Part shown: positions 1 through 64,000 of the stretch, piece by piece
How positions within the stretch are numbered: position 1 is the stretch's first letter
Layout of the letters: each line of letters begins with the position of its first letter
Source: Anaerophaga thermohalophila DSM 12881
GTDB lineage: Bacteria > Bacteroidota > Bacteroidia > Bacteroidales > Marinilabiliaceae
Reading direction: 5' to 3'
Assembly: GCF_000191885.1 (NCBI RefSeq)
Contig: NZ_AEWI01000007.1
Span: 62,001 to 126,000, forward strand
DNA: 64,000 nt
The notes under the pieces: model-generated
The model's input: only the letters and a program-made list of their open reading frames with translations
What the model was told of the DNA's origin: nothing
The model's database searches: none
Translations under genes and position numbers: made by a program

Positions 1-1
1 C

Positions 2-937
2 CATCTGACAGGCGGTATGGCCGTAACAGACGAATACGTTGTTCTTAACACAAGAAACCAGAATAGTATTTATCTGGATGCAAAGAGCGGCGAGAAAGTT
101 GGAGAAATAGAACTTGGTTCTGCAAAAGGGAATTTAACAAACTTTTATAGCACTGCCGATCGTGCTGGAAATATTTTGATCTGCAACCTTGCTCCCAATG
201 ATGGGGCATTCAGAATATGGAAAGTAGCTTCAGTCTCAGATACCCCCGAGTTGATGATAGAATGGGATGGTGGTGTTGCCGTAGGCCGGAAAATGTCTGT
301 TCAGGGTGATATTAACGGAGATGCAATTATTACTGCGCCAATTCTTGACTATGGTCAGCAATTTGCCCGTTGGACGATTTCCGGAGGCGTTTTAGCATCC
401 CAGACACCTGAAATTGTAACCATGAGTGGTCTTGAAAAAGGTTGGACGACCAATGTTGATATTGTCCACACTTCAGGTTCTGACGTTAACAGCGACTATT
501 TTGTGGCTTCTTATTCCGACAACACCTTTGCCTGGGTAGACGGAAGCACCAACGAAGTAAGCAGCAAACTGGAGTCGATTAGTGTGAATTATATTCAGAA
601 TGCTGTTGATTTTGTTGAGTTCAATAATGCTCAATATACTACTGTCAACTGGGTAAACAGTTTTACCTGGGGTGCAGCAGATATGGTTTGGTTGTTGGAT
701 GTTAGTTCCGAAGCCAATTTTACCGGCAATCTTGCATCCGGAACCTGTCCTGCTGTTGTGTGGGAAACACCTCTGAATACTTATGGGCCCAACGCCATTT
801 CTGGAGGCGTTGCTAATGCCAACGGAACCGGAGATGTTGCCCTTAAAGTGTCGGACGATGGTTTCTATCTCTACCTCTATTTCATGTTTACCAATGGTTA
901 TGTGGTTGGATACCAGTTCGATTGTATTGATATGTAA
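2..937 (+). CDS. Surface protein with propeller-like repeats, 5'-truncated by window edge
   Basis: The frame is open from base 2, so the first Met at 17 is internal and the N-terminus lies outside the window. About 310 residues are visible. They are rich in beta strands with repeating aromatic/Gly/Asp patterns (FAWVDGS, GAADMVWLLDVSS, YLYLYFMF), as in beta-propeller ligand-binding domains. Proteins of this look often sit at the end of Bacteroidota polysaccharide utilisation loci as outer-membrane glycan-binding lipoproteins, sometimes behind a DUF5018-type domain. That role is inferred from the secreted glycosidases and esterases that follow. No catalytic motif was seen. A strong inverted repeat follows the stop codon. 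Confidence 0.55.
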   Translation, partial: HLTGGMAVTDEYVVLNTRNQNSIYLDAKSGEKVGEIELGSAKGNLTNFYSTADRAGNILICNLAPNDGAFRIWKVASVSDTPELMIEWDGGVAVGRKMSVQGDINGDAIITAPILDYGQQFARWTISGGVLASQTPEIVTMSGLEKGWTTNVDIVHTSGSDVNSDYFVASYSDNTFAWVDGSTNEVSSKLESISVNYIQNAVDFVEFNNAQYTTVNWVNSFTWGAADMVWLLDVSSEANFTGNLASGTCPAVVWETPLNTYGPNAISGGVANANGTGDVALKVSDDGFYLYLYFMFTNGYVVGYQFDCIDM

Positions 938-949
938 AAATTAAATAAG

Positions 950-987
950 GCGATATTGATATCCGGTATTTCGGATGTCAATATCGC
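950..987 (+). terminator. Hairpin between the surface protein and the first GHL10 gene
   Basis: Two 16-bp arms, beginning GCGATATTGA and ending TCAATATCGC, pair with one G/T position around a 6-nt loop. There is no clear U-tract, so this may be a processing or attenuation hairpin rather than an intrinsic terminator. An ATG at 975 lies inside the right arm, which argues against it being the start of the next gene. Confidence 0.5.
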
Positions 988-1007
988 TGTTACTTCAATT
1001 ATTGGAA

Positions 1008-2390
1008 ATGGAGAATCAAAAGATCAAAATGATAAGGTTGTTTTTCATAATGCTCGTTCCTCTGATGTTGTCTTCTATGTCGTGCGACAAAAATGATGAG
1101 ACAAAGCCCGGGTGGGAGTGGGATGATAATGAAGAAGATTCCAAACCCAGAGTGTTGTGGATAGATGCTGCTGCCAACTTTATTGATTTTGCTAACAGCA
1201 AGGATAATATACTTCGTGATCTTCAATTGGCTAAGGATGCAGGTTTTACAAGTGTCGTGGTTGATGTTCGCCCAACTACTGGTGATGTACTGTTTAACAC
1301 AGATGTTGTAGAACAGGTTCAATGGCTGGGGGCCTGGCTGACCGAAGGATATTCAAAGGTTGAAAGGACCGCAACGTGGGATTATCTGCAGGCATTTATA
1401 GATGCAGGGGATGAAGTGGGGCTGAAAGTTTATGCCGGGATTAATACCATGGTAGGAGGTAACACGACGAGTCTGGGGTCAGAAGGTGTTCTGTTCAGGG
1501 ATCAGGAGAAAGAAGAATGGGCAACACAGCTGCTGACCGAAACAGGAATTCAAAGCACTATGGAGATTAGTGGAACGGGTGCTAAGTTTTTTAATCCTGC
1601 CCGGGAGGATGTGCAAAATTATATCTGCGATATGCTTGAAGATTTAGCTGCTTATGAAGGGCTGGAAGGCATTATTCTTGACAGAGCCCGTTTTGCTGGA
1701 CTGGATAGTGATTTTTCCTCATATACCAAAGAAAAATTTGAGAACTACCTGGGGTATTCGATCCAAAACTTTCCTGAAGATGTTATGGCCGCCGGTACTA
1801 CACCCGGTAATCTCCCGTCTTCTACTCCCGAATATTTTAAAAAGTGGCTGGAATTTCGTGTTATGGTGATGCACGATTTTTTCGAAAAGGCAGCAGAAAG
1901 AGTGAGATCGGTGAATCCCGATATAAAATTCGGGGTATATGTAGGAGGCTGGTATTCTACCTATTACGGAGTGGGCGTTAATTGGGCAAGTCCTGATTAT
2001 AACACAGCTTCGGACTATCCTGCATGGGCAACTTCTGAATACGATAATTACGGATATGCGGATATCATGGACATAATACTGATTGGGGCTTATGCTTCGC
2101 CAACCAGGGTTTATGGTACAACTGAATGGACGATTCAGGGTTTTTGTTCACAGGCCATGGATAAGATCAAAGGAGATGCCGCTGTTGTTGGAGGGCCTGA
2201 TGTAGGAAATGGAGAATGGGCCACTGCCGGCGACGAGGTCACTGATAATGCCATCATTGAATCGGTTGATGCTGTTATGGATGTTTGTGATGGTTATTTT
2301 CTGTTTGATATGATTCATCTTAAACAAAAGGATCAATGGGATGCAGTAAAAGAGGGAATTGACAATGTAATAAGCAACGAAGAGAATTGA
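1008..2390 (+). CDS. GHL10-like (alpha-amylase-clan TIM barrel) glycosidase lipoprotein
   Basis: Start 1008 (or 1029) is preferred over the ATG at 975, which lies in the preceding hairpin. From there an N-terminal signal with lipobox LSSMSC predicts a surface or periplasmic lipoprotein. The rest resembles glycosyl-hydrolase-like family 10: an early strand with VVVDVRPTTGDVLF, then GLEGIILDRARFAGLDSDFS in the position of the (β/α)8 catalytic-Asp strand, and late aromatic motifs (GVYVGGWYSTYYGVGVNW). It is a clear paralogue of the gene at 4263, sharing the order of these blocks and the ending 'D.V..GYFLFDMIHL'. It probably acts on an oligosaccharide outside the cytoplasm; the substrate cannot be read from sequence. 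Confidence 0.75.
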   Translation: MENQKIKMIRLFFIMLVPLMLSSMSCDKNDETKPGWEWDDNEEDSKPRVLWIDAAANFIDFANSKDNILRDLQLAKDAGFTSVVVDVRPTTGDVLFNTDVVEQVQWLGAWLTEGYSKVERTATWDYLQAFIDAGDEVGLKVYAGINTMVGGNTTSLGSEGVLFRDQEKEEWATQLLTETGIQSTMEISGTGAKFFNPAREDVQNYICDMLEDLAAYEGLEGIILDRARFAGLDSDFSSYTKEKFENYLGYSIQNFPEDVMAAGTTPGNLPSSTPEYFKKWLEFRVMVMHDFFEKAAERVRSVNPDIKFGVYVGGWYSTYYGVGVNWASPDYNTASDYPAWATSEYDNYGYADIMDIILIGAYASPTRVYGTTEWTIQGFCSQAMDKIKGDAAVVGGPDVGNGEWATAGDEVTDNAIIESVDAVMDVCDGYFLFDMIHLKQKDQWDAVKEGIDNVISNEEN

Positions 2391-2565
2391 TAGTTTTTCA
2401 TTTAACGACCGGATTTTTCAATTGAGTTAACAATGAAATTGATTGTCTGACATATCAAAATGACCGGTTGTTGTTTAGTGTTTTTACACTCTTTCTTCGA
2501 AAATCAGGTTTTTTAAAAAAAGTAGTTAGAAATAATTTTCCGGGTTAATTAAAAAAAACACAACC

Positions 2566-3480
2566 ATGCATTGCGTTATGCCTATTAAGCGACTTTTGCT
2601 AATGGTTCTTTTCGGGGTATCCATAGTTGGATGTGGCAGGACCGAAAAAAGAACAGACGCAAAAGATGTGGAGGAGTCTTTGCTCGAAAAGGATTATATA
2701 AACACTTATTTTCCATCCGAAGTGAAACCTGCCGCGAGTAAAGAATGTTTTTCCGGTGCTTATTATCGGAAAATTGTGTCATCACACGACTCGTGGGTTG
2801 GTATTGAAGGAAAAGTTGTTTTACCGGAGATTGAATTTGATTCGTCCCGGGATAATCCTGAAAAACCAGCACAATTCATGGATAATCCTTCAGTATATGT
2901 TGGAGGTAATTCGGAAGGACAAGAAACGGATTTAGGTCTTACCTGGGAAGTTATAATAGATGAAAATGGTAATGTTACAGATGACAGAAGGGCTTTTCGG
3001 CCATTTTTAAGGCGTACTGCTTTCAATCCGACAGGACAAAAGGCAATATATGAAAATGCTCCTGCAGTTGACAGTTTTTATTGGTATCCGGGAGATACGG
3101 TTACCATTTCTCTACGCCTCATTGAGGATAGAAAACTCTTGTTTGAAGTGGAAGGAAGCAGGAAGACATTTCGAAAAAAGTTTCAATGCGACGGATATAG
3201 ATATGACGTTCCGGCCGAATACAAGAGGGTTAATGCCATTGACCAGGTAGGGAATGAAGGGAAAGAAGTTTCTCCAACAAGGACTGTGGTAAAAGCCTCA
3301 ACCTGGCTCTACACTTCCTTATATAGAAACTTTCAGGACGAAATACTTTCTGTCCCCATGCATCAAGGACGATATACTGATATGCGATGTCCTGATGAGA
3401 CGTATTTTGATATTTCCTGCTCCGGTGATGATATGGAAATCGGTGCTGAAACAATTGTGATTAATGGCGATGGAATTTAG
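2566..3480 (+). CDS. Unrecognised secreted lipoprotein of the glycan locus
   Basis: I do not recognise a family. The N-terminus (start at 2566 or at the Met at 2578) carries a basic n-region, a hydrophobic stretch and lipobox SIVGC, so it is an exported lipoprotein of about 300 residues. The mature part is rich in aromatic and acidic residues with beta-strand character (VYVGG, DSFYWYPGDTVTISLRL). Four cysteines lie in the mature domain, two of them near the C-terminus (MRCPDETYFDISCSG). It lies between two GHL10-like lipoproteins and just before an SGNH esterase on the same strand. A carbohydrate-binding or jelly-roll enzyme role is possible but only inferred from position. Confidence 0.5.
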   Translation: MHCVMPIKRLLLMVLFGVSIVGCGRTEKRTDAKDVEESLLEKDYINTYFPSEVKPAASKECFSGAYYRKIVSSHDSWVGIEGKVVLPEIEFDSSRDNPEKPAQFMDNPSVYVGGNSEGQETDLGLTWEVIIDENGNVTDDRRAFRPFLRRTAFNPTGQKAIYENAPAVDSFYWYPGDTVTISLRLIEDRKLLFEVEGSRKTFRKKFQCDGYRYDVPAEYKRVNAIDQVGNEGKEVSPTRTVVKASTWLYTSLYRNFQDEILSVPMHQGRYTDMRCPDETYFDISCSGDDMEIGAETIVINGDGI

Positions 3481-3531
3481 AAACAAAAGAAAAATGAGAT
3501 TGAATTTTTTTGAGTAAAAAAATCATACTTC

Positions 3532-4209
3532 ATGAATAAAATAATAATTTTAATAATAAGTGTATTTTTTTGTTTAACCTCCTTTGCCCAGCAGAATTAT
3601 TCAAGAGCATCATTGTGGGATGATGACATTGCTAAGTTTAAGCAAAATGACCTTAATAGCCCTCCTGAGGAGGGAGGTATTCTTTTCATTGGTAGTTCTT
3701 CGTTCAGGGCCTGGCGTTCTCTGAATGATGATTTTCCAAAATATAATGTTCTCAACAGGGCTTTCGGTGGATCGCATATGGCCGATCTCATTTATTACTT
3801 TGATGATATTGTTGTACCATATAACCCTTGTCAAATCATCGTTTACGAGGGCGATAATGACATTGCTTCCGGAATGAGTCCTGAAGCTTATCTTCAGGAT
3901 GTCATCACCTTTACCCGGCTGGTAGAAATTTTTCTGCCCGGAACAGAGCTTGCTTTCGTTTCAACAAAACCCAGCCCGGCAAGAGAAAAATGGTCTGATG
4001 AATATCAAAAAGCCAACAGTCTGGTAAGAGATTTTTGTATGAGCAAGCCACATTTAAGATTTATCGATGTCAGCCAGTTGATGATCGACAAAAACGGAAC
4101 AATTAAGGACGATATCTTTCTGGGCGACAAGATACATCTTAATCCTTCAGGATACCGGTTATGGGAAACCCTTGTGCGACCCTACCTGAGCGATTGTGGG
4201 AAAAAATGA
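3532..4209 (+). CDS. Secreted SGNH/GDSL hydrolase (probable sugar O-acetyl esterase)
   Basis: A 225-residue protein with a classical signal peptide ending near SFAQQ, so it acts in the periplasm or outside. The SGNH blocks are in order: block I ILFIGSSSF with the nucleophile Ser at about residue 55, block II Gly in AFGGSHMADL at about 80, block III GDND at 107-110, and block V DKIHLNPSGY near residue 200 with the catalytic Asp and His. The family hydrolyses esters, commonly acetyl groups on polysaccharides. With two other SGNH proteins in the same locus, an acylated glycan substrate is likely. Confidence 0.82.
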   Translation: MNKIIILIISVFFCLTSFAQQNYSRASLWDDDIAKFKQNDLNSPPEEGGILFIGSSSFRAWRSLNDDFPKYNVLNRAFGGSHMADLIYYFDDIVVPYNPCQIIVYEGDNDIASGMSPEAYLQDVITFTRLVEIFLPGTELAFVSTKPSPAREKWSDEYQKANSLVRDFCMSKPHLRFIDVSQLMIDKNGTIKDDIFLGDKIHLNPSGYRLWETLVRPYLSDCGKK

Positions 4210-4262
4210 ATCGAGTTTAGGCGTGGTTGATAAATTGTTTTTTATGTAAATAAATTAGAATT

Positions 4263-5597
4263 ATGAAAAAAGTGCCATTATTTATTACAGCTATAATTTC
4301 TGTTTTGGTCGCATTTTGCAGTCCTTCAAACAATCAGACTGAAGGAGAAAAGCCGGTTTATATGTGGTTCGATTGCGAAGCCAACTATGAGCGGTTAAGC
4401 TATCCCGATTCCATCCGATATTATCTGAAAAAAGTAAAAGATATCGGCGTTACTGATGTAGTGGTTGATGTAAAAGCAATAATGGGAGAAACGTTGTATG
4501 ATAGCGAGTATGCTCCGTATATGGGGGAATGGGAAGGCGTTGAAAGAAGCAGGGATTATGATATGTTGGGAATATTTATTGAGGAAGGTAAAAAGCTTGG
4601 ACTTGGTGTGCATGCATCGATGAATGTTTTTGCCGGAGGACACAATTTCCACAACCGGGGAATTATTTACGAAGATCATCCGGAGTGGCAGTCGATCAAC
4701 TATTGGTGCGATTCTATTGTGCCTATTTCAGAAATGAAATGGCATTACAACGGTATGTTAAATCCTGCACTTCCTGATGTTCAGAAATATCAGCTGAATA
4801 TTATTGAGGAAGTAGTCAGTAAATATCCGAAACTGGATGGTCTGGTACTTGACAGAGTGAGGTATGACGGTATTACTTCTGATTTTAGTCAGTTTTCGAA
4901 AAAAGCTTTTGAAGAATATGCTGGTGTAGAAGTAGAAAATTTTCCAGATGACATCCTTTATTGGGTTCAGGATGAAAATGGAGAGTATGAGTGGAAGCAG
5001 GGCAAACATTTCAAAAAATGGATTGAATGGCGAACATCTGTTATCTATAACTTTTTTGAAGACGCGCGGGAAGTTACAAAACAAGCTAATCCTGATATTC
5101 AGTTTGGCACCTATACCGGTGCTTGGTATCCGGTTTATTATGAGTTAGGTGTCAATTGGGCCAGTAAAAGGTACGACCCTTCCAAAGATTACGATTGGGC
5201 AACCGAAAACTACAGGAATTACGGATATGCAGAACTGCTCGATCTTTACATGACCGGCCTCTACTTTTATGAAGTAACCATTGAGGAAGTTGAAAAACTG
5301 AACGAAGTGGCAATGGAGAAAAGAGGAGAAGCTGCCATGGGTGAAGGGAAAGATTACTGGTACTCCGTTGAGGGTAGTGCCCAACTTGCCAACAAGGTGA
5401 TTAAAGGTGCTGTGCCTGTAACCGGTAGCTTGTACGTTGAACAGTATGAACAGAATACCGGGCAGTTTAAAAAGGCTGTGAAAATGGCTTACAACAAAAC
5501 TGACGGACTAATGATATTTGATATTGTACACATCATAAATAAAGACTGGTGGCAGGTGCTGGAAAATGCAATTTCTGAAGCCCGGCAAGAAGAATAG
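4263..5597 (+). CDS. GHL10-like glycosidase lipoprotein, second paralogue
   Basis: A 444-residue protein with a short signal peptide and lipobox VAFCS. The blocks follow the paralogue at 1008: VVVDVKAIMGETLYDSEY, then LDGLVLDRVRYDGITSDFSQF at the catalytic strand, and FGTYTGAWYPVYYELGVNW followed by the C-terminal GLMIFDIVHI. GHL10/YngK-type proteins are (β/α)8 hydrolases related to the alpha-amylase clan. Two divergent copies within 4 kb suggest that two linkages or two steps of one glycan are handled. The intervening lipoprotein and esterase lie on the same strand with short gaps, so one transcript is plausible. Confidence 0.78.
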   Translation: MKKVPLFITAIISVLVAFCSPSNNQTEGEKPVYMWFDCEANYERLSYPDSIRYYLKKVKDIGVTDVVVDVKAIMGETLYDSEYAPYMGEWEGVERSRDYDMLGIFIEEGKKLGLGVHASMNVFAGGHNFHNRGIIYEDHPEWQSINYWCDSIVPISEMKWHYNGMLNPALPDVQKYQLNIIEEVVSKYPKLDGLVLDRVRYDGITSDFSQFSKKAFEEYAGVEVENFPDDILYWVQDENGEYEWKQGKHFKKWIEWRTSVIYNFFEDAREVTKQANPDIQFGTYTGAWYPVYYELGVNWASKRYDPSKDYDWATENYRNYGYAELLDLYMTGLYFYEVTIEEVEKLNEVAMEKRGEAAMGEGKDYWYSVEGSAQLANKVIKGAVPVTGSLYVEQYEQNTGQFKKAVKMAYNKTDGLMIFDIVHIINKDWWQVLENAISEARQEE

Positions 5598-5864
5598 AGT
5601 GGAATACTTCTCTATTTTTTCAGTACGGGAAAAAAACAATACGGTATCTAACATATAATTCTCGAATAAGAAACTGAATAACATGGAAGTCTGACATTAG
5701 AAAGCTTTTTAGCTTGAATCAAGCGATCAGTGTCTGGTCAGGAGTAGCCTTAAAGTATAATAATTTGTTGGAGTTAAGGCCTGTCCAAACGCGTTGCAAG
5801 CTTGTGCCGTTAGGCTTTTATTTCTAATTGGCAGACTTCTTTTAATAACAATAAGACTATTTCA

Positions 5865-7703
5865 ATGAACTTATCACTCATCGATATTGGCGTTGTTCTG
5901 GCCTATCTGGCGCTGACATTATTCATCGGATTCTGGCTGTCGAAGCGAGCAACAAAAGACCTTCAGGCTTATTTTCTGGGAGGGAACACCATCAAATGGT
6001 ATTACCTGGGACTTTCCAATGCATCGGGGATGTTCGATATCTCCGGAACCATGTGGACGGTTACCATCGTTTTCGTTTACGGACTGAAAAGTGCGTGGAT
6101 ACCTTGGTTATGGCCTGTCTGGAATCAGATATTTGTGATGGTTTTTCTGGCCATTTGGATGCGGCGTTCCAACACAATGACCGGGGCTCAATGGATTACC
6201 TTCCGTTTTGGAGATGGAAGGGGAGGTCGACTTTCACACATAATTGTTGTGGTATTTGCCGTGGTTAGCGTCATTGGCTTCATCGCTTACTTCGTGGAAG
6301 GCATCGGCAAATTTGCCACGACCTTCTTTACGTGGGACCTTTCCACAATTATTTTGGGTTTACACCTCACCTCGGAACAGGTATATGCCCTTATCATCAT
6401 CGCTATAACTACTATTTATACCATGAAAGGCGGGATGTACAGTGTTGTCAGTACCGAAGTGCTTCAGTTCCTGATCATGACCGTGGCGTGTATTTCAATT
6501 GGAATAATTGCCTACAACCAGGTGACACCAGAGCAACTCTCTGCCGTTATTCCCGATGGGTGGACCAATCTGTGGCCCGAGTGGCGACTCAGCCTTGATT
6601 GGTCGGAAACTTTCCCCGAATTGAATGATAAGATAGGTGCGGATGGTTATGAAATGTTTGGAATGCTGTTAATGATGATGATCCTGAAAGGCATCTTTGC
6701 CAGTTTGGCCGGTCCTGTTCCCAGTTACGATATGCAACGAATCCTGAGTACCAGAACACCTGCCGAGGCAGCAAAGATGAGCGGTCTGACTTCCCTGGTT
6801 CTTTTTATACCCCGTTACCTGATGATTGGAGGTTTTGCCGTGATGGGACTGGTTTATCTTAAGCCGGAATTAATGAAAATGGGGGCCGATATTGACTTTG
6901 AAATGGTTCTTCCTCTGGCTATTCGACAATTTGTGCCTGTCGGCATTAAAGGATTGCTGTTGGCCGGATTGCTGGCTGCCTTTATGGGGACTTTTGCCGC
7001 CTTTATTAATGCAGCACCGGCTTACCTGGTCAATGATCTTTATAAAAAATACCTGAATCCTGATGCATCCGATAAAAAGTTGGTTCGCTACAGTTATATG
7101 TCTAGCTTTTTGCTGGTACTCATCGGGGTAACCTTTGGATTGTTTGCCAGGTCGCTGAATAGTCTTACATTGTGGATTACATCCTCTCTTTACGGGGGTT
7201 ATGCCGCAGCCAACGTGTTAAAATGGATTTGGTGGCGTTTTAACGGTATGGGGTATTTCTATGGCATGCTCGGAGGCCTGGTGGCCTCGGTTATTGTACC
7301 ACCAACTGTAAGAATATTCGTTCCGGGTGCCATTGATATTTATATGTATCCTCTTGTTTTGCTCATTTCTATGGGGGCATCTGTACTGGGGACGCTCCTT
7401 ACCAAACCGGAAGATATGGAAACCCTTAAAAAGTTTTACAGGCAAACCAAACCATGGGGTTTCTGGGAACCCGTTAAACGTGCAGTGATGAAAGAAGACC
7501 CTTCCTTTGTGCCTAATAAAGATTTCAAGCGCGATGCTTTTAATGTGGTAGTGGGAATTACCTGGCAGATGTCAATGGTTGTTTTACCGCTCTATTTCTT
7601 ATCGGGCGAATATACTTCTGCCTGGGTTTCGCTTGGGGTATTTATCGGAACAACAGTATTGTTGAAGTTTTTCTGGTATGACCATATAAAAAATATTGAA
7701 TAA
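5865..7703 (+). CDS. Sodium:solute symporter (SSS family)
   Basis: A 612-residue inner-membrane protein with about 14 hydrophobic segments. The early part (WLSKRATKDLQAYFLGGNTIKWYYLGLSNASGMFDISGTMW) matches the start of SSS transporters, where the unwound TM1 binds substrate and Na+. The interior has the typical GGMYSVVSTEVLQF block and the glycine/alanine-rich GLLLAGLLAAFMGTFAAFINAAPAYLVNDLY. It should import the monosaccharide or small oligosaccharide released by the upstream enzymes, driven by Na+. The stop codon overlaps the start of the next gene by one base, so translation is coupled to the SGNH gene. The 267 bp upstream hold no other gene and probably the promoter. Confidence 0.88.
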   Translation: MNLSLIDIGVVLAYLALTLFIGFWLSKRATKDLQAYFLGGNTIKWYYLGLSNASGMFDISGTMWTVTIVFVYGLKSAWIPWLWPVWNQIFVMVFLAIWMRRSNTMTGAQWITFRFGDGRGGRLSHIIVVVFAVVSVIGFIAYFVEGIGKFATTFFTWDLSTIILGLHLTSEQVYALIIIAITTIYTMKGGMYSVVSTEVLQFLIMTVACISIGIIAYNQVTPEQLSAVIPDGWTNLWPEWRLSLDWSETFPELNDKIGADGYEMFGMLLMMMILKGIFASLAGPVPSYDMQRILSTRTPAEAAKMSGLTSLVLFIPRYLMIGGFAVMGLVYLKPELMKMGADIDFEMVLPLAIRQFVPVGIKGLLLAGLLAAFMGTFAAFINAAPAYLVNDLYKKYLNPDASDKKLVRYSYMSSFLLVLIGVTFGLFARSLNSLTLWITSSLYGGYAAANVLKWIWWRFNGMGYFYGMLGGLVASVIVPPTVRIFVPGAIDIYMYPLVLLISMGASVLGTLLTKPEDMETLKKFYRQTKPWGFWEPVKRAVMKEDPSFVPNKDFKRDAFNVVVGITWQMSMVVLPLYFLSGEYTSAWVSLGVFIGTTVLLKFFWYDHIKNIE

Positions 7704-8419
7704 TGGGTAAGAATATGTTAAACCATCTGAAGCGTTCGAAAACTCTCTGGGGAATAGTTTTTCTTTTTTCTGGTTTGGCGGGTAATGCATCAGGACAGGA
7801 GGCAAAAGTTGATACTTCTTATGATAATAATTATTACCTGAATAAACGAACGATGTATGAAACGGTTGAAGTAAAGCCCTGGCATGTTGTTTTTCTGGGC
7901 AATAGTATAACGGAACGCGGGCTTTGGAATGAATGGTTCCCCTCGGTTCCTGTTGTAAACAGAGGTATTGGTGGGGATAACTGCTGGGGCGTCTATGCCA
8001 GGTTAAATCCGATATTAAAAGGGAAACCGGCTGCCATTTTTATGATGATCGGAATCAATGATCTTGGTCGGGGCCTTTCGGCGGATATGATTGCTTCTAA
8101 ATATGCACAAATTATTCAGAAGGTGAAAAGTGACAGTCCCGGTACACGCCTGGTACTTCAGACGGTTTTGCCGATTAACGAATCTACTGTAAGATACGAC
8201 TACATGAAGGGCAAAACTTCTGCCATTAAAACACTGAATGAGCACATCCGTGAATTAGGAAACAGGTATAACCTTCAGGTCATTGATCTTTTCCGTGTTT
8301 TTGCAGGAGACGGCGATCAGTTACCGGAAGAATTTTGTGTTGACGGACTCCACCTTAACGAGAAAGGATATCAGATTTGGGTTAAATACTTTAAGGAACA
8401 TAAGGTGCTCTGTCAATAG
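7703..8419 (+). CDS. SGNH/GDSL hydrolase, second of the locus
   Basis: A 238-residue exported hydrolase. A basic N-terminus and hydrophobic segment end near NASGQE. Block I VVFLGNSITERG places the nucleophile Ser at about 68, block II is NRGIGGDN, block III MIGIND (about 115-120) and block V DGLHLNEKGY near 218. The start overlaps the transporter stop in TAATG. The blocks resemble the SGNH esterases found with sialic-acid and other acyl-sugar loci. The enzyme probably removes O-acyl groups so that the symporter or downstream enzymes can use the sugar. Confidence 0.82.
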   Translation: MGKNMLNHLKRSKTLWGIVFLFSGLAGNASGQEAKVDTSYDNNYYLNKRTMYETVEVKPWHVVFLGNSITERGLWNEWFPSVPVVNRGIGGDNCWGVYARLNPILKGKPAAIFMMIGINDLGRGLSADMIASKYAQIIQKVKSDSPGTRLVLQTVLPINESTVRYDYMKGKTSAIKTLNEHIRELGNRYNLQVIDLFRVFAGDGDQLPEEFCVDGLHLNEKGYQIWVKYFKEHKVLCQ

Positions 8420-8463
8420 AATTTTGAAAAACAGTATTGTTAACGATTTAAGACGATAATTGG

Positions 8464-9408
8464 ATGAGAATCAAAGGAACATTTTTGGACGAGATAAGTC
8501 ATGATATTCCCCATCAAAACTGGGGGAGAGAAGAATGGAAAAAAGATTTCGGCTACATGAAAAAAGCCGGTATTGATACGGTTATTCTCATTCGTGCGGG
8601 TTATGGAAAATGGCAGACATTTCCTTCAGCTGTTTTGACCAGCCATGAAGGGGCCTACCGTCCACCGATCGACCTGGTTCGTATGTTTCTGGAGCTGGCT
8701 AGTGAATTCGGGATGGATTTTTATTTCGGATTGTATGATTCGGGAAAATATTGGATCAATGGAAAATTCCAGAAGGAAGTAGATATCAATAAAGAATTCA
8801 TCGACGAAGTCTGGAATAATTATGGTAAAATGTCGGCTTTTAAAGGATGGTATGTTTCACAGGAAATCAGTCGGAAAACCGGACAGATTATTGATTTGTA
8901 TGCAGGCCTGGCCAAACATTGCAAGGATGTATCTGACGGACTGCCGGTACTGATTTCTCCTTATATTGATGGGATTAAAAATGTAAGTCAATTTATTACC
9001 GATACAACAAAAAGTAACGGCATAACGCTAAAACAGCATGAAAAAGACTGGAGTGAAATTTTTGACGGCATTAAAGGTGCGGTGGATATTGTCGCCTTTC
9101 AGGACGGTCATGTGGATTACGATGATTTGACGGGATTCCTTCAGCTCAATAAATCGCTGGCCCATCAATTCGGTCTTGAATGCTGGACCAATTCGGAATC
9201 TTTTGACAGGGATATGCCGATCAAGTTTATGCCGATTAAGTGGGAAAAGCTTCGATTGAAACTCGAAATGGCAGCTAAAGCAGGCATTGAAAATGCCATT
9301 ACTTTTGAGTTTTCGCATTTTATGAGTCCTCAGTCGGCTTATTTGCAGGCAGGTCATTTGTATAACCGCTACATGGAATATTTGAATCAGTTTAAAAGCA
9401 AAAAATAA
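8464..9408 (+). CDS. DUF4434 TIM-barrel protein, probable glycoside hydrolase
   Basis: A 314-residue protein without a signal peptide, so probably cytoplasmic. It opens with IKGTFLDEISHDIPHQNWG and continues with the barrel pattern typical of DUF4434: YMKKAGIDTVILIRAG, DFYFGLYDSGKYW, GWYVSQEI and DIVAFQDGH, ending with AITFEFSHFMSP. Acidic residues at strand ends (the E of YVSQE, the D of AFQDG) are candidate catalytic residues by analogy with clan GH-A-like barrels. DUF4434 proteins often lie beside GHL10-type enzymes in Bacteroidota glycan loci, as here. The stop overlaps the AGE epimerase start by one base. Confidence 0.75.
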   Translation: MRIKGTFLDEISHDIPHQNWGREEWKKDFGYMKKAGIDTVILIRAGYGKWQTFPSAVLTSHEGAYRPPIDLVRMFLELASEFGMDFYFGLYDSGKYWINGKFQKEVDINKEFIDEVWNNYGKMSAFKGWYVSQEISRKTGQIIDLYAGLAKHCKDVSDGLPVLISPYIDGIKNVSQFITDTTKSNGITLKQHEKDWSEIFDGIKGAVDIVAFQDGHVDYDDLTGFLQLNKSLAHQFGLECWTNSESFDRDMPIKFMPIKWEKLRLKLEMAAKAGIENAITFEFSHFMSPQSAYLQAGHLYNRYMEYLNQFKSKK

Positions 9409-10598
9409 TGGACTTCACAAAACTGGCTGTTCAATATAAGGATGAACTTTTAACGAACATAGTTCCTTTTTGGCTCGATAAATCGCGGGATGATGAACAT
9501 GGCGGGTTTTTTTCGTGTCTCGATCGGGAAGGGAATGTTTACGATACCGACAAATTTGTCTGGATGCAGGCCCGTGAAGTCTGGCTCTTTTCGATGCTTT
9601 ACAATCGGGTGGAACAAAAATCCGAATGGCTCGAATTTGCACGACAGGGAGGTGACTTTTTAAAAAAATACGGCCACGATGGCTACGGAAACTGGTATTT
9701 CAGTCTGACCAAAGAGGGAAAACCACTTGTTCAGCCTTACAACATTTTCTCTTTCACCTTTGCAGCCATGGCTTTTGCCCAGCTCGGACTGGCCACCGGG
9801 AACGATGTATATACCGCTCTTGCCCGGCAGACTTACGATCGCATCCTGGAGCGCCAGGATAATCCCAAAGGGAGGTACAACAAAGCTGTTCCCGGAACCA
9901 GAAATCTGAAGAATTTTGCCCTCCCAATGATCATGTGCAACCTCAATCTGGAGATGGAGCATCTGCTTGGAAAAGAGTTTGTTGAAGAGTCGGCTGGAAA
10001 ACTCATAGACGAAGTGATGAATGTCTTTTATCGCCCCGAGTTTGGCCTTATTGTGGAAAATGTGAACCAGGACGGTTCTTTTTCCGATACGTTCGACGGA
10101 AGACTACTCAACCCGGGGCATGCTATTGAAGCCATGTGGTTTATCATGGATCTGGCTGAGCGACTTAACAGAAGGGATGTTATTGAGAAAGCACAAGCCA
10201 TCACCTTGCAAACCCTTGAGCACGGATGGGATCAGGAGTTTGGGGGTATTTTCTGTTTTATGGATGCCAAAAACCGGCCACCTCAACAACTTGAATGGGA
10301 TATGAAGCTTTGGTGGGTGCATCTGGAAACACTAATTTCCCTGATTAAAGGTTATCGTCTCACCGGTTCGGAAGAGAATCTCCGGTGGTTCGAAAACGTA
10401 CATGACTATACCTGGAATCATTTTAAAGATATCAGGTATCCTGAGTGGTTTGGTTACCTGAATAGAAGAGGCGAAATTACGCATAACCTTAAAGGCGGAA
10501 AATGGAAAGGTTGTTTTCATGTGCCGAGAGGTCTGTTTCAGTGCTGGAAAACACTTGAAAAGATTACCTGGGAACCGGAAATGAAAAAGATGCTCTGA
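9408..10598 (+). CDS. AGE-family (N-acylglucosamine 2-epimerase-like) epimerase/isomerase
   Basis: A 396-residue protein of normal length for the family, which has an (α/α)6 barrel. Visible family blocks are WLDKSRDDEHGGFFSCLDR at the N-terminus, KFVWMQAREVWLFSMLY, LLNPGHAIEAMWFIMD with the catalytic-region His, and WDMKLWWVHLETLISL near residue 300. Members interconvert GlcNAc and ManNAc, cellobiose epimers, or mannose and fructose. Sequence alone does not decide which. Coupling to a Na+ symporter and several esterases, and a nearby ROK regulator, would fit an N-acyl hexosamine or manno-sugar. No signal peptide, so it acts in the cytoplasm. Confidence 0.85.
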   Translation: MDFTKLAVQYKDELLTNIVPFWLDKSRDDEHGGFFSCLDREGNVYDTDKFVWMQAREVWLFSMLYNRVEQKSEWLEFARQGGDFLKKYGHDGYGNWYFSLTKEGKPLVQPYNIFSFTFAAMAFAQLGLATGNDVYTALARQTYDRILERQDNPKGRYNKAVPGTRNLKNFALPMIMCNLNLEMEHLLGKEFVEESAGKLIDEVMNVFYRPEFGLIVENVNQDGSFSDTFDGRLLNPGHAIEAMWFIMDLAERLNRRDVIEKAQAITLQTLEHGWDQEFGGIFCFMDAKNRPPQQLEWDMKLWWVHLETLISLIKGYRLTGSEENLRWFENVHDYTWNHFKDIRYPEWFGYLNRRGEITHNLKGGKWKGCFHVPRGLFQCWKTLEKITWEPEMKKML

Positions 10599-10946
10599 AA
10601 CAGTTTGGTGGTGGTTAGGCATTGAGCATGGAATAAGGCTATTAGATTATTAGGAGAGTAGAAATATAGACGCTGAGCGGTGAGAGAATGGTAGCACCGA
10701 TGTCGTTGAATTCATTAAATAAGCTTCGAAGCTGCGACAGTGCTCTTAATCTGAAAAAGGTTATTAGAATGGAGCCTGAAAGGCTGTCATATATATGCGC
10801 AAAAAATATCGACGCCGAAGGTGTCGTCCATTCGAGACATAAGATATTATGTTGTTGGATGTTTCAATACATCTAATCCTCATGCGTCAAGGTGTCTATT
10901 AATTGAGCGGCTTTATTACGATTTTCATCAGACCAATAACTTTACT

Positions 10947-11000
10947 GATGAAACGAGCATGACAAGATTTGTCACAAAAGAACATGTATAAACACCATCT
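10947..11000 (+). repeat. TGACAAAG palindromic element, partial copy
   Basis: Begins GATGAAACGAGCATG and contains TGACAAGATTTGTCA, an imperfect version of the 15-bp palindrome. It lacks the GCATGCGAGTTCC half found in full copies and runs instead into the AATCATCTGAGAAACC repeat. Confidence 0.65.
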
Positions 11001-11036
11001 AACCTTTAATCATCTGAGAAACCAAAAACAAGGAAT

Positions 11037-11105
11037 AGATTCTTCGTCGTTACCTCCTCAGAATGACATTAGACAGTCTGTCATTCTGAGCGGAGCGAAG
11101 AATCT
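11037..11105. repeat. Inverted GTCATTCTGAG repeat
   Basis: The left arm starts AGATTCTTCGTCG and the right arm ends GCGAAGAATCT; TCAGAATGACA and TGTCATTCTGA face each other across a short loop. A second copy in the opposite sense is at 44668-44734. This motif is common as a dispersed repeat in Bacteroidota. Confidence 0.65.
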
Positions 11106-11164
11106 AACATTAATTAAAGTATGATAAGTTGCATCATTACAATAACTTATATAAATTTTATACG

Positions 11165-11266
11165 GATGAAACGAGCATGACAAAGTTTGTCACAAAAGAA
11201 CATGTATAAAACACAATCATGCGAGTTCCATCAAACCAATGACTTAGCCTTATTTTATACTGATGA
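11165..11266 (+). repeat. TGACAAAG palindromic element, full copy abutting a start codon
   Basis: Contains the perfect palindrome TGACAAAGTTTGTCA at 11178-11192, then ACATGTATAA and GCGAGTTCCATC, ending TTTATACTGATGAA. The final ATGAA is the start of the FAD oxidoreductase gene at 11263, so the element supplies the whole upstream sequence of that gene. Confidence 0.7.
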
Positions 11267-13143
11267 ATAACACAAAATACATCATTCTTTTTAGTCTCCT
11301 TTTTTCATTCTTTTTTACTTCTTGTACAAAAAGGAATTCTTACGATGTTTTGGTCGTTGGCGGTGGTGCCAGCGGCAGTATGGCCGGTATTCAGTCGGCC
11401 CGGATGGGAGCTGAGACTCTCATTGTTGAAGAAGGACCCTGGCTGGGCGGGATGTTAACTTCTGCCGGGGTAAGTGCCATTGATGGTAATTATAATTTGC
11501 ATTCCGGGCTGTGGGAGGAATTCAGACAAAAACTCTACGACTATTACGGAGGATCTGATTCTGTGAAGACTGGCTGGGTCAGTAATGTTTTGTTTGAGCC
11601 ATCTGTCGGTGAAAAATTGATCAGAGAAATGGCTATGAATGAACCGAACCTTGATTTGGTTTTTAATACAAAGCTGGATACCCTGGAAAAAACTGATAAC
11701 GGCTGGCTTTTGCAGCTTGTCGGACCGGATGGAACAATGACCGTGGAAGCTTCGGTCGTTATTGATGGAACAGAACTGGGTGATGTCGCAAAAATGGCCG
11801 GAATTCCTTATGATATCGGGATGGATTCACGTTATGAAACAGGGGAGGATATTGCTCCCGAGAAAAGTAATGATATTGTACAGGATATGACTTATGTGGC
11901 TGTCCTTCAGGATTTTGGTAAAGATGCTGACAAAACCATTGATCGTCCCGAAAATTACGATCCTTCGCCGTTTTTTTGTACCTGCCGGGGCGTTTGTGAT
12001 CCCGATACGATCTCGCGTACTCTTTGGCCGTGCGATAAGATGATGGAATACGGCAAACTTCCAAATGACAAATATATGATCAACTGGCCCATTTACGGGA
12101 ATGATTATTATCTGAACGTTATCGAAATGACTCCTGAAGAACGGGAAGAAGCTTATCAAGAGGCCAAATGGTTTACGCGTTGTTACATATATTATCTGCA
12201 AACTGAGTTGGAGTTCAATCACTTGGGAATAGCGGACGATGAATTCCCAACCGAAGATGGTTTTCCGTTAATTCCCTACCATCGTGAGTCACGACGCATA
12301 AAAGGGAAGGTCACGTTTACAGTTAATGATCTGGCACGTCCCTTCGATCAGGAGAGGCCTTTATATCGCACCGGAATTGCCGTGGGTGATTATCCAATAG
12401 ACCACCACCATGCAGCATATCCCGATCAGTCAAAAGTGCCTGACTTGCATTTCTATCCGGTTCCTTCTTATTCTCTGCCTTTGGGAACACTAATTCCTAA
12501 ATCCACTGAAGATTTTATTGTAGCCGAGAAATCGATTTCCGTTACCAATATTGTCAATGGAACAACACGATTGCAACCTGTTTGTATTCTCATAGGCCAG
12601 GCTGCCGGTACTTTGGCTGCACTAGCAGTTAAGGATGATGTTACACCCTCTGAAGTCCCCGTTCGTGAGGTGCAATCCCATCTTCTGAAAGCTGGTGCAT
12701 ATCTGATGCCTTATTCCGATGTTACCCCCGAAGATGCTTTCTGGGAGGACGTTCAGAAAATCGGTGCTACCGGAATTATCCGGGGTGAAGGCAAAAATAT
12801 AGGATGGTCGAATGTGACGCTTTTTCATCCCGACTCGGTGATGACCGCTGAGGCTTTAAAGATTGGATTAAATGACTTTGTTCCGGAAATGGATTATACT
12901 TTCAAAAATGAGACGCTTTCTGTAGAGGAAGGAATTTCAATCGCTTATGAACTGGCAGAATACTTAGGGAAAGAAACTGCCGGCAATGATCAACTGAAAA
13001 CAGGACAAAATATTTGGAAAGAACTTAATTATGGCACTTTCAATCCCGAAGCTGATCTTACAAGAAGCCAGATGGCTGCTTTGCTGAGCCGTATCGCTGA
13101 TCCGTTTTCGGTTGATGTAAATATCAAAGGTCGTATTTATTAA
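11263..13143 (+). CDS. Exported FAD-dependent oxidoreductase lipoprotein
   Basis: A 626-residue protein. The N-terminal signal ends in lipobox FFTSC (Cys 21), immediately followed by a Rossmann FAD-binding fold: YDVLVVGGGASGSMAGIQSA (GGGASG at 33-38) with the acidic ribose-binding end LIVEE. Later blocks VVIDGTELGDVA and LQPVCILIGQAAGTLAAL match the pfam FAD_oxidored (PF12831) family, often found in polysaccharide loci. The C-terminal 130 residues contain two segments resembling S-layer-homology motifs (YSDVTPEDAFWEDVQKIGATG and FNPEADLTRSQMAALLSRI). The substrate is unknown; sugar oxidation is a guess from context. A lipid-anchored flavoprotein is unusual. Confidence 0.75.
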   Translation: MNNTKYIILFSLLFSFFFTSCTKRNSYDVLVVGGGASGSMAGIQSARMGAETLIVEEGPWLGGMLTSAGVSAIDGNYNLHSGLWEEFRQKLYDYYGGSDSVKTGWVSNVLFEPSVGEKLIREMAMNEPNLDLVFNTKLDTLEKTDNGWLLQLVGPDGTMTVEASVVIDGTELGDVAKMAGIPYDIGMDSRYETGEDIAPEKSNDIVQDMTYVAVLQDFGKDADKTIDRPENYDPSPFFCTCRGVCDPDTISRTLWPCDKMMEYGKLPNDKYMINWPIYGNDYYLNVIEMTPEEREEAYQEAKWFTRCYIYYLQTELEFNHLGIADDEFPTEDGFPLIPYHRESRRIKGKVTFTVNDLARPFDQERPLYRTGIAVGDYPIDHHHAAYPDQSKVPDLHFYPVPSYSLPLGTLIPKSTEDFIVAEKSISVTNIVNGTTRLQPVCILIGQAAGTLAALAVKDDVTPSEVPVREVQSHLLKAGAYLMPYSDVTPEDAFWEDVQKIGATGIIRGEGKNIGWSNVTLFHPDSVMTAEALKIGLNDFVPEMDYTFKNETLSVEEGISIAYELAEYLGKETAGNDQLKTGQNIWKELNYGTFNPEADLTRSQMAALLSRIADPFSVDVNIKGRIY

Positions 13144-13218
13144 AATGCAGTATATTAGGCCTATATGAATCATCTTATATATCTAAAAATCTAACGATCT
13201 ATTGAGACACGCACTAAA

Positions 13219-13380
13219 TAGTGCTCGTCTATAAACTCGCAAAAAGTTTTCACAATATGTGTGTCTGTTCAGAAAGTCTCATTTACAAGGCTTGCGAAGT
13301 CCGAAAATACGGAGTTTACTTTTCGTAAAAGAGTAGTTTTCGGACAAGTGTAACGCAGTAAATGGCATTTTATGGACAGA
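13219..13380 (+). mobile_element. 166-bp MITE-like element, copy A (left part, split by group II intron)
   Basis: Starts TAGTGCTCGTCTATAAA and runs to TTTATGGACAGA, where the intron at 13381 begins. The missing end CACTA follows the intron at 15394. The TCCGAAAATACGGAG and GTTTTCGGAC arms of the internal palindrome are present. See the copies at 20035, 20203, 20662, 35935 and 60210. Confidence 0.8.
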
Positions 13381-15393
13381 TTGCGCCAAGCTAAGCCCGT
13401 GAAAAGGGGATTAGCAAAGTTCTTTGAAACTTTTCATCAGAAACCTGTAGGTAACCAAACCTACCTGGGAAAGCCTAACCAGCACCCGGAACCGAGTGTT
13501 GCGTAGTTATCAGAAATGATGGCACGAATCGTACACAGGGAATGCAAAAGCCGTGTGACTGAGCCTCGAAAATAAAGCTAATGTCGTGGTTTTCATGATT
13601 CTGTCCATGGGAACGGAAGCACAGTAACCGTTATGGTAAGGAGACTATGCCTGACCGGGGTCGACGAGCAAGGCAAATGCATAAGAGGTTTCTACGGGAA
13701 CTTGGGAGAGCCTCCCACCTCCATACGAGAGGCGGTCAATAAGGGCAGACCGCACCCGAAATGTACTGGCCAGTCAGGTTCGTATTACCATCTGACAAGG
13801 CGTAAAGAAACAGGTAATACCGTAAATGGTATCCTCAACCGAGGGAAACCGAAGGAGAGGAGACGGGTGAAGGCAGTCTTAGCATCCCCATAGTACCGGT
13901 TGAAATCTGGCGAATCAGCCCCATGAGAGCCAGAGAGTAGGGAAGGGAAAACTTATCCGGGCAAGGATAAGGGATGCCTAAATATTGGGATTGCAGTTTA
14001 GAAACATTAAATGTACCAGTGACATGGAAGAAATGTCAACCGTAGAACTGCAAATAGCAGAGCGGGCAAGGAAATTCAAAGAAGAACCACTAACGAACCT
14101 GAGTCAGTTCATCACCCCCCAAATGCTATACAAAGAGTTCATGAGGCTCAACAAGTATAGCTCAGCGGGAACAGACGGACAAGATTGGTTTAATTACGTG
14201 GGGATAGCAGAGGAGCGTTTACCGGAGTTGCTCTCCGAGTATAAGTCGGGACGCTACAAAGCGCCTCCGATACGGCGGGTCTACATTCCCAAAGGGAAGA
14301 CTGATAAGCGTCCGTTAGGTATACCCACGATAGAGGATAAGGTTCTTCAATCAGCAGTACGGCGGGTAATGGAACCTATTTACGAGGAGATTTTTAAAGA
14401 CTTCTCGTATGGATTCAGACCAAACAGTTCGTGCCACAAGGCTATAGCATACATGTTTCAGCAGGTTAGTTTTGGAGGAATGCGCTATATCATAGATGCA
14501 GACATACAAAACTACTTCGGAAGCATCAATCACGGCCAATTAAGAGAATTTCTTGACCGAAGGGTGAAAGATGGAAAGATACGCAAAATGCTGGATAAAT
14601 GGCTCAAAGCAGGAATACTTGAGGATGAAACCTTGAGTTATCCGGAAGAAGGGACACCTCAAGGTGGTATAGTATCCCCACTGCTGAGTAATATTTACCT
14701 GCATTATGTGTTGGATGAATGGTTTTCAGAAGTTATCCAACCCAGATTGAAGGGCAGGAGTTTTATAGTTCGTTATGCCGATGACTTTGTACTCGGGTTT
14801 GAGAGAGCAGAGGACGCAAATCGAGTAATGGGAGTGCTATTCAAACGATTTGAGAAATATTTTCTGCGGTTGCATCCGGGAAAGACCCGGTTGATAAACC
14901 TTAACAGACCTGAGAGAGGAAACAGGAGTTTTGATTTTCTGGGATTACTCATTACATGGGAAAAAGCAGAAAAGGGAAACTTGTACTCAAACGCAAAACG
15001 AGTAAGAAGAAATACTCAGAGGCTCTAAATAAAATGGGAGAATGGTTGAAATGCAACAGGCATAATAAAATCAGGGATATTATCCGGGATTTGAATGTCA
15101 AACTGCGTGGATACTACAATTATTATGGAATAACGTTCAATTCCCGAAGGCTGGCCGGTTATTTTCATGAGGTTAAGGCCTTATTACATAAATGGCTGAA
15201 CAGACGAGGGGGTAAAGCCACGTGGCAATGGGAGCGGTTCACCAAATTGGTGAACCATTGGCACCCATTGTTAAAACCCAAGATATATCATTCTTATCTA
15301 TCAGCGAAACCAAATTGAGAGGAACCGTATGCGGGAAATCCGCTCGTACGGGTCTGTGGGGGAGCGGCGAAGTAATGAGCCGCTCTACCCGGA
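13381..15393 (+). mobile_element. Group II intron with reverse transcriptase, inserted in a MITE
   Basis: About 2013 nt. Boundaries are set by comparison with uninterrupted MITE copies: the left exon ends TTTATGGACAGA and the right exon begins CACTAA. The RNA starts TTGCGCC, not the usual GTGYG. TCTGTCCAT at 13600-13608 is a perfect complement of the exon 9-mer ATGGACAGA at 13372-13380 and is assigned as EBS1. GAATGC at 13540-13545 can pair with GCATTT at 13365-13370 as EBS2. The reverse transcriptase frame is at 13985-15318. Domain V is at 15322-15354 (GAACCGTATGCGGG / CCGCTCGTACGGGTC), followed by a domain VI stem ending CTACCCGGA. The AGC catalytic triad appears as AAC, and the ORF is frameshifted, so this copy is probably inactive. 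Confidence 0.88.
13985..15318 (+). pseudogene. Group II intron reverse transcriptase/maturase, one-base frameshift
   Basis: The first frame (13985-15028) carries RT domains 0-7: LRPL-like KRPLGIPTIEDKVLQ, FSYGFRPNSSCHKA, DADIQNYFGSINH, TPQGGIVSPLLSNIYL and the catalytic RYADDFVLGF. It then leaves the family pattern at FDFLG. The other frame resumes from about 14950 with THYMGKSRKGKLVLKRKTSKKKY and the maturase (X) domain, and stops at 15318 after LVNHWHPLLKPKIYHSY. Adding one T in GGATTACT at 14944-14948 would give FDFLGFTHYMGKSRKGK, the usual family sequence. No endonuclease domain follows. The original start is probably at 14024 or 14033. Confidence 0.88.
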
Positions 15394-15398
15394 CACTA
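15394..15398 (+). mobile_element. Right tip of MITE copy A after the intron
   Basis: CACTA joins to TTTATGGACAGA at 13380 to rebuild the MITE terminus TTTATGGACAGACACTA seen intact at 20184-20200 and 36084-36100. Confidence 0.75.
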
Positions 15399-15414
15399 AA
15401 TAAATTTTTTACGA

Positions 15415-16200
15415 ATGAAGCAATTTTCAATAGCTCTTATGGTGTTAACTGCACTGAGCGCCTGTCGTTCTAATAAATTAGAGGTAATCGCTCATCGCGG
15501 TGCTTCGGGAAGCGAAACAGAAAATACGATTGAGGCTGTAGAAAAGGCCGTAGAATTAGGCAGTGATGCAATAGAGGTGGACATCTGGAGAACAAAGGAT
15601 GACTCGCTTGTGGTTTTTCATGACCGTAATACCGCCCGCTTGAGTGTGGACTCACTTGTTGTACCGGAATCGGAATATAAAGCTTTGAAGGAACTTTCCA
15701 TTAGCGGCAACACTAAAATACCTACACTGAGGGAAATTTTGGAAATACTTCCTTCAGATGTCAGACTTTTTATTGAAATAAAATGTTGTTGGGAAGAAGG
15801 TGAGGCAGGAAATGTCTTTCCGATGCTTTCCGACTTATTACAGGGAACCGGGAAAACGAACCAGACTGTAATTATCTCTTTCAATCCGGCTAAGCTGAAA
15901 GAGGCTTCAGATTATTTGCCCAAAGTGCCCCTTTATTGGCTCGTATGGGAGAAAAAGCCGGTTGATGAGCTGATTAAAACTGCCCTGGAATATGATGCCG
16001 ATGGTCTTAACGTCCATTTTAATGTTTTGAGTGAGGAGCTGATGAAAAAGGCGAAACAAAACAACCTTGAAGTTTTTGTGTGGACTGTTAATGATGAGGG
16101 TAAGGTTGCAGAGATTCGTCATAAATACAGAGGGATAGAAGGAATTACCACTGATTATCCGGACTTGATTAAAAAACGGCTTAAACTCAATCGACGATGA
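15415..16200 (+). CDS. Glycerophosphodiester phosphodiesterase, lipoprotein
   Basis: A 261-residue protein with a short signal and lipobox LSAC, so it is exported. GDPD motifs are in place: IAHRGASGSETENTIEA (His 27, Arg 28, Glu 36), DAIEVDIWRTKD with Glu 54 and Asp 56 for the metal, and VVFHDRN with His 69. The C-terminal EVFVWTVNDEGK and GITTDYPDLI complete the TIM barrel. The family releases glycerol-3-phosphate from glycerophosphodiesters; in a glycan locus it may cleave a phosphodiester substituent. The stop overlaps the next start as ATGA. Confidence 0.85.
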   Translation: MKQFSIALMVLTALSACRSNKLEVIAHRGASGSETENTIEAVEKAVELGSDAIEVDIWRTKDDSLVVFHDRNTARLSVDSLVVPESEYKALKELSISGNTKIPTLREILEILPSDVRLFIEIKCCWEEGEAGNVFPMLSDLLQGTGKTNQTVIISFNPAKLKEASDYLPKVPLYWLVWEKKPVDELIKTALEYDADGLNVHFNVLSEELMKKAKQNNLEVFVWTVNDEGKVAEIRHKYRGIEGITTDYPDLIKKRLKLNRR

Positions 16201-17609
16201 CAGACAAAAAAGTTCGATTTGAAGCATTGGATGCCCTTAGAGGATTGGCTATTTTATTGATGGTTTTATCGGGTACCGTCCCTTTTGAAGGAGCTCTTCC
16301 CGGATGGATGTACCATGCACAATTGCCGCCTCCCGATCATGTTTTCAATCCGGATATTCCCGGCATTACCTGGGTCGATCTGGTATTCCCCATGTTTCTT
16401 TTTTCGATGGGTACAGCCATCCCTTTTTCGTTTGGCGGACGCATCGACCGGGGAGAACCAACATTCAGAATCACCGGCCATTTGGTGTGGCGTTTCTTAG
16501 GGTTGGCGCTGTTTGCCATAATTTCTCAACATGCCCGTCCCTGGGGATTGGAAGCTTCAGAAAACATAAAATGGGCGCTCGCTCTGGTTACAATGGCAGG
16601 CATGCTTTTGGTTTTTGCATCTCCCGCTTCAGGATGGTGGCACAATAATAAACGATGGATGTCTCTGGCCGGATGGGGATTGTTGATCATTCTGTTTAGT
16701 GTGCTGCACAAAAATGGCATACGTGAGTTTTCAATACAGCATTTCGACATTATTATAATGGTATTGGCCAACACAGCATTAGGCGGAGGTATCCTTTATA
16801 TGATCTACCGCCGATGGAGCAGTTCGTTATGGATTGCTTTTGCTCTGATGGCGGCTTTCTTTTTAGGTGCCCGTGATGGAAGCAACTGGGTGAGTAAACT
16901 TTATAACTGGTCGCCTTTATCATGGCTGATGTCATGGAACTACCTGAAATATCTGATAGTACTTATCCCGGGTATTTATACAGGTATTGTAGTAAGAAAT
17001 GCATTAAAATCAGATAGTAGAGAATCAGAGGAAAATAAAGATTTGCTCCGCTCAACAACCATTCTGATTTTATCCGGAGCCACCATTGCTGTATCGCTTA
17101 CCGGGTTGTATGTTCGTGAAATGATGACGACCTTTTTCATCGTTTTTGGGATGTTGATTTTGCTTTGGCTGCTTATCAAAAAGTGGGAAGTGGTTTGGCG
17201 TTCGGTTTTTCTGAAAGTAATGCCGGTGGGTATTGTTCTGATCCTTGCTGGCTGGCTTGTTGAACCTTTGCACGGGGGCATAAAGAAGGATCCGGCCACT
17301 TTAAGCTATCTGACGCTTACAGCAGGACTTTCTATCGTGTGTTTATCAGGACTTATGGTTTTGACAGAGGTGTTAAATCTGAAAAAATATCTGTATATCC
17401 TGACCGGTGCCGGAAAGAATGCTATGATGGCCTATGTAGCCGGTAGCAATTTGATTATGCCCGTTTTGGCTCTGACCGGTTTGGATGCATTGTTTGTCAG
17501 TTCCGATTATCCCGTATTCCTGATGGTTGTCAAAGCAATTGTAATAACTTTGGGCGTTGGTTGGGTAAGTGCATTGGCGGCACGCAAGAAGCTTTTTATG
17601 AGAGTGTGA
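16197..17609 (+). CDS. DUF5009 / HGSNAT-like membrane acyltransferase
   Basis: A 470-residue inner-membrane protein with about 11 hydrophobic segments. The N-terminus RFEALDALRGLAILLMVLSG is the hallmark of membrane acyltransferases related to heparan-alpha-glucosaminide N-acetyltransferase. The long first loop with GITWVDLVFPMFLFSMGTAIPF is typical of DUF5009. Such enzymes move an acetyl group across the membrane onto an amino sugar; here the acceptor is unknown. It is translationally coupled to the GDPD gene and followed 26 bp later by an SGNH esterase, so acylation and deacylation activities lie side by side. Confidence 0.8.
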   Translation: MTDKKVRFEALDALRGLAILLMVLSGTVPFEGALPGWMYHAQLPPPDHVFNPDIPGITWVDLVFPMFLFSMGTAIPFSFGGRIDRGEPTFRITGHLVWRFLGLALFAIISQHARPWGLEASENIKWALALVTMAGMLLVFASPASGWWHNNKRWMSLAGWGLLIILFSVLHKNGIREFSIQHFDIIIMVLANTALGGGILYMIYRRWSSSLWIAFALMAAFFLGARDGSNWVSKLYNWSPLSWLMSWNYLKYLIVLIPGIYTGIVVRNALKSDSRESEENKDLLRSTTILILSGATIAVSLTGLYVREMMTTFFIVFGMLILLWLLIKKWEVVWRSVFLKVMPVGIVLILAGWLVEPLHGGIKKDPATLSYLTLTAGLSIVCLSGLMVLTEVLNLKKYLYILTGAGKNAMMAYVAGSNLIMPVLALTGLDALFVSSDYPVFLMVVKAIVITLGVGWVSALAARKKLFMRV

Positions 17610-17635
17610 AAAAATAACAGTAATAAATTAAGAAA

Positions 17636-18739
17636 ATGAAGTCCATTCTTTTAATAACAGTATTTTTCTATTTAATGCCTGCAAGTCTTATTGCTCAAAA
17701 TAAAGAAAACTTCCTTCCTGCCACTCACGAGCACCTCAATTACATGGGACGAGTGGATTTTTCAGGTAACCAGATCGCACGTTATGATTGGCCGGGAGTA
17801 ACGGTACGTTTTCGGTTTACCGGAAATGAGCTGAAGTTGTATTTTAAAGGAGGGGAGCGAAATTATTTTGATTTGTTAATTGACGGTGAGCTGTTGAAGG
17901 TTTTGCATGCGAAGGGAGATACTATTGCTGTCATTAAAGGAATAAAAGGTAAAGGGCCTCATGAAGTTCAATTTATTAAACGTACCGAAGGAGAAATGGG
18001 GGAGACTCTTTTTTATGGTGTTGAACTGGCTAAAAAAGGAACTTTGCTTCCCGGGGAAGTTAAAATTAACCGCCGCATAGAATTTATCGGCAACTCTATA
18101 ACATGCGGTTATGGTGCAGAGTCGGAAAGTGCTGATGATGACTTTGACCCACAAACGGAAAATGTAAATAAGTCCTATGCAACTATATTGGCCAATGCTT
18201 TTAGCGCCGATTATCATGTGGTAGCTCATTCCGGCCTCGGGGTGGTTCGCAACTACGGCGATCCTCAAAAAGTTTCTACTACCCTGGCCACAATGCCTCA
18301 ACGCTTTGCCCGCGTAATGGATATGAAAGATTCTCCTGAATGGGATTTTTCCAAATGGACACCTGATGCTGTAGTGATTAACCTTGGAACCAATGATTTC
18401 TCTACACTTCCGCATTCCGATAAAGTAATATTTCAGCGCGCTTATGAAGACCTGGTATTGCAAATCAGAGAGGTTTATGGTGCAGTGCCTGTTTTTTGTG
18501 TTGTCGGCCCTATGACCGACGAGCCATGCCATTCGTATGTTAAGGAGACAGTCAATAGCATCAGGCTCGTTTACAACGATTCAAACGTTTTTTTTACAGG
18601 AATTCCTCCTGCCTTGCTTGACCGGGAGAATGATCTGGGCGCCGATGCACATCCCTCTTTTCAGGGGCAACAAAAAATTGCCGGTCATTTAATCCCCGTA
18701 ATGAGCACCGTTTTGGGATGGGATTATAAATGGGAATAA
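17636..18739 (+). CDS. Two-domain SGNH esterase (CE2-like)
   Basis: A 367-residue exported protein with a signal peptide ending near SLIAQ. Residues about 25-135 form a beta-sandwich domain (YDWPGVTVRFRFTGNELKLYF), as in carbohydrate esterase family 2. Residues 145-360 are the SGNH hydrolase: IEFIGNSITCGYGAES with Ser 154, AHSGLGVVRNYGD, VINLGTNDF (251-254) and DAHPSFQGQQKIA for the Asp/His pair. CE2 enzymes remove O-acetyl groups from plant or microbial polysaccharides. This is the third SGNH protein in the locus and ends 10 bp from the convergent ROK gene. Confidence 0.85.
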   Translation: MKSILLITVFFYLMPASLIAQNKENFLPATHEHLNYMGRVDFSGNQIARYDWPGVTVRFRFTGNELKLYFKGGERNYFDLLIDGELLKVLHAKGDTIAVIKGIKGKGPHEVQFIKRTEGEMGETLFYGVELAKKGTLLPGEVKINRRIEFIGNSITCGYGAESESADDDFDPQTENVNKSYATILANAFSADYHVVAHSGLGVVRNYGDPQKVSTTLATMPQRFARVMDMKDSPEWDFSKWTPDAVVINLGTNDFSTLPHSDKVIFQRAYEDLVLQIREVYGAVPVFCVVGPMTDEPCHSYVKETVNSIRLVYNDSNVFFTGIPPALLDRENDLGADAHPSFQGQQKIAGHLIPVMSTVLGWDYKWE

Positions 18740-18749
18740 CCGGGCGGCA

Positions 18750-19967
18750 TCAGATAAGATCGTGTTGTTTAAAAACCATTGCAGAGGCTCCGATACTGCC
18801 ACTTTCGCTGCCCAGTTGAGATGTTTTGAGTGTTACATATTTTAGAGGAAGTGTGAGGGCTGTTTTATTCATGCCGGTTTTTATGGAATCTGAAAACATA
18901 TAGCCTGCCTGTGCAAATTTCCCTCCGATAATAATTAATTCCGGATTCAAAAGATTGACAATATTGCCCAGAGCCATCCCCAGAATTTCTCCCATTTCCT
19001 GAAGGAGATTGATACATAATCCGTCGCCCTGGTTGGCTGCTTCAAGTATGTCGTCGTAACGAATATCTTCAAGCGGTTTGTCATTTATGGCCAGCGACGT
19101 CCCTCCCTCTTTTATGGCTTGCTTGAAGTTTTCTTCCAGGGCATAACCGGAGACTTCCATTCCAAGACACCCTCTCTTCCCGCAGATGCATAACTTGTCG
19201 GAATTCCCCATTTGCATGTGACCGAACTCGCCGGCAAATCCCATACCTCCTGTAATCAGCCTCCTGTTGGCGATGATGGTCATTCCCAATCCCCGGCTCA
19301 CATTCAGGATCAATGCATTTCGTGCCTCTTTCGCCTGCCCCAAAACTTGCTCCGCCAGGCCCATAACATGCGTGTCATTGTCAACAAATACCTGCTTATC
19401 TAATCTTTCCGTCAGATATTGGCCGACCGATTTTTCGGTAAAAGTGAAAAAGTTATAAGACTCGCCTGTCAGACTGTTGACACGTCCGGTCAGACCAATG
19501 CCTATGCCAAGAATATTATCCATTGAAACATCACAATCATCAAGGGTTTCACGGATAAAGGAGACGACTTCCTCGAGACATTCGGGCGTATTTTCCAGTC
19601 TGAATTCCCTGTTCTGTCTTTCAAGCATGACTTCCTGATCAAGACGAACAACAGAAACGCTGATTCTCTTGAACAGAATTTCTACTCCTACGGCATAAAA
19701 CCTGTTGATGTTTAAGGAGTAAAGAGTGGGGCGACGCCCGTTGTCGGTCTCTTTTTTGCCCTCTTCCTGTACCAGGTCGTCTGTAATAAGCTCGTTAATG
19801 AGCTTGATAACTGTCGGCGTACTGATCCGCACCTGCTTCTGAAGTTCAGGTATGGTCAGTGCATGATTGGATTTGGAAAGGGTTCTTATTATTTTATTTT
19901 TCTGTTTAGCCTGCCGACTTTGATTACTCACTTCATCAGAGTCGGATAACACAGTTCGAAGATTCAT
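18750..19967 (-). CDS. ROK-family transcriptional repressor (NagC/XylR type)
   Basis: A 405-residue protein. Residues about 22-85 are a winged helix (IIRTLSKSNHALTIPELQKQVRISTPTVIKLINEL). The ROK domain follows: GIGIGLTGRVN, GFAGEFGHM (ExGH, His 250) and the zinc-binding CICGKRGC (Cys 260, 262, 267). Family members bind operator DNA and are released by a sugar or sugar phosphate. It is convergent with the esterase gene and is the only local regulator seen, so it probably controls the carbohydrate locus. A TAGTGCCTGTCTATAA sequence, resembling a MITE end, lies just upstream at 19979. Confidence 0.86.
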   Translation of the reverse strand: MNLRTVLSDSDEVSNQSRQAKQKNKIIRTLSKSNHALTIPELQKQVRISTPTVIKLINELITDDLVQEEGKKETDNGRRPTLYSLNINRFYAVGVEILFKRISVSVVRLDQEVMLERQNREFRLENTPECLEEVVSFIRETLDDCDVSMDNILGIGIGLTGRVNSLTGESYNFFTFTEKSVGQYLTERLDKQVFVDNDTHVMGLAEQVLGQAKEARNALILNVSRGLGMTIIANRRLITGGMGFAGEFGHMQMGNSDKLCICGKRGCLGMEVSGYALEENFKQAIKEGGTSLAINDKPLEDIRYDDILEAANQGDGLCINLLQEMGEILGMALGNIVNLLNPELIIIGGKFAQAGYMFSDSIKTGMNKTALTLPLKYVTLKTSQLGSESGSIGASAMVFKQHDLI

Positions 19968-20034
19968 GGTTGAGGTATTTAGTGCCTGTCTATAATCTGA
20001 TAATTGTTTGTATACAGTTGCAATACGCCGTTTT

Positions 20035-20200
20035 TAGTGTTCGTCTATAAATTCGCAAAAAATTTTACAATATGTGTGTCTGTTCAGAAATTGCCAGTTG
20101 CAAGGCTTGCGAAGCCGGCAAAAACGCAGTTTACTTTCCGTAAATGAGTATTTTGGCGGCGAGCGTAACACAGCAAATGGCACTTTATGGACAGACACTA
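20035..20200 (+). mobile_element. 166-bp MITE-like element, copy B
   Basis: Ends are TAGTGTTCGTCTATAAA and TTTATGGACAGACACTA. The second is the near inverse of the first. The central palindrome here reads GCCGGCAAAAACGCAG against TTTTGGCGGC, differing in sequence from the TCCGAAAAT version of other copies while keeping the pairing. Confidence 0.8.
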
Positions 20201-20202
20201 TT

Positions 20203-20369
20203 TAGTATGTGTCTATAAAGTAGGAAAAGTTTCCTACTTATCATGTGTCTGTTCAGAAAGTGTCATCTACAAGGCTTGCGAAGTCCGAAAATACGGAGTT
20301 TACTTATCGTAAATGAGTAATTTTCGGACGAGCGTAACACAGTAAATGGCACTTTATGGACAGATACTA
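20203..20369 (+). mobile_element. MITE-like element, copy C
   Basis: Directly follows copy B with 2 bp between. Starts TAGTATGTGTCTATAAA and ends TTTATGGACAGATACTA. The core is TCCGAAAATACGGAG with ATTTTCGGA opposite. Confidence 0.8.
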
Positions 20370-20606
20370 TCTAAACAGTGTTTTGTATTGATATTTATTA
20401 TTTAACCACTAAAATAAGGGCAGAACCCAAAAATTAAACTTATAGCTTCTAAAATTCAGCATACCAATATTATGTGAATCATCCTCCATTTAAAAATATG
20501 ACGGTCTGTTGCGCTTTGTAAATCTCTTTTTATTAATTGTGGGGTAAATTTTAAAAAAATTTTTAAACTAACCAAGTTTTACCTGAATTCCTGCAAACAT
20601 AAATAT

Positions 20607-20659
20607 GGTTTTTGGCGGCAAGCGTAACGAAGCAAATGGTACTTTATGGACAGACACTA
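20607..20659 (+). mobile_element. MITE-like element, copy D (right end only)
   Basis: Only the right arm is present, from TTTTTGGCGGCAAGCG to TTTATGGACAGACACTA. The left half is missing. Confidence 0.7.
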
Positions 20660-20661
20660 TT

Positions 20662-20827
20662 TAGTGTTCGTCTATAAACTTGAAAAAATTTTCACAATAT
20701 GCGTGTCTGTTCAGAAAGTGCCAGTTGCAAGGCTTGCGAAGTCCGAAAATACGGAGTTTACTCATCGTAAATGAGTAATTTTCGGACGAGCGTAACGAAG
20801 CAAATGGTACTTTATGGACAGACACTG
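20662..20827 (+). mobile_element. MITE-like element, copy E
   Basis: Starts TAGTGTTCGTCTATAAA, 2 bp after copy D, and ends TTTATGGACAGACACTG. It has the full TCCGAAAAT/ATTTTCGGA palindrome and the 8-bp TTACTCAT/ATGAGTAA apical stem. Confidence 0.8.
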
Positions 20828-20888
20828 GTTAGAGGCTGTTTGTATTGCTCTGGATCCTCAGATTTGCAGGTATTGGCAGCAGCCGGGC

Positions 20889-21614
20889 TTACCTCGATGC
20901 CTGGTGACAAGCATTATAGTCTTTAATCATAGTGGTAAGATAATCCAGATCAGACATCCGGGATGAGGTCTGTGTTTTTTGTTCTATGGCCTGGCGGGTG
21001 TTACTCAGCAGTTCAATATAATTATCGGGCCTGCGATTGGGATCTTTAGTAATCTGCACTACCTCTTTTATGGTTTGCACATCTTTATCGGTAAGGCGTT
21101 CTGCTTCGGGAAAGCGGGGTTGGTAGTCTTCTTCCACATCCATCCAGAGCGTTTGCTGAAATGTGTTCTTTTTTCCGGTTTTGAGTACTGTTGTTCCGGC
21201 AGCAATATCCCCCAGCCGTTGTCCTTTACCGTTGATAATAATGATTAGCGTGGCAAGTGCGCCCGAAGTAAAGGTAATATCAGCAAGCCGGAATATCCAG
21301 CGAATAAAACATCTGCCGGCAGTGAGTTGTGAACCATCGGCCTTAAATACCCTGATGTTCATGATTCTTTTTCCCGGACTCTGGCCGTTAAAAAAGATTT
21401 CAAATATCAGGTGGTAAAAGAAAAGGGGAGAAAAAAGGAAAACAATGCCCCAGGTTTCCAGTCCAAGCCAACCCGATAAAAAGACTCCAACCAGAATGGA
21501 ATACAGACCCATAAATACCGCATCGAAAAAGAATGCCAAAATGCGGTCGGCAATGCTGGCTACAGGAAATTGTAACGAAACGTTTTGAGTGGTATTAAGT
21601 TCAATAGTTTCCAT
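20889..21614 (-). CDS. RDD-family membrane protein
   Basis: The start is placed at 21614 (METIELN) because the longer frame begins with a TTG that overlaps a promoter-like CAAAAGTA (TACTTTTG on the coding strand) at 21648-21655. The protein opens with a conserved block, FPVASIADRILAFFFDAVF, followed by two or three membrane segments and then SPGKRIMNIRVFKADG, as in RDD proteins. The cytoplasmic C-terminal half is charged. It is divergent from the SpoIIM-MoxR gene set. RDD and SpoIIM proteins are frequent companions of MoxR/DUF58 clusters. Its function is unknown. Confidence 0.82.
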   Translation of the reverse strand: METIELNTTQNVSLQFPVASIADRILAFFFDAVFMGLYSILVGVFLSGWLGLETWGIVFLFSPLFFYHLIFEIFFNGQSPGKRIMNIRVFKADGSQLTAGRCFIRWIFRLADITFTSGALATLIIIINGKGQRLGDIAAGTTVLKTGKKNTFQQTLWMDVEEDYQPRFPEAERLTDKDVQTIKEVVQITKDPNRRPDNYIELLSNTRQAIEQKTQTSSRMSDLDYLTTMIKDYNACHQASR

Positions 21615-21818
21615 CAGATAAGCGGGTAAAGTTGATTTTTCTGCAAACAAAAGTAATAAAAATATTTTGCCTTTCTTTCTTGTTTAAGAGTTGGTTGTCA
21701 AATAATTCTATGATGCCGGTCGAAGTGGTTGTATATGGTTTTAAACAAAAAAGTGTCCGGTCAGGCTCTGAATGTTGTGTTTTTTTGTTTAAATTGGCCG
21801 GAGTTTAACGTTTTCAGA

Positions 21819-22799
21819 ATGCGTGAAATAACCTTCATCCAGAAAAACCGTAAGCGTTGGCAGGATTTTGAAACCAAAATTGCCACCCCTCAGCGGATGA
21901 ATCCCGATGAGCTGGCTGACCATTATATTCAGCTCACCGATGATTTATCCTTTGCACGTACTTTTTACCCCGAATCCTCTGTTGTACAGTATCTCAATAA
22001 TCTGGGCAGCAAGGCTTATCACCTTATATACCAAAATAAAAAGGAAAAATCGACCCGTTTTCTTACATTTTGGACCAGAGAGCTTCCCTTCGATTTGTAT
22101 CAGGGACGCCACTATTTCCTTATTTCACTAATTGTGTTTTGTGTTTCTATGCTTATCGGCGCCGTCTCTGCATTCGATAACGATGATTTTGCCAGGTTGG
22201 TGCTTGGCGACCAATATGTTAATATGACCCTTGACAATATTGAAAAAGGAGACCCGCTGGCCGTTTACGGACAAATGGGGGAACTCCCCATGTTTTTGAT
22301 GATAACCGGAAATAATGTACTGGTCTCTTTTGTTGTTTTTCTTTTCGGATTACTTACCCCTTTGGGAACAATGTTTCATTTGTTTCGGAATGGTGTGATG
22401 GTAGGCGTTTTTCAGTCATTTTTTTACCAGCACTCACTCTTAACGGTATCTTCGCTGGGAATATTCCTTCATGGTACTTTGGAATTGTCGGCTATTGTGC
22501 TGGCCGGTGGCGCCGGCATAATACTCGGGAAGAGTTTTATCTGGCCGGGAACATTACCACGAAAAACCGCTTTTGTCAAAGGAGTGCGCAAGGGAACAAA
22601 AATTATGCTTGGCCTGGTTCCTTTCTTCATTCTCGCCGGATTTATCGAAAGTTTTATTACCAGGTATTACAATCAGATGCCCCTTGCTGTTAATGTACTG
22701 ATCATTATAATTTCATTGGTGCTTATTGTCGGCTATTTTGTTTATTATCCATATTATATTCATCAAGGTGTAAATGCCCCTAAAAACAATCCGTTATGA
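21819..22799 (+). CDS. SpoIIM-like (stage II sporulation protein M family) membrane protein
   Basis: The start is taken at 21819 (MREITFIQKN), preceded by GGCCGGAG; the frame extends further upstream but without family character. The N-terminal ~95 residues are soluble (ELADHYIQLTDDLSFARTFYP). Five or six membrane segments follow, with NNVLVSFVVFLFGLLTPLGTMFHLFRNGVMVG and FLHGTLELSAIVLAGGAGI, the conserved HGxxELxA block of SpoIIM/DUF95 proteins. In non-sporulating bacteria this family goes with RDD and MoxR proteins. Its stop overlaps the next gene as ATGA. Confidence 0.82.
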   Translation: MREITFIQKNRKRWQDFETKIATPQRMNPDELADHYIQLTDDLSFARTFYPESSVVQYLNNLGSKAYHLIYQNKKEKSTRFLTFWTRELPFDLYQGRHYFLISLIVFCVSMLIGAVSAFDNDDFARLVLGDQYVNMTLDNIEKGDPLAVYGQMGELPMFLMITGNNVLVSFVVFLFGLLTPLGTMFHLFRNGVMVGVFQSFFYQHSLLTVSSLGIFLHGTLELSAIVLAGGAGIILGKSFIWPGTLPRKTAFVKGVRKGTKIMLGLVPFFILAGFIESFITRYYNQMPLAVNVLIIIISLVLIVGYFVYYPYYIHQGVNAPKNNPL

Positions 22800-23659
22800 A
22801 CAAACCGGAAATGGAATTAAAAAAAGAAAGAGATTTTTCTGATGTTTTCAATGCTTCGTTTGCGTTTATTACCCAGGAACTGAAGAAACTGTTTCAGGTC
22901 ATTACCTTGTATGCCGGTGTGCCAATTATTATTGCGACTATAATGAGTGCCTACTATGTTCAGGATACCTTTACCTCTGTTTTGCAGGTGGTGCAGGGTG
23001 GAACCGGAAGCAATACCCCCTCGGCCTGGCTGGTGTTATTGACCATTATTTTTGGAATGCTGGCCCAGCTTTTTATAAGCGGACTGGTACCGGCCTATTT
23101 TGGCGAATACGAAGAGAAAGGAAAAGGGAACTTTAGTTCGCTTGATGTCTGGAACAGATTTGTCAGACATTTTGGTGCCATCATTGGTTACAGTATTGTG
23201 GCCGGTGTGATTGTGATTTTCGGGGTGATACTTTTGGTTATTCCTGCCATTTATCTTTGGGTGCCGTTGTCGTTTATTCTTTATGTAAAGATTATTGAAG
23301 ACAAAGGATTTGGTGAAACATTTTCCCGTTGTTTTCAGTTGATACGCAACAATTGGTGGATTACTTTCGGTATCCTTCTCCTTTCATACCTGATTATTAG
23401 TATTGTGGGCACATTATTTTCGATGCCTGCCATGATTATTGCCGGCGTTGAAGGATTTCTGGTAGGCTCCGGTCAACAGGAGGCCGTGAACAGCGATTCT
23501 CTTGCTTTCATCATAACGACCATTTTGGGGGGCCTGGGACAGTATCTGATTTACCCTGTCTGGAATATTATTGTTGGCTTCCAGTATTACAGTCTTCGTG
23601 AACAAAAAGATCGCGAAACATTGATGGATAAGGTATCTGCAATAAATGAAGATGTATAA
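22796..23659 (+). CDS. Unrecognised multi-pass membrane protein of the MoxR cluster
   Basis: A 287-residue protein with a soluble N-terminus (KKERDFSDVFNASFAFITQELKKLF) and about six hydrophobic segments. It resembles the membrane domain often seen in GlpQ-type or DUF975-like proteins (FLGVILLVIPAIYLWVPLSFILYVKIIEDKGFGETFSRCFQLI-like arrangement), but I do not assign a family. Overlaps with spoIIM (4 nt) and the DUF4129 gene (1 nt) show that it belongs to the operon. Confidence 0.7.
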   Translation: MNKPEMELKKERDFSDVFNASFAFITQELKKLFQVITLYAGVPIIIATIMSAYYVQDTFTSVLQVVQGGTGSNTPSAWLVLLTIIFGMLAQLFISGLVPAYFGEYEEKGKGNFSSLDVWNRFVRHFGAIIGYSIVAGVIVIFGVILLVIPAIYLWVPLSFILYVKIIEDKGFGETFSRCFQLIRNNWWITFGILLLSYLIISIVGTLFSMPAMIIAGVEGFLVGSGQQEAVNSDSLAFIITTILGGLGQYLIYPVWNIIVGFQYYSLREQKDRETLMDKVSAINEDV

Positions 23660-24390
23660 TGCCGAAAGCCGGATTTCTGTTTTTACTCTTTTTCGTTGTT
23701 TCTTTATCGCTTTTGGGAGAAGAAAGAGATTTGTCTTTTATTTCTTCCAAAGATGAAGTCTCCGTTTGGGATAACAGCAAAGTAGAGTACCGTCATCCCC
23801 CTTATGATAAGATAGAAGAATGGAAATCCAACCCTGACTATACTTACGACAGGGATCAGGGACCTGGATTTTGGAATTATGTTTTATCCCGTTTGTTTGG
23901 CTGGTTGTTTTCTGTTACCGAAGGGCACCCCTGGTTTTTTTATTTACTCGTGGTTATAGGCGGCCTGTTTGTACTGTATTTGTTGCTGAAATTTTTGGAT
24001 GTACCGGTGAGTGGTCTGTTTGTGCTATCGCATCGGCAGGAAACATCCGGTCTGCAGTTTGGCCGGGATGAACAGAATTATTCCCCGGAAAAACTCGGGG
24101 AAATGTTAAAGATGTATCGCAACAACGGGGCTTACAGAGAAGCTGTGAGGATATTGTTTCTTCTCTATTTACGGGAACTCCAGGCAAAGGGTAAAATTGT
24201 CCTGAAACATTACAAAACCAATTTGGATTATTACCGTGAAATACAGAACTTTCCGGAAAGGGAGCAGTTTCGTAAACGAATGCAACTGTTTGATGTAATA
24301 TGGTATGGTCATATCGATATTTCCCGCAGCCAGTATGATAAGGTGGAGGAGATTTTTGTACCTGTTAAAGAAGGAGGGCCTTTGTCATGA
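23659..24390 (+). CDS. DUF4129 membrane protein
   Basis: A 243-residue protein with a signal-like start, a periplasmic segment, one strong membrane helix at about 95-115 (GHPWFFYLLVVIGGLFVLYLLL) and the C-terminal cytoplasmic DUF4129 domain (NNGAYREAVRILFLLYLRELQAKGKIVLKHYKTNLDYYREI). The domain is found in transglutaminase-like and MoxR-linked proteins. It overlaps both neighbours by 1 and 4 bases. Confidence 0.82.
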   Translation: MPKAGFLFLLFFVVSLSLLGEERDLSFISSKDEVSVWDNSKVEYRHPPYDKIEEWKSNPDYTYDRDQGPGFWNYVLSRLFGWLFSVTEGHPWFFYLLVVIGGLFVLYLLLKFLDVPVSGLFVLSHRQETSGLQFGRDEQNYSPEKLGEMLKMYRNNGAYREAVRILFLLYLRELQAKGKIVLKHYKTNLDYYREIQNFPEREQFRKRMQLFDVIWYGHIDISRSQYDKVEEIFVPVKEGGPLS

Positions 24391-25589
24391 GATTCTCATC
24401 CCGGAAAGAAAAGATATTGACATGGGCAGTAGCCATTGGTCTTTTACTGCTTATCATCGCAGCGGTTTTTGCACCCCGGCCGATAGACTGGAGTTACAGT
24501 TTTTCCAAAAATGATAAAATTCCGTTTGGCAATAACCTTGTCTTTGAGTCTCTGGGCGATCTTTTCCCTGAAAAAGAAATTGTTACTTCATGGACACCGC
24601 CGCATGCTTTTCTTGACAACAAGATACCTCTGAATACCAATTTTATTTATATCAACGGCCGCATAAAAACGGAGCCGGAAGATGCCGAAGAAATATTAAA
24701 AACTGCTTCGGCAGGAAATCATATATTTATTGCAGCAGAACGCATTTTCGGTGCACTTGCCGATACTTTCAAGCTGGAATATAAACCCGATCTTTTGCCC
24801 AATATGGATTTCTTTGCTTCCGATTCTGTCGGGTTTTATTTCTCCAATAAAAAACTGAGGTCGGGGTTCGGCTATTGGTACTCGCGTTGGATGACAAGGT
24901 TTTACTTTTCAAGATACGACACGGCAAGGACCACGGTTTTGGGGCATGACAACAAAGGAAATACAAACTATATCAGAATCAAATTCGGCGACGGGTATTT
25001 TTACTTACATAGTAATCCTGTTGCTTTCACAAATTATCATCTTTTATCGCGAAATAATAGTGAATATATTTTTAAATCATTATCTTATTTGCCTGCACAG
25101 TCGACAGTATGGGACGAGTTTTATAAACCACGGTCGATGCATCAGGAGGGACTTTTCGATTACATCCTTGACAACCGGTCGTTGAGGCTGGCATGGTATA
25201 CCCTCCTCTTTGGAATTATTATGCTGATGTTTTTTGGCAGTAAAAGGGTGCAACGCCCCATTCCTGTTATAAAAAGGCCTCAAAATACATCGCTGAGCTT
25301 TATAGAAACAATGGCCCGGCTATATTACCGCAGGCACGACCATCTGGATATCGCACGGAAAAGATTTACGTATTTCCTTGAGTTTCTACGCTCGCGATAT
25401 TTTATCAACACCGCGGTTGATGAAAACCGGATTATCTCGGAAGTATCCCGGAAGTCCGGTGTTTCAGAGCGATCGGTAGCAGCCCTCTTCAGCATGGGAA
25501 ATCGCCTGCATAATTTGAAACAGATTTCGCAGGAAGACCTGGAGCAGTTTAACCGGCAAATTGAATTTTTTTACAATAATTGCAGATAA
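24387..25589 (+). CDS. DUF4350 membrane-anchored protein
   Basis: A 400-residue protein with an N-terminal membrane segment (LTWAVAIGLLLLIIAAVFAP). The DUF4350 domain follows (NNLVFESLGDLFPEKEIV, DAEEILKTASAGNHIFIAAE), resembling a GATase-like fold outside the membrane. A second membrane helix at about 270 (LAWYTLLFGIIMLMFFGSKRVQRPIPV) precedes a cytoplasmic tail with a winged-helix look (SEVSRKSGVSERSVAALF). It is the usual partner of DUF4129, MoxR and DUF58 in Bacteroidota. Confidence 0.8.
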   Translation: MRFSSRKEKILTWAVAIGLLLLIIAAVFAPRPIDWSYSFSKNDKIPFGNNLVFESLGDLFPEKEIVTSWTPPHAFLDNKIPLNTNFIYINGRIKTEPEDAEEILKTASAGNHIFIAAERIFGALADTFKLEYKPDLLPNMDFFASDSVGFYFSNKKLRSGFGYWYSRWMTRFYFSRYDTARTTVLGHDNKGNTNYIRIKFGDGYFYLHSNPVAFTNYHLLSRNNSEYIFKSLSYLPAQSTVWDEFYKPRSMHQEGLFDYILDNRSLRLAWYTLLFGIIMLMFFGSKRVQRPIPVIKRPQNTSLSFIETMARLYYRRHDHLDIARKRFTYFLEFLRSRYFINTAVDENRIISEVSRKSGVSERSVAALFSMGNRLHNLKQISQEDLEQFNRQIEFFYNNCR

Positions 25590-25592
25590 ATT

Positions 25593-26597
25593 ATGGCATT
25601 AGAAAATTTACCTAACGACGACGGTAATTCATTATTTGAAAGCCGCTTAAATGTTGAAGAACTCAATCATGCAGCTTTCAGGATACGAAATGAAATCGGG
25701 AAAGTCATTGTGGGCCAGGAACGTGTTCTGGACCACTTGCTGACGGCGCTTCTGGCCAATGGACATGTGCTTCTTGAAGGGGTGCCAGGCATTGCCAAGA
25801 CAATGATAGCCAAATTGCTTTCACGGTGCATCAATACCGGATTTTCAAGGATACAGTTTACACCCGACCTGATGCCTTCGGATGTGTTGGGAACAATGGT
25901 ATTCCACTCCGGGCGTTCGGAATTTAAGTTCAATAAGGGGCCGGTTTTTTCCAATATTATTCTTATTGATGAGGTGAACCGCGCACCAGCAAAGACACAA
26001 GCCGCTTTGTTCGAGGTTATGGAGGAGCGGCAGGGCACTATCGACGGGATTACACACCCGATGGAAAAACCTTTTATTGTTCTGGCGACTCAGAACCCTG
26101 TTGAGCATGAAGGTACGTATCGACTGCCCGAAGCTCAACTGGACAGATTTCTCTTTAGAATAAAGCTGGATTACCCTACTCTTGATCAGGAAGTGACCAT
26201 TTTGCAAAATGTCCAGGAGCGTGGTAATGTCCTTGAAACAGAAGCCGTATCGCCCGTTATTTCTGCTCAGGAGATCATTGATTTTCAGGAGTTGATAACC
26301 AAAGTGGCTGTTGATCATGACATACTCAGCTATATTGCCAAGATTATTGACAAAACCCGTAACACAAGCAGCCTCTTTCTTGGAGCAAGTCCGAGAGCCT
26401 CAATTGCCGTTCTGCGGTCGGCAAAAGCTTTTGCTGCCCTCGAAGGGCGCGATTTTGTAATTCCAGAAGACGTGAAGGAGATGGTTATTCCGGTTCTGAA
26501 TCACAGGGTGATACTTACTCCGGAAAAAGAAATGGAAGGGCTTCAGCCCGAAAATGTTATCAGGCGTATCGTTGACTCGGTGGAAGTGCCAAGGTAA
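25593..26597 (+). CDS. MoxR-family AAA+ ATPase
   Basis: A 334-residue cytoplasmic AAA+ protein. Walker A is GVPGIAKT at 63-70, Walker B is IILIDEVNRA at about 123-132, and sensor 1 is ATQNPVEHEGTYRLPEAQLDRF with the conserved Arg finger region. The lid domain has FLGASPRASIAVLRSAKAFA. MoxR proteins act as chaperones that assemble or activate complexes, typically with a DUF58/VWA partner, which follows 22 bp downstream. Confidence 0.9.
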   Translation: MALENLPNDDGNSLFESRLNVEELNHAAFRIRNEIGKVIVGQERVLDHLLTALLANGHVLLEGVPGIAKTMIAKLLSRCINTGFSRIQFTPDLMPSDVLGTMVFHSGRSEFKFNKGPVFSNIILIDEVNRAPAKTQAALFEVMEERQGTIDGITHPMEKPFIVLATQNPVEHEGTYRLPEAQLDRFLFRIKLDYPTLDQEVTILQNVQERGNVLETEAVSPVISAQEIIDFQELITKVAVDHDILSYIAKIIDKTRNTSSLFLGASPRASIAVLRSAKAFAALEGRDFVIPEDVKEMVIPVLNHRVILTPEKEMEGLQPENVIRRIVDSVEVPR

Positions 26598-26619
26598 TCC
26601 TCACTAACAATTTTAACGA

Positions 26620-27951
26620 ATGACCATTCAATCAACATATTTGCGACCTCATTTTTATTATGGTCTTTCGGTTCTGGTAGTTTTATTTCTGCTGGGGCAC
26701 TTCTGGTATTCTTTTTTTATTGCGGGTCTTGTTGCCGTTGCAGTCTTTTTTTCACTCGCAGTTATAGATATTATGATCTTATACCGAAGAGGAGGCCGCA
26801 TACTGGAAGGAAGCCGTCAACTGCCGCCACGGTTCAGTAACGGAGATGTGAATAACGTTTCTGTTGAACTGATGAATTTTCTTCCTGTGAGGATCCGTTG
26901 CGAGGTGATTGATGAATTACCACCACAATTCCATATCAGAAATTTTTACCGAAAGGGTTGGTTATCGCCTGGTGAAACATGGTCATTTACTTATTCTTTG
27001 CGTCCCGTCGAACGAGGTGAATACCATTTTGGAAATCTTAATGTTTATATATCTACCCGACAGGGGTTTTTATCGCGCAGGATAAAGGCAGCTTCACCTG
27101 CTATGGTAAAAGTTTACCCTTCTTTTGTGCAAATGCGTAAGTTTGAGATAATGGCCATTTCCGACCGTTTAAGCGAAGTGGGGATTAAGAAGGTGAGAAA
27201 GTACGGTCATCAGATGGAATTCGATCAGATACGCGAATATACCAAAGGAGACGATATTCGTACTATAAACTGGAAAGCTACCGCCAGGCGTGCGCAATTG
27301 ATGGTTAATCAATATCAGGATGAAAAATCTCAGCAGGTTTTTTCGCTCATCGACATGGGGCGTACTATGAAAATGCCTTTCAACGGTACTTCGCTGCTCG
27401 ATTATGCCATAAATACCTCCCTTGTGCTCGCCAATATTGCCATGCTGAAACACGATAAAGCCGGTCTGATCACCTTTAATGAGAAGGTGAGGGGCATACT
27501 GCCTGCCCATAGGGAACCCCATCACCTGCAAACCATTATGGAAATGCTTTATAATCAGCAGACCGGTTTTCTGGAACACAATCTTGAAGCCTTGTACGCC
27601 GTGGTTCGGCATAAAATACCACAACGAAGTCTGCTGGTACTTTATACCAATTTTGAAAGTCTTAAGTCGGCTCATCGTGAAATGCCTTTTCTCAGAAGAC
27701 TGGCATCCAATCACCTGCTGATGGTTGTGTTCTTTGAAAATACGGAAATTGAAAAGCTCATTCATAACCAGGCGGGCGATGTTGAAGATATTTACCGGCA
27801 GACCATCGCTGAAAAGTTTATGTTTGATAAGAAACTTATCGTTAAAGAGTTGGAAAGAAACGGAATACACGCCATCCTTAGTAAGCCTGGAAAACTGACC
27901 GTAGCCACAATTAATAAATATCTGGAGTTTAAAGCAAGGGATTTGATTTAG
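26620..27951 (+). CDS. DUF58 / VWA-like partner of MoxR
   Basis: A 443-residue protein with two N-terminal membrane helices, an outer beta-rich segment and the conserved DUF58 core EFDQIREYTKGDDIRTINWKATARR at about residues 205-230. A VWA-like fold follows with VFSLIDMGRTMKMPFNGTSLLDYAI, where the MIDAS-type DxGxxM pattern is seen. It completes the MoxR operon. It is anchored in the inner membrane with its VWA domain in the cytoplasm. The biological target in Bacteroidota is not established. Confidence 0.86.
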   Translation: MTIQSTYLRPHFYYGLSVLVVLFLLGHFWYSFFIAGLVAVAVFFSLAVIDIMILYRRGGRILEGSRQLPPRFSNGDVNNVSVELMNFLPVRIRCEVIDELPPQFHIRNFYRKGWLSPGETWSFTYSLRPVERGEYHFGNLNVYISTRQGFLSRRIKAASPAMVKVYPSFVQMRKFEIMAISDRLSEVGIKKVRKYGHQMEFDQIREYTKGDDIRTINWKATARRAQLMVNQYQDEKSQQVFSLIDMGRTMKMPFNGTSLLDYAINTSLVLANIAMLKHDKAGLITFNEKVRGILPAHREPHHLQTIMEMLYNQQTGFLEHNLEALYAVVRHKIPQRSLLVLYTNFESLKSAHREMPFLRRLASNHLLMVVFFENTEIEKLIHNQAGDVEDIYRQTIAEKFMFDKKLIVKELERNGIHAILSKPGKLTVATINKYLEFKARDLI

Positions 27952-28377
27952 ATGGTAGTAACCCACAGGCAGAAGTTTTACAGGCAGAAGGCAGAAGCTA
28001 TGTGTTAGACGTTAGATAAAAAAGATGTCTAACCTCTTAAATGTACGACACCTTCGGCGTCGGTATTTCCTTTATGCCGATAATGTATAAACATAGGAGC
28101 CTTTTGGCTCGCTTCTCATCAGGCAATACTTGGCAGGTCAAATAGTACATAGTTGAGCCCAGTCTAAAAAGCATCTTTGTTGCCAAACTCGTTGTTGTTT
28201 TAAATTTTTGCATCCTCATTAACAACAAGTTAACTCCGGTGCAAAAATTTAACACGCCTGGATTTTGACAAAAATATGCTTTTAGACTACACTCATAGTT
28301 ATATCCGTGTTATTTTATGAAAATCTAAAATCAGTTGTTTGCATTTAAAGTAAAGAAGGCCACCTTTTAAAGTCTTC
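27952..28377. other. Intergenic region with dispersed repeats
   Basis: Contains GACACCTTCGGCGTCG at about 28044 (inverse of the repeat near 10812), a GGAGCCTTTTGGCTC-type hairpin at about 28096 and a GTCTAAAAAGCAT element at 28152-28298. No gene is supported. Confidence 0.6.
28152..28298. repeat. GTCTAAAAAGCAT palindromic element, copy 1
   Basis: The left end GTCTAAAAAGCATCTTTG is mirrored by the right end CAAAAATATGCTTTTAGAC. Inside, AAATTTTTGCAT and GTGCAAAAATTT face each other around AACAACAAGTTAACTCC. About 146 bp with no coding capacity. The second copy is at 49842-49986. Confidence 0.72.
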
Positions 28378-28400
28378 AAAAACGCTGCATGTCAGCGCCT
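28378..28400 (-). terminator. Probable intrinsic terminator after the patatin gene
   Basis: On the - strand the sequence reads GCGCTGACATGCAGCGTTTTTG, a short GC stem followed by a T run, starting 8 bases after the stop codon. Confidence 0.5.
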
Positions 28401-28407
28401 TCCTGTT

Positions 28408-30666
28408 TCAGAAATTAAACCCGAAATTAAAATACCACCTGATGCGGTTATCGGTGTTGTTGCTCCCCATGCCTAATTGGAGTGGGCCCAGAAAACTGTT
28501 GTAAGCGATCATTAGGCCATATCCCAGCACCTGTTCTGTTTTGTCCAGACCTATGGGTTCTATTACTTCCGGTAAGTTCAATTCCGAAATAAGAATACTG
28601 CCTGTTGCATTTAAATGTATCTGCTTAACAATGTTGTACCGCAGATTAATCTCTCCCAATCCGAAGTTTTCTGCAATTTTCTCCCGGAAGGAATACCCGA
28701 TAAAATGAACTTCATTACTCCGGTTGTTGAAGGGCAGCCCGCCTATAAAGGAAAGTCCGAGCAGGGGAGGCGTGCGACTGATTATTTGTCCCGATGCCGT
28801 TATTCCCGCTGTCAGTTTCCGGTTTATTGGAATAAACTTTCGAAGCTGTCCCTGCAATGTAAAATAATTCTGATAAGGGGATTCAGTTATGGCTGAAACC
28901 ATCTCTTCTCCTTGGGAAGAGCCTTTGTAGAGCTGCTGTACATCGATGTTGAATATATAACTTAGCTTTATTTCCGAACCTCTGACAGGGAAGTACCTGC
29001 TGTCTATCGAACTGTAAATGAAGTCAAAATTAGACGAAAGAAAGTTGTTTCCGAAACGTTCCACGCCGGCATAGAAAACATCATAGAAACCGGTTTTGTT
29101 TTGAAGCGTGGATTTGGCATATTTAATGTAGGCATCCATTTGCCAGCGTGTGCCCAGGGCTGTCATAAAACCGAGTCTTGCCGCTAAATAGCGATGATTA
29201 AAAGTACCGTATTTGGAACCGTTGTCAAGATAAACAGGCAGGTTATTGCTTTCATATTCAAGCTCTGTTTTGCCTGCTGTGACCTGCTTTTCGCCCATGA
29301 AATTGATTTGTGAAATGCTGAATTTTGGCGTTTCCGAGATGTCAGCGGTAAAAGAAGTACGCGAAGTACGGCCAAAAAGATTCCTGATGGTGAGGTTGGA
29401 CATAATTCCGGCTTTGTATTCATTATCGTAATGCAGCGAGAATTTTGCTTTTGCCCGGGGGCTTTCTTCCAGATTCAGAGTAAGCAAGTACCCTGAATTT
29501 AAAGGTTCTATCCGGTAGGTTATATTTTCGAAGTAACGGGTACCCATAGCTCTTTTAAGTCCCGTATCCATCATTTGGGGAGTAATGGTATCGCCAGGTT
29601 GTATGCCGATATGCCCAAGCAGAAATTGCCGGTTAATGTTTTGTAACCCGTTAATTGCGATTTGAGAAATTACAATTTCCCGGTTTTTGTTCTTATCCAC
29701 CCTGGGCCGGTTTGACATCCATTTTATTGAATCGACCAGCTGGCGGATTTGATCGGTTTTTGCTTTGGCTGCCAGTTCTCCCTGTTCAATGATTTTCGGG
29801 GCATCGAAGAAACTTCCGGTGCTGTAATCCTCAAGGTCGGGGGAGATGAAAAGGTCGGTATGCCTGATGGCTCTTCGTGTAGCAATATTTCCTGCAAGGG
29901 TGGCTGATGCCATTAATATTTCGGGAAATGTTTTCAGTTTGTCCTCTTCCTGACCGTCCTGGAATCCGACATTTATGCCAATGATGATATCTGCTCCCAT
30001 TTGTTTACACAACCGGACAGGAAAATTGTTGAGTATCCCGCCGTCGACAAGCAGGAGTGTGTCGATCTTAACCGGTGAAAAAAACGTTGGTATCGACATG
30101 CTGGCCCGCATGGCTGTGGCCAGATCACCTTGACTGAAAATATATTCTCTTCCGCTTTTCAAATCGGCAGCTACACAACGAAACGGAATGGGGAGCTGAT
30201 CAAAGTCGTTAATATCGGCAACGTGCCATGTCAGATTTGAAAAAAGAGCACTGATCTGTTGTCCTTTGATCAGGCCTGATGGTATTTCCAGTCCGTTTTT
30301 TGTGATGGTAAACTCTGCCTGATAACGATTATAGTCTTCTTTTTCGTGAGGTGAGACACTTGAAAGGGGCAAAGCATCGGAAAGCAACTGCCCCCAATTT
30401 ACATTATTGACAATGGAGTCGAGCTCATGTGCACTGTATCCCGAAGCATAAAGGCCGCCTATAATACTTCCCATGCTGGTGCCTGTTATGTAATCCGGTA
30501 CTATTCCCTCTTCTTCCAGTACTTTGAGAACCCCGATATGTGCCAGACCTTTGGCTCCGCCCCCACTAAGTACCAGACCGATTTTGGGACGAGGGGATTC
30601 CTGGGCACCAACCCTGACTCCCCCAAAAAAAATGAGGAAGAAAAGAAGAATTATTTGTTTTCTCAT
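28408..30666 (-). CDS. Patatin-like phospholipase fused to an outer-membrane beta-barrel
   Basis: A 752-residue protein with a signal peptide ending near RVGAQ. The patatin domain has GLVLSGGGAKGLAHIGVL (oxyanion hole), nucleophile GTSMG with Ser 64, and the catalytic Asp in LLVDGGILNNFPV (Asp 208). A POTRA-like segment follows (SQIAINGLQNINRQFLLGHIGIQPGD) and a C-terminal Omp85/BamA-type barrel ending in GFNF with a terminal Phe. This layout matches the PlpD/RssA-Omp85 type, in which the lipase is linked to its own transporter-like barrel. It may hydrolyse membrane lipids. Confidence 0.88.
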   Translation of the reverse strand: MRKQIILLFFLIFFGGVRVGAQESPRPKIGLVLSGGGAKGLAHIGVLKVLEEEGIVPDYITGTSMGSIIGGLYASGYSAHELDSIVNNVNWGQLLSDALPLSSVSPHEKEDYNRYQAEFTITKNGLEIPSGLIKGQQISALFSNLTWHVADINDFDQLPIPFRCVAADLKSGREYIFSQGDLATAMRASMSIPTFFSPVKIDTLLLVDGGILNNFPVRLCKQMGADIIIGINVGFQDGQEEDKLKTFPEILMASATLAGNIATRRAIRHTDLFISPDLEDYSTGSFFDAPKIIEQGELAAKAKTDQIRQLVDSIKWMSNRPRVDKNKNREIVISQIAINGLQNINRQFLLGHIGIQPGDTITPQMMDTGLKRAMGTRYFENITYRIEPLNSGYLLTLNLEESPRAKAKFSLHYDNEYKAGIMSNLTIRNLFGRTSRTSFTADISETPKFSISQINFMGEKQVTAGKTELEYESNNLPVYLDNGSKYGTFNHRYLAARLGFMTALGTRWQMDAYIKYAKSTLQNKTGFYDVFYAGVERFGNNFLSSNFDFIYSSIDSRYFPVRGSEIKLSYIFNIDVQQLYKGSSQGEEMVSAITESPYQNYFTLQGQLRKFIPINRKLTAGITASGQIISRTPPLLGLSFIGGLPFNNRSNEVHFIGYSFREKIAENFGLGEINLRYNIVKQIHLNATGSILISELNLPEVIEPIGLDKTEQVLGYGLMIAYNSFLGPLQLGMGSNNTDNRIRWYFNFGFNF

Positions 30667-30792
30667 TCGAACGTAAAGATTTTTACAAATTTATAGGAAT
30701 CCAATTTATCCTGTTGTAAAAGTAGATTAATAATTGATTAAAATGAGCTTTTTCCAGGGTAAAACGACGAAGAGGAAGTCTGAAAGCCAATT

Positions 30793-31314
30793 TTAACGTA
30801 ATTCCAGAGCCTTCATTACAATGCGAAGTGTATCCTGGGGAGAAAGCCCCGAAGTATCGGCAATAATTTGTGCTTTGTTGTACCAGGGATCACGTTCCGA
30901 AAGTTTTGTTCTGATAAAATTCAACAGCTCTGTTTCGCTCTTCCCGGCTATCAGTGGTCTGTGATCCCGGGAGGGAAGGAGGCGTTTTGCAAGGGCTTCG
31001 GGAGATACTTTCAGATAGATGGTCAACCCGTGCCGGTTCATGAAATCCATATTGTCCTGAAAACAGGGAGCCCCGCCCCCGGTTGCAATAATTGCATTGG
31101 TCCTGTCTTTTGTCGAGAGCAGGATATTATGTTCGATCGACCTGAAACCGTCTTCCCCGTATTTTGAAAACAGTTCGGAAACAGAAGCTCCTTCCTGCTT
31201 TTCAATTAGATGGTCAAGGTCCAGGAAGTCACGGTTGAGGGCATCGGCCAGCATCCGGCCAAATGTGGTTTTGCCACTCCCCATGAATCCTGTTAGATAA
31301 ATTGGTTCTGCCAT
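30793..31314 (-). CDS. aroK: Shikimate kinase
   Basis: A 173-residue cytoplasmic kinase of usual length. Walker A is GFMGSGKT at 9-16, DLDHLIEKQEG holds the shikimate-binding Asp, the GGGAP motif is in IIATGGGAPCF, and the lid contains LLPSRDHRPLI. It phosphorylates shikimate in aromatic amino acid synthesis. It is 18 bp downstream of parC on the same strand. Confidence 0.92.
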   Translation of the reverse strand: MAEPIYLTGFMGSGKTTFGRMLADALNRDFLDLDHLIEKQEGASVSELFSKYGEDGFRSIEHNILLSTKDRTNAIIATGGGAPCFQDNMDFMNRHGLTIYLKVSPEALAKRLLPSRDHRPLIAGKSETELLNFIRTKLSERDPWYNKAQIIADTSGLSPQDTLRIVMKALELR

Positions 31315-31332
31315 GACCGTTCTCTTTATATT

Positions 31333-33981
31333 TCAGAAAATGGACATCTGTCCCTTGTCTTCATCCTCATGTGTGTCTTTCTTTTCTTCAGATTCGGTTT
31401 CAGGTTCGGGTTCAGGCTCTTCTCTGACGATGGGCTCCAGTTCCATTATGTTATGTACCTGGTAAGTGGTTAATCTTTTTCCTTTAGCCCGCCAACCCTT
31501 AACATTTATAAATTCGGCAACCTCTACGATTTTCTTCTCCCGGTCTTTGTCTTCACCGCCAAATTTTATTTCCAGTCGTGGATAATCCACTTGTGTCAGG
31601 CGTATGAGTCGTGATTTGGGATTATCTCCGATAAATCTTTGCGGCTTGCTGACGGGTTCGACCTGGAAGCGTTTCACGTAATAGTAATCCTGGTCGGCAT
31701 CATAATAGACAGCAGACCAGACAATGTCGGGATTGAATTTTTCGATGCAAAGGATGTTGTCTTCATAATGATTGGCCAGATCGTAATTGGTTTGGAAAAA
31801 GTAGCCGTCTGTGGTCATTACAAGTATCTGGTCGCCAGGGTGGAACTCTCCTAAATATTTTCCGTGTCCGTCTACATTCAGCCGTAGAATTTCCGGCTCG
31901 AACCATATTTTCCGGCCCCCCAGTGTGCTTTCTCCTTTTTTCTTAAGCACTATTTTGTGGATGTCGTATTTTGTGAGGATGTTGCCCTGCGCACCTCGTC
32001 CTTTTATGGCCAGTTCGGCCATGTCGAATTCAAAAAACTGATTTCTGAGGCGGGGACGGGGTTTCAGGGTTATCTTCAAAATTTCGGCTTCGCCATTGGG
32101 GTTAGCGCTGAAATAGAGCACTTCAGAGCCCGGTGTCCCTTTGGTCAGGTTGTACTCTTTATCGCGTGTAACGCCTGTTACTGCAAAGCGTTTGACATAG
32201 GTATTGCCTCTTTTCCCGTCGCGATAAACCACATTGTAAATGGTTCTGCTATCATTGCGCTTGAAGACGGCAATGTGAATAATATTTTTACCTACAAAAG
32301 ATTTTTCCTGCACCTTGGTGACCAGGTACCGCCCGTCTTTGTAAAAGATGATGATGTCGTCAATGTCCGAACAGTTGCACACAAACTCATCTTTCTTCAG
32401 GGCTGTCCCCACAAATCCGTCTTCACGGTTGATATAAAGTTTCTCATTTTTTACAACTACTTTAGAAGCTTCTATGTTTTCGAAACTTCTTATTTCCGTC
32501 ATTCTCGGATAATGGGAACTGTACTTCTTTTTCAGGCCCTTGTAATAATCAATGGTGTAGGGGATAATGTTGTTAAGGTTATACTCAACCTGTTCGAGTT
32601 CCTCTTCCACCGAAGCGATATATTCATCGGCCTTTTTTGAATCGAATTTGGAAATTCGCTTAATCTTGATCTCTGTCAGCTTGATGATATCATCGCGCGT
32701 TACTTCACGTTTTAATAAATTTTTGAAGGGTTCCAGTCCATGATCAATGGTCTTGATGATGGCTTCGTAGGTTTCGCACTCTTCAATGCGCTGGTATATT
32801 TTTTTTTCGATAAAGATTTTTTCCAGTGATGACAGGTGCCATGCTTCTTCAAGCTCTTCTTTTCGAATTTCGAGTTCGCGGGTCAGAAGGTGTACCGTGT
32901 GGTCTGTGTTTGATTTAAGTATTTCGCTTACAGTGAGGAATGCCGGTTTTTCGTCACGAATTACGCAGGCATTGGGAGAGATGGAAAGTTCGCAGTCGGT
33001 AAAAGCATAAAGCGCGTCGATGGTTTTGTCGGGCGAGGTTTTGTCGGGCAGGTGAACGAGTATCTCTACCTTTTGGGCGGTATTGTCATCAATTTTTTTG
33101 ATTTTTATTTTGCCCTTTTCATTGGCTTTGAGTATCGACTCTATTAAGGTAGTGGTATTTTTCCCGTAAGGAATATCCGAAATAACCAGTGTTTTATTGT
33201 CAAGTTTGCTGATTTTTGCCCGTACCCGCACTACTCCGCCTCGCAGGCCGTCGTTGTATCTTGACACGTCCATCATTCCGCCCGTGGGAAAGTCGGGATA
33301 CAATTCGAAAGGCTGACCTTTCAGGTAAGCGATGGAAGCGTCGATGAGTTCGGCAATGTTGTGTGGTAATATTTTGGAAGCGAGGCCAACGGCAATGCCT
33401 TCTACTCCCTGGGCCAGAAGTAACGGGAATTTAACAGGCAAAGCCACCGGTTCCTGATTCCTTCCGTCGTAGGAAGGTTTCCATTCGGTGATTTTAGGGT
33501 TAAACACGACATCGAGAGCAAACTTGCTTAGCCGGGCTTCGATGTATCGTGGGGCCGCTGCGCTGTCACCCGTAAAAATGTTTCCCCAGTTTCCCTGCGT
33601 GTCGATAAGCAGGTTTTTCTGTCCCAACTGCACAAGCGCATCACCGATTGAAGCATCACCATGGGGGTGATACTGCATGGTGTATCCAATAATATTGGCC
33701 ACTTTGTTATACCGCCCGTCTTCTATTCTGCGCATGGCATGCAGGATGCGACGCTGCACAGGTTTCAGCCCGTCGTGAATATGAGGTACCGCCCGTTCAA
33801 GGATGACATACGATGCATAGTCGAGAAACCATGAACGATACATTCCCTGTAGCGGGGTGATTTTTACATCGTTGTATTCATCCTGTCTTTGTTGCGACAG
33901 GTTATCGCGATTCTCTCCTTTTTCTGGCTCTTCGTTGTTTCCTTCGGGTGTTTCCGGATGTTTATTGATATCGTCACTCAT
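31333..33981 (-). CDS. parC: DNA topoisomerase IV subunit A
   Basis: An 882-residue protein. The breakage-reunion domain has LQGMYRSWFLDYASYVILERAVPHIHDGLKPVQRRIL, the quinolone-region YHPHGDASIGDALV and the active-site Tyr 146 in AAAPRYIEARL. A coiled-coil region precedes a beta-pinwheel C-terminal domain, and the tail is very acidic (about residues 850-880). It decatenates chromosomes with ParE, whose gene ends 3 bp upstream, so the two are cotranscribed. The layout parE-parC-aroK is plausible as one operon. Confidence 0.9.
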   Translation of the reverse strand: MSDDINKHPETPEGNNEEPEKGENRDNLSQQRQDEYNDVKITPLQGMYRSWFLDYASYVILERAVPHIHDGLKPVQRRILHAMRRIEDGRYNKVANIIGYTMQYHPHGDASIGDALVQLGQKNLLIDTQGNWGNIFTGDSAAAPRYIEARLSKFALDVVFNPKITEWKPSYDGRNQEPVALPVKFPLLLAQGVEGIAVGLASKILPHNIAELIDASIAYLKGQPFELYPDFPTGGMMDVSRYNDGLRGGVVRVRAKISKLDNKTLVISDIPYGKNTTTLIESILKANEKGKIKIKKIDDNTAQKVEILVHLPDKTSPDKTIDALYAFTDCELSISPNACVIRDEKPAFLTVSEILKSNTDHTVHLLTRELEIRKEELEEAWHLSSLEKIFIEKKIYQRIEECETYEAIIKTIDHGLEPFKNLLKREVTRDDIIKLTEIKIKRISKFDSKKADEYIASVEEELEQVEYNLNNIIPYTIDYYKGLKKKYSSHYPRMTEIRSFENIEASKVVVKNEKLYINREDGFVGTALKKDEFVCNCSDIDDIIIFYKDGRYLVTKVQEKSFVGKNIIHIAVFKRNDSRTIYNVVYRDGKRGNTYVKRFAVTGVTRDKEYNLTKGTPGSEVLYFSANPNGEAEILKITLKPRPRLRNQFFEFDMAELAIKGRGAQGNILTKYDIHKIVLKKKGESTLGGRKIWFEPEILRLNVDGHGKYLGEFHPGDQILVMTTDGYFFQTNYDLANHYEDNILCIEKFNPDIVWSAVYYDADQDYYYVKRFQVEPVSKPQRFIGDNPKSRLIRLTQVDYPRLEIKFGGEDKDREKKIVEVAEFINVKGWRAKGKRLTTYQVHNIMELEPIVREEPEPEPETESEEKKDTHEDEDKGQMSIF

Positions 33982-33984
33982 TTT

Positions 33985-35817
33985 TTAAAGCATTTCTTCA
34001 TCAACCACCAGGTTGTCAATGATAAAATTCTGCCTGTTTGGCGAATTTTTTCCCATGTAAAATTCCAGCAGCTCTTTAAAGGCGTCCTCTTTTTTCATAC
34101 TAACCGGCTCCAGGCGGATATCCTTGCCTATAAAATGCTGGAATTCGTCGGGGGAAATTTCTCCCAGCCCTTTAAATCTTGTAATTTCGGCATTTTTCCC
34201 GATTTTTTTTATAGCATTCAGACGTTCCTGTTCGGTGTAACAATAAAAGGTTTCTTTTTTGTTTCGCACCCTGAAAAGCGGAGTTTGCAGGATAAACAAA
34301 TGTCCGTTTTTTACCAGTTCCGGGAAAAATTGCAGAAAGAATGTCAGCAATAGTAACCGAATATGCATCCCGTCAACGTCGGCATCAGTAGCGATGATTA
34401 CCTGATTGTAGCGCAGGGCTTCAATTCCTTCTTCGATGTTGAGCGCTGCCTGAAGCAGATTAAATTCTTCGTTTTCGTATACCACCTTGCGGGTTAGACC
34501 GTAGGTGTTGAGTGGCTTTCCTTTCAGACTGAAAACCGCCTGGGTACTAACGTCGCGGGCTTTGGTGATGGAGCCCGAGGCAGAATCACCCTCGGTAATG
34601 AAAATAGAGGTTTCCAGCTTGCGTTCGTGATTGGAATTGAAATGGATCCTGCAATCGCGAAGCTTTTTGTTATGCAGACTAACTTTTTTGGCGCGTTCGC
34701 GTGCCAGTTTCTGGATGCCTGAAATGGCTTTTCGTTCTTTCTCCGATTCCAGTATTTTTTTATGCAGGATTTCTGCGGTATCGGGGTTTTTATGCAGGAA
34801 ATTATCAAGCTTTTCTTTGACAAAATCAAGCATATAGTTTCGTATCGAAGCCCCGCCGGGTGACATATCCTTTGATCCCAGCCTGGTTTTTGTCTGCGAT
34901 TCAAATACCGGTTCTTCAATTTTTATACTGACCGCGGCAACAATTCCCGAACGGATGTCGGAGACATCAAAACTTTTATTGTAGAACTCACGAATTGTTT
35001 TTACATAAGCCTCTCTGAAAGCCAGCAGATGGGTTCCGCCCTGAGTAGTGTGCTGGCCGTTAACAAAAGTGTAGTATTCTTCGCCGTACTGATTGCAATG
35101 GGTTACGGCAATTTCCAATTCATCGTCTTTCAGCGATATGATAGGGTACAAACCGGTTTCGGTCATCTGTTCATCCAACAGGTCGAGCAGTCCGTTCTCG
35201 GATCGGTATTCTTCACCGTTAAAATGAATGGTGAGTCCGGCATTCAGGTAAGTATAGTTTCTAAGCAGCGAGCTTATGTATTCTTCCTTGAATGCAAAAT
35301 CGTTGAAGATGGATTCATCAGGTACAAATTCGACAAAGGTACCATTGGGCTCTTTTGAGGGTTCTACCGGGGCATCTTCTACCAGTTCTCCTTTGCTGAA
35401 TACAACTCGTTTGGTCTCCCCGTCGCGAAAAGCCTGGATGACAAACCGGTCGGAAAGGGCATTGACTGCCTTAATTCCCACTCCGTTCAGCCCAACTGAT
35501 TTTTTAAATACTTTGCTGTCATATTTGGCACCGGTATTCATTTTGCTGGCTACATCCAACACCTTTCCCAGCGGAATGCCCCGCCCGAAATCTCTCACTG
35601 ACAGACGCTTTTCAGAAAGTTCGATGCGTATGTCTTTTCCAAATCCCATCATAAATTCGTCGACCGAGTTGTCCATGACCTCCTTTATGAGGACATAAAT
35701 CCCATCGTCGGCAAAAGTCCCGTCGCCGAGTTTTCCGATGTACATACCCGGCCTTCGCCTTATGTGTTCTTTCCAGTCAAGTGTGCGTATGGTTTCTTCC
35801 GAATAGTTCTGCACCAT
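33985..35817 (-). CDS. parE: DNA topoisomerase IV subunit B
   Basis: A 610-residue protein. The GHKL ATPase domain has [36 protein letters not shown] and GRGIPLG, then [14 protein letters not shown]. The transducer domain follows. TOPRIM has [10 protein letters not shown] and [19 protein letters not shown]. The length fits a ParE without the GyrB insert. The frame starts at 35817, about 118 bp from a MITE copy on its promoter side. Confidence 0.9.
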
Positions 35818-36270
35818 TTTGCCTTACATTTAAGTTGTGTCTTTTTTTGGTTATCCTTATTGCTGCAATTTGTGCGGTTTTTCATGCTGTTGCAGGTTGT
35901 TTGTACAGGTTTCGGACAGCATTTTACGAATATTTAGTGCTTGTCTATAAACTCGCAAAAATTTTTACAATAAGTGTGTCTGTTCAGAAAGTGCCAGTTG
36001 CAAGGCTTGCGAGGTCCGAAAATACGGAGTTTACTCATCGTAAATGAGTAATTTTCGGACGAGCGTAACACAGCAAATGGTACTTTATGGACAGACACTA
36101 TTTATATTGTTCCGCTCCTGCAGAAACAAGCAATAATCCAAAGTCCGAAAATCTTCCTCCTTCCGGGAAAATTCTTCCAAATATAATTAAAAGGAGAATT
36201 CTATCGTAATCCCTGTTGGCAGATAAAATTTTTATTTGATGCAAATCAGGGGGTTTCGAAACAAATTTTT
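35818..36270. other. Intergenic region holding MITE copy F
   Basis: The 453 bp between parE and rodA contain a MITE-like element and otherwise AT-rich sequence. No gene is supported. Confidence 0.65.
35935..36100 (+). mobile_element. MITE-like element, copy F
   Basis: Ends are TAGTGCTTGTCTATAAA and TTTATGGACAGACACTA (14 of 17 positions inverse-matched). Inside are TCCGAAAAT/ATTTTCGGA and the apical TTACTCAT/ATGAGTAA stem. It is nearly identical to copy E. Confidence 0.82.
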
Positions 36271-37692
36271 TTATCGTATCAATTCTGCCCTGTTGGTATC
36301 CAGTTTCAGAAAAATAAACAGCAAGACTGTAAACCCCCAGAAAGAAGAGCCGCCATAGCTAAAAAAGGGTAGCGGTATACCGATAACAGGAGCCAGGCCA
36401 ATTGTCATTCCTATATTGATAACAATGTGCATGAAGAAAATGGCGACCACACTATAACCATAAATGCGGCTGAAATCGGAGTGTTGTCTTTCGGCCAGAT
36501 ATATGATGCGCAAAAGAAGGGTCAGGAACAGAAGTATTACTATGGAGGTGCCTAAAAAGCCCCATTCCTCCCCGACTGTGCAAAAGATAAAGTCGGTACT
36601 TTGTTCCGGCACAAAATCAAATTTGGTCTGGGTGCCTTGCAGAAATCCCTTTCCCGAAAATCCGCCTGAGCCAATGGCTATCTTCGACTGGTTAACGTTG
36701 TATCCTACTCCTTGCGGGTCGTCTTCCAGGCCTATCATAACCAGTATCCTGTTTTTCTGATAATCGGAGAGTACCGAATCGAAAAAATAGTTGGTAGAAT
36801 AGGTATAGCCCAGCATTGCCCAGAGCAAGACCAGTCCGATTCCCAATTGAGGCAAACGTTTAACGACGGCTTTAATACCAAGATAAGCCGAGGTAATGCC
36901 GGCACTTATCATGAATGGTAAGGCATACCCGGTTTCTTTATCCAATACATTGAAAATGCCTACTGTAAGGGCAAAAGTGACAGCTGTAATGCCGAGAGAG
37001 ATAATGACCGTTTTCTTCTGTTTTGTGAAATAGATAATTGCACAAAAAAGCACGAATAGTCCCGCGTAAATAAAAATGGTTTCGTAAAGCAGAGAAAGGA
37101 CGAAAACTATTGCAGCCAAGGCACCGAGAAATAATATTACCGCGGGCATTCCTTCGCGGAAAAACACCAGGAAGAAGGCAAAATAAACAAGAGCAGACCC
37201 CGTGTCGTTTTGTAATAATATGATCACTGCCGGCAAGAACACCACGGCTGCCATTTTCAGGATGTGCCGCAACCGATTCATCTGGAAGTTGTACCGGCTC
37301 ATCACCCTGGCCAGGGCAAGACTTGCCGCTACTTTTGTGAGTTCAGACGGCTGGAAGCGGACGGGGCCAAACTGAAACCAGGCTTTCGCTCCATTAATCT
37401 CTACACCAAAAAAGAGAGCCATCAGCAACAGGAGCAACGACAATCCGAAAAAGATGTATGAAAACTCTACGAAGAATTTACTGTCGATGAGAAAAAGAAT
37501 GCCTATCGTTAATACCGACAAACCAATCCAAACAAGTTGTTTGGAAGGCTCGGATGAGAAGTCCCAGAAAGAGCCGGCTTCCGGATCGTAATTGGCAGCA
37601 TAGATATTTATCCAGCCAAAAGTGACCAGTAAAATGTAAATTATGACCGTCAGCCAGTCAATATTTTTGTATGGTCTAATCGTTACTCTCAT
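36271..37692 (-). CDS. rodA: Rod-shape SEDS glycosyltransferase RodA
   Basis: A 473-residue inner-membrane protein with about 11 helices. SEDS motifs include WFQFGPVRFQPSELTKVAASLALA, LLQNDTGSALVYFAFFLVFF and the C-terminal GIPLPFFSYGGSSFWGF. It polymerises peptidoglycan glycan strands together with PBP2. It is longer than many RodA proteins because of additional central helices, which is common in Bacteroidota. Its start overlaps the PBP2 gene by 17 bases. Confidence 0.92.
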   Translation of the reverse strand: MRVTIRPYKNIDWLTVIIYILLVTFGWINIYAANYDPEAGSFWDFSSEPSKQLVWIGLSVLTIGILFLIDSKFFVEFSYIFFGLSLLLLLMALFFGVEINGAKAWFQFGPVRFQPSELTKVAASLALARVMSRYNFQMNRLRHILKMAAVVFLPAVIILLQNDTGSALVYFAFFLVFFREGMPAVILFLGALAAIVFVLSLLYETIFIYAGLFVLFCAIIYFTKQKKTVIISLGITAVTFALTVGIFNVLDKETGYALPFMISAGITSAYLGIKAVVKRLPQLGIGLVLLWAMLGYTYSTNYFFDSVLSDYQKNRILVMIGLEDDPQGVGYNVNQSKIAIGSGGFSGKGFLQGTQTKFDFVPEQSTDFIFCTVGEEWGFLGTSIVILLFLTLLLRIIYLAERQHSDFSRIYGYSVVAIFFMHIVINIGMTIGLAPVIGIPLPFFSYGGSSFWGFTVLLFIFLKLDTNRAELIR

Positions 37693-39523
37693 TTATCAGA
37701 TCGGCTTCTAACATTCGTTGTTCTATCCATCTCCGGGTTCTGTGTATTTCCCCGTTGAGGTATTTTTCTATAATCAGGCTTGAAATGGGGGCTCCGTAGG
37801 TAGAGCCAAAGCTTCCGTTTTCAACATAAGTGGCAACGGCGATTTGTGGATTGTCTTTAGGTGCAAACGCGATAAAAATACTGTGGTCGTCGCCATGCGG
37901 ATTTTCTGCTGTTCCGGTTTTTCCGCAAATTCTGATGCCGGGGATTTGCGCAATCCGGGCGGTGCTACCTTTTCCTCCCCAGATGGCCAGTTCCATTCCG
38001 TCGATTACCGGATCGAAATGAGCAGAGTCAATACCTACATAATGTGGTTCAGCGAAACGGGATGGAATGGTATCATTTTCGATTTCTTTTGCAACATGAG
38101 GCGTATACCAGTGTCCCCGGTTGGCAATAGCGGCGGTCATGTTTGCCATTTGAATGGGCGTGGTCAGCAGTTCTCCCTGTCCAATGGCCAGGGATATCAC
38201 AGTCAGCGATCCCCAGCTTCCACCATATATCTGGTCATAATAATCGTTGTTGGGGACCAATCCTCGGGCTTCGTTACTCAAATCGGTGCCCAGACGGTAT
38301 CCGAAACCGAAATCTACTAAATAATTTTTCCAAACGTCAAGGCCCGTTTTGGGTGAACCGTATTCAGGATTGTCAAGTATGCTGCGGAAAACATTACAAT
38401 AATAGGCATTACATGACATCTGGATGGAACCACGTAAATCCAGCGGACTCGGATGAGAATGGCATCCTACCGATAGCGAAGGTGTATGATAACCCCTTTG
38501 GCAACTGTAGCGTGTTTCCGGCATAACGACGCCTTCCTGTAGCCCTATCAGTGCGTTAATGGTTTTGAACGTGGAGCCGGGAGGATATCCCGATTGAAGC
38601 GGCCGGTTGAAAAGCGGATAAAGGGTGTCATTGGCCAGTTTTGGAAAATTAATATTCCGATTTCGTCCAACAAGCATCGATGGGTCATAAGATGGTGAAG
38701 ATACCATGGCCAGAATCTCACCGGTGGCCGGTTCGATGGCGACAATGCTTCCCACTTTGTTCTGCATCAGGAGTTCCCCGTATGCCTGGAGGTTGTGGTC
38801 TAATGTTAAGGTCAGGTTTTTCCCCGAAACAGCCGGTTCGTCGTACCGTCCTTCCCGAAAAGCTCCTTTCTGGCGCCCATGAACATCCACCAGGACATAT
38901 CTGGCACCTTTACGACCCCGCAAGGCTTCTTCGTAGGTTTTTTCCACTCCGCTAATGCCCCAATAGTCTCCCTGGCTGTAATATGGATGCTTCTTTAATT
39001 GTTGTTCGCCAATTTCACCCACGTAACCTAGAACATTGGCAGCATTTGAATATTCATATTTCCGGACAATTCTTCGCTGACCGAAAAAACCCTTGAATTT
39101 GAAAAGTTTTTCGTGAAAATATCCATATTGCTCTGCCGGCATCTGCTTGTAAAATATTGACGGCTGGAAGGATGAAATTTTTCTTGCCTGCAAATCTTTT
39201 TTCATGTTTTGAAACAGACTTCGTACCTTTTCAATTTCAAGGCCCATGCTCTCTGCCAGCTCTGCCGTATCAATTTCTCCCATTTCCCTCGGAACAACCA
39301 TAATGTCATAAACGGCCTGGTTCGAAACCAAAAGTTCTTTATTGCGGTCGTAAATCAGACCCCGTGCCGGGAATTCGGTAATTTTTCTTCTGGCGTTACT
39401 CTCGGCCGAATACTTGTAAGAGGGATCGAACACCTGCAGCATAAAAAGCCGGATGACAAATACGATGGTTACAATAACCATGATGAGTCGTATTACGATG
39501 GTTCGATTGTTTTGATTTTCCAC
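37676..39523 (-). CDS. mrdA: Penicillin-binding protein 2 (transpeptidase)
   Basis: A 615-residue protein with one N-terminal membrane anchor, a dimerisation domain (FPARGLIYDRNKELLVSN) and a transpeptidase domain with the SxxK nucleophile STFK (317-320), SCN (370-372) and the KTG motif in CGKTGTAEN. It cross-links peptidoglycan during elongation with RodA and the MreBCD scaffold encoded in the same run of genes. Confidence 0.92.
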   Translation of the reverse strand: MENQNNRTIVIRLIMVIVTIVFVIRLFMLQVFDPSYKYSAESNARRKITEFPARGLIYDRNKELLVSNQAVYDIMVVPREMGEIDTAELAESMGLEIEKVRSLFQNMKKDLQARKISSFQPSIFYKQMPAEQYGYFHEKLFKFKGFFGQRRIVRKYEYSNAANVLGYVGEIGEQQLKKHPYYSQGDYWGISGVEKTYEEALRGRKGARYVLVDVHGRQKGAFREGRYDEPAVSGKNLTLTLDHNLQAYGELLMQNKVGSIVAIEPATGEILAMVSSPSYDPSMLVGRNRNINFPKLANDTLYPLFNRPLQSGYPPGSTFKTINALIGLQEGVVMPETRYSCQRGYHTPSLSVGCHSHPSPLDLRGSIQMSCNAYYCNVFRSILDNPEYGSPKTGLDVWKNYLVDFGFGYRLGTDLSNEARGLVPNNDYYDQIYGGSWGSLTVISLAIGQGELLTTPIQMANMTAAIANRGHWYTPHVAKEIENDTIPSRFAEPHYVGIDSAHFDPVIDGMELAIWGGKGSTARIAQIPGIRICGKTGTAENPHGDDHSIFIAFAPKDNPQIAVATYVENGSFGSTYGAPISSLIIEKYLNGEIHRTRRWIEQRMLEADLINESND

Positions 39524-39534
39524 TTACCAGGGTT

Positions 39535-40053
39535 TTACAGAGTTCGGGATTTATTTCTGGCAAACAGCATGGCAATAAAGATAAATATCAATGAAGCCAG
39601 TGCACTAAGTACGCTTTTCCAAAATATGAGGAAAAAATCGGCCATACTGAATGCTTCCACGAAAAACAAAAACAGGTGATGGGTCGTCACCATTATGGCA
39701 GCGTATTTAAAAAACCATCCAAAGCCATAATCAGCCGGAACGGGAAGGGTTCCGGGCTCGTACCCGTCGCGGGGCGAAAAAGAGCTCAGAACAAACGGGC
39801 GTAAAAACGCCATGAAAACAGTTGCCGATGCGTGTATTCCCCATGTATTCATAAATATGTCAAGAGTGAGGCCGGTAATGAATCCAAGTATTAATAACAG
39901 CCATCGGGGCGTGGAGAAAGGCAGGGTAATGATAAACAACACATAAATATAGGGGTTCATGAATGTACTAAGCTGAAGATTATTCAGCAACAATACCTGA
40001 ATAAGGATAAAGGCTACAAAATTGAATAAATATCTTGGTAACCAGTTAATCAT
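39535..40053 (-). CDS. mreD: Rod-shape protein MreD
   Basis: A 172-residue inner-membrane protein with about five helices. FVAFILIQVLLLNNLQLSTFMNPYIYVLFIITLPF and GLTLDIFMNTWGIHASATVFMAFLRPFVL fit MreD. The start overlaps mreC by 8 bases and the stop is 11 bp from mrdA. It links the MreB/MreC scaffold to PBP2/RodA. Confidence 0.88.
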   Translation of the reverse strand: MINWLPRYLFNFVAFILIQVLLLNNLQLSTFMNPYIYVLFIITLPFSTPRWLLLILGFITGLTLDIFMNTWGIHASATVFMAFLRPFVLSSFSPRDGYEPGTLPVPADYGFGWFFKYAAIMVTTHHLFLFFVEAFSMADFFLIFWKSVLSALASLIFIFIAMLFARNKSRTL

Positions 40054-40876
40054 CTTCGTTTAGTTTTTCAAGTTCCCGTTGTTCTTCTGCACCTGTTTTT
40101 TCCACAACATGTACATATTGGAGTTGTTTGAAATCGACCGACAGCAAAACCCGTATATCATAAAATCCTTCTCCCTGATTGATGGATATTTCATCGATGG
40201 TTCCGATTAATATGTTTTCGGGGAAAATGGATGAGTAGCCACTGGTTACCACAGCATCCCCCACCGAGGGAGATGCATGGGCAGGAATACCGCTTAAAGT
40301 GGCGTACCGGTAATTTAAACCTTCCCAGCCCAGTGAACCGAAAAATCCTGTATCACGCAAACGCGCCGATATCTGAAGTCTGGTGTTCAGTAAAGAAATC
40401 ACGGTAGAATAATTGTCCGAAGTGTTGAGCACCACACCTACCAGTCCTCTCGATGAAATAACTCCCATGTCGGGGTGTATGCCGTCATCAGCACCTTTGT
40501 TGAGTGTAAGATAGTTGAAATGCTTGTTCACAGAGTTGTTGATGACCTTTGCCGGGGTGTAGCGGTATTTTTGAGAGCCAATACTGTCAATATAAAATCT
40601 CGTAGCAGAAGTTGTCAAAAAATCTGTTTTTTCCAATTGATTCCGGAGTTCTGAGTTTTCCCGGAGCAGTTCTTCGTTGGTCTTTTTCAACCTGAAATAT
40701 TGAGCAACAGAACTGAATTGTTCGTAAAAAAAACCCGAAATTTTATTGGAAGAGCTTAAATAAAAGTTTCTGTGATACTGATTGTAATTAAATATAAACG
40801 AAAAGCTGATGATTTCCAGTAAAAGAAACAACAGCAAAAAATGATAGCGAATGATGAAACGGAAAAAGTTTCTCAT
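40046..40876 (-). CDS. mreC: Rod-shape protein MreC
   Basis: A 276-residue protein with one N-terminal membrane helix, a coiled coil at about 55-85 (RLKKTNEELLRENSELRNQLEK) and the periplasmic beta-domains with PAKVINNSVNKHFNYLTLNKGADDGIHPDMGVI and GDAVVTSGYSSIFPENILIG. It forms the periplasmic part of the elongasome. Confidence 0.9.
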   Translation of the reverse strand: MRNFFRFIIRYHFLLLFLLLEIISFSFIFNYNQYHRNFYLSSSNKISGFFYEQFSSVAQYFRLKKTNEELLRENSELRNQLEKTDFLTTSATRFYIDSIGSQKYRYTPAKVINNSVNKHFNYLTLNKGADDGIHPDMGVISSRGLVGVVLNTSDNYSTVISLLNTRLQISARLRDTGFFGSLGWEGLNYRYATLSGIPAHASPSVGDAVVTSGYSSIFPENILIGTIDEISINQGEGFYDIRVLLSVDFKQLQYVHVVEKTGAEEQRELEKLNEDD

Positions 40877-40904
40877 TGTAAAAAGTTAATTCTGACCTGA
40901 GCAT

Positions 40905-41927
40905 CTATCTTATCAGGAACGAAAATTTATGTCTGTTTTTAAGTGCAATTCCCGTACCTCTTGCCACCGCGTGCAAAGGGTCTTCAGCAATGTGGAACGG
41001 GATGTTGATCTTTTCGGTCAGTCGTTTGTCCAACCCCCTGAGTAAAGCTCCTCCGCCTGCCAGATAGATACCGTTCGTAACAATATCGGCATAGAGCTCC
41101 GGAGGTGTTTGTTCCAGAGCATTCAAAACGGCGGTTTCCATTTTAGAGATGGACTTCTCGAGACAGTGGGATATTTCCTGGTATGAAACCGGAACTTCAA
41201 TAGGGAGGGCGGTCATCTGATTGGGCCCCTGAACGATGTAATCGGCCGGCGGGTCATCAAGTTCGGGGAGGGCCGATCCCACTCTAATCTTGATTTCTTC
41301 GGCGGTACGTTCGCCGATTTTAATATTGTGCTGGCGCCGCATATATTCCATGATGTCGGTGGTGAGGTCATCACCGGCAATACGTATCGATTTGTTGGTA
41401 ACAATGCCTCCAAGTGAGATGACGGCTATTTCGGTTGTTCCGCCACCAATATCGACTACCATGTTGCCCTCGGGAGCTTCAACGTCAAGCCCTATACCGA
41501 GCGCAGCAGCCATGGGCTCATATATCATGTAAACTTCGCGGCCTCCGGCATGTTCGCCGGAATCGCGTACGGCTCTTATCTCTACTTCGGTGCTCCCGGA
41601 AGGGATACAAATTACCATTGTGAGAGAGGGAGTGAAGACCCGATTCTTTTTGTTGATCATTTTGATCATGCCCCGTATCATTTGTTCGGCGGCATTAAAA
41701 TCGGCAATGACACCGTCGCGAAGAGGGCGGATGGTATATATGTTGTCGTGGGTTTTCCCGTGCATCTGGCGTGCTTTTTCTCCAATGGCTTCCAGTTTTT
41801 CGGTACGGCGGTTCAGCGCCACAATGCTGGGTTCATCCACAACTATCTTATCGTTCTGGATTATTATGGTATTGGCCGTCCCCAAGTCCATGGCCAATTC
41901 CTGAGATAAAAATGAAAACAATCCCAT
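40905..41927 (-). CDS. mreB: Rod-shape actin homologue MreB
   Basis: A 340-residue cytoplasmic actin-like ATPase. Phosphate-1 motif MDLGTANTIIIQND, connect-1 and phosphate-2 motif NMVVDIGGGTTEIAVISLGG, and the adenosine motif IYLAGGGALLRGLD are all present. It organises lateral cell-wall synthesis. purH ends 14 bp upstream. Confidence 0.95.
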   Translation of the reverse strand: MGLFSFLSQELAMDLGTANTIIIQNDKIVVDEPSIVALNRRTEKLEAIGEKARQMHGKTHDNIYTIRPLRDGVIADFNAAEQMIRGMIKMINKKNRVFTPSLTMVICIPSGSTEVEIRAVRDSGEHAGGREVYMIYEPMAAALGIGLDVEAPEGNMVVDIGGGTTEIAVISLGGIVTNKSIRIAGDDLTTDIMEYMRRQHNIKIGERTAEEIKIRVGSALPELDDPPADYIVQGPNQMTALPIEVPVSYQEISHCLEKSISKMETAVLNALEQTPPELYADIVTNGIYLAGGGALLRGLDKRLTEKINIPFHIAEDPLHAVARGTGIALKNRHKFSFLIR

Positions 41928-41941
41928 TGTTTAATGTTTTA

Positions 41942-43468
41942 TTAATGTTTAAAGTGACGGGTACCGGTAAATACCATCGACATTTGACGGGCGTTACAGA
42001 AATCTATTGAATCGTTGTCGCGAACCGATCCGCCCGGCTGAATAACCGCTTTTATCCCTGCCTCGTGTGCAATCTCTACAGAATCGGAAAAAGGGAAAAA
42101 AGCATCGGAAGCCATGACGGCCCCTTCGGTCTCAAAATCGAATGCCCGGGCTTTGGCTATCGCCTGTTTCAGTGCGTCAACACGTGAGGTTTGCCCAATT
42201 CCGCTACCGATCAGCTGCTTGTTTTTGGCAAGCACAATGGCATTGGACTTGGAATGTTTTACAATTTTATTGGCAAAAAGAAGATCCTCAATTTCACTAT
42301 CGGAAGGACTTGAATTCGTGACTGTTTTTAAATCTTGCCGTGTTTCAATCCTGAGGTCTTTATCCTGTACCAAAACCCCGTTTAAGAGGGTTCGGGAACT
42401 TTGTCCGGATATCTTGGCAGATTTTTGTAAAAGTATAATGCGATTCTTTTTTTGCTTCAGAATATCGAGAGCGTTATTGTCATAACCGGGAGCAATGATC
42501 ACTTCGAAAAATATCTTATTGATTTCGCCTGCAACTTCTGCATTAATCCGGTCATTGGTGATGATGATTCCGCCGAAAGCAGAAACAGGGTCACCTGCCA
42601 GTGCCTTCTCCCAGGCATCCGATATGTTGTCACGCGATGCCAGTCCGCAAGCATTATTGTGCTTTAATATGGCAACAGTTGTTTCGGGAAAGTCGGAAAT
42701 TAAAGAAACCGCAGCATCAATGTCGAGCAGATTATTGTAAGATATTTCTTTACCATGCAATTGCTCAAACAGCTGGTCGAAATTTCCGTAGAAAACACCC
42801 TTCTGATGGGGGTTTTCTCCGTATCTGAGTGTTTTACTGTCATCGATGGCCTGGCGGAATGCCGGGAAATCATCTTGCCGGTTGAAATAATTGAAAATGG
42901 CCGTGTCATACCCTGAAGAAACTGAAAATGCTGCAGTTGCTAAATAGCTACGGTCTTCCAGTGATGTTTCACCGTTTTGTTCATTAAGGATGTTCAGCAG
43001 TATTTGATATTGCCTTTTTGAAGGAACAATTACTACATCTTTGTAGTTTTTTGCCGCCGCACGAATGAGTGCGATGCCCCCGATGTCTATCTTTTCAATA
43101 ATGTCCGCATGAGAAGCCCCCAAGGCCACTGTTTCTTCGAAAGGATACAGGTCAACAATAACGAGGTCTATTTCAGGAATTTCGAATTCCTCTATCTGTT
43201 TCTGATCCGTTTCAACATTTCTACGGCCAAGAATACCGCCAAAAACTTTGGGATGGAGCGTTTTTACCCGGCCCCCCAATATAGAAGGGTAACCGGTGAG
43301 TGATTCCACAGCTGTTACTTCAACCCCCAATCCTTCTATAAACGACTGGGTGCCTCCGGTTGAATATATCCGGACACCCAGAGCATTTAATTTTTTTACT
43401 ATTTCATCGAGTCCGTCTTTGTGATAAACCGATATTAAAGCTGATTTTATCCTTTTTGTATCTGCCAT
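41942..43468 (-). CDS. purH: Bifunctional AICAR formyltransferase / IMP cyclohydrolase
   Basis: A 508-residue protein of usual length. The N-terminal MGS-like IMP cyclohydrolase domain has ALISVYHKDGLDEIVKKL, STGGTQSFIEGLGVEV and GGRVKTLHPKVFGGIL. The C-terminal AICAR transformylase has LRYGENPHQKGVFYG, LKHNNACGLAS, DPVSAFGG and SDAFFPFSDSVE. It performs the last two steps of IMP synthesis. It leads the mreBCD-mrdA-rodA run, with short gaps throughout, and has a good promoter match upstream. Confidence 0.94.
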   Translation of the reverse strand: MADTKRIKSALISVYHKDGLDEIVKKLNALGVRIYSTGGTQSFIEGLGVEVTAVESLTGYPSILGGRVKTLHPKVFGGILGRRNVETDQKQIEEFEIPEIDLVIVDLYPFEETVALGASHADIIEKIDIGGIALIRAAAKNYKDVVIVPSKRQYQILLNILNEQNGETSLEDRSYLATAAFSVSSGYDTAIFNYFNRQDDFPAFRQAIDDSKTLRYGENPHQKGVFYGNFDQLFEQLHGKEISYNNLLDIDAAVSLISDFPETTVAILKHNNACGLASRDNISDAWEKALAGDPVSAFGGIIITNDRINAEVAGEINKIFFEVIIAPGYDNNALDILKQKKNRIILLQKSAKISGQSSRTLLNGVLVQDKDLRIETRQDLKTVTNSSPSDSEIEDLLFANKIVKHSKSNAIVLAKNKQLIGSGIGQTSRVDALKQAIAKARAFDFETEGAVMASDAFFPFSDSVEIAHEAGIKAVIQPGGSVRDNDSIDFCNARQMSMVFTGTRHFKH

Positions 43469-43505
43469 TTTAATTTCTTAATATCTATTGGTCTTAGAAT
43501 AGTCG

Positions 43506-43536
43506 CAAAATTAAGAAAAAGAGAATATTTAGCAAT
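43506..43536 (-). promoter_or_regulatory. Bacteroidota-type promoter for purH
   Basis: On the - strand TTG is followed after 19 bases by TAATTTTG, matching the TTTG-N19/21-TAnnTTTG pattern of the Bacteroidota primary sigma factor. The -7 box lies 37 bp upstream of the purH start. Confidence 0.6.
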
Positions 43537-43620
43537 AGATGGAAGATAAATTATATCGGTTGGTAACAATTGGTTAAACTTTATTTTGAAGTGCCGGCAA
43601 AATATTCCACGTGAAAGACC

Positions 43621-44442
43621 CTATCCTAATGCAACATCTAAAAACATCATAACTGCAAAACCAAGCATTGCTCCGATTGTAGAAAAATCAGTCTCGTTTC
43701 CGGTTTGTGATTCAGGGATTAACTCCTCAACAACAACAAATATCATTGCTCCTGCGGCAAATGAAAGCGCGTAAGGCAATAATGGAGTAATTGTCAATAC
43801 CAGATAGGCACCTGTTACCCCTGCGATTGGTTCAACAATACCTGAAAGTTGACCATAATTAAAAGCTTTTAATCTTGACAAACCTTCCCTGCGAAGTGGG
43901 ATTGAAACGGCTGCTCCTTCGGGAAAATTCTGTAATCCAATCCCAAATGCAAGTGCTATTGCTCCGGCAAGCATACCTGTATCCGGATTATTTGCCAAAG
44001 CGCCAAAAGCAACTCCAACAGCTAATCCCTCAGGAATATTGTGTAAGGTGATTGCTATAACAAGTAAAATGCTTCTCTTCCAGGTTGTTTTAATTCCTTC
44101 AGCGTCATCTATTGATAATCCCATATGAAGGTGAGGTAAAATTTTATCAACTATGAGCAGAAAGGCTCCTCCTGATAAAAATCCGATTACCGCAGGAGCC
44201 CAGGGAAGATTACTGCTTTGTTCCGACATTTCAATTGCCGGCTTCAATAAAGACCAGAAACTTGCAGCAATCATCACTCCTGCAGCAAATCCTAACATTG
44301 AATTAAGAATCTTCTGATTTATTGTTTTAAAAAAGAATACCATTGAAGATCCTGATGCTGTAATAAACCAGGTAAAAATTGTCGCCCCAAGTGCAAGCAA
44401 AACAGGATTATAATTAAGTAGCCATTCAATTTCCATTAGCAT
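43621..44442 (-). CDS. ZIP-family divalent metal transporter
   Basis: A 273-residue inner-membrane protein with about eight helices. The two signature helices are ITLHNIPEGLAVGVAFG and IGLQNFPEGAAVSIPL, whose His/Asn/Glu residues bind metal. The full-length form begins MLMEIEWLLNYN. ZIP proteins import Zn2+, Mn2+ or Fe2+. The coding sequence looks more AT-rich than purH and mreB, so acquisition is possible. The gene stands alone between intergenic repeats. Confidence 0.88.
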   Translation of the reverse strand: MLMEIEWLLNYNPVLLALGATIFTWFITASGSSMVFFFKTINQKILNSMLGFAAGVMIAASFWSLLKPAIEMSEQSSNLPWAPAVIGFLSGGAFLLIVDKILPHLHMGLSIDDAEGIKTTWKRSILLVIAITLHNIPEGLAVGVAFGALANNPDTGMLAGAIALAFGIGLQNFPEGAAVSIPLRREGLSRLKAFNYGQLSGIVEPIAGVTGAYLVLTITPLLPYALSFAAGAMIFVVVEELIPESQTGNETDFSTIGAMLGFAVMMFLDVALG

Positions 44443-44545
44443 ATAATTAGTCTAAGTTATTGGACTTATGCAACTTATCATACTTTAACTGGTATAGGAT
44501 ATTTAGAGGTCAGGTTCTTCGCTTCGCTCAGAATGACAAACAGCT

Positions 44546-44585
44546 AAGGTTGAGGTTGAGGTTGAGATTGAAGTTAAGGTTGAGA
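44546..44585. repeat. Short tandem repeat, about 6-bp unit
   Basis: GGTTGA units repeated about six times with variation (GGTTGAGGTTGAGGTTGAGA, then AAGTTAAGGTTGAG). Confidence 0.7.
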
Positions 44586-44667
44586 GTTCACCACAGTTGA
44601 CGCAGATGAACGCAGATTATTTTTATTAACATCAATAAAAATCACATTTTAGTCTGTTTGCTTTTTT

Positions 44668-44734
44668 AGATTCTCCCTTTCGTCAGAATGAAAAGGGCCT
44701 CTTGTCATTCTGAGGAGGTAACGACGAAGAATCT
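44668..44734. repeat. Inverted GTCATTCTGAG repeat, second copy
   Basis: AGATTCTCCCTTTCG faces ACGAAGAATCT, with TCAGAATGA and TCATTCTGA inside. The right arm and the following GTTCCCTGTTTTTGGTT are the inverse of 11017-11075. Confidence 0.6.
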
Positions 44735-44766
44735 GTTCCCTGTTTTTGGTTCCTTTGATGATTAGA

Positions 44767-44830
44767 GGTCAGATGGCGTTTGCAAATGTTCTTTTGTGAC
44801 AAACCTTTTGCCATGCTCGTTTTATTCATC
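44767..44830 (-). repeat. TGACAAAG palindromic element abutting a stop codon
   Basis: On the - strand it begins GATGAATAAAACGAGCATGG and contains TGGCAAAAGGTTTGTCA. The initial GATGAATAA supplies the last two codons and stop of the DUF6515 gene. Confidence 0.6.
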
Positions 44831-45379
44831 AAGTTTCCCGACAACTTCGTAACCAGTTTTTTCTATATTTACCTGCTTGTAAATGATATTGTTGTATTCC
44901 ATGAAAGGCTTGCCGTCGATTTCTATTTCAGCAGCATCGGATGGCAGTTGGCTTACAATTGCTCCAACGGGCGGGTCTGCAACAACATATTCACTGCTGG
45001 CTTCATCCAGGGTGTAAAATATTCCTCCGGCATAAAAGAAAACGCGCGGACCGACAACTACCCGTACATATCCGGCAGGCAATGCTGCAATCCGGATACC
45101 CACGGGCGGTACCGTACGTATATAAACCCCATTATTGGAAACATAAAACGTACCGCCATGAAAGTAATAAGGAACGTTACGGTAACGGATAACAACTGCG
45201 CTCTGTGGCAAGCTCCTTACAGTCCGGACCACCGGTTTTTTCCGGTAAACCACTGTTCCGCGCGGCCCTTGCACCACCGTCCGGCGTGGGGTGTTGATTA
45301 CTCTTCGTTGTGCATACGACTCTGAAGTTACACCCAGCAGAATGACGAATAAAATCAATACAAATTGTTTTGCTTTCAT
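44822..45379 (-). CDS. DUF6515 secreted protein
   Basis: A 185-residue protein with a signal peptide ending near SYAQR. The basic N-terminal part (RRVINTPRRTVVQGPRGTVVYRKKPVVRTV) precedes the DUF6515-type core with repeated strand pairs: YHGGTFYVSNNGVYIRTVPPVGIRI, FFYAGGIFYTLDEASSEYVVADPPVGAIVSQLP and a third 'YNNIIYKQVNIEKTGYEVVG'. The family is periplasmic or surface and uncharacterised. It follows a Spy-like gene by 28 bp and ends exactly where a dispersed repeat begins. Confidence 0.75.
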   Translation of the reverse strand: MKAKQFVLILFVILLGVTSESYAQRRVINTPRRTVVQGPRGTVVYRKKPVVRTVRSLPQSAVVIRYRNVPYYFHGGTFYVSNNGVYIRTVPPVGIRIAALPAGYVRVVVGPRVFFYAGGIFYTLDEASSEYVVADPPVGAIVSQLPSDAAEIEIDGKPFMEYNNIIYKQVNIEKTGYEVVGKLDE

Positions 45380-45407
45380 AATTTCTATTTTTTAATTACT
45401 TGTTCAA

Positions 45408-45797
45408 TTATTCAACCCCGCCCTCTTTCTTTCGTTCATTGGCCATCTCCTTGGCTTTTTTCCGCATTTCTTTCCGTTTGTCGAGGTAAAATTCAAACTG
45501 TTCTTCATTTAGCAGTTTCTTTAGCTTTTTGTCTTTCTCTTCCGATATTTTCCTGGCCGCTTTCAGCTTGCTTAAATTGCCATTGATTTCCTTAATTTTT
45601 TCCATCTTCAGGGCATATTCCAGGTTCAGGGCCTCAACTTTTACCAGCTGCGAATCGTTTAACTGCAGGTTTTCTTCCATCCATTCTGTTTGCATTTGGG
45701 CACGTTCTTCAGGTGTAAGCTGCATCCCGAAATTCTGGGCAAAAGTGGCAAGCGGAAAGAGGGACACAAAAATAAAGTTAAAAATTATTTTTCTCAT
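45408..45797 (-). CDS. Spy/CpxP-like periplasmic helical protein
   Basis: A 129-residue protein with a signal peptide ending near TFAQN. The mature part is almost wholly helical and charged: LTPEERAQMQTEWMEENLQLNDSQLVKVEAL and DKKLKKLLNEEQFEFYLDKRKEM, with two LTxxQ/LNxxQ-like motifs. This suits periplasmic chaperones or stress sensors of the Spy/CpxP/CnrX type. It is cotranscribed with the DUF6515 gene downstream. Confidence 0.7.
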   Translation of the reverse strand: MRKIIFNFIFVSLFPLATFAQNFGMQLTPEERAQMQTEWMEENLQLNDSQLVKVEALNLEYALKMEKIKEINGNLSKLKAARKISEEKDKKLKKLLNEEQFEFYLDKRKEMRKKAKEMANERKKEGGVE

Positions 45798-45833
45798 AAC
45801 AGTTTTTTTTATTTAAGTATTAAAGAGTGAACT

Positions 45834-45880
45834 AAAAAACCATGCCGCTATCATTCTTTTTGCCGGCATGGTTTCTTTTT
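45834..45880. terminator. Bidirectional terminator hairpin
   Basis: AAACCATGCCG and CGGCATGGTTT form an 11-bp stem with a T run on each strand. It lies after the lipoprotein gene (stop at 45966) and before the Spy-like gene at 45797, splitting the run into two transcripts. Confidence 0.75.
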
Positions 45881-45965
45881 AAACTTTATCTGGTTATCAA
45901 TTTACCAGACTTACCTTTCAATTTACTGAAAGACAGGTATTAGTATTAAAAATATTCGAAGAAGT

Positions 45966-46748
45966 TTATTGCTCTTCCACTTCCCCTGTTTCCAAATTGG
46001 TAACATAACGGGTTCCGGAAATTTCAATGATAGCTTCCCGGTTGCCGGTAAACGTAATGGTTCCATCATAGCTGAACGAACCGTGACTACTACTGCCTGA
46101 TATCAAGAAATGAATGGTTCCGTTGTCGATTTCCTTAGGTTCTTTTTCAACGGCTACATCAACAAATTCAAATTGAATCGTGGCTTGGCGGGTTGCCTGG
46201 TTACGGATTTTAGACTCGAAACCGCCGCTTCGCTCCCACGTGCCGTTTATCAGGTACATATCGGAAGTATATTCAATGTTTGTGATTTCAAAATCACCGC
46301 TCACCGAGTGAGTGGAAGCCAGGCGGGGGGCATCAAATTCACCGTTGTAGCTAAAGCCTACATCCAACTTCAAGGGGTTTCCCAACTCGTCGCACTCCAA
46401 TGTGTAATTGTAGGTTTTGGTGTTATTATAGGTAATTACACCGGTTCCGGCAGTGACCATTGTTGTGTCAGCCGATTCGCCACAACTTAGACTTTTGCCA
46501 GTAGTACCAGCCGATTTCATGCCACTTTCATAATCTACTGCCTCGTTGGCAAGCGCGGCGGCAGTTTCAATATCCGATGCGGCACCTGAGGTTCCGCTGG
46601 CCAGTGAAGAGGCCACCATTTCGGCTGCTTCTGTTTCAGTAGCCGGTAAGTCATCGGCTACCGTTTCGTCATCCTTGTTACAGGAAGTAAAAATTAACAT
46701 TCCCGAAAGGGTAATAATACCTGTTAATAAAAGATTTCTTGTTTTCAT
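45966..46748 (-). CDS. Unrecognised lipoprotein with low-complexity N-terminal part
   Basis: A 260-residue protein with signal and lipobox IFTSC. Residues 30-75 are rich in Ala, Glu, Ser and Thr (TETEAAEMVASSLASGTSG), like a linker. The rest is beta-strand-rich (GDFEITNIEYTSDMYLINGTWERSGG, HGSFSYDGTITFTGNREAIIEI). No family is recognised. It lies 31 bp downstream of the Spy-like gene at 47196 and before a strong terminator, so these two form a transcript. An envelope role is inferred from context only. Confidence 0.6.
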   Translation of the reverse strand: MKTRNLLLTGIITLSGMLIFTSCNKDDETVADDLPATETEAAEMVASSLASGTSGAASDIETAAALANEAVDYESGMKSAGTTGKSLSCGESADTTMVTAGTGVITYNNTKTYNYTLECDELGNPLKLDVGFSYNGEFDAPRLASTHSVSGDFEITNIEYTSDMYLINGTWERSGGFESKIRNQATRQATIQFEFVDVAVEKEPKEIDNGTIHFLISGSSSHGSFSYDGTITFTGNREAIIEISGTRYVTNLETGEVEEQ

Positions 46749-46779
46749 TTTTTTAAATTTTAAGTTAATTAAATGATTA

Positions 46780-47196
46780 TTAAAAATTGTTTTCTTTTAA
46801 ATGGGTCAGAATGGTTTCCAACCGATTAATCCACTTTGCCCGAATGTCTTCCGTTTTTTTGATTTGTTCCGGTGTGAGGATGGCTTTTAGTTCGGTGCTT
46901 CGCTTTTGGTTGAGATCCAGCAGTTCAGCAATATTTTCCATTGCCATACCTTCTACTTTCAGGTAGGGCTGGCTCAACTTAGCATATTTCAGGTTAACCT
47001 GTAAGGCTCTTTCGGCCTGGGCTTCCTCCATGTCAAGTTTGTTTTTCATGACCATAGTAATAACTTGTGCACGTGTTTCCGGACTCTTCCTGAACAACTC
47101 GCGAAAACAATCTTGCCTGCCCTGCGCAAAACTGCTGAACGTAATTATTACAAGCAGTACTGCTGTTCCAATAAAAATGTTTTTTATTTTCATCAT
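46780..47196 (-). CDS. Spy-like periplasmic protein with LTxxQ motif
   Basis: A 138-residue protein with a signal peptide ending near SFAQG. The helical mature part includes MVMKNKLDMEEAQAERALQVNLKYA and LTPEQIKKTEDIRAKWINRLE, the LTxxQ motif of Spy/CpxP proteins. It starts immediately inside a dispersed element (ATG 47196 or 47193). It is divergent from the LytS/LytTR operon, so that system may control it. Confidence 0.68.
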   Translation of the reverse strand: MMKIKNIFIGTAVLLVIITFSSFAQGRQDCFRELFRKSPETRAQVITMVMKNKLDMEEAQAERALQVNLKYAKLSQPYLKVEGMAMENIAELLDLNQKRSTELKAILTPEQIKKTEDIRAKWINRLETILTHLKENNF

Positions 47197-47198
47197 AT

Positions 47199-47297
47199 TT
47201 CATCCGTATAAAATTTGTTTATTAAGGTCTGATGGAACTCGCATGCAAGGGTTTATACATGTTCTCTTGTGACAAACTTTGCCATGCTCGTTTCATC
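47199..47297 (-). repeat. TGACAAAG palindromic element, full copy next to a start codon
   Basis: Reading on the - strand it runs from GATGAAACGAGCATGGCAAAG to TTTTATACGGATGAA and contains TGGCAAAGTTTGTCA. Its end is 3 bp from the first possible start of the Spy-like gene. Confidence 0.7.
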
Positions 47298-47393
47298 AGT
47301 ATATAATTTACTTAAGTTATTGGTCTGATGGAACTCGCATGTAAGAACTTATACATATTCTTATTGTAGCAAACTTTGCCATGCTCGTTTCAT
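47292..47393 (-). repeat. TGACAAAG palindromic element, tandem second copy
   Basis: Same orientation and directly adjoining the copy at 47199. It has TGGCAAAGTTTGCTA at the palindrome and GCGAGTTCCATCAGACC near its other end. Confidence 0.65.
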
Positions 47394-47567
47394 TTTAAAA
47401 TCCGCTTCAAACTTATGTCCTCCATGCCGCGTTATGGAAAACTTTTCATCAAACTGCACATTCTTTTATACCAACAACCTGACAACTCAATAAGCGACTC
47501 GTTGAATCTTTTGGCCATTGGTTGAACCTTAAAAGGCGTTGGTTTAATCAGTTTATCCTGAATTGAT

Positions 47568-47575
47568 TAATTTTG
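47568..47575 (+). promoter_or_regulatory. Promoter -7 box for the LytS/LytTR operon
   Basis: TAATTTTG matches TAnnTTTG and lies 12 bp before the ATG at 47588, with TTTA about 21 bp upstream as a weak -33 element. It overlaps an alternative TTG start at 47573, which supports the ATG as the true start. Confidence 0.5.
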
Positions 47576-47587
47576 TACTATTGCAAT

Positions 47588-48688
47588 ATGAAGAAATTGC
47601 TTGTACATATCAGTGTTTGGTTGATCCTTACTTATTTCCTGTATATTCCCTTCGCGTTGTTTTTGCCATGGGAAATGGCAATAGCCAGGGCGGTTGCCGG
47701 AATTTCGCTGATTGCCGGTATGTTCTATATTTCCGGGTGGGTGCTGGCCTCCCATTTTTTGGTCAGGCGTAAAAAGTATGTGTTGTTCTTTCTGTCTTCC
47801 ATTTTGTTGTGTATTGTGTTTTCCATAATACGGGTCAAGTTACTGGGCTTGTTTCCTGAATCTGTCCCGGCCTTTACCGGTCGGGTTCCAAGAGAATTTT
47901 TTGAATCGAAAAGGGATTTGAATCCGGGGTATAATCCTGAATTGCTTAACCGTTTAAAACCAGGCAGGGCTGCCTGGTTACCCGGATTTATTATGAACGT
48001 GGTTATCCTGTTTGTCGCGACCTTGTTTAGACTGTATGAACATAAGGCGGAGAAAGAGCAGGAAAGCCGTGAAGAATTACAGCGCAGCCAGGAGGCGCAG
48101 ATTCTCTACCTGAAATCGCAGGTCAATCCTCATTTTTTGTTCAATACGCTCAATAATCTTTACGGGCTTACCTATTCCAAATCGGAACTTGCCCCTCAAA
48201 TGGTGCTGGGCCTTTCGGACACGATGCGCTACCTGATTTATGAGACCGAGCAAAAGTTAGTGCCGGTGGAAAAAGAACTGGATTTTATCCGGAATTACCT
48301 TGACCTCGAAAAAAAGCGCATCTCACACCCTGAAAATATCCGTCTTTCGGTTAACATGACCAGACAAACGGGTTTTATCCCGCCTTTGCTGTTGCTTCCT
48401 TTTGTAGAAAACTGTTTTAAACACGGAACCATCGGCCGGGAAGATGAAGGGTGGATCGAACTGGATATCTGGGATGAGAAAGAGCGCTTCTTTTTTGTTT
48501 GTAAAAACAGTTACCGGGAAGATAAAAAAGCAGGACAAACGAAAGGGGCAGGGCTTGGATTGGTAAATGTAAGGAAACGGCTGGACCTGATTTTCGGGGA
48601 AAATTATGAACTTAAAATCGTGAAACAGGAAGATGAGTACATGGTATCGCTCCGGTTTCCGGTTTTTTCTAAAAAAGAAGAGTTGTAA
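47588..48688 (+). CDS. LytS-type sensor histidine kinase
   Basis: About 366 residues with four N-terminal membrane helices, a coiled coil (EHKAEKEQESREELQRSQEAQI) and the His_kinase domain (PF06580): LKSQVNPHFLFNTLNNLYGL carries the phospho-accepting His. The HATPase part has PPLLLLPFVENCFKHG and GAGLGLVNVRKRLDLIFG. The start at 47588 is chosen over the upstream TTG. It phosphorylates the LytTR regulator that begins at its last base. Confidence 0.9.
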   Translation: MKKLLVHISVWLILTYFLYIPFALFLPWEMAIARAVAGISLIAGMFYISGWVLASHFLVRRKKYVLFFLSSILLCIVFSIIRVKLLGLFPESVPAFTGRVPREFFESKRDLNPGYNPELLNRLKPGRAAWLPGFIMNVVILFVATLFRLYEHKAEKEQESREELQRSQEAQILYLKSQVNPHFLFNTLNNLYGLTYSKSELAPQMVLGLSDTMRYLIYETEQKLVPVEKELDFIRNYLDLEKKRISHPENIRLSVNMTRQTGFIPPLLLLPFVENCFKHGTIGREDEGWIELDIWDEKERFFFVCKNSYREDKKAGQTKGAGLGLVNVRKRLDLIFGENYELKIVKQEDEYMVSLRFPVFSKKEEL

Positions 48689-49422
48689 TGGAAAGGATTA
48701 AATGTATTGTGGTGGATGATGAACCGATTGCCCGTCAGTATTTAAGCGACTATGTTGCAAAAATGCCTCAACTTGAGCTACTGGCTGTTTTTAGCAGTGC
48801 AAAGGACGCCTGGGAAATTATCGGGTCAGGGGCGGCTGAACTGGTTTTCCTGGATATTCAAATGCCGGGACTGACGGGGATTGAACTTATCCGCACCCTT
48901 CAAAAAAAGCCGGCGATTATTCTTACCACGGCTTATTCCGAGTATGCCCTCGAAGGCTACGAACTGGATGTGGCCGACTACCTTCTGAAACCCATTTCTT
49001 TTGACCGGTTTGCCAAAGCCGTGAACAAAGTGGCCGAACGTTTGGAAAAACAAATCGGCAGCATCAGTACCGGCTTGTCACCGACCGGTGAAAACGAAAC
49101 AACCACCCGCGATTTTATTTTTGTTAAATCGGGCTACAAGTCGGTGAAGGTGAATGTCAGTGATATCCTGTACGTGGAAGGCATGAAAGAATACGTGGTC
49201 ATCCATACGAAGGACAAGAAATTTACCAAGCTCGACCGGATGAAAAACATGGAGAATTTTCTAAAAGGGAAAGGGTTTATCAGGGTGCACAAATCCTATA
49301 TTGTTTCTGTGAAGAATATTGATTCTGTTTTTGGGAATACGATTGAAATTAACCAGAAACAGTTGCCACTTGGACGAAGTTTTAGAGATGAGGTAAACAA
49401 TGCGTTGGGAATAAGCGAATAG
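48688..49422 (+). CDS. LytTR-family response regulator
   Basis: A 244-residue regulator. The receiver domain has IVVDDEPIARQYL (acidic pair 10-11), phospho-acceptor Asp 56 in LVFLDIQMPGLTGIEL and the conserved Thr/Lys in LTTAYSEYALEGYELDVADYLLKPI. The C-terminal LytTR DNA-binding domain has DFIFVKSGYKSVKVNVSDILYVEGMKEYVVIHT and RVHKSYIVSVKNID. Partner of the preceding kinase. Its targets are unknown; the divergent Spy-like operon is a candidate. Confidence 0.92.
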   Translation: MERIKCIVVDDEPIARQYLSDYVAKMPQLELLAVFSSAKDAWEIIGSGAAELVFLDIQMPGLTGIELIRTLQKKPAIILTTAYSEYALEGYELDVADYLLKPISFDRFAKAVNKVAERLEKQIGSISTGLSPTGENETTTRDFIFVKSGYKSVKVNVSDILYVEGMKEYVVIHTKDKKFTKLDRMKNMENFLKGKGFIRVHKSYIVSVKNIDSVFGNTIEINQKQLPLGRSFRDEVNNALGISE

Positions 49423-49464
49423 ATGCATGTTTTCTGAATTGTTTTGTTCACTTCTGCCTTGCCT

Positions 49465-49661
49465 GTGGAATACGAAATCCCGACGATTGGTACAATTTAC
49501 CCGGGAGCTTCAACCGATAATGGTTCACCCTGTGAAAATTATATTTAACAGGGCAAGCCATACATCCATTGTCCCGGCAGGATACTATTGGAAGGTCAAC
49601 AGGTTTTGTTAGAGACATAAGTCACTGTAGAGCAATTACATAGAGCGAATTCGTGTCGCAA
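49465..49661 (-). mobile_element. Group II intron 5'-end fragment
   Basis: Matches the 5' third of the intron at 52063-52705 at roughly 85% over about 200 bp. On the - strand it starts TTGCGACACGAATTCGCTC after the exon sequence GAAACGTTA. The rest of the intron is missing. Its upstream exon also ends in ACGTT, like the attC-like site at 52706. Confidence 0.7.
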
Positions 49662-49841
49662 TAACGTTTCCGTGAATGATGTCGTTTGGCGATTCGAAGT
49701 ACAAACTTGTCAAACCGCTACACCGTATTTTAGATGTAACTCCCTCGAATGTAGCACTATCTGCCAAATGTGCTATACATGATGTCAGGGAATCGTGCTT
49801 TCATTATTATTTATCTTCCGGGCTCTAATATAATTTTTATG

Positions 49842-49986
49842 TATGAGTACGGTCTAAAAAGCATCTTTGTTGCCAAACCGGTTGTTGTTTTAAATTTTTG
49901 CATGCCATTAACAATAAGTTAACTCCGGTACAAAAATTTAAAACGTCTTGATTTTGACAAAAATATGCTTTTTATAGCGCACTCAT
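49842..49986. repeat. GTCTAAAAAGCAT palindromic element, copy 2
   Basis: Same layout as 28152-28298: GTCTAAAAAGCATCTTTG at the left, CAAAAATATGCTTTTTATAG at the right, and AAATTTTTGCAT/GTACAAAAATTT inside. It ends 10 bp from the antiporter stop codon. Confidence 0.72.
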
Positions 49987-49996
49987 GTATAACCAA

Positions 49997-51211
49997 TTAC
50001 TTTTCAATTTCTCCTGCTTTCTTTAGCGACAATTTAGCAATTACAGGACCTATCACTTCATGGATAACCGTAGCTCCCAGGATAATATTGATGAACTCAT
50101 CGGAAATTGATGAAAAGACGGGATTATATTTTATCATAAGAGCCAGACCAATAACAATTCCCCCCTGAGGTATTAAACCACCGGCAGTATATTTTTTAAC
50201 TTCCGGGGATGCTTTTCTTGCTCCAACCCATACACCTGTAAACTTCCCTAAAGCTCTTAATAGAACAAAAAGAAGCACAACTAAAAAGACATTACCTAAA
50301 ACAGTAATATCCAAATGCATACCACTAATGGTAAAGAAAAGAATAAAAACCAGCTGTTCAGTGTATCTTTCGAGCAATTGAAAGATTAATTTTTGTTTTT
50401 TGTTAAAATTTATAACCATAAAACCCATAAACATTATTGCAAGCAATTCATCTACTTCCAAAAAAGAGGAAATGCCAAAACACAAGCTCAGAAAGCCTAT
50501 AATGATAGTAATCATCATTCCTTCAGAACTTTTGGCGAGATGTTGTGACACTTTATTAAAGATAAAACCTATGACGCCACCAACCAATAAAGCTCCAAAT
50601 AATTGTCTTACAACTAATAAAGCTACAGAACCAATTTCTATATCTTGTGACGAGACAAAAGGAGTGGCAATGGCAATGGCAATACTGAATAATAATAATC
50701 CCATGGCATCATCAAAAGCTGCTACCCCCATGATAGTTGACATAACTTTACCTTTTGCTTTATATTCATGGGCTACGGCAAGGGTGGCGGTGGGATCTGT
50801 TGGGGCAGCAAGAGAGCCCAGCATAAGACTCAATGGAATATAAACAGTCATGTAAGTGGCATCATCAATGTTTAATAATAAGGGAGAAAGAAGAATAAAG
50901 CCAAGCATTACAAGTAAAAAAGCAAAGGTGGATTCTCCTAATGTAATTTTCAGAATTTGCCGCCCTTGATTTTTGATTTTAGAGATTGATAAAGTACCCC
51001 CAACTGAAAATGTAATAATACTTAATGAAATATTGGTTACTATTTTTGTGTGATCAACAAACGATTCCGAAACAAAAGGAGCTATCCGGGGACTTAATAA
51101 AATTCCTGCAATAATATAACCTGTGACTTTTGGCAAATTAAATTTATCGACAAGTTCTCCAAGTACGAAACCTGCTATAATAATTATTCCAATTAATGTT
51201 ATGCCACTCAT
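49997..51211 (-). CDS. Cation:proton antiporter (CPA2-type)
   Basis: A 404-residue membrane protein with about 12 helices. FNLPKVTGYIIAGILLSP is the usual start of CPA antiporters. The core has GSLAAPTDPTATLAVAHEYKAKGKVMSTIMGVAAFDDAMGLLLFS, whose paired Asp residues resemble the ion-binding site, and AGGLIPQGGIVIGLALMI near the end. No RCK/TrkA-N domain follows, so it is a short Na+/H+ or K+/H+ exchanger. The gene looks AT-rich compared with the flanking housekeeping genes and borders a toxin-antitoxin array, so horizontal acquisition is likely. Confidence 0.86.
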   Translation of the reverse strand: MSGITLIGIIIIAGFVLGELVDKFNLPKVTGYIIAGILLSPRIAPFVSESFVDHTKIVTNISLSIITFSVGGTLSISKIKNQGRQILKITLGESTFAFLLVMLGFILLSPLLLNIDDATYMTVYIPLSLMLGSLAAPTDPTATLAVAHEYKAKGKVMSTIMGVAAFDDAMGLLLFSIAIAIATPFVSSQDIEIGSVALLVVRQLFGALLVGGVIGFIFNKVSQHLAKSSEGMMITIIIGFLSLCFGISSFLEVDELLAIMFMGFMVINFNKKQKLIFQLLERYTEQLVFILFFTISGMHLDITVLGNVFLVVLLFVLLRALGKFTGVWVGARKASPEVKKYTAGGLIPQGGIVIGLALMIKYNPVFSSISDEFINIILGATVIHEVIGPVIAKLSLKKAGEIEK

Positions 51212-51342
51212 CTTCTCTCTATTTTTGGTACCGGCAATTATAAATATGCATCCTTATTTGCCGACAACACTACATCACTATTTGCCGATTTTGGTACATT
51301 GTTATTTTCCGGTTACACTAATGGTCTGGCGCAGTCTACTCG

Positions 51343-51356
51343 ATTGTAGCATGTGC
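51343..51356 (-). other. attC-like R'' remnant after the MntA/HepT module
   Basis: On the - strand GCACATGCTACAA starts 2 nt after the hepT stop codon. Its complement TTGTAGCATGTGC matches the start of the same unit (TTGTAGCAAATGC, rebuilt by removing the intron at 52063-52705) at 11 of 13 positions. No opposing attC arm is recognisable beyond it, so this is at most a truncated site. Confidence 0.4.
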
Positions 51357-51357
51357 A

Positions 51358-51717
51358 TTAATTATATAGGAGGGAGTGAATTTCTTTCTGAAGTTGGCCA
51401 AGGTCTCTTGTCACAATGGCCCAAATTATATCCTCGGATACGGAGTCATAGCCATGAATTATTCGGTTACGAGTATCAACAATTTTTCGAGCATGGCTTA
51501 TTTGTATCTCAGGGTCAAATTGCAATATCCTATTTACCGCTTCCCCAATTATTTCGATGTTTCTTTCAACCGCTTTTCTTGTTTTCAAATCTTTCTGGAA
51601 CTCGAAGAAATTTATAGTTTCGGGCAGAAAGCTCTCTTTTTCTTCAATTGACTGCTTTATGTCTTCAAGCCAAGTTTGGATTTCTTTTTGCATAAATCTG
51701 AATTTTGGTTCTTTCAA
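51358..51717 (-). CDS. HepT-like toxin (DUF86)
   Basis: A 119-residue helical protein with the HepT signature RX4HXY: Arg 83, His 88, Tyr 90 in RNRIIHGY. The frame overlaps the MntA gene by 53 bp if it starts at 51717; the Met at 51693 is an alternative start. HepT is a HEPN-type RNase toxin that is silenced by MntA-dependent AMPylation of the tyrosine. An attC-like R'' remnant follows the stop. Confidence 0.88.
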   Translation of the reverse strand: MKEPKFRFMQKEIQTWLEDIKQSIEEKESFLPETINFFEFQKDLKTRKAVERNIEIIGEAVNRILQFDPEIQISHARKIVDTRNRIIHGYDSVSEDIIWAIVTRDLGQLQKEIHSLLYN

Positions 51718-51988
51718 TTTCGCTCTTCAGGTACTTGTTTCTAAGGGCCTTTTGTTCTAACAGGTCGATTTCTCTTCTTAGGATTTCCTTTAGTTCAAAC
51801 TTCAGGTTAAAGTACTTATCAGCATACGATACAGGATCACTATCATCAATGTCTACCAATAAATCGATATCACTGTCGGGATTAAAGCTGTCATTCGTTA
51901 CAGAGCCAAATGCAAACAGAGCTCGGACTTTGTTTATTTCGCAAAGCCTGTTGATCTGCTCAATATGTTGATCTATTATTTTCATCAT
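51665..51988 (-). CDS. MntA-like nucleotidyltransferase antitoxin
   Basis: About 107 residues from the start at 51988 (a longer frame begins at 52003). The minimal nucleotidyltransferase motif GSX10DXD is present (FGSVTNDSFNPDSDIDLLVD), with the metal-binding Asp pair two residues apart, and a third acidic residue in REIDLLEQ. MntA AMPylates the HepT toxin and neutralises it. The 3' end overlaps hepT. The 60 bp upstream lead directly to the 3' end of a group II intron. Confidence 0.88.
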   Translation of the reverse strand: MMKIIDQHIEQINRLCEINKVRALFAFGSVTNDSFNPDSDIDLLVDIDDSDPVSYADKYFNLKFELKEILRREIDLLEQKALRNKYLKSEIERTKIQIYAKRNPNLA

Positions 51989-52062
51989 AAACCAAAAATA
52001 CAACTTTTTTCAGTATAATGCTTTAGTGAAAAATTGGCTTCTCCTTTTTTTTGCATTTGCTA

Positions 52063-52705
52063 ACCGGGTAGCTTACGCCCCCTATGAACCGTGCGTGCCA
52101 GTTTATGCATTCATAATTGATATTTTAAGGAATGCATGATTTTCAATTCCCGGCACACGGCTCAGGCACTTTTAAGTCCGTTCCGGTGAGGGAAGACCCG
52201 GCTGCTATTACTATCTATATTATCGTTGACAATAAAAGTAGTAATTTGTCTTTATTCTTTAGCTAAGGTTTCTTTTCTATAGGCTCATCCTGTCTGCCGG
52301 CTGAACAACATCTTCGTATGAGCTGCGTTAAACGCTCATAACCTGTCAGCTTACCGTTTTGGCAGGGAGCGTATCAGTCTTGGTTTTCGCTCTTACGCCT
52401 TTACGACAGTTGCGGAATATTCAAATATTTTAGCCATGCTCACGCATCCATGCCCTTAATCGGTCTAAGACCCCGATGACACTCCGCCTCGCGGTTTCGT
52501 GCCACGCCGTGGGATACGAAATCCGGGCGATTGGTACACTTCTCCCGGGAGCTTCAACCGATAATGGTTCACCCTGTGAAAATTATATTTAACAGGGCAA
52601 GCCATACATCCGTTGTCCCGGTAGGATACTATTGGAAGAACAATAGGTTTTATCAGAGGTGTAAGTCTCTGTAAAACAATTATATAGAGCGACTTCGTGT
52701 CGCAA
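52063..52705 (-). mobile_element. ORF-less group II intron inserted in an attC-like site
   Basis: About 643 nt on the - strand. It starts TTGCGACACGAAGTCGC, as the intron at 13381 starts TTGCGCC, and ends GCTACCCGGT, as that one ends CTACCCGGA. Domain V arms are GAGCCGTGTGCCGGG and CTGGCACGCACGGTTC with an intact AGC triad. Between them is an unusually long insert of about 45 nt containing its own ATGCATTC/GAATGCAT stem. Domain I segments such as GCGAAAACCAAGACTGATAC are visible. No reverse transcriptase frame is present. Removing it restores an attC-like R' box GTTGTAGC. Confidence 0.72.
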
Positions 52706-52848
52706 CAACGTCCCGGCTATATTCGCCTGGCCCGTGGCTTTCAGACCAGCTGCGATTTTATCAGCTTGAACGCATGGAAGAGGGTAATACAAGACCCTCA
52801 ATATGCTGTGGATGCCACAGTTAGCGTATTATAGCTTTGTTGTGCAAA
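52706..52848 (-). other. attC-like recombination site 2 (after higA)
   Basis: On the - strand it runs from TTTGCACAACAAAGC to GGGACGTTG, where the intron begins. The outer arms GCTATAATACGC and GCGAATATAGC pair, then GTGGC with GCCAC, and GAGGGT/ACCCTC forms an inner hairpin. R'' is GCACAAC (consensus RYYYAAC with one mismatch). About 85% identical to the site at 53746. It begins 10 nt after the higA stop codon. Confidence 0.62.
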
Positions 52849-52857
52849 TATTGCTTA

Positions 52858-53298
52858 TTACGCCTCTATCATATTTTTCCTCGTATTCATTAAACTCGCA
52901 TTTCGAAAATGTCTGTTCACTTCGTTAATCAATTTATAAGGTCGATTAAAAGCTTCTTGAGATAGCTTAAAATAATCTGAAAGTTTCCTTATTGTATCTT
53001 TTGAAAGTCCTTTATGATAATTAAGAATCTTAGATATTGTTCCTTTTGATAAATTCAATATTTCAACCAAATCTTTTGCTTTCAAATCATGCTCTTCCAT
53101 CAACGCTTTAAGTAATTCTATTGGGTCAGAATCTTTAAAGGTATTATGCTCTTTATCCCATTTTTCTATCAAAAGAGTAAGCAATTCTATCTCATCTTTG
53201 GTAGCTTTATTGTCTTTAAGAATCAAATCCTCTAGGATGTCGCAATATTCTTTGTACTGCTCCACATTTTTTATTACTGTATATTTTAATGTTTCCAT
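52858..53298 (-). CDS. higA: HigA-like antitoxin with HTH domain
   Basis: A 146-residue protein. The N-terminal half is acidic and helical (EYCDILEDLILKDNKATKDEIELLTLLIEKW), with the IELLKALMEEHDLKAKDLVEIL block typical of HigA antitoxins. An XRE-type helix-turn-helix follows (LKAKDLVEILNLSKGTISKILNYHKGLSKDTIRKLSDYF, about 72-110). It binds and neutralises the upstream HigB and represses the operon. The gene lies 23 bp after higB, the reverse order (toxin first) that characterises higBA. Confidence 0.88.
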   Translation of the reverse strand: METLKYTVIKNVEQYKEYCDILEDLILKDNKATKDEIELLTLLIEKWDKEHNTFKDSDPIELLKALMEEHDLKAKDLVEILNLSKGTISKILNYHKGLSKDTIRKLSDYFKLSQEAFNRPYKLINEVNRHFRNASLMNTRKNMIEA

Positions 53299-53321
53299 CT
53301 TTTTTCTTTTTTTAATTACGA

Positions 53322-53654
53322 TTAATAAACATCAATCTCGTACTGTTTTCTCTCATTGCAAAGTTTTGTGTATTCTGCATGAGTACCAATCCACTTAATA
53401 AATAGATGAACTCTCGTATCTCCAAAGTGATATTTACAAATCAGACGATAATTATTTCCGCCGATATTAAACACAACTCTGTCAGAACCTTTACCTAAAA
53501 TATCAGCACTATTAAATGTCAATATTATTTCATTAGGTTCGTGCCAATCAACTCGTTTAATAATTGATAACCATATCTCAAAAGCTGCTCTACTTCTGGC
53601 ATTTCTCAAGATATAATCTTCAATTGTCTGCTTCTTAATTAAATGTACTTTCAT
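53322..53654 (-). CDS. higB: HigB-like mRNA interferase toxin
   Basis: A 110-residue RelE-fold toxin of the HigB type (PF09907). Family blocks are KKQTIEDYILRNARSRAAFEIWLSIIKRVDW, VFNIGGNNYRLICKYHFGDTRVHLFIKWIGTHAEYTKL and the terminal charged segment. The His and Tyr residues in this C-terminal block belong to the nuclease surface. It cleaves mRNA on ribosomes when not bound by HigA. The gene starts about 90 bp after an attC-like site, as in an integron cassette. Confidence 0.9.
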   Translation of the reverse strand: MKVHLIKKQTIEDYILRNARSRAAFEIWLSIIKRVDWHEPNEIILTFNSADILGKGSDRVVFNIGGNNYRLICKYHFGDTRVHLFIKWIGTHAEYTKLCNERKQYEIDVY

Positions 53655-53745
53655 TTACTTATTCGCAAATATACAAGAAATGTTTCACAAAAGGAAACTA
53701 TTTGAGTCAATCCTGTTTCAATTTTGTAGGATGGTCTCCTGCAAT

Positions 53746-53889
53746 TTTGCACAACGTCCCGGCTATATGCGCCTGGGCATGGCTTCAGACCAGCTGTGAC
53801 TTTATCAGCTTGAACGCATGGGAGAGGGTAATACAAGACCCTCAATATGCTGTGGATGCCACGGCTGGCGTATATAGCTTTGTTGTAGC
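53746..53889 (-). other. attC-like recombination site 1 (after the PIN pseudogene)
   Basis: 144 bp on the - strand, from R'' GCTACAAC to R' GTTGTGC. The arms pair as GCTATATACGCCAGCCGTGGC against GCCATGCCCAGGCGCATATAGC. The terminal structure holds the GAGGGT/ACCCTC hairpin. Unpaired bases in the arms resemble the extrahelical bases of attC sites. It begins 17 nt after the PIN-gene stop, the position expected for a cassette recombination site. Confidence 0.62.
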
Positions 53890-53905
53890 GCGTTTTGTCT
53901 GCGGT

Positions 53906-54312
53906 TTAGTCTTTTAAAAATTCTTTTGGTGTTAAAACCTTTATGGTTGTATCTGTGAAGTCATTTTTATTTCTGGTTAGAATTAAATCTATCTGATGTA
54001 TTTCGGCTGCAGATGATTGTATTGCATCTTCAAAATCTTTCATCTTTGATGCCAATGCTTTTAATATTATCTCTTTGTTAATTCCAATTACATCAATCAC
54101 TTCTACTAGTTTTCAATGAAGTTAATCGCTTCATTATGTCCTTTTTCCTTTTTTGCAATGTAGTAAATATCAGTAATGGTTGTTGCAGTAATATTTCCTG
54201 TAATTTTCTCTTCATCAATGAGTATAAATAATTTTTGAGCATCTTCAAAAAAAAGATTCTCTCTTCAGAGCAATATCAAGGATAATATTTGTATCGAATT
54301 ATACCTTTTTCA
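53906..54312 (-). pseudogene. PIN-domain (VapC-like) toxin, degraded
   Basis: The pieces read MKKV-stop-FDTNIILDIALKRESFF near 54312, then in a second frame EDAQKLFILIDEEKITGNITATTITDIYYIAKKEKGHNEAINFIEN, and in a third frame LVEVIDVIGINKEIILKALASKMKDFEDAIQSSAAEIHQIDLILTRNKNDF. Together they form one PIN domain with its acidic residues (FDTN, DFEDA, TRNKNDF). It has one in-frame stop and two frameshifts: one in the T run near 54250 and one near 54108. It was an endoribonuclease toxin and is now inactive. Confidence 0.82.
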
Positions 54313-54402
54313 TTAAAGTAAGATGATTCTTTGTTACTTGGTCGGATTGAACTTGTCTTTCTGAATACCAGATTCGTTTCTATGCATGATTTTTATTGGT
54401 TA

Positions 54403-54633
54403 TTATCTGTATTTTTCTGAAAGATAATTGAATTTTGAATTGTCTGTTTCAGAATTGGTCAGAAACCCAGCCCATTTATTCACGAAATCACTTGCTTTAT
54501 GAATTCTCGTTTTCTCTGGTTTTGTTTTGGGAACAATAATAATTTCCACTTCTTTATTATAAAGATTAGGATTTAGAGGAAGCAAAATTGCTCCGTTTTC
54601 CGATATTTTGGTGTCAAACTTATATGCTTTCAT
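54403..54633 (-). CDS. Antitoxin-like partner of the PIN gene
   Basis: A 76-residue protein, MKAYKFDTKISENGAILLP followed by NKEVEIIIVPKTKP and a C-terminal helical region ASDFVNKWAGFL. Small proteins with this start and a VxxWAGFL-type tail lie upstream of PIN toxins in Bacteroidota and are antitoxins of the VapB/Phd-like functional class. The frame is intact although the toxin is broken. The start codon lies within the end of a dispersed TGACAAAG element. Confidence 0.65.
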   Translation of the reverse strand: MKAYKFDTKISENGAILLPLNPNLYNKEVEIIIVPKTKPEKTRIHKASDFVNKWAGFLTNSETDNSKFNYLSEKYR

Positions 54634-54726
54634 CCCTATAAAATTTGTTTATTAAGGTCGGATGGAACTCGCATGCAAGGGTTTATACATGGTCTTTTGT
54701 GACAAACTTTGTCATGCTCGTTTCAT
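54629..54726 (-). repeat. TGACAAAG palindromic element, full copy overlapping a start codon
   Basis: Contains the perfect palindrome TGACAAAGTTTGTCA, then GCATGCGAGTTCCATCCGACC and the end TTTTATAGGGATGAA. That terminal ATGAA is the start of the antitoxin-like gene. Confidence 0.7.
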
Positions 54727-54730
54727 TGCG

Positions 54731-55482
54731 CTTTATTTTTGCCTTTAAATATAGTAAATTTTCACGGGATAGAGGATTTTCTTTCTAAATGCGCTACCAT
54801 TCCATAGCGCCATTATCGTTTTTATCCCACAAACCACAATGACCTCTATATCTGTTTATTCTACTCCCCATTCTTTGCACCACTTTTTTTTAATCTTACC
54901 CAAATTGTGCGATTTTGCACACGACAAAGAAATTGTAAGCTTTTTACCTCACCAATTCGGTAAAAATCGACAATTTCTAAGTCGGGGTTATACCTGAGTA
55001 AAGCGGTTTTTACTACGTTTAAATCGCTCAACTTAGGTCTTAGGCAATTCTAACATTTATGATGATGTAACCTGGTGTTGATAACCGGAAATAACTCGTA
55101 GCGAAGCGGAGAGTTATTATGGTTATTATTGCCAACTAACCACTGCCTGAGCCAGGATTCGTAGGATTAAAGGAATTTTAGGATCCATGCGTTAAGGCAA
55201 TCCTTTAATCTCAAAATCCTAAAAATCCTAATTCAGACAACTGCTTCCCATTGCCATCCCCGGCTTACCGCCGGCACAGCAGAAACGTTCCAGTCTTTAA
55301 CCCCAATCTGCACCTTATGTATCCCATGGTGTAAAGAACCGGCGTGTACGGCCTGTCCCGGTTTATCGGGAGTATCCATGCGTAAGGTTTAGCCTGTGAA
55401 ATAAGTTGATTGCACAGGGTGAGTGTGAGCCTTTTTAAAAAGAAAAAGACCGGCTATAAAATACCTGGATATTAAGCACAAA
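54731..55482. other. Noncoding region, nothing recognised
   Basis: No frame with family character and no RNA gene was recognised. It contains the inverted AGGATTAAAGG...CCTTTAATCT repeat near 55160-55215 and a small CCCGGTTTATCGGGAG hairpin near 55354. Confidence 0.5.
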
Positions 55483-55510
55483 CGTCCCCGAAAAATCTTT
55501 TCCGGGGACG
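55483..55510 (-). terminator. Intrinsic terminator of pgi
   Basis: CGTCCCCG and CGGGGACG form an 8-bp stem around GAAAAGATTTTT on the - strand, followed by TTTGTG. It lies 31 bp after the pgi stop codon. Confidence 0.7.
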
Positions 55511-55541
55511 TGTTATTGCATAGATGTTATCTTCCGAACGG

Positions 55542-56885
55542 TTACAACCGTTTTTGAATCGCTTCAGTTTCCTTCTCGAATCCCGGTTTACCGAGGAGGG
55601 CAAACATGTTTTTCTTGTAAGCTTCCACGCCCGGCTGATCGAAGGGATTAACGCCCAGGATGTAACCGCTGATGCCGCAGGCTTTTTCGAAGAAGTAAAG
55701 CAGCTGTCCCAGGTAGTATTCATTGAGTTCGGGGAGTTCAATGCGGATGTTTGGAACGCCCCCGTCGGTATGAGCGATACGTGTTCCCAGTTCAGCCATT
55801 TTATTGACTTCGTCAATACGCTTTCCGGCCAGGTAATTCAGGTTGTCGAGGTTCCCCTCATCGCGGGGGATCAATACCCGGTGACGTGCAGCGGCAATGC
55901 TGACAACGGTTTCGAAAATTGTTCTTTCACCTTCCTGTATCCATTGTCCCATACTGTGCAAGTCGGTAGTGAAATCGACCGATGCCGGGAAAATCCCTTT
56001 GTTTTCTTTGCCTTCGCTTTCGCCGTACAGTTGTTTCCACCATTCGGAGATGTAATGCAGCTTAGGCTGATAATTTACCAGTATTTCAATCTTTTTCCCT
56101 TTTTTGTACAGCAGGTTGCGCGTAGCTGCATATAGCGATGCAGGATTTTGCTCAAAGGGTACATTCACGGCAGTAAGTTCCCGCATTTTTTTTGCCCCTC
56201 TGACCAGTTCACTGATGCTGAAACCTGCCACGGCAATGGGCAGGAGACCGACAGGAGTTAGTACCGAATAGCGGCCGCCAACATCGTCGGGGATCACATA
56301 AGTTTCGTAACCTTCCTGATCGGCCAGTGTTCGCAGAGCTCCTTTTTTGGCGTCGGTAATGGCCACAATGCGTTCTTTTACTTCGTCTTTGTCGTATTTT
56401 GTTTCGAGTAGTTCTTTCAGCGTTCTGAAAGCTATGGCGGGCTCGGTGGTAGTTCCCGATTTGGAAATGACAATGATGCCAAATGATTTGTCTTTCAGCA
56501 GATCAAGTAGTTCGTAGGTGTAATCTTCTCCTAAGTTCTGACCGGCATACAGGATGAAAGGATTCTTTCGTCCCCCTTTCAGATGGTCGAAGGAATCGTT
56601 CATGGCGTCAATAACGGCCCTGGCTCCGAGATAGCTTCCGCCTATCCCGGTAACCACCACGTAGTCGGCTTTGCCGCGCAGGCGGGCTGCCGTTTCTTCA
56701 ATCGACATCAGCTGGTCGGGCGATATTTCTTCAGGCAGATCGAGCCATCCGAGAAAATCGTTTCCCTTGCCGGTCTTATTGGTCAGCGTTTCAAGTTGTT
56801 TTTGTACATTCTCTTTTTCCGCGTTTATCATGTCCAAAGTCACATCAGGTGCAACATTCGACACATCAATGGTAAGGTCTTTCAT
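55542..56885 (-). CDS. pgi: Glucose-6-phosphate isomerase
   Basis: A 447-residue cytoplasmic enzyme of the length usual for the short bacterial form. Family motifs are [35 protein letters not shown] (sugar-phosphate binding), [17 protein letters not shown] and the C-terminal [20 protein letters not shown], carrying the conserved Lys. It interconverts glucose-6-phosphate and fructose-6-phosphate. It stands alone with its own terminator. Confidence 0.95.
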
Positions 56886-57018
56886 AGTCTTATTTAGTTT
56901 TTAAGATTTATCAATGGTCTGTTAAACTTTTTTATATCTAACCTGGACAAGCCAGAGCCCCAAAATAACTAAAGAGCTTAAGTCATAATTTGTCGGATTA
57001 GCTAATTGCTACGCAATT

Positions 57019-57058
57019 ATTTTTGGTTGTCAACGAATATTTTTGGTTGTCAACGAAT
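57019..57058. repeat. Exact tandem duplication, 20-bp unit
   Basis: ATTTTTGGTTGTCAACGAAT occurs twice without a gap. Confidence 0.85.
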
Positions 57059-57109
57059 TTACGCCAATTATCGGGGCTGTCTAAAAACTCTGCATAATTT
57101 ATTGTTTCA

Positions 57110-57207
57110 CAGAGTTTCACGGAGATGATACACAGAGTTCCACAGAGTAAAAAGTCCGTTTTTCTCTTTGAATCTCTGTGATGTGCTCCGTGCACCTCTG
57201 TGTAACT
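57110..57207. repeat. CACAGAG-type inverted repeat
   Basis: CACAGAG occurs three times in the left half (TTTCACGGAG, ACACAGAGTTCCACAGAG), facing CTCTGTGATGTGCTCCGTG and CTCTGTGTAA in the right half. The motif is common in intergenic DNA of this phylum. Confidence 0.6.
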
Positions 57208-57279
57208 AATCGTCTACTGGCCTATAACCTGTCTACCCTTCTGCCTTTTAGCTCTTTGCTCCATGCTCTGTGCCTTTGC

Positions 57280-58275
57280 CTATCTCAGCTGCTCTGTCAA
57301 TAGCTTAATTTCAATAACCGGTGAAATTTTTTCATAAATAATTCTGTAAACGGCTTCCGTAATGGGCAGGTTTACGTTATATTTTTTATTGATTTCAATA
57401 ATGCTTTTCACGGCGTAATAGCCTTCGGCAATCATCAGCATTTCGAGCTGGGCACTTTTTACCGAATAGCCTTTGCCCAACATGTTACCGAACGTGCGGT
57501 TGCGCGAAAACTGAGAATAAGCTGTTACCAGCAGGTCGCCAAGGTAGGCCGAGCTTTTTATGTCGCGGGTTATCGGGTGTACCGTGTCGACAAAACGTTT
57601 GATCTCCTGTATCCCGTTGGAAATAAGCACGGCCTGAAAGTTGTCGCCGTATCCCAGTCCGTGACAGATGCCGGCTGCAATGGCCATCACGTTTTTCAGA
57701 ACGGCAGCATATTCGGTTCCGTAAATGTCATCAATAACGGTGGTTTTAACATACGCACAGGCCAGGCGCGAAGCAACCATACGACCTTTTTTCATGTCCT
57801 GGCAGGCGATGGTAAGATATGACAGGCGTTCCAGGGCCACTTCTTCGGCGTGACAGGGCCCCGAGATCACTGCAATGGAATCGATGGGTACGTGGTAATG
57901 TTTGTTAAAGAAACTTGCAATGATAAGGTTCTCATCAGGAATAAGTCCTTTAATGGCCGAAACCACAAATTTGTCTTTAAGCGAAATATTGAGGGGCTTC
58001 AAAGCTTCTTTCAGAAATGCCGAAGGAATTGCAAATATCAGGATATCTGATTTCTCAACAATTTCATTCAGGTCGGTAGAAAAGAATATCTGTTCTACAT
58101 CGAAATCCACCGATGTCAGGTAATTCGGGTTATGACCTATTTTTCTGAACTGTTTTAAGTGTTCTTCATTTCTAAAGTACCAGTTAAGCTTGTCTGAATT
58201 GTTCAGTACCATTTTAGCAATGGCGGTGGCCCAACTTCCACTGCCTATGATTCCAATGGTTGAAGATTCATCCAT
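57280..58275 (-). CDS. gpsA: Glycerol-3-phosphate dehydrogenase [NAD(P)+]
   Basis: A 331-residue enzyme. N-terminal Rossmann motif IGIIGSGSWATAIAKM, then the family blocks FAIPSAFLKEAL, VSAIKGLIPDENLI, ISGPCHAEEVA and the C-terminal domain with YGTEYAAVLKNVMAIAAGICHGLGYGDN carrying the catalytic Lys. It makes glycerol-3-phosphate for phospholipids. It lies 87 bp downstream of lysS on the same strand. Confidence 0.93.
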   Translation of the reverse strand: MDESSTIGIIGSGSWATAIAKMVLNNSDKLNWYFRNEEHLKQFRKIGHNPNYLTSVDFDVEQIFFSTDLNEIVEKSDILIFAIPSAFLKEALKPLNISLKDKFVVSAIKGLIPDENLIIASFFNKHYHVPIDSIAVISGPCHAEEVALERLSYLTIACQDMKKGRMVASRLACAYVKTTVIDDIYGTEYAAVLKNVMAIAAGICHGLGYGDNFQAVLISNGIQEIKRFVDTVHPITRDIKSSAYLGDLLVTAYSQFSRNRTFGNMLGKGYSVKSAQLEMLMIAEGYYAVKSIIEINKKYNVNLPITEAVYRIIYEKISPVIEIKLLTEQLR

Positions 58276-58362
58276 ATCGTTAGATTTTGTTTTTTATTCT
58301 AAAATTAAGGAATATTTCCCGGCTTGGGCAACGATATTTGTCATTGAATTGGCCGGTAAGAA

Positions 58363-60093
58363 CTATTGATTGCACCAGGCCTTTACTTCGTCGGGTTTGG
58401 GATTCTGTAGTCCCAGCTTATGTTTTTTGTTGAGACCGCACAATTCCTGATGCAGTTTGTTGGGATTGGCTTCCTTAAGGTCGTCTGTTTTCAGGTATCC
58501 GGCTTTATAAATAACAGGTACCCACTCTGCCGGTATACCGAGCTCTGTGAATTTTTCCTCGCTGTCGCGTTCCTGTTTTTTCTCCGGGCGCATCTGGGGG
58601 AAGAAAATGACTTCCTGTATGGTACTCTGATTGGTCATCAGCATAGTAAGGCGGTCGATGCCGATGCCCATGCCCGAGGTCGGGGGCATACCGTATTCCA
58701 GTGCTCTTATAAAATCCATGTCAATAAACATGGCCTCGTCATCACCTTTTTCGGAAAGACGCAACTGTTCTTTGAAGCGTTCCAGCTGATCGATGGGGTC
58801 GTTAAGCTCCGAATAGGCATTGGCTATTTCTTTGCCGTTTACCATGAGTTCAAAGCGCTCGGTCAGTTCCGGATTATCGCGGTGTTTTTTGCAAAGTGGC
58901 GACATCTCAACCGGATAATCGGTGATAAACGTGGGCTGGATATAATGAGGCTCGCATTTTTCACCGAAAATTTCATCTATCAGCTTTCCTTTGCCCATTG
59001 ACTCATCGTGTTCAATACCAAGATCGTCACAAACTTTTCGCAGTTGTGCCTCGTCCATACCTGAAATATCGATACCGGTATGTTCTTTTATGGCATCCAG
59101 CATGCTTATGCGTTTGTACGGACGCTTAAAATCAATGACATTGTCGCCTGCCTGTACTTTTGTAGTTCCGTGGAGATCGAGAGCCACTTTTTCAACCATC
59201 CGCTCGGTGAAATCCATCATCCACTTGTAGTCTTTGTAAGCCACGTATATTTCCAATACGGTGAATTCGGGATTGTGATTGCGGTCCATTCCCTCGTTGC
59301 GGAAATCTTTTCCAAACTCATAAACGCCTTCAAAACCGCCGACAATCAGTCGCTTCAGGTAGAGCTCGTCGGCAATACGAAGATAGAGCGGCATATCGAG
59401 GGTGTTGTGATGTGTAATGAACGGTCTGGCAGCTGCACCACCGGGAATAGCCTGAAGAATGGGTGTTTCCACTTCCAGGTAGTCTTTTTCGTTGAAGAAC
59501 TCGCGCATCGAATTGATAATCTGAGTTCTTTTACGAAAGGTTTCACGCACCCTGTCATTAACGATCAGGTCGACATAGCGCTGGCGGTATCGTTGCTCCG
59601 GGTCGGAGAAAGCATCATAAACTTTACCGTCTTTTTCCTTTACAACGGGAAGAGGGCGCAACGATTTGGCCAAAACAGTGAGTGATGTGACATGTATCGA
59701 TATTTCTCCCATGTTGGTTTTGAATACAAAACCCTTTACCCCGATGATGTCACCGATATCGAGTAGCTTTTTAAAAACGGTGTTGTAAAGCGTTTTGTCG
59801 TCACCGGGACAAATATCATCGCGACGCAGGTATATTTGTATTCTGCCCTGTTTGTCCTTAATTTCGGCAAATGAGGCACTTCCCATGATACGGCGGCTCA
59901 TGATACGGCCGGCCAGACTTACTTCCTTTTCCCTGAAGGCGTCAGGATGGTTGTCGAATTCCTTTTTAATGTCCTGGGAGTAATGACTCACCGGGTACTC
60001 CTCTGCCGGATAGGGATTGATCCCTGATTTTTGTAACTCTTTCAGACTCTCACGTCGAATTATTTCCTGTTCACTCAGTTCCAGATGGCTCAT
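58363..60093 (-). CDS. lysS: Lysyl-tRNA synthetase, class II
   Basis: A 576-residue protein. The OB-fold anticodon domain is near residues 60-150 ([32 protein letters not shown]). Motif 1 includes [18 protein letters not shown], motif 2 [20 protein letters not shown] and motif 3 [15 protein letters not shown]-terminal extension of about 70 residues ([28 protein letters not shown]) has a helix-hairpin-helix-like look and occurs in Bacteroidota LysRS. Confidence 0.94.
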
Positions 60094-60123
60094 AAAATTG
60101 TGTTATTTTATTTTATAACAGCA

Positions 60124-60154
60124 CAAAGATAATGATTACCCGAGAAAACCAATT
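60124..60154 (-). promoter_or_regulatory. Bacteroidota-type promoter for lysS
   Basis: On the - strand TTGG is followed after 17 bases by TATCTTTG, a match to TTTG/TAnnTTTG. The -7 box ends about 30 bp upstream of the lysS start. Confidence 0.6.
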
Positions 60155-60209
60155 CTCCGGTTTTGTTGTTATTTAAAATCATTTTAATTAAACTTGCAAA
60201 GTTACTAAA

Positions 60210-60423
60210 TAATACCTGTTCATATACTCGTAAAAGTTTTCACAATATGCGTGTCTGTTCAGAAAGTGCCGGTTGAAACGAGCATGGCAAAGATTGCCAC
60301 AATAAGAACATGTATATAAGTTCTTGCATGCGAGTTCCATCCGACCTTAATAAATAAATTTTATACGGATGAATAACTTTCGGACAAGCTAACACAGTAA
60401 ATGGTACGTTATGGACAGACACT
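60210..60423 (+). mobile_element. MITE-like element, copy G, interrupted by another repeat
   Basis: The left part runs TAATACCTGTTCATATACTC to AGAAAGTGCCGGTT, the right part TAACTTTCGGACAAGC to ATGGACAGACACTA. The middle of the MITE is replaced by a TGACAAAG element at 60275-60373. The right end is 22 bp from the lipA start. Confidence 0.7.
60275..60373 (+). repeat. TGACAAAG palindromic element nested in a MITE
   Basis: Runs from GAAACGAGCATGGCAAAG to TTTTATACGGATGAA. Its palindrome is TGGCAAAGATTGCCA, differing from TGACA/TGTCA at both paired positions and so keeping symmetry. Confidence 0.7.
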
Positions 60424-60445
60424 AAACAGACAAGGAGGAGAAGAA

Positions 60446-61315
60446 ATGGATATTCTATCGGAGCGAAAAAGAAAACCGGCATGGTTAAAAATTCAATTAC
60501 CCAACACGGGCGATTACAATTGGATGAACAAAACCATTCGCGATCATAAATTACATACCATCTGTACCAGCGGTAAATGCCCCAATGCAGCCGAATGCTG
60601 GGGAAATGGAACCGCTACGTTTATGATCCTCGGCGATGTTTGTACCCGCGCATGTAAGTTTTGTAACGTGAAGACCGGAAAACCAGGGGCGGTCGACTTC
60701 AAAGAGCCGTTTCGTATTGCCCGGTCAATTCAAATCATGAAACTGAAGCATGCGGTCATTACATCGGTCGATCGTGATGATCTGGAAGACGGAGGAGCAG
60801 GTGTATGGGCCAGGACCATCCGTAAAGTAAAAGAAATGAACCCGGGCATTACCCAGGAAGTTCTTATTCCCGATTTCAACGGACTGAAGCATTTAATTCA
60901 GCAGGTGATTGATGCCGGGCCCGAGGTGGTGAGTCACAATCTGGAAACTGTGCGTCGTCTCACTCCTCAGATTCGAAGCAAAGCCAAATATGATTTAAGT
61001 CTTAAAGTGCTTCAATATATTGCTTCTACCGATGTGGTACCTAAGTCGGGCATCATGGTCGGACTCGGCGAAACACCCGAAGAGGTGTTTGAAACAATGG
61101 ACGATTTGGTTGAGGTCGGGGTGAAAGTTTTGACCATCGGGCAGTATCTGCAGCCCACGCCTAAACACTGGCCGGTATATGAATATGTGACACCGGGACA
61201 GTTTGAAATCTATAAGAAGGAAGGACTCAAAAGAGGATTCAAATATGTGGAAAGCGGTCCGTTGGTGCGTTCATCCTATCATGCCGAAAAACATATAAAT
61301 GCTTTGAAAGAATGA
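60446..61315 (+). CDS. lipA: Lipoyl synthase
   Basis: 289 residues from the ATG at 60446, which has a strong AAGGAGG at 60432-60438; a longer frame from 60401 runs into MITE sequence. The auxiliary cluster cysteines are CTSGKCPNAAEC (Cys 40, 45, 51) and the radical-SAM cluster CTRACKFC (Cys 66, 70, 73). The C-terminal GPLVRSSYHAEKH has the conserved RSSYHA. It inserts two sulfurs into protein-bound octanoyl groups. The next gene, lipB, overlaps as ATGA. Confidence 0.95.
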   Translation: MDILSERKRKPAWLKIQLPNTGDYNWMNKTIRDHKLHTICTSGKCPNAAECWGNGTATFMILGDVCTRACKFCNVKTGKPGAVDFKEPFRIARSIQIMKLKHAVITSVDRDDLEDGGAGVWARTIRKVKEMNPGITQEVLIPDFNGLKHLIQQVIDAGPEVVSHNLETVRRLTPQIRSKAKYDLSLKVLQYIASTDVVPKSGIMVGLGETPEEVFETMDDLVEVGVKVLTIGQYLQPTPKHWPVYEYVTPGQFEIYKKEGLKRGFKYVESGPLVRSSYHAEKHINALKE

Positions 61316-62013
61316 CAGCGGCCGATACTATATTTGAAGACCTCGGAGAAATTGACTATAAGGCAGCCTGGGATTATCAGGAAGAGCAATTCCGGCGCAT
61401 TGTCGATGCCAAACTGTTTAACCGTGAGCATCCGGAAGAGAATAAACCGGTGGTTCATCATCTTATTTTTTGCGAACATCCGCACGTTTTTACCCTTGGG
61501 AAAAGCGGACAAGCCAATAACTTGTTGGTCCAGGATGATTTTTTGAAAAAAATCAATGCTTCCTTTTATAGGGTCAACCGCGGCGGAGATATTACTTATC
61601 ACGGCCCGGGCCAAATTGTAGGTTATCCGATTTTCGACCTTGAGCAAATGAAACTGGGCGTGAAAGAATACATCTTTAAACTGGAAGAGGCCATAATTCT
61701 GACCCTTGCCGCGTTTGGTATCGAGGGCGAAAGGCTTGATGGCGCTACCGGTGTCTGGCTCGAAACTCAAACTACAAATGCCCGTAAAATATGTGCCATC
61801 GGAGTGAGGGCCAGCAGGTTTGTTTCCATGCACGGCTTTGCTTTGAATGTGAATACTAACCTGGATTATTTCAATTATATTAATCCTTGTGGTTTTGTCG
61901 ACAAAGGGGTTACATCGATGCAGAAAGAAAAAGGCGAAACCCTGTCGATGGAAGAGGTGAAAGCTGTTTTAAAACGGAATCTTCAAAAAGTGTTTGGATT
62001 GAATTTTGTATAA
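61312..62013 (+). CDS. lipB: Octanoyl-[acyl-carrier-protein]:protein transferase
   Basis: A 233-residue transferase. Conserved blocks are FCEHPHVFTLGKSG, RGGDITYHGPGQIVGYPIFDL (substrate pocket), ICAIGVRASRFVSMHGFALNVNTNLDYF with the lysine replaced by Arg-Ala-Ser in the usual 'KI..IG.R' region, and NPCGFVDKGVTSM with the catalytic Cys. It moves octanoate from ACP to lipoyl domains, supplying the LipA substrate. Overlaps lipA by 4 nt. Confidence 0.93.
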   Translation: MTAADTIFEDLGEIDYKAAWDYQEEQFRRIVDAKLFNREHPEENKPVVHHLIFCEHPHVFTLGKSGQANNLLVQDDFLKKINASFYRVNRGGDITYHGPGQIVGYPIFDLEQMKLGVKEYIFKLEEAIILTLAAFGIEGERLDGATGVWLETQTTNARKICAIGVRASRFVSMHGFALNVNTNLDYFNYINPCGFVDKGVTSMQKEKGETLSMEEVKAVLKRNLQKVFGLNFV

Positions 62014-62329
62014 AAGCTTGTTGTTATAGTAATCCGTAAAAAAAGGATTAAACGCAGAGACACTATGACACAACGTTTTTAGATGAGAGAATTATTTTGT
62101 TGAACCTGCTTTATTCATGAATTCGCGTAATTCTTTGACGCCTGACAAGAAATGGCGTAGCCGTTTTTATATATAACATTAGAACCCAAAATCTTGCAAG
62201 CAAGCGGCAGAGCCGGGCAGTATCCACCGTTTTTCGCTTGTTGATAACTTTTTTAACCTAAACATCCCGGATTCTTTGAAAATAGGTATATTTTGAGAAA
62301 TTTTAAGGGCTCAAAAGTGAGAGAGAAAA
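62014..62329. other. Intergenic region before recJ, nothing recognised
   Basis: 316 bp without a supported gene or strong repeat. It presumably holds the recJ promoter. Confidence 0.45.
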
Positions 62330-64000
62330 ATGGAAAAACGATGGAGCATAAAAGAGAATCCCGATCCGGATGTTGAAGCCGAACTATCCGTATTTAAAGA
62401 TATAGGGCCGATCCTTGGGCGACTTTTGGCACAACGCGGCATCAAAAGTCACGAAGAGGCTCGTGCTTTTTTCAATCCGCATATCAGTGATCTTAACGAT
62501 CCTTTCCTGATGAAGGATATGCGGGAGGCCGTACAGCGTATTGAAACAGCCATCAATAAGGATGAAAATATCCTGATTTACGGCGATTACGATGTGGACG
62601 GCACGACAAGTGTCGCATTGGTTTACTCATTTCTTAAAGAGTATCATTCGCGCATCGATTATTATATTCCCGACCGTTACGACGAAGGATATGGAATTTC
62701 TTTAAAAAGTATCGACCAGGCAGAAGAAAACGGGGTTTCGCTGGTAATAGCCCTCGATTGTGGAATAAAGGCCGGTGCAAAGATAGATTATGCAAAAAAG
62801 AAGGGAATAGATTTTATTATTTGTGATCATCATACACCCGGCGAAGAGCTTCCAAGAGCAGTGGCTTGCCTCGATCCTAAAAGAGCCGATTGCAGCTATC
62901 CTGAAAAAGACTTGTCGGGATGTGGTGTTGGGTTCAAGCTTCTTCAGGCTTTTGCCATGCATCGTGGAATACCCGAAGACCTTCTTTTCCGCTATATCGA
63001 TCTTGTCGCCGTCAGTATTGCTTCCGATGTTGTGCCCATAACCGGCGAGAACCGCATTCTGGCCGATATGGGTCTCAGAAAACTCAACGAAAATCCCGGG
63101 ACAGGTTTGAAAAGCATCATGCGCATAGCCGGTATTAAAGGACGTGAACTCAATATCAGCGATATTATATTCAGAATAGGTCCGCGCATTAATGCTGCAG
63201 GTCGCGTTGAATCGGGTAAGGATGCTGTCAAATTGCTGGTCAGCGATGATGAGAATCTGGCTTATGGTATGAGTTGTACCATTAATCAGTGCAACGAAAC
63301 ACGTAAATATCTGGATCGTAACATTACCAACGAAGCATTGCGACTGATTGCCACTGATCAGACCCTGAAGAACCGGAAAACCACTGTTCTTTTTCAGCCC
63401 GAATGGCACAAGGGGGTGATTGGAATCGTGGCTTCGCGCCTTACCGAAACGTATTACCGGCCAACGGTGATCCTGACCAAATCGAAAGACCTGATAACAG
63501 GATCCGCCCGCTCTGTTGACGGTTATAACCTGTATCAGGCCATTGAGGCTTGCCAGGATTTGCTCGAAAACTTTGGCGGACATACCTATGCAGCCGGTCT
63601 TACGCTTAAGCCCGAAAATATTGAGGCTTTTGCCGAAAGATTCGAACAAGTGGTGTCCCAAACTATTCTGCCCGCTCAGATGATTCCCAGAATTGAGGTT
63701 GATGCCGAGATCAGCCTGAAAGATATTACCCCTGAGTTTTTTTATCACCTGAAACGCTTCCATCCTTACGGGCCGGGTAACCTGAAACCGGTCTTTGTTA
63801 CCCGTAACGTGTACGACTTTGGCACCAGTAAAGTAGTGGGCCGGGAAAAGGAGCACCTTAAGCTCGAACTCATTGAAAGTACATCGCCTAAAATTATTAA
63901 AGGTATTGCTTTTGGGAAAGGTCATCTGCTTCAGAAAATTAAAACATCACAGCCATTCGATATCTGCTATACTATAGAGGAATGCGTCTATGATACCCAT
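62330..64000 (+). CDS. recJ: Single-stranded-DNA-specific exonuclease RecJ, 3'-truncated by window edge
   Basis: The frame opens at 62330 and is uninterrupted to the last base, giving 557 codons without a stop. DHH-family motifs are GDYDVDGTTS (residues 85-94), LDCGIKAG, ICDHHTPGEELP near 165, DLVAVSIASDVVP, and the DHHA1 part with HKGVIGIVASRLTETYYRPTVIL and NFGGHTYAAGL. The final visible part is the OB domain (HPYGPGNLKPVF). RecJ degrades 5'-ended single strands in recombination and mismatch repair. A long antisense frame over it is only a shadow. Confidence 0.94.
   Translation, partial: MEKRWSIKENPDPDVEAELSVFKDIGPILGRLLAQRGIKSHEEARAFFNPHISDLNDPFLMKDMREAVQRIETAINKDENILIYGDYDVDGTTSVALVYSFLKEYHSRIDYYIPDRYDEGYGISLKSIDQAEENGVSLVIALDCGIKAGAKIDYAKKKGIDFIICDHHTPGEELPRAVACLDPKRADCSYPEKDLSGCGVGFKLLQAFAMHRGIPEDLLFRYIDLVAVSIASDVVPITGENRILADMGLRKLNENPGTGLKSIMRIAGIKGRELNISDIIFRIGPRINAAGRVESGKDAVKLLVSDDENLAYGMSCTINQCNETRKYLDRNITNEALRLIATDQTLKNRKTTVLFQPEWHKGVIGIVASRLTETYYRPTVILTKSKDLITGSARSVDGYNLYQAIEACQDLLENFGGHTYAAGLTLKPENIEAFAERFEQVVSQTILPAQMIPRIEVDAEISLKDITPEFFYHLKRFHPYGPGNLKPVFVTRNVYDFGTSKVVGREKEHLKLELIESTSPKIIKGIAFGKGHLLQKIKTSQPFDICYTIEECVYDTH

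Follow-up and report, generated by a model that had tools for sequence, protein, structure and literature searches.

What kind of element is a higBA toxin-antitoxin gene pair that is framed by two copies of a palindromic site and has no recombinase gene at its side? Such a unit lies in the window, i.e., the stretch of 64,000 nucleotides of the Anaerophaga thermohalophila DSM 12881 genome analyzed here, and an initial annotation had read it as part of a local chromosomal cassette array. Integrons are defined by IntI. We consider it very probable from the sequence that the HigBA unit is an integron-type gene cassette, that its flanking sites are attC and that both belong to a system with a non-IntI, Xer-like recombinase. 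The cassette ends, the boundaries between copies, the gene polarity, an attI, three covarying helices and the association with the recombinase all find support in the comparisons below. The array itself stood; its scale had been missed, the system being phylum-wide and equipped with an integrase and an attI of its own.

The two sites do flank higBA. They had been given as about 144 bp long and about 85% alike and measure 135 and 132 nt from AAC to GTT, with a mean column identity of 88% including flanks, or 91% by blastn. Between them lies a unit of 917 bp, which starts with GTTGTGCAAA and ends with TTTGCACAAC. As noted in the initial annotation, these ends are exact complements over 10 bases, and simple arithmetic puts the chance of such a 10-mer match at fixed positions at ~1e-6. 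One point needs correction: genes and sites all read on the minus strand, so that the attC of the HigBA cassette lies at 52707-52841, ~20 bp behind the stop codon of the higA-like gene, and the one at 53753-53884 is that of the cassette before it (Table 1).

Table 1 Features of the cassette cluster. Positions are those of the window; both intact attC belong to A2, the 58-site source alignment of the covariance model R1 that matches them.
Feature	Position	Strand	Basis
Decayed attC, second phylum-wide type	49663..49786	-	R2 E 2.9e-4 in the whole genome; 1.3e-5 in the 8-source search
Group II intron, 3' end approximate	52065..52705	-	RF02012 at 52452-52647
attC of HigBA cassette	52707..52841	-	In A2; R1 match E 2e-29
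R'' box of HigBA cassette, TTGCACAAC	52839..52847	-	Pairing with R'
higA-like antitoxin gene	52858..53298	-	HTH_26 and HTH_3 above cut-off; unit geometry
higB toxin gene of cassette	53322..53654	-	PF09907 HigB_toxin E 2.1e-24
R' box of HigBA cassette, GTTGTGCAA (cassette start G^TT)	53747..53755	-	Exact partner of the box at 52839-52847
attC of preceding (upstream) cassette	53753..53884	-	In A2; R1 match E 6e-32
PIN-domain fragment, remnant of preceding cassette	53906..54100	-	PF13470 E 4e-4, below curated cut-off

The surroundings of the cassette are partly degraded. An R' partner was searched for and not found for either the upstream cassette with the PIN fragment or the decayed attC, which starts with GAC, not AAC, and is followed by another intron 5' end with its junction at 49665. 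The intron next to the HigBA cassette begins with TTGCGACACG directly after GTTG of the attC, a junction seen at eight places, and the open reading frame list shows no reverse transcriptase frame within it. A second copy of the intron start lies at 49427-49665 (minus strand) behind the decayed attC, and a short ORF there looks by eye like a read-through of the intron. Directly after the intron, at 51358-52003 (minus strand), a HepT gene (PF01934) and an MntA-like nucleotidyltransferase gene (PF18765) form a pair, so that a second toxin-antitoxin system adjoins the HigBA cassette.

The claim that no recombinase stands beside this cluster of two attC and one decayed attC held up in whole-genome searches: the window is on contig C205, and the only full-length recombinase with a HARP-like domain is on C209. 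The cluster thus has the arrangement of attC without a nearby integrase called CALIN. It differs from a CALIN in that the sites are of a new type and a candidate cognate recombinase heads another array, on C209, in the same genome.

Queried with a single site, the genome (4.32 Mb, 211 contigs) yielded 25 matches. They cluster on short contigs, and several of these contigs stop within a site or next to one; of 61 genomes searched, eight have the site, including this one. The covariance model R1, built from the 58 sites of A2, matched in 13 of 71 genomes of the family and recovered 24 sites here. A second model, R2, built from diverse attC, contributed a further 15 sites with a different type of sequence (at E up to 0.1 it has 16 matches, of which one is an R1 site), which brings the total to ~39, many of them in arrays. 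In an alignment of 56 complete copies, conservation runs from AAC to GTT and no further.

Being palindromic and present in many copies per genome, the sites could be MITE- or REP-type repeats that a transposase has scattered and that flank genes by chance. For 36 units between consecutive sites from seven genomes, each unit's start was set against its reverse-complemented end. Of the four bases that follow GTT, 3.39 of 4 matched on average within a unit versus 1.80 of 4 within a site, and the summed match of 122 lay above the mean (62) and the maximum (91) of 100000 permutations. Matches at positions 4 to 9 numbered 31, 31, 32, 28, 24 and 30 of 36 and fell to 14 and 1 at the next two, which delimits a box of about nine bases. 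All four bases matched in 26 units. Five of the 10 others (in L026, L027, L028, L031 and L087) contain a second-type site and one (L096) contains a cassette delimited by an intron; the remaining four, of which L028 and L094 have one each and L095 has two, are without explanation.

The longest ORF points towards the unit's own attC in 26 of the 30 units below 3 kb, the six units of at least 3 kb being left out of this count; in the other four it is no longer than 86 residues. A median of 18.5 nt separates the stop codon from the end of R'' in these 30 units. In a strictly defined set of 76 units (see below), the longest ORF ran towards its own attC in 64 and away from it in six of the 70 counted, the remaining six being longer than 3 kb or without an ORF. 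R2 matches in the eight array sources lay on the expected strand in 35 of 35 cases. Repeats scattered by a transposase would be expected neither to sit at gene 3' ends in one orientation nor to lie within a homologous block that includes the gene and ends at GTT, and attC bodies of differing sequence would not share a common structure; we regard the MITE/REP explanation as extremely improbable. Unit ends that pair over nine bases, site ends that rarely do, and sites at gene 3' ends are what the cassette chemistry invoked in the initial annotation predicts. The check proposed there, on the position of the sites and the matching of their boxes, came out strongly for the cassette reading through pairing, polarity and homology blocks.

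The box itself is a different matter. It had been taken for the classical GTTRRRY with one deviating base and consists of GTTR and five bases that are free to vary, with pairing over all nine. In the 76 strict units, where the search rule imposes GTTR, 46 have a pyrimidine and none has an A at position 5, and positions 6 and 7 are variable. An A stands at position 11 of R' in all 76, though the rule did not demand it, and the partner strand there carries G (59), C (13), T (3) or A (1). These units come from 26 of 47 loci; some are nested alternatives in L210, and a few boxes are counted twice. Cassettes of 750 and 816 bp without a clear gene were seen in L026 and L027 (contigs C105 and C110), with the boxes GTTGGGGGG and GTTGGGGCC; L027 holds two copies of a block related to them.

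Copies of the same cassette in different places define its boundaries. Contigs C117 and C152 of the present genome share a block of 1368 columns that is 99.3% identical, starts with CGTTGCCGGC and ends with GACGTT, the sequences beyond being unrelated. Similarly, two places on C110 (L027) share 947 columns (98.7%) from CGTTGGGGCC to one base past GTT. In these near-identical cassettes, homology is confined to the stretch from CGTT to GTT, and related cassettes of G005 and the present genome (87.6%) or of G005 and G032 (95.2%) show such a break on one side. Homology that breaks at cassette ends defines the mobile unit as a gene with its own 3' attC. A cassette gene common to Algibacter onchidii and G036, a member of the window's family, is 89.4% identical over 864 nt; homology begins at ACGTT and stops shortly beyond AAC, the bodies of the two attC are different, and the two boxes have changed together (GTTGTGGTT/AACCACAAC versus GTTGTAAGT/ACTTACAAC). 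The units are thus composed as a cassette is, of a gene and a 3' attC with complementary ends, and crossover is predicted from the sequence at G^TT; recombination itself we infer from these comparisons. In G036, a single contig, the same 161-residue ORF occurs in three stretches (L087, L088 and L089) and a 192-residue ORF in two, which suggests recent cassette duplication.

The attC are nearly fixed in length, with 117-128 nt in the 76 strict units. To describe their structure we used alignment A8, which holds 62 of 64 attC, two near-copies having been left out by hand. It forms three helices with 91.5% of cells paired. Cells changed on both sides number 251 versus 78 in shuffles, and the covariation score is 0.719 versus 0.150 in shuffles and at most 0.126 with the partner slid. 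Helices 1 and 2 were partly selected by the stem rule of the search. Helix 3, with 94.7% of cells paired, lies on its 3' side outside the stretch used by that rule. Only 10 of ~790 paired cells in A8 are G-T pairs, suggesting that DNA and not RNA is folded. One strand of attC would be folded and cut. RNAalifold on the window-type sites alone (A2) yielded only five pairs, probably owing to the high similarity of the 58 sites; the diverse set A8 gave the structure instead. Single-strand folding of the two window sites is mildly better than that of shuffles (z -1.6 to -2.8). The expectation that the attC would be unlike textbook sites was borne out by their own box, near-fixed length and three helices.

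Toxin-antitoxin genes between repeated sites also occur in the pdif modules of Acinetobacter plasmids, where host XerC/XerD move such modules between short dif-like sites. An Xer-dependent, dif-type module would fit the cargo of the present unit and an Xer-like recombinase whose best structural match is archaeal XerA. The sites argue against it, as they are direct, 117-135 nt long and in the diverse set fold into three conserved helices. In addition, unit ends pair over nine bases that differ between units, and an attI adjoins a dedicated recombinase, which makes host-driven dif modules very unlikely.

A conventional IntI integron, or a CALIN with its integrase elsewhere in the genome, would account for the cassette logic, the group II introns at attC and the attI geometry, all as in classical integrons, and a search for a recombinase with the IntI-specific insert elsewhere in this genome had been proposed. 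None of the 71 family genomes encodes an integron integrase above the TIGR02249 cut-off. Eight array-head or related recombinases scored 184-210 bits against a cut-off of 265, three IntI controls reached 404-476 bits, and the weaker TIGR02249 matches sit at array heads. The catalytic parts fit the XerA-type model NF040815 better than IntI, with 207-237 bits at a cut-off of 220 (seven of the eight proteins above, one long form below). At the place where three IntI carry ~31-37 extra residues (columns 292-329 of alignment A7), four aligned recombinases are gapped. PMC8138268 describes the IntI insertion as indispensable to integron function, even if its conservation within the group is incomplete.

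In a tree of 95 rows, which includes 69 of the best 80 relatives and leaves out rows below 240 residues, ten IntI rows form one clade (100/100); the proteins of L227, L243 and L246 had been dropped as IntI controls. Fifty array-type recombinases fall inside a separate group of 55 rows (87/94), which additionally takes in three further rows from Bacteroidota and two from archaeal MAGs. With the insert lacking in the aligned recombinases, scores this far below the cut-off and a position outside the IntI clade, a hidden conventional integrase is highly improbable. Since tests of the integrase model, the insert and the box consensus all came out negative, the system does not count as an integron under the IntI-based definition, even though its operation would be integron-like.

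The array-head recombinases, which would do the work, come in two forms. In the present genome, a recombinase of 379 residues (L032:1228-2367, on C209) is followed by one ORF and then by an attC at the contig end. In G005, G032, G036 and G008, a protein of 691-748 residues stands at the array head, and most ORFs after it are codirectional. By eye, the long form comprises two HARP-like domains, a recombinase copy that lacks the part with the catalytic HxxR and tyrosine, and then a complete copy. The catalytic half resembles archaeal XerA (NF040815; PDB 4a8e, 5hxy), the top Foldseek match. Differing from XerA, most of the proteins described here carry extra HARP-like domains and are accompanied by attC arrays and attI, and G005-type genomes have a second, degenerate recombinase copy fused in front. 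The present genome also holds a second, partial HARP-type recombinase (G000:C165:31733-32095), 93% identical over residues 1-121 in a 171-residue open frame. A small conserved ORF of ~92-117 residues, alike by eye, lies ahead of the recombinase at L032:2465-2743 (minus strand) and L084:5692-6045 (plus strand). The recombinases of G005 (long form, L084:1391-4966) and G023 (short form, L099:368-3987) both follow pyrG- and yidC-like ORFs (by eye), a shared chromosomal place with different recombinase forms.

If the system is an integron, the R' of the first cassette must follow the recombinase. We took the R'' of the first known attC in six loci and sought its exact nine-base partner downstream of the recombinase stop codon. 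The predicted 9-mer was present in all six, in five of them 100-531 nt after the stop; the sixth is a later cassette preceded by a second-type attC. Left flanks of these candidate attI are alike among related recombinases, with CTATAGGGAC standing before GTTATGGGC and before GTTGGGCAC. The search was extended by a strict rule (GTTR, nine exact paired bases, and an attC of 110-145 nt with a six-base stem), for which the opposite strand is unusable as a control because the motif is its own reverse complement. It gave 54 units versus 0.9 expected from local shuffles in 26 loci, made up of 20 regions from other genomes of the phylum that match the 379-residue protein and the six loci of the attI test. 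First boxes lay 89-103 nt after the stop in 10 of the 20 regions, and the longest chains comprise seven units (G212) and five (G367). An attI thus adjoins the integrase in five loci, and strict units follow it in 10 further ones. Three looser procedures were dropped: a relaxed unit rule was noisy (42 units versus 24 in control loci), de novo repeat pairing without a chain rule was weak (41 units; 230 versus 212 expected), and a loose chain walker, whose chance chains equalled the real ones in length at several loci, gave way to the strict version.

In a scan of named genomes, covering the best 80 of 582 relatives and counting as HARP-type those matched from residue 41 or before, 35 units were found downstream of 27 HARP-type recombinases and two downstream of the 53 other tyrosine recombinases. 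Where at least 900 nt of downstream sequence was available, the strict test gave an attI chain in seven of 20 HARP-type loci versus none of 49 others, and did not find one in 13 of the 20. Isolates with units are Algibacter onchidii, Winogradskyella ursingii, Seonamhaeicola aphaedonensis, Algoriphagus ornithinivorans and Zunongwangia mangrovi, so the same architecture with different attC sequences occurs in named isolates of Flavobacteriaceae and Cyclobacteriaceae.

R2 was used to estimate how far the system extends in the phylum. At E 1e-4 and with eight candidates scored per genome, it matched 185 of 395 sampled Bacteroidota genomes, 16 of which had contributed sequences to the model. In a control, nine of ten named Bacteroidota matched, six of the ten having contributed. 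None of 30 genomes of other phyla matched, three of them with a true IntI, with up to 88 candidates scored in each. R2 gave 55 sites in Zunongwangia mangrovi, 34 in Winogradskyella ursingii and 33 in Mesonia, which had no part in the model; the search of the 9.9 kb behind the Mesonia recombinase gave no unit, despite those 33 sites. The 379-residue protein matched in 117 of the 395 genomes at E 1e-40, the present one included. Recombinase and attC were both found in 103 genomes, the recombinase alone in 14, attC alone in 82 and neither in 196, an odds ratio of 17.6 with relatedness ignored. In Rufibacter a recombinase is present and R2 has no match in the genome.

The N-terminal domains of these recombinases point to HARP. 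A profile of 19 such domains, searched against 177635 sequences, had the HARP domain of SMARCAL1 (PDB 4o66) as its top PDB match (E 7.4e-6), the next PDB match following at E 0.005. PF07443 (HARP) was detected in five of the 19 members (best E 5.6e-5) and DUF5710 in four (best E 5e-4). The structure predicted for the 379-residue protein (mean pLDDT 81.6) starts strand-strand-helix-strand-strand-helix, and its closest solved structures by Foldseek are XerA and then the integron integrase 2a3v; the model of a 703-residue recombinase is poor (mean pLDDT 59). The domain thus resembles SMARCAL1 HARP by profile and by the order of strands and helices, and differs in being fused to a tyrosine recombinase. 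By eye, L165, L174 and L178 have two HARP-like domains ahead of one recombinase.

The HARP domain of SMARCAL1 binds junctions of single- and double-strand DNA. We hypothesize that its counterpart here could read the folded attC, in place of the IntI insert. It cannot be strictly required, since L177 of another Bacteroidota genome (G099) encodes a recombinase without a HARP domain and nevertheless has, behind it, an attC and a candidate attI at +93. A further array-type recombinase without HARP (L176 of G445, also from other Bacteroidota) has no strict units. HARP mediates annealing helicase activity according to PMC9243424. No paper on the combination of HARP with a tyrosine recombinase was found in the literature search.

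In the proposed mechanism, a cassette would consist of one or a few genes with their own 3' attC and would be cut at G^TT. On circularization, its first nine bases (R', GTTRnnnnn) would meet the complementary last nine (R''), and the circle could insert at an attI ~35-530 nt after the gene of an Xer-like, non-IntI tyrosine recombinase, or at another attC. Tentatively, and with slightly more doubt than confidence, we suggest that this is an integron from outside the IntI line: an Xer-type recombinase may have gained one or two HARP domains, binders of forks and junctions, that read the folded single-strand attC and do the job of the IntI insert, and some genomes of the window's family may have fused an inactive to an active copy (~700 residues), fixing which bound unit cuts.

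Sedentary chromosomal integrons share with this system an integrase that heads the array, attI, genes with a 3' attC, G^TT, complementary ends, foldable attC and group II introns at attC. Set against them, the recombinase here lacks the IntI insert, falls below the IntI cut-off and mostly carries HARP-like domains. The box consists of GTTR and five freely varying bases, and a mismatch at position 11 is almost invariable; the attC have 117-128 nt and three helices, and the array is codirectional after the integrase.

Reports of integrons in Bacteroidota are few: one complete integron is given for Bacteroidetes proper, in Salinibacter ruber M1 (PMC9024848), and Bacteroidota or the Bacteroidetes/Chlorobi group appear among integron carriers (PMC8618304, PMC2426708). 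The integron and HARP literature searched, which did not cover preprints and most subscription journals, yielded no description of such a system. With a recombinase that is not IntI and sites unlike the known ones, current integron searches have probably missed it. Many Bacteroidota, this one included, appear to collect and shuffle small cassettes by an integron-like system, and if about half of the sampled genomes (185 of 395) carry it, a large cassette pool has been overlooked, in part on a plasmid. It would give a second example of how a recombinase can carry out this reaction, and what a tyrosine recombinase needs to act on folded single-strand DNA thereby becomes testable by comparison. 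The R2 model and the box rule GTTRnnnnn[AC]A can serve as search tools in any genome.

Plasmid records were searched as well. On a 66-kb plasmid of Chryseobacterium sp. SNU WT5, a recombinase whose annotation reads site-specific tyrosine recombinase/integron integrase precedes a candidate attI at +104 and five attC, and the array contains a group II intron reverse transcriptase. A Persicobacter plasmid record has two R2 sites after the recombinase, and that of Pontibacter kalidii has none.

Group IIC-attC introns insert at attC. The introns seen here resemble them in lying exactly at attC ends and differ in being inserted directly after GTTR of the new attC type. Among 11 matches to a simple pattern, eight have TTGCGACACG or a close variant directly after GTTR of an attC end; the other three look like chance. 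The copy in L026 ends at the contig end, and in L096 the end of the intron adjoins the R' of a cassette that is ParDE-like by eye.
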